From assembly GCA_002726655.1 (NCBI GenBank), contig PBRP01000015.1, positions 7,785 to 41,326 on the forward strand: a DNA stretch of 33,542 nucleotides, in the 5' to 3' direction. A program made the translations under genes and the position numbers. The stretch comes from Gammaproteobacteria bacterium. GTDB lineage: Bacteria; Pseudomonadota; Gammaproteobacteria; Pseudomonadales; Azotimanducaceae. Positions 1-33,542 of the stretch are shown here, one piece after another. How positions within the stretch are numbered: position 1 is the first letter of the stretch; each line of letters starts with the position of its first letter. The notes beneath the pieces are model-generated. The model saw only the letters and a list, made by a program, of their open reading frames with translations, did not search any database and had not been told where the DNA came from.

Positions 1-39
1 CCGGATTCCTATGATTGCTACACTGGTCTATACCCTGTC

Positions 40-177
40 TAACAGGCTGCTGAAAAGTAGACTGTTAGACCGATACATGGATGTATCGACCGCCAATCAG
101 CGACAGTTGACTTGACGCGAGTGGGCTGAGACCCCTGACCCTGAAAAAGTGCAGGAAAGCACTTTTTAAGCAACCTG
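40..177 (+). repeat. Dispersed ~140 bp MITE-like repeat, copy 1
   Basis: This segment begins TAACAGGCTGCTGAAAAG and ends with CACTTTTTAAGCAACCTG. The two ends are imperfect inverted repeats of each other (CAGGCTGCTGAAAA against CAGGTTGCTTAAAA). It contains an 18 bp dyad at 71-88 (CGATACAT, GG, ATGTATCG) and a hairpin at 143-166 (AAAAAGTGC, 6 nt loop, GCACTTTTT). A second copy lies in inverted orientation at 12258-12400; the outer ~50 and ~40 bp are nearly identical while the middle diverges. It has no coding capacity, so a non-autonomous element (MITE) or a repetitive extragenic element is the best reading. It ends 25 bp before the first gene and so lies in that gene's leader. Confidence 0.8.
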
Positions 178-201
178 CAAGTGCTCGAAAGGAGCTAAGT
201 A

Positions 202-1080
202 ATGTGTGATGAAGATACCGTTGAGGAGAGTGAGAGGTACATAGCGCAACAAGCCGGTCTTACCCGCCGGGAATTTAACAAGTTAACCGCGGGTGCAGCG
301 CTGACAATGATGCTACCGCCGGTTGCCAACGCGATGGATGTGGCTGAAGCTGACGTAATGGTGCCAACCCCGGATGGGGAAGCGGATTGTTACTTCGTTC
401 ATCCTGCTGAAGGTAAACATCCTGGGGTGATCATCTGGCCGGATATCCTGGGTCTGCGCCCGGCTTTTCGTACCATGGGTAAACGACTTGCCCAGTCAGG
501 GTATTCAGTCCTGGTCGTCAACCCCTATTACCGGAATGCGGCAGCGCCTGTGATAGAGGAAGGAGCCAGTTTTCAGGATGAGTCAACCCGTAACACCGTC
601 ATGCCAATGTATCGTTCCCTTTCCTCGGAAACCGCCACCACCGACGCAAAATCACTTGTTAGTTACCTGGACGAACAGTTGCCCGTTGATAGGGAAAGGA
701 AGATTGGAACAACAGGATATTGCATGGGAGGTCCATTCACCATGTATGCGGCAGCGGCAATACCGACAAGAATTGGCGCGGGTGCGTCTTTCCATGGAGG
801 GCGCCTGGTGACCGACAAAGCTGATAGCCCACATCTGTTGGTGCCGAAAATGAAAGCCCAGTTCCTGTTTGCGATTGCCGATAACGATGATCAGAGGGAC
901 CCGGAGTCAAAAAATGTATTGCGCAAATCCTATGATGAGGCGGGTCTTGCCGCTGAAATTGAGGTGTATGAAGGCGCGATGCATGGCTGGTGCCCTCCTG
1001 ATTCGAGGGTCTACCACGAGAAACAGGCTGAGCGAGCGTGGAGCAGACTATTGCGCCTGTTTGAGACCGCGCTTGCTTGA
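202..1080 (+). CDS. Tat-exported dienelactone hydrolase family protein
   Basis: This is an alpha/beta hydrolase of the dienelactone hydrolase (DLH) family, 292 aa. The nucleophile sits in GYCMGG (Cys174), with the acid in AIADNDDQRDP (near residue 228) and the base in GAMHGW (His261), which is the Cys-Asp-His triad of the family. The N-terminus carries a textbook twin-arginine motif, TRREFNK (Arg22-Arg23), followed by a hydrophobic stretch ending VANA, so a folded export to the periplasm is predicted. Classical DLHs of chlorocatechol pathways are cytoplasmic, so the substrate here is likely some other ester or lactone. AAGGAG lies 8 bp before the ATG. The stop codon overlaps the start of the next hydrolase, so the two are translationally coupled. 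Confidence 0.88.
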   Translation: MCDEDTVEESERYIAQQAGLTRREFNKLTAGAALTMMLPPVANAMDVAEADVMVPTPDGEADCYFVHPAEGKHPGVIIWPDILGLRPAFRTMGKRLAQSGYSVLVVNPYYRNAAAPVIEEGASFQDESTRNTVMPMYRSLSSETATTDAKSLVSYLDEQLPVDRERKIGTTGYCMGGPFTMYAAAAIPTRIGAGASFHGGRLVTDKADSPHLLVPKMKAQFLFAIADNDDQRDPESKNVLRKSYDEAGLAAEIEVYEGAMHGWCPPDSRVYHEKQAERAWSRLLRLFETALA

Positions 1081-2042
1081 GTAATTTCGAGGAATTGGGA
1101 CAAGACCGAACTATGTTGCTTGACTACAAGAAGATTGACCCGGAGTTGTTGGCTTTTCTTGAAAAAATGCCGCCTCTCGATATAACGCGTGACAATATAG
1201 CCGATGTACGAACCATGCTTGCCAGCCGTCCTCAACCGGCATCAAGGGTGCAGGTTCAGGAAACGACAGATACAGTAAGTACGGAGGATGGAGATGTCGG
1301 TGTTTGTATCTATCGGAAGACCTCTGCAGAAAACCAGCCTGCCTTGCTCTGGATTCATGGGGGAGGTTACGTATTAGGCGATGCGGTTGAGGAGCGAGCC
1401 CGGATCTTTGCAGACAAGTTTGATTGCACGGTTGTTTCCGTGGATTATCGGCTGGCTCCAGAACATCCATTCCCAGCAGGTCCTAACGACTGTCTTGCGA
1501 CACTATACTGGATGGAAGATGAAAGTGAGCGATTAGGTATTAACCCGAAGCGGATCGCGATCGGTGGTGCAAGCGCGGGCGCTGGCATGGCGGCAGGGGT
1601 TGCCATGATGAGTCGGGACAGAGGTGGCCCGGCGCTCACCTTTCAACTTCTCCTATACCCGATGATTGATAATCTGCACGCTACGGAGTCCGGGCAGTTT
1701 GAAAACCATCCAATCTGGAATCAGGGCACTTCCCTCAATGCATGGGAAATGTACCTTGGTGGTACGCCAGGTGCCGATGCCTCTCCGTATGCTGCGGCTT
1801 CACGCGCAGATGATCTTCGTGGTCTGCCACCGACCTATATCTGTGTTGGGTCGGAAGATTTGTTCCGCGACGAGAGCCTGGAGTACGCACGTCGCCTTAT
1901 GGCAGCCAGCGTGCCCTGCGAAATCTCCGTTTTCCCTGGGGTATTCCACGGCGGAGAAATGTTCGTCCCACACGCAGCAGTCAGTCGGCGGATGCAGGAA
2001 AGTATTTTAGCAGCACTTGGGGATGCTATTAACAAATTATGA
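1077..2042 (+). CDS. Alpha/beta hydrolase, hormone-sensitive-lipase (HSL) type esterase
   Basis: This is a carboxylesterase of the HSL family (bacterial family IV). The oxyanion motif HGGG is at residues 94-97 in LWIHGGGY, the nucleophile Ser166 is in GGASAG, an acid lies in GSEDLFRDES (about 261-265) and His291 is in FPGVFHGG. There is no signal peptide, so it is probably cytoplasmic. The frame opens with TTG at 1077, overlapping the upstream TGA. An in-frame ATG at 1113 (12 residues shorter) is a serious alternative, and neither has a strong ribosome binding site. The 3' end overlaps the next gene by ATGA, continuing a three-gene hydrolase operon. The natural substrate cannot be told from sequence. 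Confidence 0.88.
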   Translation: MSNFEELGQDRTMLLDYKKIDPELLAFLEKMPPLDITRDNIADVRTMLASRPQPASRVQVQETTDTVSTEDGDVGVCIYRKTSAENQPALLWIHGGGYVLGDAVEERARIFADKFDCTVVSVDYRLAPEHPFPAGPNDCLATLYWMEDESERLGINPKRIAIGGASAGAGMAAGVAMMSRDRGGPALTFQLLLYPMIDNLHATESGQFENHPIWNQGTSLNAWEMYLGGTPGADASPYAAASRADDLRGLPPTYICVGSEDLFRDESLEYARRLMAASVPCEISVFPGVFHGGEMFVPHAAVSRRMQESILAALGDAINKL

Positions 2043-3169
2043 AACGGGTTGCCCTATTGGTAATTCTCCTGTTGCCGGTTACTGTTCCTGCGGCAGACTC
2101 AAAAGCCAGGAACATATTCCTTCTGACAATTGATGGTTTACGGTGGCAAGAAGTATTTCGCGGCCTCGATGAGTCATTGGCTGTAAACACTCAATACAAT
2201 AAACGCCTCGAGCATATCAGGAAACAGTACTGGACAGAGGTCAAAGCGAAACGCGCTGAAGCCTTGATGCCTTTCCTTCACAGTACAATTTTCAAAAGTG
2301 GTGTTGTAATAGGAAACAGGGATCAGAACTCTTGCGCAAGGGTTACCAACCCCTGGTACTTGTCCTATCCCGGGTATAGTGAAATTCTAACCGGTGTAGT
2401 AGATGAGGCCCTTGATTCTAACGACAGGGTCCTAAATCCGAATCAGTCTTTTCTCGAGAAGCTGAACGCCAGGGAAAACTACCGCGGGAAAGTGGCTGCT
2501 TTCACATCCTGGAACGTTTTTCCTTACATTTTGAATGTCGAACGCAGCGGCTTGCCGGTGGATGCAGGTCAGAAAGTTGACTCGCCTGCCAGCGAACTGG
2601 AGCGAATCCTGAGTCACCTGCAGGGTGATATTCCATCACCGTGGGAACACCTTCGGTATGATGCATTTACCCAGCATTATGCTTTGTCCTATATCGAACG
2701 CCATCATCCACGCGTGGTATACATTGGATATGGTGAGGCTGATGATTTTGCCCACGATGGCAGATACGATGAATACCTGATGGCTGCGAATCGTACTGAC
2801 AGGTTTATCAGAGAATTGTGGCAATTTGTACAGAACGATGAAGTTTATAGAGACAATACAATTCTCTTCATTACAGTTGATCATGGTCGTGGCGAAGAAC
2901 CAGAAGAAACCTGGCAGCACCATGCCAGTATAAGAACCATGGAAAAAAATGAGCAATACCTTGCCCAATATCCGGAAGGGATTGTCGGTTCAGAGGCGGT
3001 CTGGATGGCTGCCATGGGCCCTGATGTTCCGGCAAAAGGCCTGATTGCTACTGGTGATAAATGCCTCACTTCCAACCGGGTTGCTGCAACACTACTCAAA
3101 TTGTTAGGAGAAGACTACAGGCTTTTTAATTCTGGGATGGGATCACCAATGATGGAATTCATAGAGTAA
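2039..3169 (+). CDS. Secreted alkaline-phosphatase-superfamily hydrolase (phosphodiesterase/sulfatase-like)
   Basis: This 376 aa protein has an N-terminal signal peptide (MKRVALLVILLLPVTVPAA), so it should be periplasmic or secreted. Two-metal-site motifs of the alkaline phosphatase superfamily are visible: Asp32 in LLTIDGLRW, a Ser/Thr nucleophile candidate in YLSYPGYSE (about 107-115), Asp235/Asp236 and His239 in GEADDFAH, Asp281-His282 in VTVDHGRG and His294/295 in WQHHAS. The layout fits type I phosphodiesterase/nucleotide pyrophosphatase-like or sulfatase-like enzymes. Phosphate mono- or diester versus sulfate ester cannot be separated by eye. Its ATG overlaps the upstream stop (ATGA), so it is translationally coupled as the last gene of the hydrolase operon. 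Confidence 0.82.
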   Translation: MKRVALLVILLLPVTVPAADSKARNIFLLTIDGLRWQEVFRGLDESLAVNTQYNKRLEHIRKQYWTEVKAKRAEALMPFLHSTIFKSGVVIGNRDQNSCARVTNPWYLSYPGYSEILTGVVDEALDSNDRVLNPNQSFLEKLNARENYRGKVAAFTSWNVFPYILNVERSGLPVDAGQKVDSPASELERILSHLQGDIPSPWEHLRYDAFTQHYALSYIERHHPRVVYIGYGEADDFAHDGRYDEYLMAANRTDRFIRELWQFVQNDEVYRDNTILFITVDHGRGEEPEETWQHHASIRTMEKNEQYLAQYPEGIVGSEAVWMAAMGPDVPAKGLIATGDKCLTSNRVAATLLKLLGEDYRLFNSGMGSPMMEFIE

Positions 3170-3234
3170 TGCATAGTGTTGCATCACGTCAGGGTGGACG
3201 CGCCATTTAAAAGAGGGCTCCCAAATACTTTCTA

Positions 3235-4572
3235 TTAGCCTTGCGCAGCCAATTTCTGGAACTGTCTGCTCATGGAATAAGCGCTCAAAACAGAAATACA
3301 GGCGATTCCAGAGAGTACCAGGAATACCTGCGACCAGCCTAAATAGTCAGCCATGACTCCCGCTGAAAAAGCTGCAATAGCACCACCTACATAACCCAGC
3401 CCATCGATGATGCCAGTGCAGGACCCGGCACCTTTTGCTCCTGCAATGTCAAGGGTGAGGGCTCCCGAGCTCATAGAGTAGGGACCCAGCAGGAAAAAGC
3501 CGCTGGCGCCTAAGAATACAAGAATCAGGTTAAAGTCAGGTTCAGGTGATGCGCTGAGAAAAGCTATCGCCACTATGCAGAACACAAGGCAGGATAACAT
3601 CATCCACATCATGCGGGCACGATCACCGTTCCTGGCGTAGTGGTCTGTGTACCAGCCGAGAAGAACTGTGCCCAGAACGCCGAGTAGAGGGAAAACGGCT
3701 GAATTCAAAATGGCACTACTCGCACCGAGGCCTATGTCGAATAGAAATTTGGGCGTCCAGATAAAAAAGGCAGAACGCAACAAGGTCGTTAGAAAGCTAA
3801 ACAGTAGTAGTTGCCGAAAAACGCTCATATTAAAGAGGGTTTTCAATATTGTTTTTACCTCTGGCTTTGTTTCACCCCCGTAATCAGCAAGTTGCTCTTT
3901 TCCTGATCCAGCTCCCCCAACCATCGCTCCAGGTATTACGGATGCAGGGTTGGACCTGGAACTGAAGTAGGACCATACCCATATGCCACTCAGGACCAGC
4001 GCTGGATAAACAAAAAGCCCCTGCCAGCCAACTCCCTGGAGGACTAGAAAGCCTGCAAACAGGGTCGCCGCAACACCTCCAAACTGGAAGCTGATACTGA
4101 TAAAACCCATTACAGTGCCGTTCCGATCCGGGGGATACCAACTGCCGATTGTCTTTGCCAAACCGCCCCAGCCCATTGATAGGAAGTAACGACAACAACA
4201 CCAGACAGCAATAAACATGGCCAGGCTTGCGGACATTGAAAAAATAATATTCCAAAAAATCGCGCCAGCCATGCCAATCAGGAAAATCCGTCTGCCACCA
4301 ATCCTGTCGGCGAGCGGGCCGTTGATAAATTTACCGCACGCATAGGCGATTTCGGAGATTGAAGCGATCAGCCCCAACTGAGTATTGGAGAATTCAAATT
4401 CCTCAGCTAACAGGGGGAATGCTGCTGAAAGATTGCCGCGACAAAGGTAGTACCCCGCGTAACCAACCAACATGACCCAGAAGGTAGATAGTTGCCACCG
4501 GAACAGGCGCCAGTTGTCGGCTTCTGAAAGCTGTATCTCTTTGCTATTTTTTAGGGTGTAAAACATTGCCAC
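3235..4572 (-). CDS. MFS transporter, organophosphate:phosphate antiporter (OPA, GlpT/UhpT-like)
   Basis: This 445 aa polytopic membrane protein has about 12 hydrophobic segments. The opening segment GYAGYYLCRGNLSAAFPLL and the later GPLADRIGGRR match the OPA subfamily (GlpT, UhpT, PgtP), which exchanges sugar or glycerol phosphates for inorganic phosphate across the inner membrane. It is divergent from a glycerophosphodiester phosphodiesterase gene, and that pairing favours glycerol-3-phosphate as substrate (inference). The frame starts with GTG at 4572; an ATG two codons later at 4566 is equally plausible because no strong ribosome binding site is visible. A central loop (about residues 215-240) separates two six-helix halves, as usual for MFS. 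Confidence 0.88.
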   Translation of the reverse strand: MAMFYTLKNSKEIQLSEADNWRLFRWQLSTFWVMLVGYAGYYLCRGNLSAAFPLLAEEFEFSNTQLGLIASISEIAYACGKFINGPLADRIGGRRIFLIGMAGAIFWNIIFSMSASLAMFIAVWCCCRYFLSMGWGGLAKTIGSWYPPDRNGTVMGFISISFQFGGVAATLFAGFLVLQGVGWQGLFVYPALVLSGIWVWSYFSSRSNPASVIPGAMVGGAGSGKEQLADYGGETKPEVKTILKTLFNMSVFRQLLLFSFLTTLLRSAFFIWTPKFLFDIGLGASSAILNSAVFPLLGVLGTVLLGWYTDHYARNGDRARMMWMMLSCLVFCIVAIAFLSASPEPDFNLILVFLGASGFFLLGPYSMSSGALTLDIAGAKGAGSCTGIIDGLGYVGGAIAAFSAGVMADYLGWSQVFLVLSGIACISVLSAYSMSRQFQKLAAQG

Positions 4573-4603
4573 TCTTGAATACTTGCGAGATCATATTATT
4601 CTC

Positions 4604-4632
4604 TTGTGGATATCACATCAGCAGGATATATA
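4604..4632 (+). promoter_or_regulatory. Candidate sigma-70 promoter for the glycerophosphodiesterase gene
   Basis: TTGTGG at 4604-4609 and TATATA at 4627-4632 are separated by 17 bp, a good housekeeping-promoter geometry. The site lies in the 106 bp divergent gap after the antiporter gene. A start near 4639 would give a leader of about 260 nt before the phosphodiesterase ATG at 4900, including the short open frame at 4679. This rests on pattern only. Confidence 0.35.
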
Positions 4633-4678
4633 TTGCATGCTGTAATTCCTACTGACATAGCAAGGTAGATTAGTAGCC

Positions 4679-4903
4679 TTGAATCGTCAAATAACTCAGT
4701 TGTCTGTCAGTGCTGCAACCTGCATATTTTTACCGGGCGGAAATCAGGTTGATGGACAATGGCTGATATTCGATACGGACATTGCTATGGTAAAGGTAGA
4801 TGAGAAATTTGTTTGGTTGGCGCGACCGGTCAGGATGAGTGTTGTTCCCGTGGAATTGACCGGCAGGACGACGTACAAAAGGACAATATTGGAGTCTAGA
4901 TGA
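4679..4903 (+). CDS. Possible small hypothetical protein coupled to the phosphodiesterase gene
   Basis: This is an open frame of 74 codons beginning with TTG and ending in an ATGA overlap with the following gene. I do not recognise the product. The residue make-up is protein-like (QWLIFDTDIAMVKVDEKFVW then LARPVRM), with no signal peptide or membrane segment. There is no convincing ribosome binding site. It could be a small coupled gene, a remnant of a larger gene, or just leader sequence. The overlap with the downstream start is the only positive argument beyond openness. Confidence 0.3.
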   Translation: MNRQITQLSVSAATCIFLPGGNQVDGQWLIFDTDIAMVKVDEKFVWLARPVRMSVVPVELTGRTTYKRTILESR

Positions 4904-5889
4904 ATAGAATTAGAATACTGGCAATGATCATGGGACTATATTGTCCCGGCGCAATAACCCTTGCCGATTGTCCGCAGTCTGACCCGGTAGTGATAGCCCA
5001 CCGGGGAGCCAGCGGTCATCTGCCGGAACATACTCTAGCAGCGTTTAAACTCGCCATCGAGATGGGTGCTGACTATATTGAGCCGGACCTGGTTATTACA
5101 AAGGATGGTGAGTTCATTGTTCGTCATGATCACTATCTAAGCCAGACAACGGATATTGCTGATAAACCGGAATTCAGCAGTAGACGCAGGGATCTTGGTG
5201 GTCGAAACGATTGGTTCTCAGAGGATTTTACCCTCGCTGAAATCAAGACACTGCGGGCCCGGCAGCCATTCAAAGGCAGGTCCAGGGAGCATGATGGGAT
5301 ACATCCAATCCCCAGGTTCCAGGATGTCATTGAATTGGTTAAGAATGAGTCGGAACGACTTGGCAAAGCTGTTGGTATTTACCCTGAGACTAAAGAGCCG
5401 GGTTACTTCGAAACCCTGGGGTTTGATGTTGATGAGATGCTGATCGCCCTGCTCGACAAAAACGGTATGAACGAGCATGACTCGAAAGTAATCATTCAAT
5501 CGTTTGAGCCTGAAATTTTGAGATCTCTGAACAACAGAGTCAATGTACCGCTGGTTCAATTAGTAAGCCCCTCAGGTAACAAGGTCAATGAGGATGGAAG
5601 CTATCAGTCTAACATTTCACTAGGTGAGCTCAGCGAATACGCTGATGGTGTTGGTGCCGCAAAGTGGCTGCTGGTTAACCAACAAGGAAAAGCCAATGAC
5701 TTTGTTAGTCGAGCAAAGAAGCTGGGTCTGTTCATACACGCCTGGACGTTTCGAGAGGATGCTTATCCGGAAGAACTCTTTGCCAGTGGTGAAGAGGAGC
5801 TGAAGTTTTTCCTGAAAATGGGCATCGACGGGTATTTCACTGATTTCCCCGACACCGACGTCAAAGTCAAGGAATGGTGTCAGCAGTAA
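4900..5889 (+). CDS. glpQ: Periplasmic glycerophosphodiester phosphodiesterase
   Basis: This enzyme hydrolyses deacylated phospholipids (glycerophosphocholine, -ethanolamine and so on) to glycerol-3-phosphate and an alcohol. The 329 aa protein has a signal peptide (residues 1-22, ending TLA). The GDPD signature is intact: IAHRGASGHLPEHT gives His34, Arg35 and Glu43; IEPDLVITKDG gives Glu61 and Asp63; His76 is in IVRHDH. YPETKEPGYF and HAWTFRED further along are typical of the periplasmic GlpQ branch rather than the cytoplasmic UgpQ branch. GGAG lies about 8 bp before the ATG. Its divergent neighbour is a GlpT-like antiporter, as expected for a scavenging pair. Length is close to known GlpQ proteins. 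Confidence 0.9.
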   Translation: MNRIRILAMIMGLYCPGAITLADCPQSDPVVIAHRGASGHLPEHTLAAFKLAIEMGADYIEPDLVITKDGEFIVRHDHYLSQTTDIADKPEFSSRRRDLGGRNDWFSEDFTLAEIKTLRARQPFKGRSREHDGIHPIPRFQDVIELVKNESERLGKAVGIYPETKEPGYFETLGFDVDEMLIALLDKNGMNEHDSKVIIQSFEPEILRSLNNRVNVPLVQLVSPSGNKVNEDGSYQSNISLGELSEYADGVGAAKWLLVNQQGKANDFVSRAKKLGLFIHAWTFREDAYPEELFASGEEELKFFLKMGIDGYFTDFPDTDVKVKEWCQQ

Positions 5890-6082
5890 TTGTTGTGCTG
5901 ATAAGACAACGAAACAGCTAAGCCGTGTGACATCTTTGCGCAGAGTGGTTTGAAAATTATTGGGAACCACTTCGATTCATGATGTGAAGGGGCGAATCGC
6001 CGCCCACTGAGAGTAGGAAGGTTCAATTCAGTTGATATAACTTTCATGCAGCTTTGAAAAAACAGCAAGTCATCGGAACTTT

Positions 6083-6111
6083 TTGATGGATAGACAATCC
6101 ATAAGTATGAA
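6083..6111 (+). promoter_or_regulatory. Possible promoter for a small RNA
   Basis: TTGATG at 6083-6088 and TATGAA at 6106-6111 are spaced 17 bp, each matching the consensus at four of six positions. It would start transcription near 6118, about 100 nt before the T-run of the terminator at 6211-6218. Matches this weak are common by chance. Confidence 0.22.
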
Positions 6112-6117
6112 GCTGCA

Positions 6118-6218
6118 ATTCCAGTTTTGAGAAAGAACATCGGTGACTTTCCCCCAAAGCGATCGATGATTGGACTCTGGCTCTTTCACAAACAGGAAAG
6201 GGTCAGGGTCTTTTTTTT
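6118..6218 (+). ncRNA. Candidate ~100 nt small RNA ending in an intrinsic terminator
   Basis: A promoter-like pair and a very stable terminator bound about 100 nt with no reading frame that looks translated. The predicted RNA has an unstructured 5' half and a 15 bp terminator stem followed by eight T residues, as in Hfq-bound small RNAs. It could equally be the 3' end of a long glycerophosphodiesterase mRNA. No known RNA family was recognised. Confidence 0.25.
6173..6218 (+). terminator. Strong rho-independent terminator
   Basis: GACTCTGGCTCTTTC (6173-6187) pairs over 15 positions with GAAAGGGTCAGGGTC (6196-6210): twelve Watson-Crick pairs and three G-U wobbles. The loop is 8 nt (ACAAACAG) and TTTTTTTT follows at 6211-6218. 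Wobbles that keep pairing on this strand only, together with the T-run, point to termination of + strand transcripts. The nearest upstream gene ends at 5889. Confidence 0.8.
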
Positions 6219-6265
6219 AGCAGTTTACCTGTTCTGTTTCTGAATCCTGATTCTGAGTGAAAATT

Positions 6266-6280
6266 GGGTACACTGTACCC
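6266..6280. promoter_or_regulatory. 15 bp dyad, possible operator for the homocysteine methyltransferase gene
   Basis: GGGTACA-C-TGTACCC is a perfect palindrome with a one-base centre, ending 21 bp before the ATG at 6302. A one-base centre cannot form an RNA hairpin loop, so a DNA-binding dimer site is the natural reading. Palindromes of this size occur by chance about twice in a window this long. Confidence 0.3.
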
Positions 6281-6301
6281 GAACTCAAGAAGAGAACGAT
6301 T

Positions 6302-7288
6302 ATGCCCAAGTACCGCAATGCCCTCCCTCAGCTAGCTGCTGACAAATTGTTTCTCACCGATGGAGGGCTGGAGACCGAATTTATCTTTCATCATGGCATT
6401 GATCTGCCGTTGTTTGCGTGTATTTCATTGTTTTTTGGAGAAGCGGAACACCTGCCGATACTGTACAGGTATTACGAGGACTACATTACAGCAGCTAAAT
6501 CTGGTGGCTATGGTTTCGTGCTGGTAAGTGCCAACTGGCGGGCGAGTCCGGACTGGTTGAGGAAACTTGGCCTGCCGGAACAAGAATGGGTGGACGTTAA
6601 TCGTCATGCGATCACCTTCCTTGAGGAGCTGCGTGCTGCTCATGAGACCCCGGAGTTCCCCATGATAATTTCAAGCCAGATAGGCCCTAGAGGCGACGGA
6701 TACTCTATTGAGAATAAAATGACAGCTGATGAAGCCCAGGATTATCACGCCTGGCAAACCAATCTCTTTGCGGAAACCGAAGCCGATATGATTGATGTCC
6801 TGACCATCAATTATGTTGAAGAGGCTGTTGGTATCGCCAATGCCGCCAAGGAATCTGGCATGCCCGTGGTGATATCTTTCACCGTTGAGACTGATGGGCG
6901 GCTGCCCTCTGGTCAACTGCTTGGGGAAGCAATTGAGGAAACGGATGCGGTCACGGGAAACTATCCAATCTATTACATGCTGAACTGTGCGCATCCCGAT
7001 CATTTCGATAGCACCCTGAAGGAGGGCGGTCAGTGGGTCAGTCGTATCCGCGCCCTGCGGGCTAATGCCTCAAGACTAAGTCATGCCGAGCTTGATGAAG
7101 CTGAAACGATTGATTCGGGAGATCCTGAAGAGTTCGGTAAGCAGCATGCAGCACTTCGAGAGAGCTACCCTGGCTTTGTCATGTTTGGTGGCTGTTGTGG
7201 AACGGATAGTCGTCACGTGAAAGAAATCGCCAGGGCGTGCGCCACGTTGGGCGGTGCCCGGACTGATTTAGAATTGCCAAATCTTTAG
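6302..7288 (+). CDS. Homocysteine S-methyltransferase (MmuM-like)
   Basis: This enzyme moves a methyl group from a small methylated donor (S-methylmethionine, betaine or a sulfonium compound) to homocysteine, making methionine in the cytoplasm. The 328 aa protein has the zinc-thiol ligands of the family: one Cys in MLNCAHPDH and the Cys pair in FGGCCGTDSRH near the C-terminus. The N-terminal LTDGGLETEF is also typical. The frame is open from 6257, but ATG 6302 fits the conserved N-terminus and leaves the palindrome at 6266-6280 outside the gene. A purine-rich AAGAAGAGA precedes it. It is followed 48 bp later by an ArsC-like gene, perhaps cotranscribed. The donor cannot be decided from sequence. 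Confidence 0.88.
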   Translation: MPKYRNALPQLAADKLFLTDGGLETEFIFHHGIDLPLFACISLFFGEAEHLPILYRYYEDYITAAKSGGYGFVLVSANWRASPDWLRKLGLPEQEWVDVNRHAITFLEELRAAHETPEFPMIISSQIGPRGDGYSIENKMTADEAQDYHAWQTNLFAETEADMIDVLTINYVEEAVGIANAAKESGMPVVISFTVETDGRLPSGQLLGEAIEETDAVTGNYPIYYMLNCAHPDHFDSTLKEGGQWVSRIRALRANASRLSHAELDEAETIDSGDPEEFGKQHAALRESYPGFVMFGGCCGTDSRHVKEIARACATLGGARTDLELPNL

Positions 7289-7299
7289 TCAACATCAAC

Positions 7300-7320
7300 T
7301 GCCTCGCTATAAAAGAGGCA
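7300..7320. other. Short hairpin between the homocysteine methyltransferase and ArsC-like genes
   Basis: TGCCTC at 7300-7305 pairs with GAGGCA at 7315-7320 across a 9 nt A/T-rich loop. No T-run follows, so it is not a convincing terminator; it may be an mRNA processing or stability element or chance. Confidence 0.25.
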
Positions 7321-7336
7321 ATACAGGTCTACAAAA

Positions 7337-7687
7337 ATGTCTATAACTATCTTCCACAATCCTGGCTGCAGCAAAAGCCAGCAAACGCTAGAGTTGCTCA
7401 ATGAAAAGGGTATTGATCCGGAAATTGTTCTCTACCTTGAATCCACGCTTTCGATGCAACAACTCAATAGCGTTGTCGACAAGTTGGGGATCGAGCCTCA
7501 GAAACTCGTCCGCTACAAGGAGAGCACCGCAAAAGAGCTGAACCTGTCAGAAACTGATGAGAGGAGCGCTGCTGAGTGGGTAGATATAATGATAGAAAAT
7601 CCTATTCTTATCGAGCGGCCCATCGTTATTTCAGGAGATAGGGCAGCTATAGGTAGACCGCCAGAAAATGTGCTTGAGATAATTTAG
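7337..7687 (+). CDS. ArsC/YfgD-family glutaredoxin-dependent arsenate reductase-like protein
   Basis: This 116 aa protein has the thioredoxin-fold ArsC signature: ITIFHNPGCSKSQQT with the redox-active Cys11, and a C-terminal IERPIVISGDRAAIGRPPE whose arginines bind the oxyanion in true ArsC. Length fits the family. The reaction in characterised members is glutathione/glutaredoxin-dependent reduction of arsenate to arsenite. No arsenite pump or ArsR regulator lies nearby, so a housekeeping YfgD-type role is also possible. The gene ends 8 bp before an inverted repeat (7695-7743) that may terminate transcription. Confidence 0.85.
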   Translation: MSITIFHNPGCSKSQQTLELLNEKGIDPEIVLYLESTLSMQQLNSVVDKLGIEPQKLVRYKESTAKELNLSETDERSAAEWVDIMIENPILIERPIVISGDRAAIGRPPENVLEII

Positions 7688-7694
7688 GAAATTT

Positions 7695-7743
7695 CGGGGA
7701 CAGTTTACCTAATTACAGAATTTCAAATAGGTAAACTACCCCG
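7695..7743. repeat. Inverted pair of the CGGGGACAGTTTACC short dispersed repeat
   Basis: CGGGGACAGTTTACCTA (7695-7711) is opposed by TAGGTAAACTACCCCG (7728-7743) with a 16 bp spacer, giving an almost complete stem of about 16 bp. Single copies of the right-hand arm recur at 19752-19767 and 20988-21005. Short palindromic dispersed units like this resemble REP elements mobilised by Y1/REP-associated transposases, but no such gene is in the window. The unit sits between the ArsC-like stop and the start of the broken methyltransferase gene. Confidence 0.65.
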
Positions 7744-7753
7744 GATTCTGCAT

Positions 7754-8547
7754 ATGGAAAAAGAAGACGAATATCACGACAATATGGTTGCCATGCTCGA
7801 GTTGATCTGGGGCGAGGGATATATGGCGCCGGGCGGTTCCGGTAACGTGGCTAAAATGCTGCACAATCTGGAAACTCGCGGTAAGCGCATACTGGATATC
7901 GGTTGTGGTATAGGCGGTCCGGCAATTGAGATGGCCAGCACTTTTGGAGCAGACGTTGTAGGAATTGATCTTGAAACATCACTGGTCAGGCGTGCCGAAA
8001 AGTCTGCTGAGCAACATGGCTTGTCAGACCGATGCAGGTTCCAGACTGTTGAAGTAGGGTCATTGCCGTTTGCTGATTGTTCGTTTGATATTGTTGTGAG
8101 CGCAGGAGCGATTACACAGACCCGTGACAAGGAAGCTATCTAAGTGAATGTTTCAGGGTGCTTCAACCGGGTGGGTACTTGAGTTGCTATGATTGGAACA
8201 GATCCGATAGCGATTATTCAGAAGACATGTATTACTGGTTCAAAATGGAAGGCCTGACCTACGCCCTTGAAACACTCGATGACTATGCGACACATTTTCG
8301 TCATTGCGGTTTTATCGATATTGAAACCCAGGATGCATCTGACTGGTATCGGGTGCAGGCCAGTCACGAGTACGACCTTGTAAAAGGTGACCTGTACCAA
8401 CCCATGGTTGAACTTCTCGGTCAGGAGAGCGCGGATCATTTTGTCGAAAACTGGCGAGCCATGGTGGTTGTTTGTAACAAGGGTGAAATGCGACAGGGTT
8501 ATAGTCGGGGCGCCGAGCCGCGGGCGGCGAGCTGCGCCCTTGACTGA
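7754..8547 (+). pseudogene. SAM-dependent class I methyltransferase, broken by a one-base frameshift
   Basis: The first part (7754-8143) encodes a Rossmann methyltransferase start with motif I ILDIGCGIGGPA and motif II VVGIDLE. The second part (8158-8547) continues in another frame with VLQPGGYLSCYDWN, the usual region after motif III. Reading across the junction requires one added base near 8135-8145 (the frame after DKEAI would continue LSECFRVLQPGG). With that base restored the span is exactly 265 codons, a normal length. The opening IWGEGYMAPGG recalls phosphoethanolamine- or sarcosine-type N-methyltransferases, but the substrate is unknown. There is no good ribosome binding site, because the dispersed repeat ends 10 bp before the ATG. 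It could be a true pseudogene or a sequencing error. Confidence 0.8.
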
Positions 8548-9514
8548 CGAATTACAACAGCGGGATGTGCCGCGGTTAGTATTGGAAGCTGTTGAAAGAT
8601 GCAAGGGCTACCTGCCACCCACGCCGCTTGAATATTCCATGTATCTAAGCGATCAGGTCAAGGGTGAAGTCTGGCTCAAGCTGGACTCGATGCAGAGAAC
8701 CTCGTCATTTAAATTCCGGGGTGCCGTCAACAAGATCCTCTCACTTGACGAAGCGGACCTGGATAAGGGAATCATCTCTGCTTCTACCGGAAATTTTGCC
8801 CTGGCGATCGCGGAGGCAGTGCGGATCAGGAACCGCCGCGCAACCATCTATGTAGCAGAGGATATCGATTCAACCCGCCTGCAACTGCTGCGCACCCACG
8901 GCCTTGATCTGGTCGTTCACGGAACAGGAGCCTGGGATGCGGAAAAGGAAGCGCGGCGCGTGGCGGCCCAGGACGGCAAGATCTATGTATCGCCCTACAA
9001 TGATCCCATCGTTGTCGGCGGACAGGGAACCTGTGGCTACGAGATATCTCAGCAGCTACCCGACCTGGATGCAGCCTTCTTCGCCTGTGGTGCGGGGGGT
9101 TTGCTGACCGGCTCTGCAGGTTGGTTGAAATCGCATAACCCAGCAGTGCAATCTTTTGGTGTTTCACCCGCCAACTCCCCGGTAATGTTTGAGTCAATGC
9201 GAAGCGGGAAGATGATTGAAATGGAAACCTTACCGACACTTGCGGACACCTGTGCTGGCGGCGTAGACCTGGACAGCATTACCCTTGAATTATGTCAGCA
9301 CTATGTCGAAGAAATATTGTTACTCACCGAATCAGAGATCGAACAAACCATTCGGCTCCTGTTCGAGCAGCATCGACTGGTGGTAGAAGGGTCAGCTGCA
9401 CTTGCAGTCGGGGGGCTGCTAAAGCGTAAAGATCAGTTCAAAGGCAAAAAGGTTGTTGCGGTCGTCTGCGGTCGAAATATTGATCTCGAAGTATTCAAGC
9501 GCATCATTGGATAG
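8540..9514 (+). CDS. PLP-dependent threonine/serine dehydratase-like enzyme (fold type II)
   Basis: This enzyme family deaminates threonine, serine or related hydroxyamino acids to 2-oxo acids. The Schiff-base lysine is in RTSSFKFRGA, the phosphate-binding glycine loop in ACGAGGLL, and the C-terminal CGRNID is typical. The substrate-loop motif reads STGNFALA, where common threonine deaminases have SAGNHAQ, so specificity may differ (EutB-like hydroxyectoine enzymes share TGN). There is no ACT domain, so allosteric control of the IlvA type is absent. The likely start is TTG at 8540, overlapping the methyltransferase stop by 8 bp (TTGACTGA), giving 324 aa. The frame is open from 8387, but the upstream part is not family-like. 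Confidence 0.83.
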   Translation: MTDELQQRDVPRLVLEAVERCKGYLPPTPLEYSMYLSDQVKGEVWLKLDSMQRTSSFKFRGAVNKILSLDEADLDKGIISASTGNFALAIAEAVRIRNRRATIYVAEDIDSTRLQLLRTHGLDLVVHGTGAWDAEKEARRVAAQDGKIYVSPYNDPIVVGGQGTCGYEISQQLPDLDAAFFACGAGGLLTGSAGWLKSHNPAVQSFGVSPANSPVMFESMRSGKMIEMETLPTLADTCAGGVDLDSITLELCQHYVEEILLLTESEIEQTIRLLFEQHRLVVEGSAALAVGGLLKRKDQFKGKKVVAVVCGRNIDLEVFKRIIG

Positions 9515-9608
9515 ATCTCCAGTGCTGGATACCATTTCAGCGCTGGATTGATCTTCAGCAAATCGCGGGTCATTGTCCGCTGTCATTCCGGGTAAACAGG
9601 TGTCGTGG

Positions 9609-10955
9609 CTAGTGAATTGGTTTTGGTGGTGTTTTGAATCTTGAGTAGATAACCCAAAGACTGATAAGGCTGATGATCCCTGCGAGAAGCCAGATCATAC
9701 CCAGGGCATCGCTAAGCCCTGAGCCGGTGACCCTGCCATGATTGACTATCGCGCCGCCAATGCCAGCGGCAAGACCCATGGATAGTGAGCCGGCAATTCC
9801 GGTTGCTGTAGAAGTTGCGCCTTCTTCACCCTTTTTGGTGTAGTCCATAGTCGCGCTAAACGCTGTGTTGAACGCAAGACCCATCCCAAAACCTTCTACA
9901 CCCCAGGCCACATAGATCATCCAAAAGGGAACCTGCGGATAAAGCAGCGATGCCAGCAGGGCAATGCCAATCAGGCTGAATACGCCACCTGCCATCAGTG
10001 ACTGGTGTACCGTCAGGCGGCTGGATAGCCATGCCTGGAAAAAGGAAGCACCAACCCAGGTAATGGCACAGCAGGTAAAGGCCAACCCGGTAACGGAACT
10101 GCTGAGCTGTCGCACTTCGATCATCATCAGTGGAAGAAAGAGGTCCGCAAGGAAGAAAGCAACCTCAATTAGAAACAGCAGCATCACTGATGCCGCCAGA
10201 CCTGGCCGTATCAACATGAAGCCCCTGGGCATTACCGTGACAAGAGGGCGCCAGGCGATCATCAGGGAAACAGGAATTGCTAACAGCCATAGCCAGTCGA
10301 TTGGTTTCGCCATGATCGTAATTAACAGGCCAGCTCCGGCTGCAATTCGGATCGCCTGCCAGAGATCATTGACAGAAGTACTTTTTGTGGTGGCTGGCTG
10401 ATTTTTGGCCAGGGGCTTCAAGTGTGGATACAATATTGCGGCAGCGATCAGCAAAAAGGGCAATTGGCCCATAAACACCCAGTGCCAGTCTAGATAGTCG
10501 ACGATATAGCCACCAGCAGTAGGTGCCAATAAGGAGGGTATCAGCCAGGCTGAGTCCAGCCAGGCGATCATCCTTGGGCGCTGATGTGAAGGAATCACGA
10601 TGTTGGTAATAGAGTAGGCGATGGTCCAGCTTATACCGCCCCCCAGCCCCTGCATTGCCCTGGCCATGACAAACTCCATCATGGTGGTTGATAGCGCAGC
10701 CAATACCAATCCAATTGCAAACAGGGCATATCCGATCAGGAATATCCGCACCGGGCCACGCTGATCGATGCTGGTGCCAGCCCAGACAACACTGATTAGT
10801 GAGGCAAGAATGTAACTGGCCAAACTGATGCCGTACCAGTCACTACCACCCAGGTCATGTACGATGGTTGGCAGGGCGATCGTTAGCACCAGTTCATCGA
10901 AAGCGTGCAGGGACACGGCAAGTATCAAACCAAATTTTAGCTGGTTGTGCGTCAT
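9609..10955 (-). CDS. MFS drug-efflux-type transporter
   Basis: This inner-membrane protein of 448 aa has 12 or more hydrophobic segments. The N-terminal half carries ALPTIVHDLGGSDWY, AGTSIDQRGPVRIF (the motif A region) and QGLGGGISWTIAYS, all typical of the DHA efflux branch of the major facilitator superfamily. The substrate is unknown. The frame extends to a TTG at 10976, but ATG at 10955 gives a more usual start; no clear ribosome binding site is visible for either. It is convergent with the dehydratase-like gene and divergent from folD, so it is probably transcribed alone. Confidence 0.85.
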   Translation of the reverse strand: MTHNQLKFGLILAVSLHAFDELVLTIALPTIVHDLGGSDWYGISLASYILASLISVVWAGTSIDQRGPVRIFLIGYALFAIGLVLAALSTTMMEFVMARAMQGLGGGISWTIAYSITNIVIPSHQRPRMIAWLDSAWLIPSLLAPTAGGYIVDYLDWHWVFMGQLPFLLIAAAILYPHLKPLAKNQPATTKSTSVNDLWQAIRIAAGAGLLITIMAKPIDWLWLLAIPVSLMIAWRPLVTVMPRGFMLIRPGLAASVMLLFLIEVAFFLADLFLPLMMIEVRQLSSSVTGLAFTCCAITWVGASFFQAWLSSRLTVHQSLMAGGVFSLIGIALLASLLYPQVPFWMIYVAWGVEGFGMGLAFNTAFSATMDYTKKGEEGATSTATGIAGSLSMGLAAGIGGAIVNHGRVTGSGLSDALGMIWLLAGIISLISLWVIYSRFKTPPKPIH

Positions 10956-11394
10956 AGTGATGAAGCACTCATGCAAGCACCGTCGGTATCAAATTTTGGA
11001 TTGTTCAATGCTTCAATCTTCGGCCTTTCAAAGAGTCCTTGTTGGGTGTCAAACTTGTTCCGGTTCAACCTTGTGTATAGCGAGAACTCATCGCTGTTTA
11101 TTGAAAGTTTTCTTCGCATTTACATCCAATACACTTAGTGAAGGCAGGGGTTCTTCACAACTTCTACCGAGAAGGAGGGCTGGAAATGAAACGCCTATTC
11201 AGACAGCCGAGACAATAACCCCTGCCAACCTGCTCTAGCAAGTATTGAATAGTTGCATCAGGTTGCCCTATAGGCGTAAATGAAAGGGGCGCCAGATAGA
11301 TGGTATGGTAGCCGACCGCCTATACCCGCCAGATGCGGCTGACAAATCAATAAGTGCAAATGATGCGAATTGAAAATATATTGGGAAAGACTCT
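10956..11394. other. 439 bp gap upstream of folD with several nested inverted repeats
   Basis: No convincing protein gene was found. The gap separates the divergent MFS and folD genes. It contains a chain of inverted repeats (11143-11324) and a tiny frame of 10 codons at 11186-11218 preceded by a near-perfect Shine-Dalgarno AAGGAGG (11172-11178). The ~160 bp next to the MFS gene show nothing identifiable and should hold that gene's promoter. Confidence 0.5.
11143..11324 (+). ncRNA. Candidate structured folD leader RNA
   Basis: Three successive stems can be drawn. GGCAGGGGTT (11143-11152) pairs with AACCCCTGCC (11217-11226), enclosing CTTCT-ACCG-AGAAG (11161-11174) and GGCTG/CAGCC (11178/11204). 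CAACCTG (11226-11232) pairs with CAGGTTG (11259-11265). TATAGGCG (11269-11276) pairs with CGCCTATA (11317-11324). The first stem encloses a Shine-Dalgarno and a 10-codon frame (11186-11218). It does not match the ZTP, THF, glycine or SAM riboswitch consensus as I know them. Each stem alone is within chance expectation; only the tandem arrangement is suggestive. Confidence 0.2.
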
Positions 11395-12255
11395 ATGCCT
11401 GCGCAAATAATTGATGGAAAAGCCATTGCGGCATCTATTCGGCAAGAGTTGAGAATAGAAGTTGAAGCACTGGAAAAGGCGAACAAAAGGGTTCCAGGGC
11501 TAGCCGTTGTGCTCGTCGGTGATGACCCGGCATCAAGTATCTATGTTAAAAACAAGCGGCGTGACTGCAAAGAAATCGGCTTTAAATCTGAGGTAGTTAA
11601 GCTCGAAAAGGAAATTTCCCAGGACAAGTTGCTGGCAAAAATTGCTCAATTTAATGATGACCCATCGATTGATGGCATTCTGGTTCAGTTGCCGCTGCCC
11701 GACCACATCGACAACCTGGCAATTCTAGAGGCAATCGACCCAAACAAGGATGTAGACGGTTTTCACCCCTATAATGTCGGGCGGCTGGTATTGCGATACC
11801 CAGGGCTGCGACCCTGCACGCCAATGGGTGTCATGCAGCTATTGGAGCGAACGGGCATTCCCATAATGGGCAAAGATGCAACCGTCATCGGTGTGTCCAA
11901 CCATGTTGGTCGTCCCATGGCCTTGGAGCTACTCTTAGCCGGATGCAGCGTTTCTGCAACGCACAAGTTTACGTCCAATGTTCAGGAATACGTCGAATAT
12001 GCTGATATTGTGATATCTGCCGTTGGTATCCCCGGGCTGATCAAGGGTGAATGGGTTAAGCCTGGCGCGACGGTGATCGATGTGGGCATCACTCGGGATG
12101 AGCATGGCAAATTGCATGGTGATGTAGAGTTTGATGAGGCATCAAAACGTGCCGGCTGGATTACGCCGGTTCCGGGTGGTGTTGGTCCCATGACGCGAGT
12201 CTGCATGTTGCAGAACACGTTGTACGCTATGACCCAATTTCATTCGGGAGACTAG
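11395..12255 (+). CDS. folD: Bifunctional methylenetetrahydrofolate dehydrogenase/methenyl-THF cyclohydrolase
   Basis: FolD interconverts 5,10-methylene-THF and 10-formyl-THF with NADP, supplying one-carbon units in the cytoplasm. The 286 aa protein matches the family along its whole length: [21 protein letters not shown] holds the catalytic Tyr and Lys, followed by [43 protein letters not shown] (Rossmann dinucleotide site) and [12 protein letters not shown]. The ATG at 11395 follows a purine-rich GGGAAAGA. The dispersed repeat copy 2 begins 3 bp after the stop, and its hairpin may terminate transcription. The next gene is a folate-dependent GcvT-like protein. Confidence 0.95.
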
Positions 12256-12257
12256 TC

Positions 12258-12400
12258 GGTTGCTGAAAAAGTGCTTTCCTGCACTTTTTCAGGGTCGCGG
12301 CCCTTAAGCCCGCTCGCCAAAAATAAACAACTTACGTCGTCTATTTGCGGCCGATACTTCCATGCATCGATCTAACAGTCTGCTTTTCAGCAGCCTGTTA
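12258..12400 (-). repeat. Dispersed ~140 bp MITE-like repeat, copy 2 (inverted relative to copy 1)
   Basis: Read on the minus strand it begins TAACAGGCTGCTGAAAAG at 12400 and ends AAGCACTTTTTCAGCAACC at 12258. It matches copy 1 at 40-177 nearly base for base in its first ~50 and last ~40 positions, with a diverged and slightly longer middle. It fills almost the whole 176 bp gap between folD and the GcvT-like gene. Its hairpin at 12264-12290 (GAAAAAGTGC, 6 nt loop, GCACTTTTTC) has the A-stem-T shape of a bidirectional terminator. Confidence 0.8.
12264..12290. terminator. Bidirectional terminator-like hairpin inside repeat copy 2
   Basis: GAAAAAGTGC and GCACTTTTTC form a 10 bp stem with a 6 nt loop (TTTCCT), starting 9 bp after the folD stop. 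The A-rich left side and T-rich right side fit intrinsic termination on either strand. It is part of the dispersed repeat, so it may have been brought in rather than evolved in place. Confidence 0.5.
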
Positions 12401-12431
12401 GCAAAGAGCACTGAAAAACGGGAGACAGATA

Positions 12432-13622
12432 ATGAAAAAGAGCGCCTTCTTTGATTTCATGAATCGCAGGGCTGACTTTGATCATTTTCTTTCCAGTTCA
12501 GTTCTGGACCAGGACTACATCAACTGGAATGGTCTGGTTCTACCTTACGATTATGGTAATGCAGAGGAAGAATATTCTGCCCTTCGCAATGCTTGTGCCA
12601 TTTTCGATGTGTCGCCACTCAGGAAGTATCGTATTACCGGCGAAGACGCTGGTGAGTTTCTAGACAAACTTTTAACGAGGCCTGCCAGCACTGCTGAATC
12701 CATGACTGGAATCTATGTCATCTTCTGTCATGAAGATGGCACTCTGATTGATGATTCAATTCTTTACAAATTTTCTGATAATGATTATCTGTTAATGCCA
12801 TCTGACATGGATCATAGCGCCTACTTTGACTCGCTGGTCGAAAGGATCCAATTTCAAGCGGTGTCTATCCTTGATTGTACTGATAAATGGGTTGGAATGG
12901 CTATTCAAGGGCCACTCTCTGCAGCAGTCCTGCTCAGTATGGGGTGTGAGAACCTGGACCAACTGGTTCCCTATGAAGTACGTCAGTTTCACTTTGCCGG
13001 CAGTCAGATTCAGATAGCCCGAATGGGCTTTACTGCTGACCTCGGTTATGAATGCTGGCTCAAGCCGGGATTAGCCAGCGAATTCATGGCGGCAATTGAA
13101 CTGGCTCGTGAATCAATGGATCTTGCTATCCCGGGATATGGACTGAGCACATTGGAAGCCTGCCGACTGGAAGGTGGCTTTATCGTCGCGGGTTGGGACT
13201 TTGCCACAGAAGCCGATCCTGCTCCGGGATTTGAGCGTAATCCGTTTGAAGTTGGATTAGGCTGGCTCGTTGAATTAGACGGTGTTGATTTTGTTGGCAA
13301 GAATGCCCTGGTTGAGAAAAAGCGGGAGGGCAGTCAATATGCCATAAGAGGTTTCCAGACCACCGATGCGCAGGAGCTGGAGGACGGTGCTGCCATCTAT
13401 GGCCGTGAAGATGGTGCGGAAATCATCGTTGGTTCTGTTAACGGTTCAACCTGGTCCTGGGGGCTACAGAATTTGATAGGAAATGCCTCCATCTATACTG
13501 AACATCTTCGTACCAGGGACTTGTGGATTAGGGTGAAAGATCAAGCTGTGAAAATCACGCTGCGACGCGGCCCCTTCATAAACCTGGATCGCCGCACACA
13601 GGTTCCGGCGCCCCTGGCATAA
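12432..13622 (+). CDS. GcvT-like tetrahydrofolate-dependent aminomethyltransferase/demethylase
   Basis: This 396 aa cytoplasmic protein belongs to the GcvT/DmdA superfamily, whose members pass a one-carbon group from a substrate to tetrahydrofolate. N-terminal YSALRNACAIFDVSPLRKYRITGEDA matches the start of the GCV_T domain. AIQGPLSAAVL, GFTADLGYECWL and GYGLSTLEACRLEGGF are the folate-site regions, and a C-terminal barrel (about 290-385) follows. It stands apart from gcvH/gcvP, so a stand-alone demethylase on a methylated compound is more likely than a glycine-cleavage subunit (inference). It follows folD, which would process the methylene-THF product. GGGAG precedes the ATG by 8 bp. Confidence 0.82.
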   Translation: MKKSAFFDFMNRRADFDHFLSSSVLDQDYINWNGLVLPYDYGNAEEEYSALRNACAIFDVSPLRKYRITGEDAGEFLDKLLTRPASTAESMTGIYVIFCHEDGTLIDDSILYKFSDNDYLLMPSDMDHSAYFDSLVERIQFQAVSILDCTDKWVGMAIQGPLSAAVLLSMGCENLDQLVPYEVRQFHFAGSQIQIARMGFTADLGYECWLKPGLASEFMAAIELARESMDLAIPGYGLSTLEACRLEGGFIVAGWDFATEADPAPGFERNPFEVGLGWLVELDGVDFVGKNALVEKKREGSQYAIRGFQTTDAQELEDGAAIYGREDGAEIIVGSVNGSTWSWGLQNLIGNASIYTEHLRTRDLWIRVKDQAVKITLRRGPFINLDRRTQVPAPLA

Positions 13623-13652
13623 TGACGGTGAAGTGATGTTCGCGTATCCCGG

Positions 13653-14918
13653 TTAGCCTGTCTGATGAAAAACAGGCCACGGATCCAGCAGTTGGTCACC
13701 TCTGAACGGTAGAAGATCTCCGAACTGGAGCATCACATGCTCGCTCTGGGTTGGCCTGAGAAACATGTAGTCATCTACCTTCAGGTCAACTGCCGCTGAA
13801 GTGGAAACCGGGCTTTGGTTTGTACTTTGATAGATCGGATCTGGCACTCCGGGCGGGGACACCATTTGTGCCTTCCAATAGCCACCGTAAATGTAGTAGA
13901 GCCTTCGCATATTCGGGTTCCACAGGGGCAGCAACTTCGCTAGCGCAAGATCACCAGGAACCTTGAGCTCATCGTAGCGTTTTAGAATTGGCGTCGCTAT
14001 AAAGATTGCCGGCAGATTATCGGTGAGGTGATAAGTGTCAAAGTCCGTCGGTTTCACAACGCCGGACCCGGCGGACAAATCGTTCATCGTATTGTCACGA
14101 TGGTATATGCCAAGTGTATGACTTCCGGCGCCATTCAGGGTGAGTTTATCGATATCAGCTCCCGCCGATTTTGCCTGATCGATAAAGCCTTTATAGACTC
14201 CAAGGACCTGCTTTACTGAGGGGTCTCCCAGCGCCGCCTGCAACCCAGATAAATGAGGTTCGTAACCCATCAAGCCGGTGAACTGCAGATGTTCTGGATC
14301 CTCCTTAATGATATTGAGGAGTGGTCTGACTGCTTCTGGTTCTGGTAGACCGCCACGATGTAACCCAACATCAATTTCAAAATTGATGCGCATCTTCACA
14401 CCCAGCTGTTTGGCGAGGGACTGGTATTGATTCAGCCGCTCGGGCGTATCAATAAGCCATTGAACCTGGCTTGCCGCATCATATTTGCTGTTGCCAAGTT
14501 TTCGGTAAAATGTATTCACGGCGGACACAGGCATTGGCTTGCCAATGAGTGCATCTGAGTGAGGGAATGCGTCTGCTATTGCATTCAAGAATGGCTGGTG
14601 GAACACCATAAGAGAATTTGTCTTGGCGCGCTGCATCACATGCTCTAACAACGGTACAGAGGGAAGGGACTTCACAACAACCCGGTAGGTTTTTTTTATG
14701 CCGACAGAACCTGCAATCTGATCGATATTTGTATTTACACGATCCATATCAAGCAGCATCACAGGCCTGCCTGGGCCATCGCGCTTCAAGAGAATATTCA
14801 GCTTTGAAAAATAGGCATTGTGCGGCGCACCCATATCGTTAGGCCGCCAGAGCATTGCAGCTCCGCCCGCAGCAAGCGCTGCGCCTGCCCCACCCAATAC
14901 CAGTGATCGACGTTTCAT
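13653..14918 (-). CDS. Exported D-threonine aldolase/alanine-racemase-N-type PLP protein
   Basis: This 421 aa protein has a fold type III PLP barrel (alanine racemase N-terminal domain). MLLDMDRVNTNI begins the barrel and RVVVKSLPSVP carries the likely PLP lysine (Lys83). The C-terminal stretch DYMFLRPTQSEHVMLQFGD resembles the metal-binding domain of D-threonine aldolase/D-serine dehydratase proteins. The N-terminus starts MKRRSLVLGGAGAALAAGG, a twin-arginine-like export signal, so PLP may be inserted before translocation and the enzyme may act in the periplasm. That is unusual, as characterised relatives are cytoplasmic. The substrate is unknown. AGAGG lies about 9 bp before the ATG. Confidence 0.8.
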   Translation of the reverse strand: MKRRSLVLGGAGAALAAGGAAMLWRPNDMGAPHNAYFSKLNILLKRDGPGRPVMLLDMDRVNTNIDQIAGSVGIKKTYRVVVKSLPSVPLLEHVMQRAKTNSLMVFHQPFLNAIADAFPHSDALIGKPMPVSAVNTFYRKLGNSKYDAASQVQWLIDTPERLNQYQSLAKQLGVKMRINFEIDVGLHRGGLPEPEAVRPLLNIIKEDPEHLQFTGLMGYEPHLSGLQAALGDPSVKQVLGVYKGFIDQAKSAGADIDKLTLNGAGSHTLGIYHRDNTMNDLSAGSGVVKPTDFDTYHLTDNLPAIFIATPILKRYDELKVPGDLALAKLLPLWNPNMRRLYYIYGGYWKAQMVSPPGVPDPIYQSTNQSPVSTSAAVDLKVDDYMFLRPTQSEHVMLQFGDLLPFRGDQLLDPWPVFHQTG

Positions 14919-14977
14919 CTCATTGCCTCTTTTTCAAGATCCTGGTTCTCTAGATGAACGGCAATCAGGCGTCAGCC

Positions 14978-15703
14978 TTAGAAATGCCCGACCAAATTGA
15001 CAAACACACCGTCTATATGAATATCCATATCGACGTCAATGTCGTTGGCATCACCATCAATTCCAAATCGACGATATCCGACTTCGATACCGAACTCAGG
15101 TAAAATGAAATTTTCTTTCTGCCAGCCCAATTTCACCGCATAGTCCGAGACTGAACTGCTACCTAAACCTATGCCATTAACGTCAGCGCCTACGTAGAGC
15201 CCGGAAAAGGGGAGACCTACCCGCGCAGAGGCATAAACGAGTGGTATGAGGACCGAAACATCCTCCCTGAAGCTGTCTATTTGTACCTCACCATCCAGCC
15301 AGCGACCGGTGATGCCTAAATCCAGGTCAAAGCCAATATCTATTAGCTCATAGTAGAGGGTGACGTCCGTATGGGTGAGGTCCACTGTGGTTGCAATGGT
15401 CTGGCTCAAAGTAAAAGAATTTCCGGCGAAGCTGAAATCGCTGGAAGCATTCCCAGTTCCCGAGTCTTTGATCCCGGTTCTGGAAACCTTGATATTGGGT
15501 ATCAGGGGAATAGGGTGTTCAAATCCCACATAAACATGAAGCCCATCATCAGCATCAACATTAAGTTCGTCATCAACGCTTTGGTCTGAGATGACATCCC
15601 CACCAAAGCTGCCATTCCAGTAACCAACACCGCCATATATACCTAGCATATCGGCTTTGGAGCTGAGTGAAACCAACGCCAGTAAAACTACGGCTAACCT
15701 CAT
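14978..15703 (-). CDS. Small beta-barrel outer membrane protein (TIGR04219-like)
   Basis: This is a 241 aa predicted outer-membrane protein with a signal peptide (MRLAVVLLALVSLSSKAD). The mature start LGIYGGVGYWNGSFGGD, alternating hydrophobic residues and the final VNLVGHF with terminal aromatic residue all indicate a porin-like barrel. The pattern recalls the small family TIGR04219, whose function is unknown. The frame is open to 15802, but ATG 15703 is preferred because TAGGAGATCTAAG directly precedes it and the signal peptide starts there. Acidic loops (VDADDG, DGDANDIDVDMDIH) might bind cations. It lies downstream of isocitrate dehydrogenase in the same direction, separated by 259 bp. 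Confidence 0.8.
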   Translation of the reverse strand: MRLAVVLLALVSLSSKADMLGIYGGVGYWNGSFGGDVISDQSVDDELNVDADDGLHVYVGFEHPIPLIPNIKVSRTGIKDSGTGNASSDFSFAGNSFTLSQTIATTVDLTHTDVTLYYELIDIGFDLDLGITGRWLDGEVQIDSFREDVSVLIPLVYASARVGLPFSGLYVGADVNGIGLGSSSVSDYAVKLGWQKENFILPEFGIEVGYRRFGIDGDANDIDVDMDIHIDGVFVNLVGHF

Positions 15704-15962
15704 CTTAGATCTCCTATTCGTACCCGATTTTGCATCATAGCAAAAAAAGCGATTCAAGCGGATAGCGGTTGTGCTCATCCGTTCAATCCTTCTGCAACCC
15801 ACTCGAACGCGTTTAAACTCCTGGCGTCGCGTGTTACGACCATAATTGTACAGAGTACGACGAAGGTGAGCAGAGCGCCCATGGGGTCAGGGTTAAGTGC
15901 TGTAGTAAACCTCAGCCCGGAGTCTTAAAAATCCCTCGATTCACAGGCTTACATTGCATCGA

Positions 15963-18191
15963 CTACATCGCGTCGATAATTGCATTCAAAGTGGCGCTGG
16001 GGCGCATTTCCTTGTCTGTCATATCATCATCGAGCAGGTAATATCCGCCCATTTCAGCAGGTCTTCCCTGCGCTGCCAGGAGTTCCTCGGCGATCTTCGC
16101 TTCATTACCCGCGAGGTCCTTCGCGATCCTGGCGAAACGGTCTTTCAATTCAGCATCCTTATCCTGGGTTGCCAGTGTCTGCGCCCAGTACAAGGAGAGG
16201 TAGAAGGTGCTCCCCCTGTTGTCAAGTTCGTTCACTTTCCTTGAAGGGAGTTTTGCATTTTCAAGGTACTTTGAGATTGCCTGATCGAGTGTCTCAGCAA
16301 GGAGCGCAGCCCTTTCGTTGTTGCTGATTGCTGCTACCTGTTCTAGAGATGGTACGAGCGCACAGTATTCTCCCAGGGAGTCCCATCGCAGGTGTCCTTC
16401 CTTCTCAAATTGCTGAACGTGTTTTGGTGCTGAGCCGCCAGCCCCGGTTTCAAAAAGTCCGCCACCAGCCATGAGGGGAACAATCGACAGCATTCTGGCG
16501 CTGGTACCGAGTTCCAGGATGGGAAAGAGGTCAGTCAGGTAATCCCTCAGTACGTTTCCGGTCACGGCTATGGTGTCTTCGCCTTTGCGTATCCTCACGA
16601 GAGAGAAGCTCATGGCATCGTCAGGTCTCATGATCCGGATATCGGTGTCGTTGGTATCGTGATCTTTGAGGTAGACCTTTACCTTCGCAAGGATCTGGGT
16701 ATCGTGGCCTCTGCGGTCATCAAGCCAGAAGATAGCGGGTGAACCACTGGCTTTAGCGCGAGTCACAGCCAGTTTTACCCAATCCCTGATGGGCGCATCT
16801 TTTGTCTGAGACATTCTGAAGATATCACCAGGCTCGACGGCCTGCTCAAGTAAAGTGTTGCCCGAGTCATCCACTACACAAATTTTGCCATCCGCAGGTG
16901 CTTCAAATGTTTTGTCGTGGGAGCCGTACTCTTCAGCCTTTTGCGCCATCAAGCCAACGTTAGCGACACTTCCCATTGTTGCAGGGTCAAATTGCCCGTT
17001 TGCCTTTGCGTCCTCAAGAATCACCTTGTAAATAGTGGCATAACAACGGTCCGGGACCATGGCGATACAATCCTGCAGCTCATCATCATTGTTCCACATG
17101 TGACCGCCGTCACGTACGACATTAGGCATAGACGCGTCAACGATAATATTATTGGGAACATGTAGGTTGGTGATTCCCTTCCTCGAATCGACCATGGCTA
17201 GAGCAGGGTTGGTTTCATAGACAGCAGCAATATCTGCTTCGATTTCCTGGCGCCTGTCGTCAGGTAATCTATCGAGTTTTTCGAGCACATCAGCAAGCCC
17301 ATTGTTGACGTTGGCGCCGATTTCACTGAGGGCTTCGGCGTGTTTATCCAGTGCATCCGCATAGTAGACAGAGACGCAATGGCCAAACATGATCGGGTCG
17401 GATACTTTCATCATGGTTGTTTTGAGGTGAAGAGAAAGCAGCACGTCGTCCTTTTTGGCGGCCTCAATCTGTTCGCTAAAGAAACTGCGTAATGCTGCTA
17501 CATTCATCACGGAAGCATCAATGACTTCATTTGCCTTTAGAGCCAAACCTTCCTTAAGTGTGTTGCTTGTTCCATCTGCAGCATGGAATTCAATTTTTAC
17601 GCTACAGGCGTCCTTAACCGTGGTGGAAACTTCACTTTCATAAAAATCCTTGCCCGTCATGTGAGTGACCTGTGATTTGGATCCGGACTCAGGCCATGGC
17701 TGCATCATCTTGTGCGGATTTTTCTGGGCAAACTGCTTGACCGATACTGCTGCTCTTCGGTCAGAGTTTCCCTCCCGGAGTACCGGGTTTACCGCGGAGC
17801 CAAGACATTTGGCGAACCGCTGTTGTAAAGCCATCTCCTCGTTATTCTTTGGTTCCTCAGGATAGTCGGGGATGTCGTACCCTTTCTCCTGGAGTTCCGT
17901 GATAGCCGCCTGCAATTGTGGAATTGATGCGCTGATATTCGGCAGCTTGACAATATTGGCCTGCGGGGACTGAGTAAGGTCTCCGAGCTGAGTGAGGTAA
18001 TCAGGGATCTTCTGGGCTTCTTCAAGGTTTTCAGGGAAATTCGCAATAATTCTTCCAGCCAGGGAAATATCCAACAATTCAATTTCGATACCAGTGTCCT
18101 TTGTAAAGCCCTGTACAACTGGCAGAAAGGCAAAAGTTGCCAATGCCGGAGCTTCATCGATCTTTGTCCATATGATCTTGGATGTCGTCAA
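15963..18191 (-). CDS. icd: Monomeric NADP-dependent isocitrate dehydrogenase
   Basis: This TCA-cycle enzyme converts isocitrate to 2-oxoglutarate, CO2 and NADPH. At 742 aa it is the monomeric type II form, unrelated in length to the ~415 aa dimeric enzyme. [53 protein letters not shown] and [10 protein letters not shown] match that family closely throughout. The start is a TTG at 18191; the conserved N-terminus ([16 protein letters not shown]) starts at about residue 4, leaving no better start, and GAGG lies about 12 bp upstream. It is likely transcribed alone, with 150 bp to the acyl-CoA dehydrogenase stop. Confidence 0.95.
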
Positions 18192-18308
18192 CTTTGATTT
18201 ACCTCGATAACTTAGTGTGTAGTTCGCCAGCCTGTCTCTGCTGGCTACCTAATATGTGGGGCCCGAAGGGTATACTTTTTCACCGCAGAAGTCAGCAACT
18301 TGCGTCAT

Positions 18309-18333
18309 GGGGACACTGATGCCTCAGTGCCCC
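18309..18333. terminator. Terminator-like hairpin after the acyl-CoA dehydrogenase gene
   Basis: GGGG-A-CACTGA (18309-18319) pairs with TCAGTGCCCC (18324-18333) around a TGCC loop, giving a 10 bp stem with one bulged A. It starts 9 bp past the stop of the minus-strand acyl-CoA dehydrogenase gene. No T-run follows on that strand, so it may stabilise the mRNA end rather than terminate on its own. Confidence 0.45.
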
Positions 18334-18341
18334 CTTGCTTC

Positions 18342-19541
18342 TCAGTCGGGTAGGCCGAGCACGCGTTTGGCGACTATGTTGTTCTGTACCTCGTTTGTAC
18401 CGCCGTAGATGGTAATGGAGCGGCTTGCAAGCCAGGTGCGTGTCGATTCCAACTCATCATCTGAGAACATCTCGCCTTCCCAGCCGTGTCCCTGGGTACC
18501 CATCAGCCTGATTTTGAGCTCTGCGCCCGTTCTGGCAAGGTTTGAGCCAAAAATCTTGAAGATTGATGTGGCCTCTCCCAGTGTTTTGCCGAAGCTGTTT
18601 TCTTCACCTACCCGTTTCTGGGTCAGCTTGAAGGAGTGGGAATTCATGTGGTGGCGAATGACCTCATCACGAAAATCGGTGTCGGCAATCAGACCCTGGT
18701 CATTTTCTCCCACATATTGTTTGGCGATACTATCCATTGGGCTAAGGTCGCCACGAATACCGCCGGTTTCGAGCCTGGGACTGCCTGCAAGTCCACCCTG
18801 GCCTGATCGTTCGTACTGTAACAGGCGTTTTCCCACTGACCAGCCCTGGTTGACCTTGCCGATGAGATCCGATTTTTGGGCAATGGCATTGTCAAAAAAG
18901 GTTTCGCAAAAGGGAGAACTGCCGGAGATCAATTGTACAGGTTTGGTGGTGATACCTGGCTGATCCATATCCAATAACATGAAGCTGATGCCCTCGTGCT
19001 TCGGCACATCCGGGTTGGTTCTGACCAGGGCAAACATCCAGTCTGCGTACTGGGCACCGGAAGTCCAGGTTTTCTGCCCATTGATGGAAAAGAAATCACC
19101 CTGATCTTCTGCACGCGTGCGCAAACTGGCAAGGTCAGAACCTGCTCCTGGTTCACTGTAGCCCTGGCACCAGGCAGCTTCACCGCGCACGATTTTGGGA
19201 AGATGGCGCTGCTTCTGATCATCTGTGCCAAACTCAAGGAGCGTCGGGCCAATCATGCGAATACCCATGCCAAGCAGAGGTGCCCTCGCATCAATGACCT
19301 GCATTTCTTCAAGGAGTATCACGGCCTCCTCCGTGCTCAAACCTCCACCACCATATTCGGTCGGCCAGGTCGGCGCGGTCCAGCCCTTTTCAGCCATGCG
19401 TTTGAGCCAGAGTTTTGTGTCCGGGTCTTCAAGGACTATTTTAGTGCTGCCGGTTGGGATCTGCCCATCGCCACGGGCACCGGGTGGGCAGTTTTCCGCC
19501 AGCCAATCTTTGACCTCTTGCCTGAATGTTTCATTGCTCAT
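18342..19541 (-). CDS. Acyl-CoA dehydrogenase
   Basis: This flavoprotein introduces a C2-C3 double bond in an acyl-CoA, passing electrons to ETF. The 399 aa protein has the usual order: an alpha-helical N-domain; the beta domain with QGYSEPGAGSDLAS and INGQKTWTSGAQYADWMF (FAD contact); and a C-terminal domain ending ITIYGGTNEVQNNIVAKRVLG, whose GGTNE binds FAD of the partner subunit. It belongs to the FadE-like ~400 aa class common in steroid and branched-chain catabolism, but the substrate cannot be named. The start MSNETFRQEV fits family N-termini; upstream sequence (GGCAGAAAAG) gives only a weak ribosome binding site. Confidence 0.9.
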   Translation of the reverse strand: MSNETFRQEVKDWLAENCPPGARGDGQIPTGSTKIVLEDPDTKLWLKRMAEKGWTAPTWPTEYGGGGLSTEEAVILLEEMQVIDARAPLLGMGIRMIGPTLLEFGTDDQKQRHLPKIVRGEAAWCQGYSEPGAGSDLASLRTRAEDQGDFFSINGQKTWTSGAQYADWMFALVRTNPDVPKHEGISFMLLDMDQPGITTKPVQLISGSSPFCETFFDNAIAQKSDLIGKVNQGWSVGKRLLQYERSGQGGLAGSPRLETGGIRGDLSPMDSIAKQYVGENDQGLIADTDFRDEVIRHHMNSHSFKLTQKRVGEENSFGKTLGEATSIFKIFGSNLARTGAELKIRLMGTQGHGWEGEMFSDDELESTRTWLASRSITIYGGTNEVQNNIVAKRVLGLPD

Positions 19542-19661
19542 CTTTTCTGCCTTTAACTACGGATTTCGAATACTTAGCCTGGAGCAGGGATGATACTTGA
19601 AGCGATCAAATGACACCATGCGGGCAAGCCGGTTCCGGTGGTGGCTGCCGCCAGGATTTTG

Positions 19662-19680
19662 CTCCGCTACGGAAGCGGAG
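19662..19680. other. Hairpin in the divergent gap between dehydrogenase and hydrolase genes
   Basis: CTCCGCT (19662-19668) pairs with AGCGGAG (19674-19680) around a 5 nt loop. It lies between divergent genes, so it may be a protein-binding dyad or chance. The rest of this ~250 bp gap shows no other clear feature apart from the repeat at 19752. Confidence 0.3.
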
Positions 19681-19751
19681 GGCGTAAACATTTCTTAAGT
19701 TCTCAGTCGAGTTCAGGTAAATGCAAACTGCTCCGCAATTCTGTCAAAATT

Positions 19752-19767
19752 GTTAAACTGTCCCCGA
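19752..19767 (-). repeat. Short dispersed repeat unit upstream of the secreted hydrolase gene
   Basis: GTTAAACTGTCCCCGA is the reverse complement of TCGGGGACAGTTTAAC and matches the 7695 unit in all but one base. It lies 21 bp before the likely TTG start of the hydrolase and is in the same orientation as the copy at the gene's 3' end. Confidence 0.6.
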
Positions 19768-19788
19768 TTACAACAACATGGACCAACT

Positions 19789-20994
19789 TTGAAGAATCGT
19801 TTTAGTCAAACCACCATCATTGCCATTCTTGTAGCCTCATGTCAGGTTCATCTTGTGCTTCCCGCTCTGGCTGAGGGTGCTGCACCTTTTTACGTTTGGC
19901 AGGAAGATGTACCTTCCCATCCTGGTCAACTCCTGCGACAGGAACCTTTGGAAGAAAAACTCGTACTTAACGCTGCTTCGAAAGGAGTGCGAATTTTATA
20001 CGCATCTCAGGGATGGAATGACCAGCCAGTTGCTGTCTCTGGTGATGTCCTGATCCCGAAGGGTGTTGCCCCTGAAGGTGGCTGGCCGGTTCTTGCCTGG
20101 TCCCACGGTACGGTGGGTGTAGCTGATGTCTGCGCACCATCTTATAGGGGCCGATCTGAGCGCGATATCAAATATCTCAATAAGTGGTTGGCGGAAGGTT
20201 ATGCCATTGTTTCCACGGATTACGAGGGACTTGGAACCCCGGGAGGTCATGCTTATCTGCATTGCCGGTCCGAGGCCAATGGCAATATTGATGCGGTACG
20301 AGCCGCTCAGCAATTAGAACTCAATCTTTCAAAGCGATGGTTGGTATTAGGGCAGTCCCAGGGTGGTCAGGGCGCTCTGTATACCGGGGCCTTTGTGGCA
20401 GCGAGCGCACCGGAACTTGATTTTCGTGGCACCCTGGCAACTGCGCCCGCGGTAAACTGGAAGGACAGGTTTTTTACTGGCAGGGCGGAAGATCCAAACC
20501 CCTTCATCGGTATGTCTTTGTATCTGGCACGCGGCTTTGAGGTTTATGAGCCAGCCTTCCAGTCGAGTAATACCTTTTCTGATGCGGCAATGGAGTTGCT
20601 GCCCTATGCAGACACACTCTGCGTTGGTGAACTTATTGGCATTGGTATGAAGGCCAAACTGACCCAGGGCCAAAGTCTTAAAGTTGTTCCATTTGGCAAG
20701 GCGCCCGGTACCGCCAGTGGCGCTGAAAAAATGGATGTACCTGTATCAGGCTGGTCAGCACCCGTTTATATCGGGCAGGGTAGCGCAGACCCTCTCGTTC
20801 GGTTTGAAGATGTCCGAAACTTCAGTGTCGATCTGTGTAATGAGGATGTCGCTGTAACCCTTGATGTCTATGAAGGCGCTAAACATAGCGGGCCTTTGAA
20901 CCAGGGATTTGATGCTTTCAGGCAGTGGGTGGCCGATCGGTTCGCAGGCAAACCGGCTGCTGATAGTTGCCAGGAAATTGGGGCCAATAGGTAA
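19789..20994 (+). CDS. Secreted alpha/beta hydrolase, secretory-lipase-like
   Basis: This 401 aa alpha/beta hydrolase has a signal peptide (IIAILVASCQVHLVLPALAEG), so it is exported. The nucleophile elbow is GQSQGG in WLVLGQSQGGQGAL, and AWSHGTVG forms the oxyanion region. A late Asp (GSADPLVR) and His (GAKHSG) complete a triad. The lid-like segment with extra Cys residues resembles fungal/actinobacterial secretory lipases (LIP family). The frame is open from TTG 19750, but the earlier residues derive from the repeat unit at 19752. TTG 19789, next to the signal peptide, is preferred, though no good ribosome binding site is seen. The 3' end overlaps another repeat unit, and the stop is 14 bp from the convergent TPR gene. 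Confidence 0.82.
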   Translation: MKNRFSQTTIIAILVASCQVHLVLPALAEGAAPFYVWQEDVPSHPGQLLRQEPLEEKLVLNAASKGVRILYASQGWNDQPVAVSGDVLIPKGVAPEGGWPVLAWSHGTVGVADVCAPSYRGRSERDIKYLNKWLAEGYAIVSTDYEGLGTPGGHAYLHCRSEANGNIDAVRAAQQLELNLSKRWLVLGQSQGGQGALYTGAFVAASAPELDFRGTLATAPAVNWKDRFFTGRAEDPNPFIGMSLYLARGFEVYEPAFQSSNTFSDAAMELLPYADTLCVGELIGIGMKAKLTQGQSLKVVPFGKAPGTASGAEKMDVPVSGWSAPVYIGQGSADPLVRFEDVRNFSVDLCNEDVAVTLDVYEGAKHSGPLNQGFDAFRQWVADRFAGKPAADSCQEIGANR

Positions 20995-21005
20995 ACTGCC
21001 CCCGG
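20988..21005 (-). repeat. Short dispersed repeat unit at the 3' end of the secreted hydrolase gene
   Basis: TAGGTAAACTGCCCCCGG matches the right arm at 7728-7744 (TAGGTAAACTACCCCGG) with one substitution and one extra C. It supplies the stop codon (TAA, 20992-20994) of the hydrolase. Together with 19752-19767 it flanks that gene as a direct repeat. Confidence 0.6.
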
Positions 21006-21008
21006 ATT

Positions 21009-23259
21009 TTAGATTGAAGAACTAATCAGGTTGTGGCGGTTGAGCTTCTCGTACACAGCTTCTTTCTGGCGGTTCAGTTCATCTTCAATTTTCTTAATGG
21101 CTCCTAGTATGCGCGGCTCGTCACGAAGCTCATCCATCAGCGGGTGATCCTTGTACCCATCTCCATAGTAGCCCAGCCAACCAGCCCGCGTGACAGCGAG
21201 GAATTCCTGGATGGCTTTTTCACTTTGACCGAGAACCTGGTAGCACAATACATCTGCTGCGCCCTTGCCACCAATGCCCATATGAGGCACGCCTGCATTG
21301 AAAGCCAGGATTTTCTTCGCGAGCAGTTTTGAACGTTCTGTCTGCCCAAGTTTGTAGATGGCTGTGAGGTAGGCAGTCCTTGAACCGTCCAGGTACCGGG
21401 CCCCGGCAACGTCTGGATCCACCAGCGCCATTTTAGGTAGCGCATTTTCGACGAGCCGGCGAATCACATCGTACTCACCATATTGCATCAGCCTGTTGAT
21501 CAGTATGAGGCCATAGGCTTCCTCATCAGTCTGAAGCAGATGCACCTTAGCCTCGGCAATTAGCTCAACCCTCGGGGCGTTCCATGTCGTTTCCAAGAGT
21601 TGCATATATTCATAGGCCTCACTTTCTACCGGCACCTGATTGATGAGATCCAGAACGGCATCAATATCGTTGTAGTTGAACAGGGTGGTAGATGCGATAT
21701 AGGCCTTCTGCCTATCCGTCGAAGGCAATTTGACTGCGATCTCAATTGCTTCCTCCAGCCTTACTGATGTCAGGTAGTGAATGCCAACGTTACCCTGGTA
21801 GGTGTGGTATTCAGGGTCGAGGTGGGCCAGGCGCTTCAAGTGGCTCTCAGCTTCTTCCAGCCGCCCATGTTGAGAAAGAGAAACGCCATAGTTTCCATTG
21901 GCAACCCGGTTCAGGGGATCCAGCCTTAACGCCGTCTCCAGAAGCTGAATTTCTTTTTCATCATTGTTGTGATCGCCGCTTTCCCTGAGAAGTGTGGAAT
22001 ACCAGATGTAGGCGTTGACGTTATTCTCATTCACCGCAATCGCCTTCAGGTATGCGGCCTCTGCCTTAACAAAGTGGCCAGGGTAAACATAACCCATGTG
22101 GTTGTGATAAAGCCCAAGTGTGGCGTAATAATCTGATGTTTCGAATCCGAGGGACTTTGCTTTATCCAGTTCGGCCTTCGCAATAGAGGATGCTTCATCG
22201 AGCGTTCCATAGTTGTTATTGTTGTAGGCAATCAGTCGTGCTGCTGCATGCTCTATCCTGGGAGTTGCATATTCTGGATCCAGACTGGAGGATAGCTGAT
22301 ACAAATCCATGGCATGCAGAACAGCATCGAACTGTCTTGAATAGAGTGCGTTCTTGGCGCGAAGATATACATCATAAGCCTCTGAATTATTTGTACGCCG
22401 GTCGGCAACCATTACACCGTCGGTTAACAACGCAATTTTCATCGCCATCACAACCTGGGAAGAGATCTCATCCTGGACGGCGAAGATGTCATCAATTTCA
22501 CGATCGAAGGTATCGGACCAAAGATGAAAACCATCTCCTGCACTTACAAGCTGTGCTGTTATTCGAACCTGGTTGCCGGACTTGCGAACGCTTCCCTCGA
22601 GTATATTGTCAACATTTAGCTCCTTACCAATTTCTGTGAGGTTCTTGTTTTTACCCTTGTAAAAGAAGCTGGAGGTCCGCCCGGCGACTCTGAGACCTTT
22701 GGTTTTTGCAAGGACATTGAGTAGTTCTTCAGATAACCCGTCAGAGAAATACTCGTTCTCTTTATCGCTGCTCATGTTCACGAAAGCTAACACAGCTACA
22801 GAGGGGCGCGTATCTTCATCGACTACTGAGGGAGCTACTCTTGTTTGAATCAAAGAGGTATTTCCCGCTATCCGATCAGTTTCAGTGGGTAAAGGATCCG
22901 GTATTTGGAAATACTGGTAGGCAAAGAAAGTCAGTGCGAGAGACAATAAGCCAATAATGACGAAGTCAATCTTGCGGCCGGTCCTGGAAGTGATTGATTC
23001 CTTGATGCTGACTTGTCGTGTGAAACGTAATCCTACCGGGGTGAATTCAAACATCCAGGCAAATGTAACTAAGGCGGGGAACAGGGCCACGAGGGCTATT
23101 ATTTATTACGAAACCAATAGCGTCATCGGACAACCCGATGGCCGGAAAAACAATATCGCAAATCTGAAGGATAACGAAACTGGCAACAGCAAAGGCTGTT
23201 GCTACTTTCAGGACATTACGTCTCTTTAGTTCCTCAAAGAACCCGGGGTTTACTGCCAT
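21009..23259 (-). pseudogene. TolB-domain/TPR signalling protein, split by a one-base frameshift
   Basis: The main frame (21009-23090) encodes a membrane segment (IDFVIIGLLSLALTFFAYQYF, ending near residue 70), then a TolB/FlgO-like domain (SVAVLAFVNMSSDKENEYFS, SSFFYKGKNKN, VRITAQLVSAGDGFHLWSD) and a long tetratricopeptide array. The family's N-terminus (FFEELKRRNVLKVATAFAVA and a first membrane helix) is in another frame at 23047-23259. Removing one base near 23098-23109 (ATTATTTATTAC) joins them, and the span becomes exactly 750 codons. Intact relatives are membrane proteins linked to CadC- or adenylate-cyclase-like regulators; this one has no DNA-binding domain. It may be a real lesion in an A/T-rich run or a sequencing slip. 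Confidence 0.82.
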
Positions 23260-23448
23260 AGATAGCAAATTCTTTGGTATTGTCAGCGTTTCACAAGTCT
23301 AACACGAAGAAATCGGGACACAAGAAGTCGGAATTCCCACTGCATCGACCTCACTTAAGGAATGCAACGGATATTTTGTACACTCTGCCCAGGATCTTGT
23401 TTCAATCCTGGACGCCTTCAATTACTACTATTTGAAAAGGAGCAAGTC

Positions 23449-24177
23449 ATGTCTGAGACGGTTGTTATCCTCGGCGCCGGAGCGCCGAATGGTGTTGGCG
23501 GTGCATTGGCGCGAAATTTTGCACAAAATGGTCTGCATGTAATTGTTTCAGGGCGGACGCAGGAAAAGGTGGACACCACTGCAAAAGAGATTGAGGCAGG
23601 CGGTGGTTCTGCAGAAGGTCAAGTGGCAGACGTTACGTCCGAAGCAGATCAGGATGCCTTGTTTACACGTGTTGAGGATCGACAGGAACCACTGGCAGCC
23701 GTGCTCTTTAATGCGGGCAGCAACCTGCCCGTTCCATTTGAAGACCTGACACCAGAACAGTTTGAAGAGTTCTGGCGCATTGGCTGCTACGGTGCATTTC
23801 TTACCGCTAAACGTGCCATGCCAATCCTCAAGCGGCAAGGAAAAGGGTCGATGCTGTTCACCGGAGCTTCCGCTTCACTGCGCGGCCGGCCAGGGTTCGG
23901 ACATTTTGCCGCCACTAAAGCTGCCTTGCGTAATCTCGTTCAGGCACTGGCGCGTGAATATGGACCACAGGGCATACATGTTGCACACGTGGTGATTGAT
24001 GGCATCATTAATGGTGATATTGTTCGCGGCCGCTATGGCGAATATCTTGAATCCCTGGGGGAAGATGGTTCCCTTGCACCAGATGCGATCGCGCAGGCAT
24101 TTTGGACGCTTCATAAACAGCATCGTTCCGCCTGGACCCATGAACTTGATCTGCGGCCATTTAGTGAAAAGTGGTAA
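23449..24177 (+). CDS. SDR-family oxidoreductase with Phe at the catalytic Tyr position
   Basis: This 242 aa Rossmann protein of the short-chain dehydrogenase family has the nucleotide-binding loop VVILGAGAPNGVGGALA and NAG-type motif LFNAGSN. The catalytic Ser is in MLFTGASAS. The expected YxxxK is FAATK in GHFAATKAALR, so the usual Tyr is replaced by Phe while Lys is kept. A subfamily of SDRs shares this F-A-x-x-K form, so activity is possible but by a changed mechanism. The frame is open from 23362, but ATG 23449 is preceded by AAAAGGAGCAAGTC and matches family starts. It precedes an acyl-CoA ligase by 92 bp in the same direction. Confidence 0.88.
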   Translation: MSETVVILGAGAPNGVGGALARNFAQNGLHVIVSGRTQEKVDTTAKEIEAGGGSAEGQVADVTSEADQDALFTRVEDRQEPLAAVLFNAGSNLPVPFEDLTPEQFEEFWRIGCYGAFLTAKRAMPILKRQGKGSMLFTGASASLRGRPGFGHFAATKAALRNLVQALAREYGPQGIHVAHVVIDGIINGDIVRGRYGEYLESLGEDGSLAPDAIAQAFWTLHKQHRSAWTHELDLRPFSEKW

Positions 24178-24269
24178 CGCAGGTGTATTCAACCGGACCA
24201 TTCTGCCAGCAGCAGGGTGAATCATTTAGCTTATACTTATGAATTATTGATGCGACGCTGAGGATCGAG

Positions 24270-25889
24270 ATGCTAATACCAGAGGGAGACAGCTACCAGG
24301 AAATATACGACAACTTCCAGTGGGATATTCCTGAGCACTACAACATTGCCCATGATGTTTGCGATCGGCATGCTGACGACCCTACGAAGATCGCGCTGGT
24401 TCATGAAGATTCAAATAGAGTAATAACCCGGTACAGCTTTCAGGCGGTTAGAGGTTACGCCAACCAGCTGGCAAATGGTTTGACGGAATTTGGCCTGGCT
24501 AAAGGGGATGTTGTTTCAATATTGCTGGCCCAGGCCCCCGAGGCAGCAATCACTCACGTGGCCTGCTGGAAAGCCGGACTGGTTTCGTCGCCAATCTCCA
24601 TCCTCTTCGGTAGCGATGCGATTATTTACCGGGTGAACGATACCCAGGCAAAAGTCATTGTGACCAATATGGAGAACCTGCAAAAGGTTGCTGCGGTTCG
24701 AGATCAACTGCCCTCAATAGAGAAAATACTAGTAGTCGATTCCAATGATGACGAAAACTACTGGTCATTCCTGCAAGGCTATCCATCTGAATTTGAAAAC
24801 CTAATCACTCGCTCAGATGACCCGGCAATCATCAATTACACCTCCGGGACCACCGGTAACCCCAAGGGAGCAACACAGGGGCACCGGACCATGCTGGGGC
24901 ACATGTCCGGTATTGAGTACATGTTCGATTTCTTCCCGCAACCAAATGATGTGATCTGGTCACCTGCAGACTGGTCCTGGCTGGCTGGCCTGATGGATAT
25001 TCTGATGCCAGGCTGGTATGGAGGTATCCCTGTGATTTGTTCTGATGCGGCAAAATTTGATGCGGAGGATGCATACAGGCTGATGTCGGAACACAAGGTC
25101 ACCTGTGCACTGCTGACACCAACGGTTCTCAAGCTGATGCGCCAGGTGAAAGATGCAAAGGATCGTCATCCGTTGACACTCAGGGTAGTCGTTAGCGGTG
25201 CTGAGGCAGTCGGCGCGGAATTGATAGCCTGGGCTGAGGATAACCTCAATACAGTCTTAAACGAAGGCTTCGGGCAAACCGAGTGTAATGTTGTTCTAGG
25301 AACTAATTCGCGAGTAATGGAGGCCCGGCCCGGTTCCCTAGGTAAACCGGCTCCCGGTCATTTAGGCGCAATAGTCGATGACCTGGGACAAGTGCTTGAA
25401 GCTGGGAACGTTGGCAATATTGCATTCAAGGCTCCCGACCCTGTCATGATGCTTGAATACCATAACAATCCCCAGGCAACTAAAGAGAAATATGCTGATG
25501 GCTGGCTTATAACCGGGGATCTAGGCGTTATGGATGATGCCGGCTACTTCTGGTTCAAGGGCAGAAAAGACGATGTGATCACCAGCCGTGGGTATCGAAT
25601 CGGACCCAGTGAAATAGAGGATGTGCTGATTTCTCACCCAGCGGTTGCGATGGCGGCAGTCGTTGGTATACCTGATCCTGTACTGACCGAAAAGATCAAG
25701 GCCTTTGCCATTCTTGCAGAGGGCTACGACGGGAGTGATGAACTGGTCAAAGAACTAAAACAGATCGTCAGGAGTCGCCTGGCCCATCATGAGGTGCCAC
25801 ACTTATTCGAGTTCGTGGCGGAGTTTCCCATGACAGCTACCGGCAAGATTGTGCGTCGCGAATTAAGGAGCAGATCCTCGGGCGATTAA
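24270..25889 (+). CDS. AMP-forming acyl-CoA synthetase (medium-chain/acetyl-CoA synthetase-like)
   Basis: This enzyme activates a carboxylic acid to its CoA thioester with ATP, via an acyl-adenylate. The 539 aa protein carries the full ANL-family set: the P-loop YTSGTTGNPKGATQGH (about residues 190-205), GFGQTECN, the hinge region ADGWLITGDLG and KGRKDDVITSRGYRIGPSEIE, and the C-terminal catalytic Lys in MTATGKIVRREL. It looks closest to the MACS-type branch, so short/medium or aryl acids are likely substrates. A possible start is ATG 24270, with GAGGATCGAG before it. Neighbours are an SDR upstream and a lipocalin-like protein downstream. Confidence 0.9.
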   Translation: MLIPEGDSYQEIYDNFQWDIPEHYNIAHDVCDRHADDPTKIALVHEDSNRVITRYSFQAVRGYANQLANGLTEFGLAKGDVVSILLAQAPEAAITHVACWKAGLVSSPISILFGSDAIIYRVNDTQAKVIVTNMENLQKVAAVRDQLPSIEKILVVDSNDDENYWSFLQGYPSEFENLITRSDDPAIINYTSGTTGNPKGATQGHRTMLGHMSGIEYMFDFFPQPNDVIWSPADWSWLAGLMDILMPGWYGGIPVICSDAAKFDAEDAYRLMSEHKVTCALLTPTVLKLMRQVKDAKDRHPLTLRVVVSGAEAVGAELIAWAEDNLNTVLNEGFGQTECNVVLGTNSRVMEARPGSLGKPAPGHLGAIVDDLGQVLEAGNVGNIAFKAPDPVMMLEYHNNPQATKEKYADGWLITGDLGVMDDAGYFWFKGRKDDVITSRGYRIGPSEIEDVLISHPAVAMAAVVGIPDPVLTEKIKAFAILAEGYDGSDELVKELKQIVRSRLAHHEVPHLFEFVAEFPMTATGKIVRRELRSRSSGD

Positions 25890-25998
25890 GAGGCAGGTCA
25901 ATTATTGCCAGCCAAACCCTGTATCCATTTTCCTGTTATTATCCCTCGCTCGCATATCAATGTGATCAATGCAGGTACCAATTTAGTGGAGGAAATAG

Positions 25999-26979
25999 AT
26001 GGTTGTTAAAGCAGAAGATGAATATCGGCATGCTGCTCCTGAGGAGCATTCAGCAGGGCTCTGGGGAGATACGCTCTGGGTCAGTGTCGTGGATCGTGAA
26101 GCCAATATATTTGGCATCAATCACTTTCACCTGACCAACAAGGGCTGGGGTCGGTTTGAAGCCTTGTACGTGATTGACGGTGTTGTACAACAGTACGGGA
26201 ACAAACATCCCCTGACACCAGAGGCGGATCAGGGACCCTGGTCGGATGGGTTGCTGACCTATGAGGTGGTGAATCCTTTAGAGGAAATCAGAATCACCTT
26301 TGACGGGCCGAGATTCGGGTTCGATTTGAGTTTCAAAGGCAGGTTTGATGTCTTTGACTACCATGACAATCTTGAGGGGAATCCCCTTGCGACGGGTCAC
26401 TACTATGGAGGTCATTTCGAACAGGGACTGCATTGCACAGGTCCATTTGAGATTCGCGGTGGCCCTAACAAGGGTGAAACGAGACAACTGGATTCATGGT
26501 CTCACCGGGATCACTCCTGGTCGACCCGTTTTGCTGCAGATCCGGAGTGGGAATACGGGCAGCAGAACAACGCATTTCATTTCTGGCCTTCAATCCAGTT
26601 AAAGGATCAACACATCAACTGCCTCGGCCTGTTCGATGACGGGGTTGGTATTGCTGGTATGCCGGGTGGATTTGTATCAGACAAGAACGGTTCTCGCCCA
26701 CTGCACGGTGCAAGCTGCGAACCACTATTTTCTGACAATGAGCGGGACGCTGTCGCATTCCGTTACACAATGAAAATGCCGGACGGTGAGACGCTTCACG
26801 TGCGCACAGGTCGCAAATATGGCCAGGTGAAGCTGTGGGACCGGGGAGAGAATGACCTGGAAAATCGCCTGGATTGTTATGAGCCGTTTTTCGATTTTGA
26901 AGTCGAAGAAACCGGTGAAAGAGGATACGGTGTGGCTGAATATTCGGTGGGACCACCATGGCCGCGTTGGCTGGTGTAA
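25999..26979 (+). CDS. Lipocalin/AttH-like protein of unknown function (DUF7064/DUF7065-like)
   Basis: This 326 aa soluble protein has no signal peptide. It reads as two beta-rich halves. The first has a conserved-looking NIFGINHFHLTNKGWGRFE, and the second begins with SWSHRDHSWSTR, the His/Trp-rich motif typical of proteins annotated DUF7064/7065 (related to AttH and carotenoid 1,2-hydratase-like lipocalins). Such genes often sit with acyl-CoA ligases, acyl-CoA dehydrogenases and SDRs, as here, hinting at binding or transforming a hydrophobic substrate. No reaction is established. AGTGGAGGAAATAG gives a strong ribosome binding site. A 14 bp hairpin lies 20 bp past the stop. Confidence 0.72.
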   Translation: MVVKAEDEYRHAAPEEHSAGLWGDTLWVSVVDREANIFGINHFHLTNKGWGRFEALYVIDGVVQQYGNKHPLTPEADQGPWSDGLLTYEVVNPLEEIRITFDGPRFGFDLSFKGRFDVFDYHDNLEGNPLATGHYYGGHFEQGLHCTGPFEIRGGPNKGETRQLDSWSHRDHSWSTRFAADPEWEYGQQNNAFHFWPSIQLKDQHINCLGLFDDGVGIAGMPGGFVSDKNGSRPLHGASCEPLFSDNERDAVAFRYTMKMPDGETLHVRTGRKYGQVKLWDRGENDLENRLDCYEPFFDFEVEETGERGYGVAEYSVGPPWPRWLV

Positions 26980-26998
26980 TGCCGTAACAAGTTGGTAG

Positions 26999-27041
26999 CC
27001 TGGGCAGACCCACCCGTGTGATATGGCTGGGTCTGCCCAGG
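26999..27041. terminator. 14 bp perfect hairpin between convergent genes
   Basis: CCTGGGCAGACCCA (26999-27012) is the exact reverse complement of TGGGTCTGCCCAGG (27028-27041), with a 15 nt loop. It lies between the convergent lipocalin-like (ends 26979) and phosphatase-like (ends 27099) genes. No T-run is present, so it is a bidirectional mRNA-end structure or an unconventional terminator. A perfect 14 bp stem is not expected by chance in this window. Confidence 0.65.
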
Positions 27042-27098
27042 GTACTGATGAGTTAATGACGCTGGCCCTGCGCACCAGGCTTTGCCTACCTGATATTG

Positions 27099-27875
27099 CT
27101 ACTCAACCAGTCTTTCCTGTAATTTCCGTCGCACAGAGTCGTCTATACCGATCGCATCGAGATAGCCCAGCATGGAGCCATGCAATTTGTGAACCTCTGT
27201 GTATGCTTCTTTCAGATACTCCGGGTAAACGCCAGCCAGTGCCTGGAACATGTCTTCATCCAGTTCAAAACCAAAAATCTTCTCTAATCTTGACCTGGCC
27301 TCAGCTCCACTATCAATCCCATGATTACTGAGCATATAGTCCTGGTAAATCAGCTCATCATCGACATCCAGTGCCGCAAGAATCAGGGCCGCTCCAAAAC
27401 CTGTTCGGTCCTTCCCTGCTGAGCAGTGCAGTAAAAATCCAGACTCAGTTTTCATGAGCTGTTCAAACAACAGCGTATAGTCTGAATGATGAGACTTGGC
27501 AATCTCACCGGTCATGGATGCCATAAATAGCCTGAGGTCATCACCTGTGACATCATCAGGTATATCCTCAGCGGTTCCCATAGCACTTCCTGGAGCTATA
27601 GGTATGTGAACCCGGCAATCGAAAGGCGGGCTTTCCACCGCGGGAGCTTCTTCCGCTTCGTCCAGCCGGCGCAGATCACATATCACGCCGATATCAAGCT
27701 CTGAAAATAGCTGGTAGTCTGACGACTGTATTCGGTGAAGAGAGCCGCAGCGATACAAACGACCCCAGCGGACACATCCTCCTCTCCTGGTTTCATATCC
27801 GCCAAAGTCCCTAAAATTTATCGCGCCGTCGATATCGACAAAACGACCGTGTTCATGTGCTAAAGAAAAATTCAC
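27099..27875 (-). CDS. Protein-tyrosine-phosphatase-like phosphatase (Y_phosphatase3 type)
   Basis: This 258 aa phosphatase has the Cys-based active-site loop LLHCSAGKDRTGFGA: HC-X5-R with Cys151 and Arg157. It also has the family opening INFRDFGGY, followed by RWGRLYRCG and ICDLRR. Bacterial members act on phosphotyrosine, phosphoinositides or small phosphate esters, and the substrate here is unknown. The gene starts with GTG at 27875, immediately after the TAA stop of the acyl-CoA dehydrogenase, so expression is coupled. That tie suggests a role in the same metabolic step. The convergent 3' side holds a strong hairpin. Confidence 0.85.
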   Translation of the reverse strand: MNFSLAHEHGRFVDIDGAINFRDFGGYETRRGGCVRWGRLYRCGSLHRIQSSDYQLFSELDIGVICDLRRLDEAEEAPAVESPPFDCRVHIPIAPGSAMGTAEDIPDDVTGDDLRLFMASMTGEIAKSHHSDYTLLFEQLMKTESGFLLHCSAGKDRTGFGAALILAALDVDDELIYQDYMLSNHGIDSGAEARSRLEKIFGFELDEDMFQALAGVYPEYLKEAYTEVHKLHGSMLGYLDAIGIDDSVRRKLQERLVE

Positions 27876-29087
27876 TTATACTATATCCCGTATTGTGCGT
27901 CTCGCAAGTTGCGACATATGTACCTCGTCAGGGCCGTCAGCAATACGACAGACACGGCTCGCCATGTAAATGTGCACTATTGGTGTATCCTGCGTAAAGC
28001 CCATGCCGCCAAACGACTGAATTGCTCGGTCAGCGACATTCTGACACATTTGAGGCGCTACGACTTTAACCATTGAAATGTAATCTCTGGCGCCTTTGGC
28101 GCCAAACTTATCCATCTTATCAGCTGCAGCCAATACCAGGAGCCGGCATTGCTCAATTTCACAACGAGATCGGGCGATATCATGCTGAATACTCGTTTTA
28201 GCGGACAGCTTTTCACCGAAGGCTTCCCGCTGATCCACACGTTTGCACATTAGTTCAAGGACTCTCGATGCCATGCCTACAAACATCATTGCATATTGAA
28301 ATCGGCCTGGTCCAAGTCGACCCTGGGCGATCTCAAATCCACGTCCCTCGCCAAGTATCAGATTTTCTTTTGGCACCCGGACCTTGTCATAGAGAACCTG
28401 GGCGTGTCCGCCCGGTGAGTGCATGCCACCCCAGACCCGTACCGGCCTCTCAAGAATTACGCCGGGCGTATCCTTGGGTACAAGAATCATTGAAAACTGC
28501 TTGTGGCGGGCTGCTTTCGGGTCAGTTTTGCCCATCATGACGAACACTTTACACAGAGGATTAAAAGCGTTGGAAGTAAACCATTTGCGGCCATTGATAA
28601 CGTACTCGTCTCCGTCTCGTTCGATGGTCGCTTCCAGGTTGCCCGCATCAGAGGAGGCCACGCCCGGTTCAGTCATTGAGAAGGCAGACCGGATCTCTCC
28701 ATTCATGAGGGGGTCAAGCCACTGCCTCTGCTGTTTTTCGTTGCCGAATCTGGCCAGCACCTCCATATTCCCGCGATCCGGTGCACTGCAATTGAATATC
28801 TCCTGCGCCCAGGGTACCCGTGCCATTTTTTCCATAATCGGGGCGAATTCAAGGTTACTTAGTCCGGGGCTCAGGTCCTCATAGTCACGGGGAAGAAACC
28901 AATTCCAGATTCCAGCCTCTTTAGCCTTTGATTTTAGATCCTCGAACCAGGGGGGGTACTGCCAGAGGTTTTCCGCATCATCGACCCACTCCCAGTAGTC
29001 GAGTTCATGGGCGAATATATGTTCATCCATAAAGGTTTCTACGCGGGCAAGCAGTTCCTGAACCTTGTCGCTGTATTCCAGATCCAT
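27876..29087 (-). CDS. Acyl-CoA dehydrogenase, ACAD10/11-like
   Basis: This 403 aa flavoprotein belongs to the acyl-CoA dehydrogenase family. FSMTEPGVASSDAGN and INGRKWFTSNA are the FAD/substrate regions, AFGEKLSAKTSIQHDIAR comes next, and the tail FTQDTPIVHIYMASRVCRIADGPDEVH is characteristic of the ACAD10/ACAD11-like branch. Animal ACAD10/11 oxidise unusual (for example 4-hydroxy) acyl-CoAs with the help of a kinase domain. No kinase is seen here, but a phosphatase-like gene abuts the 3' end. AAAAAGGAGCC lies 6-8 bp before the ATG, a strong ribosome binding site. A 10 bp inverted repeat sits 39 bp upstream of the start. Confidence 0.9.
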   Translation of the reverse strand: MDLEYSDKVQELLARVETFMDEHIFAHELDYWEWVDDAENLWQYPPWFEDLKSKAKEAGIWNWFLPRDYEDLSPGLSNLEFAPIMEKMARVPWAQEIFNCSAPDRGNMEVLARFGNEKQQRQWLDPLMNGEIRSAFSMTEPGVASSDAGNLEATIERDGDEYVINGRKWFTSNAFNPLCKVFVMMGKTDPKAARHKQFSMILVPKDTPGVILERPVRVWGGMHSPGGHAQVLYDKVRVPKENLILGEGRGFEIAQGRLGPGRFQYAMMFVGMASRVLELMCKRVDQREAFGEKLSAKTSIQHDIARSRCEIEQCRLLVLAAADKMDKFGAKGARDYISMVKVVAPQMCQNVADRAIQSFGGMGFTQDTPIVHIYMASRVCRIADGPDEVHMSQLARRTIRDIV

Positions 29088-29447
29088 GATTGGCTCCTTT
29101 TTCCTGGTCTATTTCTTGCGGCCCACAACTTTGCACTGGTTTTTGGCGGATTGCAAAGTTGGTGATATAGCCAGTTCCTGGCCGTAAATAGAGTAATTTG
29201 GCCAAATAACGCAACACTACAATAACGTCTGATATATAAATCAATAACTTGTTAAGGACTATCGGACTCGCGCGCGAGCCCGCTCGATGTCAGAATCCGG
29301 ACACGAACTAGCTATCTGGTTAACTTCTATCCCGTTAGTCTGGCCAGATCATGGCTTCACAATCGTCTCTGCCCGTTGATATTGTTGCGCGAGCCCGGTC
29401 ATAATCGCCGGGTCTGAAAGTGGACTTGATGCTAGAAGGACCTGCAG
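29088..29447. other. 360 bp divergent regulatory gap
   Basis: No gene was found here. The gap drives the dehydrogenase/phosphatase pair leftward and the acetyltransferase rightward. It holds a 10 bp inverted repeat (29126-29135 and 29152-29161) and a 12 bp palindrome CTCGCGCGCGAG (29267-29278). No clear promoter consensus was picked out. Confidence 0.5.
29126..29161. promoter_or_regulatory. Inverted repeat upstream of the acyl-CoA dehydrogenase, possible operator
   Basis: CAACTTTGCA (29126-29135) and TGCAAAGTTG (29152-29161) are perfect inverted repeats with a 16 bp spacer, 39 bp ahead of the dehydrogenase ATG. The half-site spacing of about 26 bp centre to centre (2.5 helical turns) could suit a regulator tetramer or looped dimer, or the repeat could fold as a leader hairpin. 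Roughly one such repeat is expected by chance in the window. Confidence 0.3.
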
Positions 29448-29897
29448 ATGGTGGATATTTTGATTCGGGAATATGAGGAAGATGACTGGCAAGAGGTAAG
29501 GCGAATCCATGACCTTGCCAGGCCCATTGAACTTGAAGGCTCGTGTGATCCAAGAGCCTTTGTACCACTTGCGGATGATGAAAAAGACCTTGAACAGTTC
29601 GAGCAGTGCCGCAAGCTGGTAGCCTCTGCTGCTGGTCGAATCCTCGGTTTTGTTGGTGTGAGCGAAGATGAAGTTGGGTGGCTCTACGTGGACCCGGAAG
29701 ACTCCGGCAAGGGTATAGGACGAAAACTTTTGCGAGAAGGGGTGCGTCAGATTAGAACTAAAGCAAGTGTGTATGTGCTTAAGGGGAATACACCCGCCTT
29801 GAATCTCTATGCAAGCGAAGGCTTCGCCAGAGTCAGCAAATTCGATAGCGAGAACAATGGTTACCCCTGCGTGGTGCTAAAACTTTCGCAGATTTAG
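29448..29897 (+). CDS. GNAT-family N-acetyltransferase
   Basis: This 149 aa protein has the GNAT fold. The acetyl-CoA pyrophosphate-binding motif A is in LYVDPEDSGKGIGRKLL, preceded by the beta strand GRILGFVGVSEDEVGW. The C-terminal LYASEGFARVSKF is motif B. The N-terminal VDILIREYEEDDWQEVRRIH is typical. The acceptor could be an amine, peptide or antibiotic; nothing in the sequence decides. GAAGGACC lies about 8 bp before the ATG. It is transcribed divergently from the dehydrogenase operon. Confidence 0.87.
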   Translation: MVDILIREYEEDDWQEVRRIHDLARPIELEGSCDPRAFVPLADDEKDLEQFEQCRKLVASAAGRILGFVGVSEDEVGWLYVDPEDSGKGIGRKLLREGVRQIRTKASVYVLKGNTPALNLYASEGFARVSKFDSENNGYPCVVLKLSQI

Positions 29898-30084
29898 TTC
29901 CGCGCCGGGTTCGCGGACATTTTTGCGGTCGAATACCGCTATCTCACGGCGTTCTAATTTGAATTCTCCCCACTGATAAAAAGCAACGATCAAAGCCTGG
30001 CCAAAAGCTGGAGTTCAACTGGGTTCATGAAATTTTGAGACCAGTCGTGTTAGCATTCGCTGTTTTACGGACGGCTATACCTTT

Positions 30085-30618
30085 ATGAAGTCAGTTAGCA
30101 AAATCACTCTTGCCGAAGACGAGATACCAGATCACTGGTACAACATCGTGGCAGATATGCCGAACCCGCCACATCCTGTGCTGGGTCCGGACGGCAATCC
30201 TGTCACCCCGGATATGCTGGCACCTCTATTTGCATCTGGCGTCATCGAACAGGAAGTCTCCACGGAGCGTTGGATTCCGATCCCCGATGAAGTTCGGGAA
30301 ATCTATCGACTGTGGCGGCCATCGCCACTGCACAGAGCGCGCAGGCTTGAGGCGGCGCTTGAAACCCCAGCGAAAATTTACTACAAGAATGAAGGTGTTA
30401 GTCCAGCTGGGTCGCATAAACCAAACAGTGCAGTAGCGCAGGCCTATTACAATAAACAGGACGGTGTAAAAAAACTGGTTACAGAAACCGGTGCTGGTCA
30501 GTGGGGGTCTTCTCTGGCTCTTGCAGGGCAGATGTTTGGTTTGGAAGTCCTCGTCTATATGGTGAAGACCTATCAACGATACGATTTCGAAGCTAGGTAC
30601 GGAAAAGAACTTCTATGA
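30085..30618 (+). pseudogene. 5' fragment of a TrpB2-type tryptophan synthase beta gene
   Basis: The 177-codon frame matches the start of TrpB2 (the ~450 aa form of tryptophan synthase beta that uses indole and serine). [31 protein letters not shown] and [21 protein letters not shown] (with the PLP Lys) are followed by [21 protein letters not shown]. Homology ends near LVYMVK (about 30563); the last ~17 codons and everything after look unrelated. So about 60% of the gene, including the serine/PLP phosphate loop, is missing. A deletion or rearrangement breakpoint is likely. No trpA or other trp gene is near. Confidence 0.82.
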
Positions 30619-31056
30619 AGACTGGAAGGAGCGAGCTAAAGACCTGGGCTATGATAGCAAGAAGGATACTTTGCAGTGCAACGCCCTGGGCAAGACATCG
30701 GGCAGCAAGGCCACTACTAAAGAATGCTCTAATATGATGTTAGCCTGGCCGAGCAGCCTTGCAGGCGGATGCCCTATACCTGGTATTTAGCAGCAAACTA
30801 GTCGATGTCCAGAACGGCTAATGAAAAGCGGTGCTGATGACTACTCTCGTTTTGGCGCTGTGTCCGCTACCAAGAAAAGCTGGCATTTTGAACACTCTTA
30901 TTCAACAGAACTGCAGTGGCGAGAACGGCCAGATATAGTTAGTTGGTTGCTTCATAGCAAGAGAAGTTGAAAAAAGTCTCACTGTTGATGGAATTTAGGT
31001 TCAATAGCCGCTACACATCGGATTTTGCGGACTTGGATTCAGGATTCGCTAGATGT
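30619..31056. other. 438 bp eroded or gene-poor stretch after the TrpB2 fragment
   Basis: No recognisable gene. A frame running from near 30590 to 30790 in another phase reads [19 protein letters not shown] and on with several Cys residues. A 49-codon frame lies at 30821-30970 (starts MKSGADDYSRFGAV). Neither has a ribosome binding site nor a product I recognise. Both may be fragments of unrelated genes joined to the TrpB2 remnant. Confidence 0.4.
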
Positions 31057-32838
31057 TCAGATGGGCCAGAAAATGAGTAACAGGGGTAAGGCTACTACAA
31101 CGATAACTACTTCTAATGGCAGTCCCACGCGCCAATAGTCGCTAAATTTATAGCCACCTGGCCCCATTATGAGCGCATTATTCTGGTGCCCTATGGGTGT
31201 AAGGAATGCGCATGAAGCGCCCACAGCAACTGCCATCAAAAATGCATCTGGGTTTAAATTCAGGGAAAGTGCAATATGGTATGCAATAGGCGCCATCAAT
31301 ATTGCTGTTGCTGCGTTATTCAGTACATCGGAAACGGTCATGGTAATGATAAGCAGCATGGCGATTATCAAAACAGGTGACTGGTCTCCGGCAAGAGACA
31401 ATATGCCATCTACCAGCAGCATTGTCGTTCCACTGGTCTCAAGTGCAGCGCCGAGTGGAATCATCGCGCCTAACAAGATTACTACGGGCCAATCAATACC
31501 ATCATAGAATTCTCTGATAGGTACTATTTTCAGCAGCGCCATCGCTACAGTGGCGATACCTAACGCCAATTGAATCGAGATAAGACTCGACGCTACAGAG
31601 GCAATGGCGATAATAAATACAGCTAACGCCAATAACGCTTTTCCTGAGTGTTTGTGATCGAGGGTCCTCCGCGCCAGCGGATAACAATTGAGCTTGATGA
31701 TTGCCTCTTGTAATTCTTCTTCTCCCCCATGCAGTAGCAGAACATCGCCGACTTCGAATTCAAACTCTCGAAGGCGGCTTCGATGTGGCGTGCCAGAACG
31801 TGACGCCGCCAACAAGTTCACTCCATACTTACTGTTGAAGCGAATATCAGCAGGTGTGCGGCCAAGCACTGGCGAATTGGGTGTGACTACAATTTCAGAA
31901 ATTTGAGTGTCGTCGGAATGCAGAATTTCTTCCCTCGCGTTTTCTGCCGCCAACATTTCTAGTTTGTGAGTGGCAGCAAAACTGTCTACGTCTTCGTGTG
32001 AGCCTTGAATCATTAGCAGGTCATTCTTACTCAATATATGTACCCGAGCATAGTAAACATTTGATATCTTTTCGCGCTTGTGAACCATGGACAACAGATC
32101 CATTTTTTCTTCGCGTAGCATTCCTTTTAATTCTTTAACGGTCTTTCCAAGAAGGGCAGTATCTTCGGTAACTTTTAACTCAAACAAATACTTTTCAACA
32201 TCAAACAATTCCAGGCCAGCAGTTTGTTTACGAACCTTTACCAGTCTCCAACCTATAAACAACATGAAGATGATTCCACAAATAGCAATTCCCCCACCGA
32301 CGGGAGCGAAATCGAACATAGTGAATGCTTCACCAGTAACCTGTTGGCGATAATTAGCAATCAGAATATTTGGTGGTGTGCCAATGAGCGTCACCAAGCC
32401 GCCCAGGATGGAACCAAATGACAACGGCATCAATACAGTTGCGGGTGGTCGACCGGCAGCCGTAGTAGATTGAATAGCAATAGGCATCAACAACGCCAGC
32501 GCCCCGATGTTGTTCATAAACATGGAAAGAAATGCTGCAAGGAAAGTCAGCGTCGCAATGTGGAGAAAGGGATTTGTGGCAACCGGTTCAATTACCTCGG
32601 TTATAAATTCGACCGCACCGGATTTAGTGAGACCGAAACTTACAATCAATACCAGCACTACGGTTATAGTGGCGGGATTACCGAATCCGGAAAATAATTC
32701 TGTCTGTGGCACCAGACCAAACAGGCTGGCCACAAACAGTGCACCTAAAGCCACAATATCGTAACGCCATCTCCCCCAAACCAACAGTATCAGCAACGCC
32801 AGCAGTATTGTTAAGAGAATCGCCTGGTCAGTATTCAA
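31057..32838 (-). CDS. SLC13/DASS-type permease with two RCK-C (TrkA-C) domains
   Basis: This 593 aa inner-membrane transporter resembles the YfbS/SLC13 family of anion permeases. An N-terminal membrane half contains MNNIGALALLMPIAI and LIGTPPNILI, the hairpin motif of the ion-transporter superfamily. A cytoplasmic middle (about residues 215-385) has two TrkA-C-like repeats (LLGKTVKELKGM and VLGRTPADIRFNSKYGVNLL), which often bind small regulators. The C-terminal membrane half repeats with DVLNNAATAILMAPIAY and LTPIGHQNNALIMGPG. The transported ion is unknown; sulfate, dicarboxylates and metals are options. The start is TTG at 32838, with no strong ribosome binding site. A remnant FAH gene ends 7 bp upstream. 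Confidence 0.88.
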   Translation of the reverse strand: MNTDQAILLTILLALLILLVWGRWRYDIVALGALFVASLFGLVPQTELFSGFGNPATITVVLVLIVSFGLTKSGAVEFITEVIEPVATNPFLHIATLTFLAAFLSMFMNNIGALALLMPIAIQSTTAAGRPPATVLMPLSFGSILGGLVTLIGTPPNILIANYRQQVTGEAFTMFDFAPVGGGIAICGIIFMLFIGWRLVKVRKQTAGLELFDVEKYLFELKVTEDTALLGKTVKELKGMLREEKMDLLSMVHKREKISNVYYARVHILSKNDLLMIQGSHEDVDSFAATHKLEMLAAENAREEILHSDDTQISEIVVTPNSPVLGRTPADIRFNSKYGVNLLAASRSGTPHRSRLREFEFEVGDVLLLHGGEEELQEAIIKLNCYPLARRTLDHKHSGKALLALAVFIIAIASVASSLISIQLALGIATVAMALLKIVPIREFYDGIDWPVVILLGAMIPLGAALETSGTTMLLVDGILSLAGDQSPVLIIAMLLIITMTVSDVLNNAATAILMAPIAYHIALSLNLNPDAFLMAVAVGASCAFLTPIGHQNNALIMGPGGYKFSDYWRVGLPLEVVIVVVALPLLLIFWPI

Positions 32839-32844
32839 AGACAG

Positions 32845-33051
32845 CTACTCAGCCACTAGATCGAATTCGAGCTCTCCAACACGTTCGATCGTTGTTTGTA
32901 AATGATCTCCGGCAGCGACGGTGGAGACGCCCGCCAGTGTTCCGGTGAAGATTGAATCCCCGGCTCTTAGTTCGAAATACCTGGGCAACTCGCCAATTAT
33001 CTCTGCCACCGGCCAGATCATGTCGACTGAGTATAGTACCGATAAAGCCCC
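32845..33051 (-). pseudogene. C-terminal remnant of a fumarylacetoacetate hydrolase (FAH) family gene
   Basis: On the minus strand the frame ending in TAG at 32845-32847 reads DMIWPVAEIIGELPRYFEL, then AGDSIFTGTLAGVSTVAAGD. This is the hallmark C-terminal end of FAH-family hydrolases/isomerases (IPEIIAxLSxxxxLxPGDxIxTGTPAGV). The family enzyme is 220-330 aa, but only about 66 residues remain, and a TGA closes the frame just upstream, near 33056. The catalytic Glu/Asp metal-binding part is lost. The position 7 bp before the permease start suggests an old FAH-permease operon for an aromatic or dicarboxylic acid. This piece is too short to stand out as a gene on length. Confidence 0.75.
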
Positions 33052-33375
33052 TTTTCATGTCAAATCCATGTCTAATCGTGGATAGCTGAAGATATTTTTT
33101 ACTTGGTCAAAAGGACTTGCTGAAAGCATCAGCCAGCGGACTGCCACAAATCGGCAAGGTGACTATTACAGTTTTGATGAAATTTCTGTAGGAATTGAGC
33201 TGTAATCAGATAAATAAGGGAATTGGGCCTGTACCGGGGCTCCGACTTGGGACATAATCCAGCGCGTTATACTTAAATAAGAAAGAGATCCGAACAAGTA
33301 TGACATTGTTCGCTTTACAAGCCAGACGAGCCATAAAAAGAATGGCCGGGAAATCACACAAATGGGGGAAAAAAG
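33052..33375. other. 324 bp without a recognisable gene
   Basis: I see no gene or known element here. A 63-codon minus-strand frame (33166-33357) has hydrophobic runs but no ribosome binding site or family likeness. The stretch is A/T-richer than the rest of the window and lies between the FAH remnant and the short frame at 33376. Confidence 0.4.
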
Positions 33376-33453
33376 ATGAACCTAACTCAAAAATTCATTC
33401 GTCTGGCGGGTGCTCTTGGCGCCACGCTATTGGCGTTTATATCGCTACCGTAA
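33376..33453 (+). pseudogene. Possible 5' end of an exported or membrane protein, interrupted after 25 codons
   Basis: GGGGGAAAAAAG precedes an ATG opening MNLTQKFIRLAGALGATLLA, which looks like a signal peptide or first membrane helix, then stops at TAA (33451). The frame shifted by two bases is open from about 33435 to the window end (ATVISVPQKAMHQITNP and on). One indel near 33440 would therefore give a longer gene running out of the window. The product is unknown. It could also be a short peptide with no continuation. Confidence 0.3.
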
Positions 33454-33542
33454 TATCGGTACCCCAAAAAGCGATGCATCAAATTACAAACCCCATAACT
33501 GCGGAATATCTAAATACGCGCAATTTTAAAAAGCTAGAGGAT

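Follow-up and report, generated by a model that had tools for sequence, protein, structure and literature searches.

The window, by which we mean the whole stretch of 33,542 nucleotides that was analysed, comes from a contig of an Azotimanducaceae bacterium. We assigned this contig to the genus on sequence grounds, because neighbouring genes are 85–90 % identical to their counterparts in a sister genome. The features of interest are found around the gap between two genes of the same strand, which encode a glycerophosphodiester phosphodiesterase and a homocysteine S-methyltransferase (Table 1). Small open frames are present in the gap. A candidate remnant of a transporter on its minus strand, a 15-residue match with E 0.001 in a one-sequence search and a stop nearby, was dropped.

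Table 1. Coordinates of the two genes and of the features identified around the gap between them
Feature	Position in the window	Strand	Basis and remarks
Glycerophosphodiester phosphodiesterase gene	4900..5889	+	Pfam GDPD, E 3e-46; upstream neighbour of the predicted small RNA
-35 element GGAACTT of a sigma-E/AlgU-like promoter motif	6075..6081	+	Motif shared with relatives
-10 element TCCATAA	6098..6104	+	Shared motif; imperfect, TCCAT vs TCNNA in the relatives of the first set
Predicted small RNA	6105..6218	+	5′ end at about 6105–6110 from the promoter motif; 3′ end in the T-run
Stem-loop 1, GAAGCTG/CAGTTTT	6109..6128	+	Folds, alignment with five genus copies, pair-keeping changes
Stem-loop 2, loop UCCCCCA	6138..6168	+	Folds, R2 match, pair-keeping changes
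Stem-loop 3 (terminator stem), GGACTCTGGCTCTTTC-acaaacag-GAAAGGGTCAGGGTCT	6172..6211	+	Hairpin scan and folding; loop without C-run
T8 run of the terminator	6211..6218	+	Sequence
Palindrome GGGTACACTGTACCC (7-bp arms, GGGTACA-C-TGTACCC)	6266..6280	.	22 nt before the methyltransferase start
Homocysteine S-methyltransferase gene	6302..7288	+	Pfam S-methyl_trans, E 2.7e-33; downstream neighbour

Several observations were made on the surroundings of the gap. In the sister genome G002 (locus L059, the last 320 bases of contig G002:C30), the 3′ part of a dehydratase gene follows about 30 nt after the phosphodiesterase gene, at the contig end. This fragment is 90 % identical to the dehydratase of the window; either the whole region of interest was apparently deleted in G002 or the assembly is in error. 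Within the window, a methyltransferase-like gene at 7754–8547 is split between two frames, with a stop at 8143 and continuation from 8158 in another frame, which could be a frameshift or a sequencing error. A terminator-like hairpin of 12 pairs (9518–9547) starts 4 nt past the dehydratase stop and possibly marks the end of a gene cluster beginning with the methyltransferase gene.

The stem of the terminator consists of 15 pairs and a closing G-U pair and starts 283 nt past the end of the phosphodiesterase stop codon. The preliminary description of this DNA had reported the 15-bp stem with three G-U pairs, the eight T residues and the distance of 283 bp, and we confirmed all of these from the sequence. 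The three G-U pairs can form on the plus strand only, as it had also pointed out; that they are compensating, as it called them, is not evident from one sequence but was supported by the relatives found later. The terminator folds with −23.8 kcal/mol (z −6.3), a value equalled by none of 200 shuffles, and it ranks first among the 313 hairpin-plus-T sites of −8 kcal/mol or lower that we found in 24 stretches of the same genome (433,168 bases). We rejected the possibility that it is a genomic repeat: its 3′ half has one exact and two two-mismatch sites, compared with two for the reversed control pattern. Fold energy points to weak structure in the RNA outside the terminator, with z −2.2 for 6083–6171 (equalled by 6 of 200 shuffles) and z −1.0 for 5890–6171, and for this reason the single sequence could not decide the question of a small RNA.

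Searches for relatives by nucleotide sequence returned very little. BLAST against 38 relatives gave, besides the window itself, only matches with E ≥ 0.139, and at E ≤ 0.001 the own genome was the only one matched among 206 genomes of the family. Extending the search to 390 order genomes yielded one further match (G234, E 8e-4), which we discarded as it is located antisense inside a transporter gene. A nucleotide search of plasmids and phages with the intergenic DNA recovered nothing credible. In Rfam no family scored over the threshold on the window, and no riboswitch appeared even at E ≤ 10.

The Rfam result bears on the role of the terminator in the expression of the methyltransferase gene. 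As the hairpin is situated 84 nt ahead of this methionine-type gene, it might act as a conditional terminator, that is, a riboswitch or attenuator controlling it. Besides the negative Rfam searches, folding argues against such a switch, as keeping the 3′ arm of the terminator unpaired would cost 14.1 kcal/mol, and no shared element was apparent by eye in front of 19 methyltransferase homologues. We consider this explanation very improbable. The alternative of premature termination upstream of this gene, which the preliminary description had raised, found no support in the Rfam and riboswitch searches or in folding. The palindrome at 6266–6280 hints at a separate control of the methyltransferase gene and is a possible operator or repressor site. 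It has one exact site genome-wide and nine other sites with two mismatches, compared with four for the reversed control pattern. A candidate sigma-70 promoter for the same gene at 6247–6274 did not exceed chance level, since 122 of 200 randomised sequences contained an equal or better one.

Relatives were recovered using covariance models. The first model, R1, was built from a single sequence, positions 6083–6218, and at E ≤ 0.1 it matched 16 of the 206 family genomes; one of the matches is another copy in the own genome. Of the other four genomes in the genus, three yielded a copy with R1 and the remaining one, G002, later with the second model. Common to these relatives are a CCCCC-loop hairpin and a terminator of the type GGGCTCTGGTCAC...GTGATCAGGGCCC, and the shared RNA is about 110 nt long with three stem-loops. 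The second model, R2, was built from 13 polA-engB copies, with the window excluded and with one of the two copies of genome G001 (L120) left out as a near duplicate. Its structure contains seven pairs changed on both sides; none of 500 shuffles scored as high and, when the pairs were slid, at most one such pair was obtained.

When applied to the window, R2 matched 6130–6220 with 58 bits (E 3.1e-14), compared with 11 bits for the next best match in the window and 13.3 bits for the best match elsewhere in the own genome, of which 399,626 bases were searched. All 23 modelled pairs are standard in the window copy, and the homology is not confined to the terminator but includes the RNA preceding it. 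Covariation among relatives, which the preliminary description had suggested as a check, is present in the R2 structure, with the pairs kept in the window copy. Its proposal that selection acts on the RNA also stood: a model free of the window finds the window, and stem substitutions leave the pairing intact. In 55 of the 206 family genomes R2 gave a total of 67 matches, the own genome contributing two; the filters were stricter here, and some copies may have been missed. In the 390 order genomes it gave 19 matches in 18 genomes.

The positions of the relatives turned out to be highly uniform. All 17 relatives found with R1 (14 examined first and three later) adjoin polA and/or engB, and the same is true for 65 of the 67 family matches of R2. 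One of the two exceptions is the window copy, which has no polA or engB around it, and the other is a match of 23.7 bits on contig G161:C104, in which the terminator with the C-loop is present and stem-loop 2 is not recognisable. We did not count the latter as a relocated copy, and the window copy is the sole convincing one among the 67 matches in the 206 family genomes. The order matches, apart from the window copy, are all located near polA and/or engB, some of them a few kb off. In another family (f39), some R2 matches had neither gene within 1.5 kb; wider stretches at eight loci contained engB in all eight cases and polA in seven. At five loci of this family, all of genus g112 (L225–L229), several kb separate the relatives from polA as well as from engB, a layout that would fit insertion of other genes into the polA-engB gap.

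We also observed tandem arrays of ErsA-like RNAs at polA-engB, with four copies in L171 (G088:C23), three in L172 (G087:C25) and two each in L139 (G161:C10), L164 (G191:C19) and L168 (G190:C37). In the arrays of G088 and G087 the GAACTT-N16-TC motif is present before every copy.

This motif, which resembles a sigma-E/AlgU promoter, is widespread among the relatives. Each of the 15 sequences in the first set, among them that of the window, carries it in the form [GT]GAACTT-N16-TC. To characterise it in the larger set, we used 57 distinct members, which were obtained from 68 matches after removal of L173, of three matches presumed to mirror others on the opposite strand, and of identical duplicates. 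Three of these members were set aside for lack of upstream sequence. NGAACTT-N16-TC was found in 44 of the remaining 54, again including the window, and in 42 of these 44 the -10 element reads TCNNA; the window and one other member have TCCAT. In 433 kb of the own genome, both strands considered, GGAACTT-N16-TC has two sites, one of which is the site at 6075. From the position of the motif we infer that the small RNA probably starts near 6105–6110 and not at 6083, the first position given in the preliminary description. The promoter-like pair that it named, TTGATG-17-TATGAA, is indeed present at 6083–6111, but it does not stand out from chance, as an equal or better pair occurred in 143 of 200 randomised sequences. 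The pair is also absent from the list of our consensus promoter scan, and we replaced it by the GAACTT-N16-TC motif. The pair was scored with general sigma-70 base frequencies.

Alignment with the copy at polA-engB of the own genome and with those of four congeners showed that stem-loops 1, 2 and 3 are all kept in the window copy. The loop of stem-loop 2 contains CCCC in 55 of the 57 distinct members, and CCCCC is kept in the window. The situation is different in the terminator loop, where 56 of the 57 members have three C in a row and the window copy is the only one without them. The primary sequence has diverged considerably: the core of the window copy does not exceed 61 % identity with any of the other copies, compared with 82–89 % between the four genus copies and the polA-engB copy of the own genome. 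Its branch length is 0.42, compared with a median terminal branch of 0.07. In the tree of the 92-nt core the window copy remained unplaced, with support of 0.77 for grouping with one other copy and 0.0 thereafter.

The long branch, the imperfect -10 element, the lost C-run of the terminator loop and the occurrence in one genome only could mean that we are dealing with a decaying duplicate that no longer functions. The stems do not behave in this way. Between the window copy and the polA-engB copy of the own genome, 17 of 31 stem pairs are unchanged, six differ on one side and eight on both sides, and none is broken; manual matching of these pairs to predicted folds biases the comparison towards intact ones, and the held-out model R2 with its 23 standard pairs serves as an independent check. 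The differences amount to 22 changed stem bases, and when such changes were placed at random they broke a mean of 14.0 pairs, and at least five in every one of 20,000 trials. Since intact pairs together with the strongest hairpin-plus-T site of the sample are not the expected outcome of neutral decay, we disfavour this explanation and regard it as rather improbable.

The hairpin could also belong to the phosphodiesterase transcript alone, as the end of a 3′UTR of 283 nt that is perhaps processed to a 3′ fragment and has no promoter of its own. The phosphodiesterase mRNA needs some end, and the hairpin scan found no other terminator-like site on the plus strand of the gap (5890–6302), the hairpin being on the same strand as the gene. 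However, the homology extends upstream of the terminator, the relatives occur near polA/engB rather than downstream of phosphodiesterase genes, and a promoter motif is present at the position typical of the family, so that we find a 3′UTR as the sole explanation unlikely. A small RNA and a long 3′UTR are both possible at the same time, because the terminator that ends the small RNA would also halt read-through transcripts of the phosphodiesterase gene. Such read-through likely terminates here, and this would insulate the methyltransferase gene.

We therefore conclude that positions 6105–6218 of the plus strand are very probably a gene for a trans-acting small RNA. It would be a paralogue, now diverged, of the ErsA-like RNA encoded between polA and engB, and would have been relocated to the gap between the phosphodiesterase and methyltransferase genes. 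The window RNA has the homology, three stem-loops with preserved pairs, the GAACTT-N16-TC motif and a very strong terminator. Several points speak against this conclusion, namely the presence at this place in only one of the 206 family genomes (the own one, by BLAST), an Rfam score for RF01719 of 14.9 bits against a cut-off of 50, the deviating TCCAT element (TCNNA in 42 of 44), the lost C-run of the terminator loop, the hand-matched pairs that favour intactness, and the unremarkable fold energy without the terminator. The preliminary description had raised a possible new small RNA; the small RNA is supported by the 58 bits of the window-free model, but it is not wholly new, being a relocated relative of an ErsA-like family.

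As for its function, a factor of the sigma-E/AlgU type would transcribe the RNA, its U-tail could bind Hfq, and the exposed CCCCC loop of stem-loop 2 may pair with G-rich stretches of target mRNAs. The predicted site of ErsA for anr is the U-rich domain II and not a C-rich loop, according to excerpts of the ErsA literature (PMC8575079), and the C-loop as the target-binding part is therefore deduced from its conservation. The loss of the C-rich terminator loop suggests that the target set has changed with respect to the polA-engB copy. Going further, we can tentatively picture a neofunctionalised stress RNA that kept promoter and fold, lost one of two C-rich target-binding loops and acquired targets of its own, by which envelope stress might be linked to the surrounding phosphodiester, methionine and one-carbon genes, but this remains doubtful.

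In the genomes examined, the ErsA-like RNA otherwise stays near polA/engB, and here one genome carries both that copy and a relocated, diverged one. The two form a natural before-and-after pair for the question of how small RNAs gain new targets, and may show how an ErsA-like RNA duplicates, moves and changes while its shape persists. A search of the literature, covering a minority of subscription papers, revealed no relocated or duplicated ErsA. R2 also uncovers, in more than a quarter of the family genomes (55 of 206) and sometimes as tandem arrays, a branch of ErsA-like RNAs missed by the Rfam model.

Small RNAs adjoining polA are known from enterobacteria and vibrios, in which Spot 42 (spf) occupies this place. 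The relatives of the window RNA resemble Spot 42 in being next to polA, and among the matches listed in Rfam searches of the window and of 28 loci of relatives there was none to it.

The closest known system is ErsA of Pseudomonas aeruginosa, for which we rely on excerpts of three papers. They place the gene in the polA-engB gap (PMC8575079), describe an RNA of 132 nt with sigma22 promoter motifs (PMC7565897) under the control of AlgU/T that represses oprD with Hfq (PMC7264166), and report that it also acts on anr (PMC8575079). The window RNA is similar to ErsA and its Rfam family Pseudomon-1 (RF01719) in having three stem-loops, the last of which is the terminator, a C-rich loop in stem-loop 2 and a GAACTT-type motif upstream, and its relatives are located in the same polA-engB gap. 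It differs from ErsA in the linker between stem-loops 1 and 2, which is 9 nt long in the window (6129–6137), whereas ErsA has a U-rich unstructured domain of 34 nt there, as given in the excerpt of PMC8575079. It also differs in its score, as the 14.9 bits for RF01719 correspond to E 2.3 and are below the gathering cut-off.

RF01719 exceeded its cut-off in 17 of the 390 order genomes, all of another family (f21). All 17 loci hold polA and/or engB, and R2 finds 16 of them with 21–31 bits. In the bacterial family of the window the Rfam model scored 25–28 bits in 4 of 14 loci. None of the 14 loci from the order search was over the cut-off, none of 14 named control genomes was matched, and no member of the window's family was found among the 390 order genomes at E ≤ 0.001. 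The polA-engB copies are nevertheless likely orthologues of ErsA because of the common site, promoter motif and architecture, the Rfam score alone being insufficient for this assignment. With the polymorphic polA-engB small RNA of Azotimanducaceae described by R2, the window RNA shares the fold, the promoter motif and the CCCCC loop, but 65 of the 67 family matches are at polA and/or engB and the window copy lies elsewhere, with its strongly diverged core.
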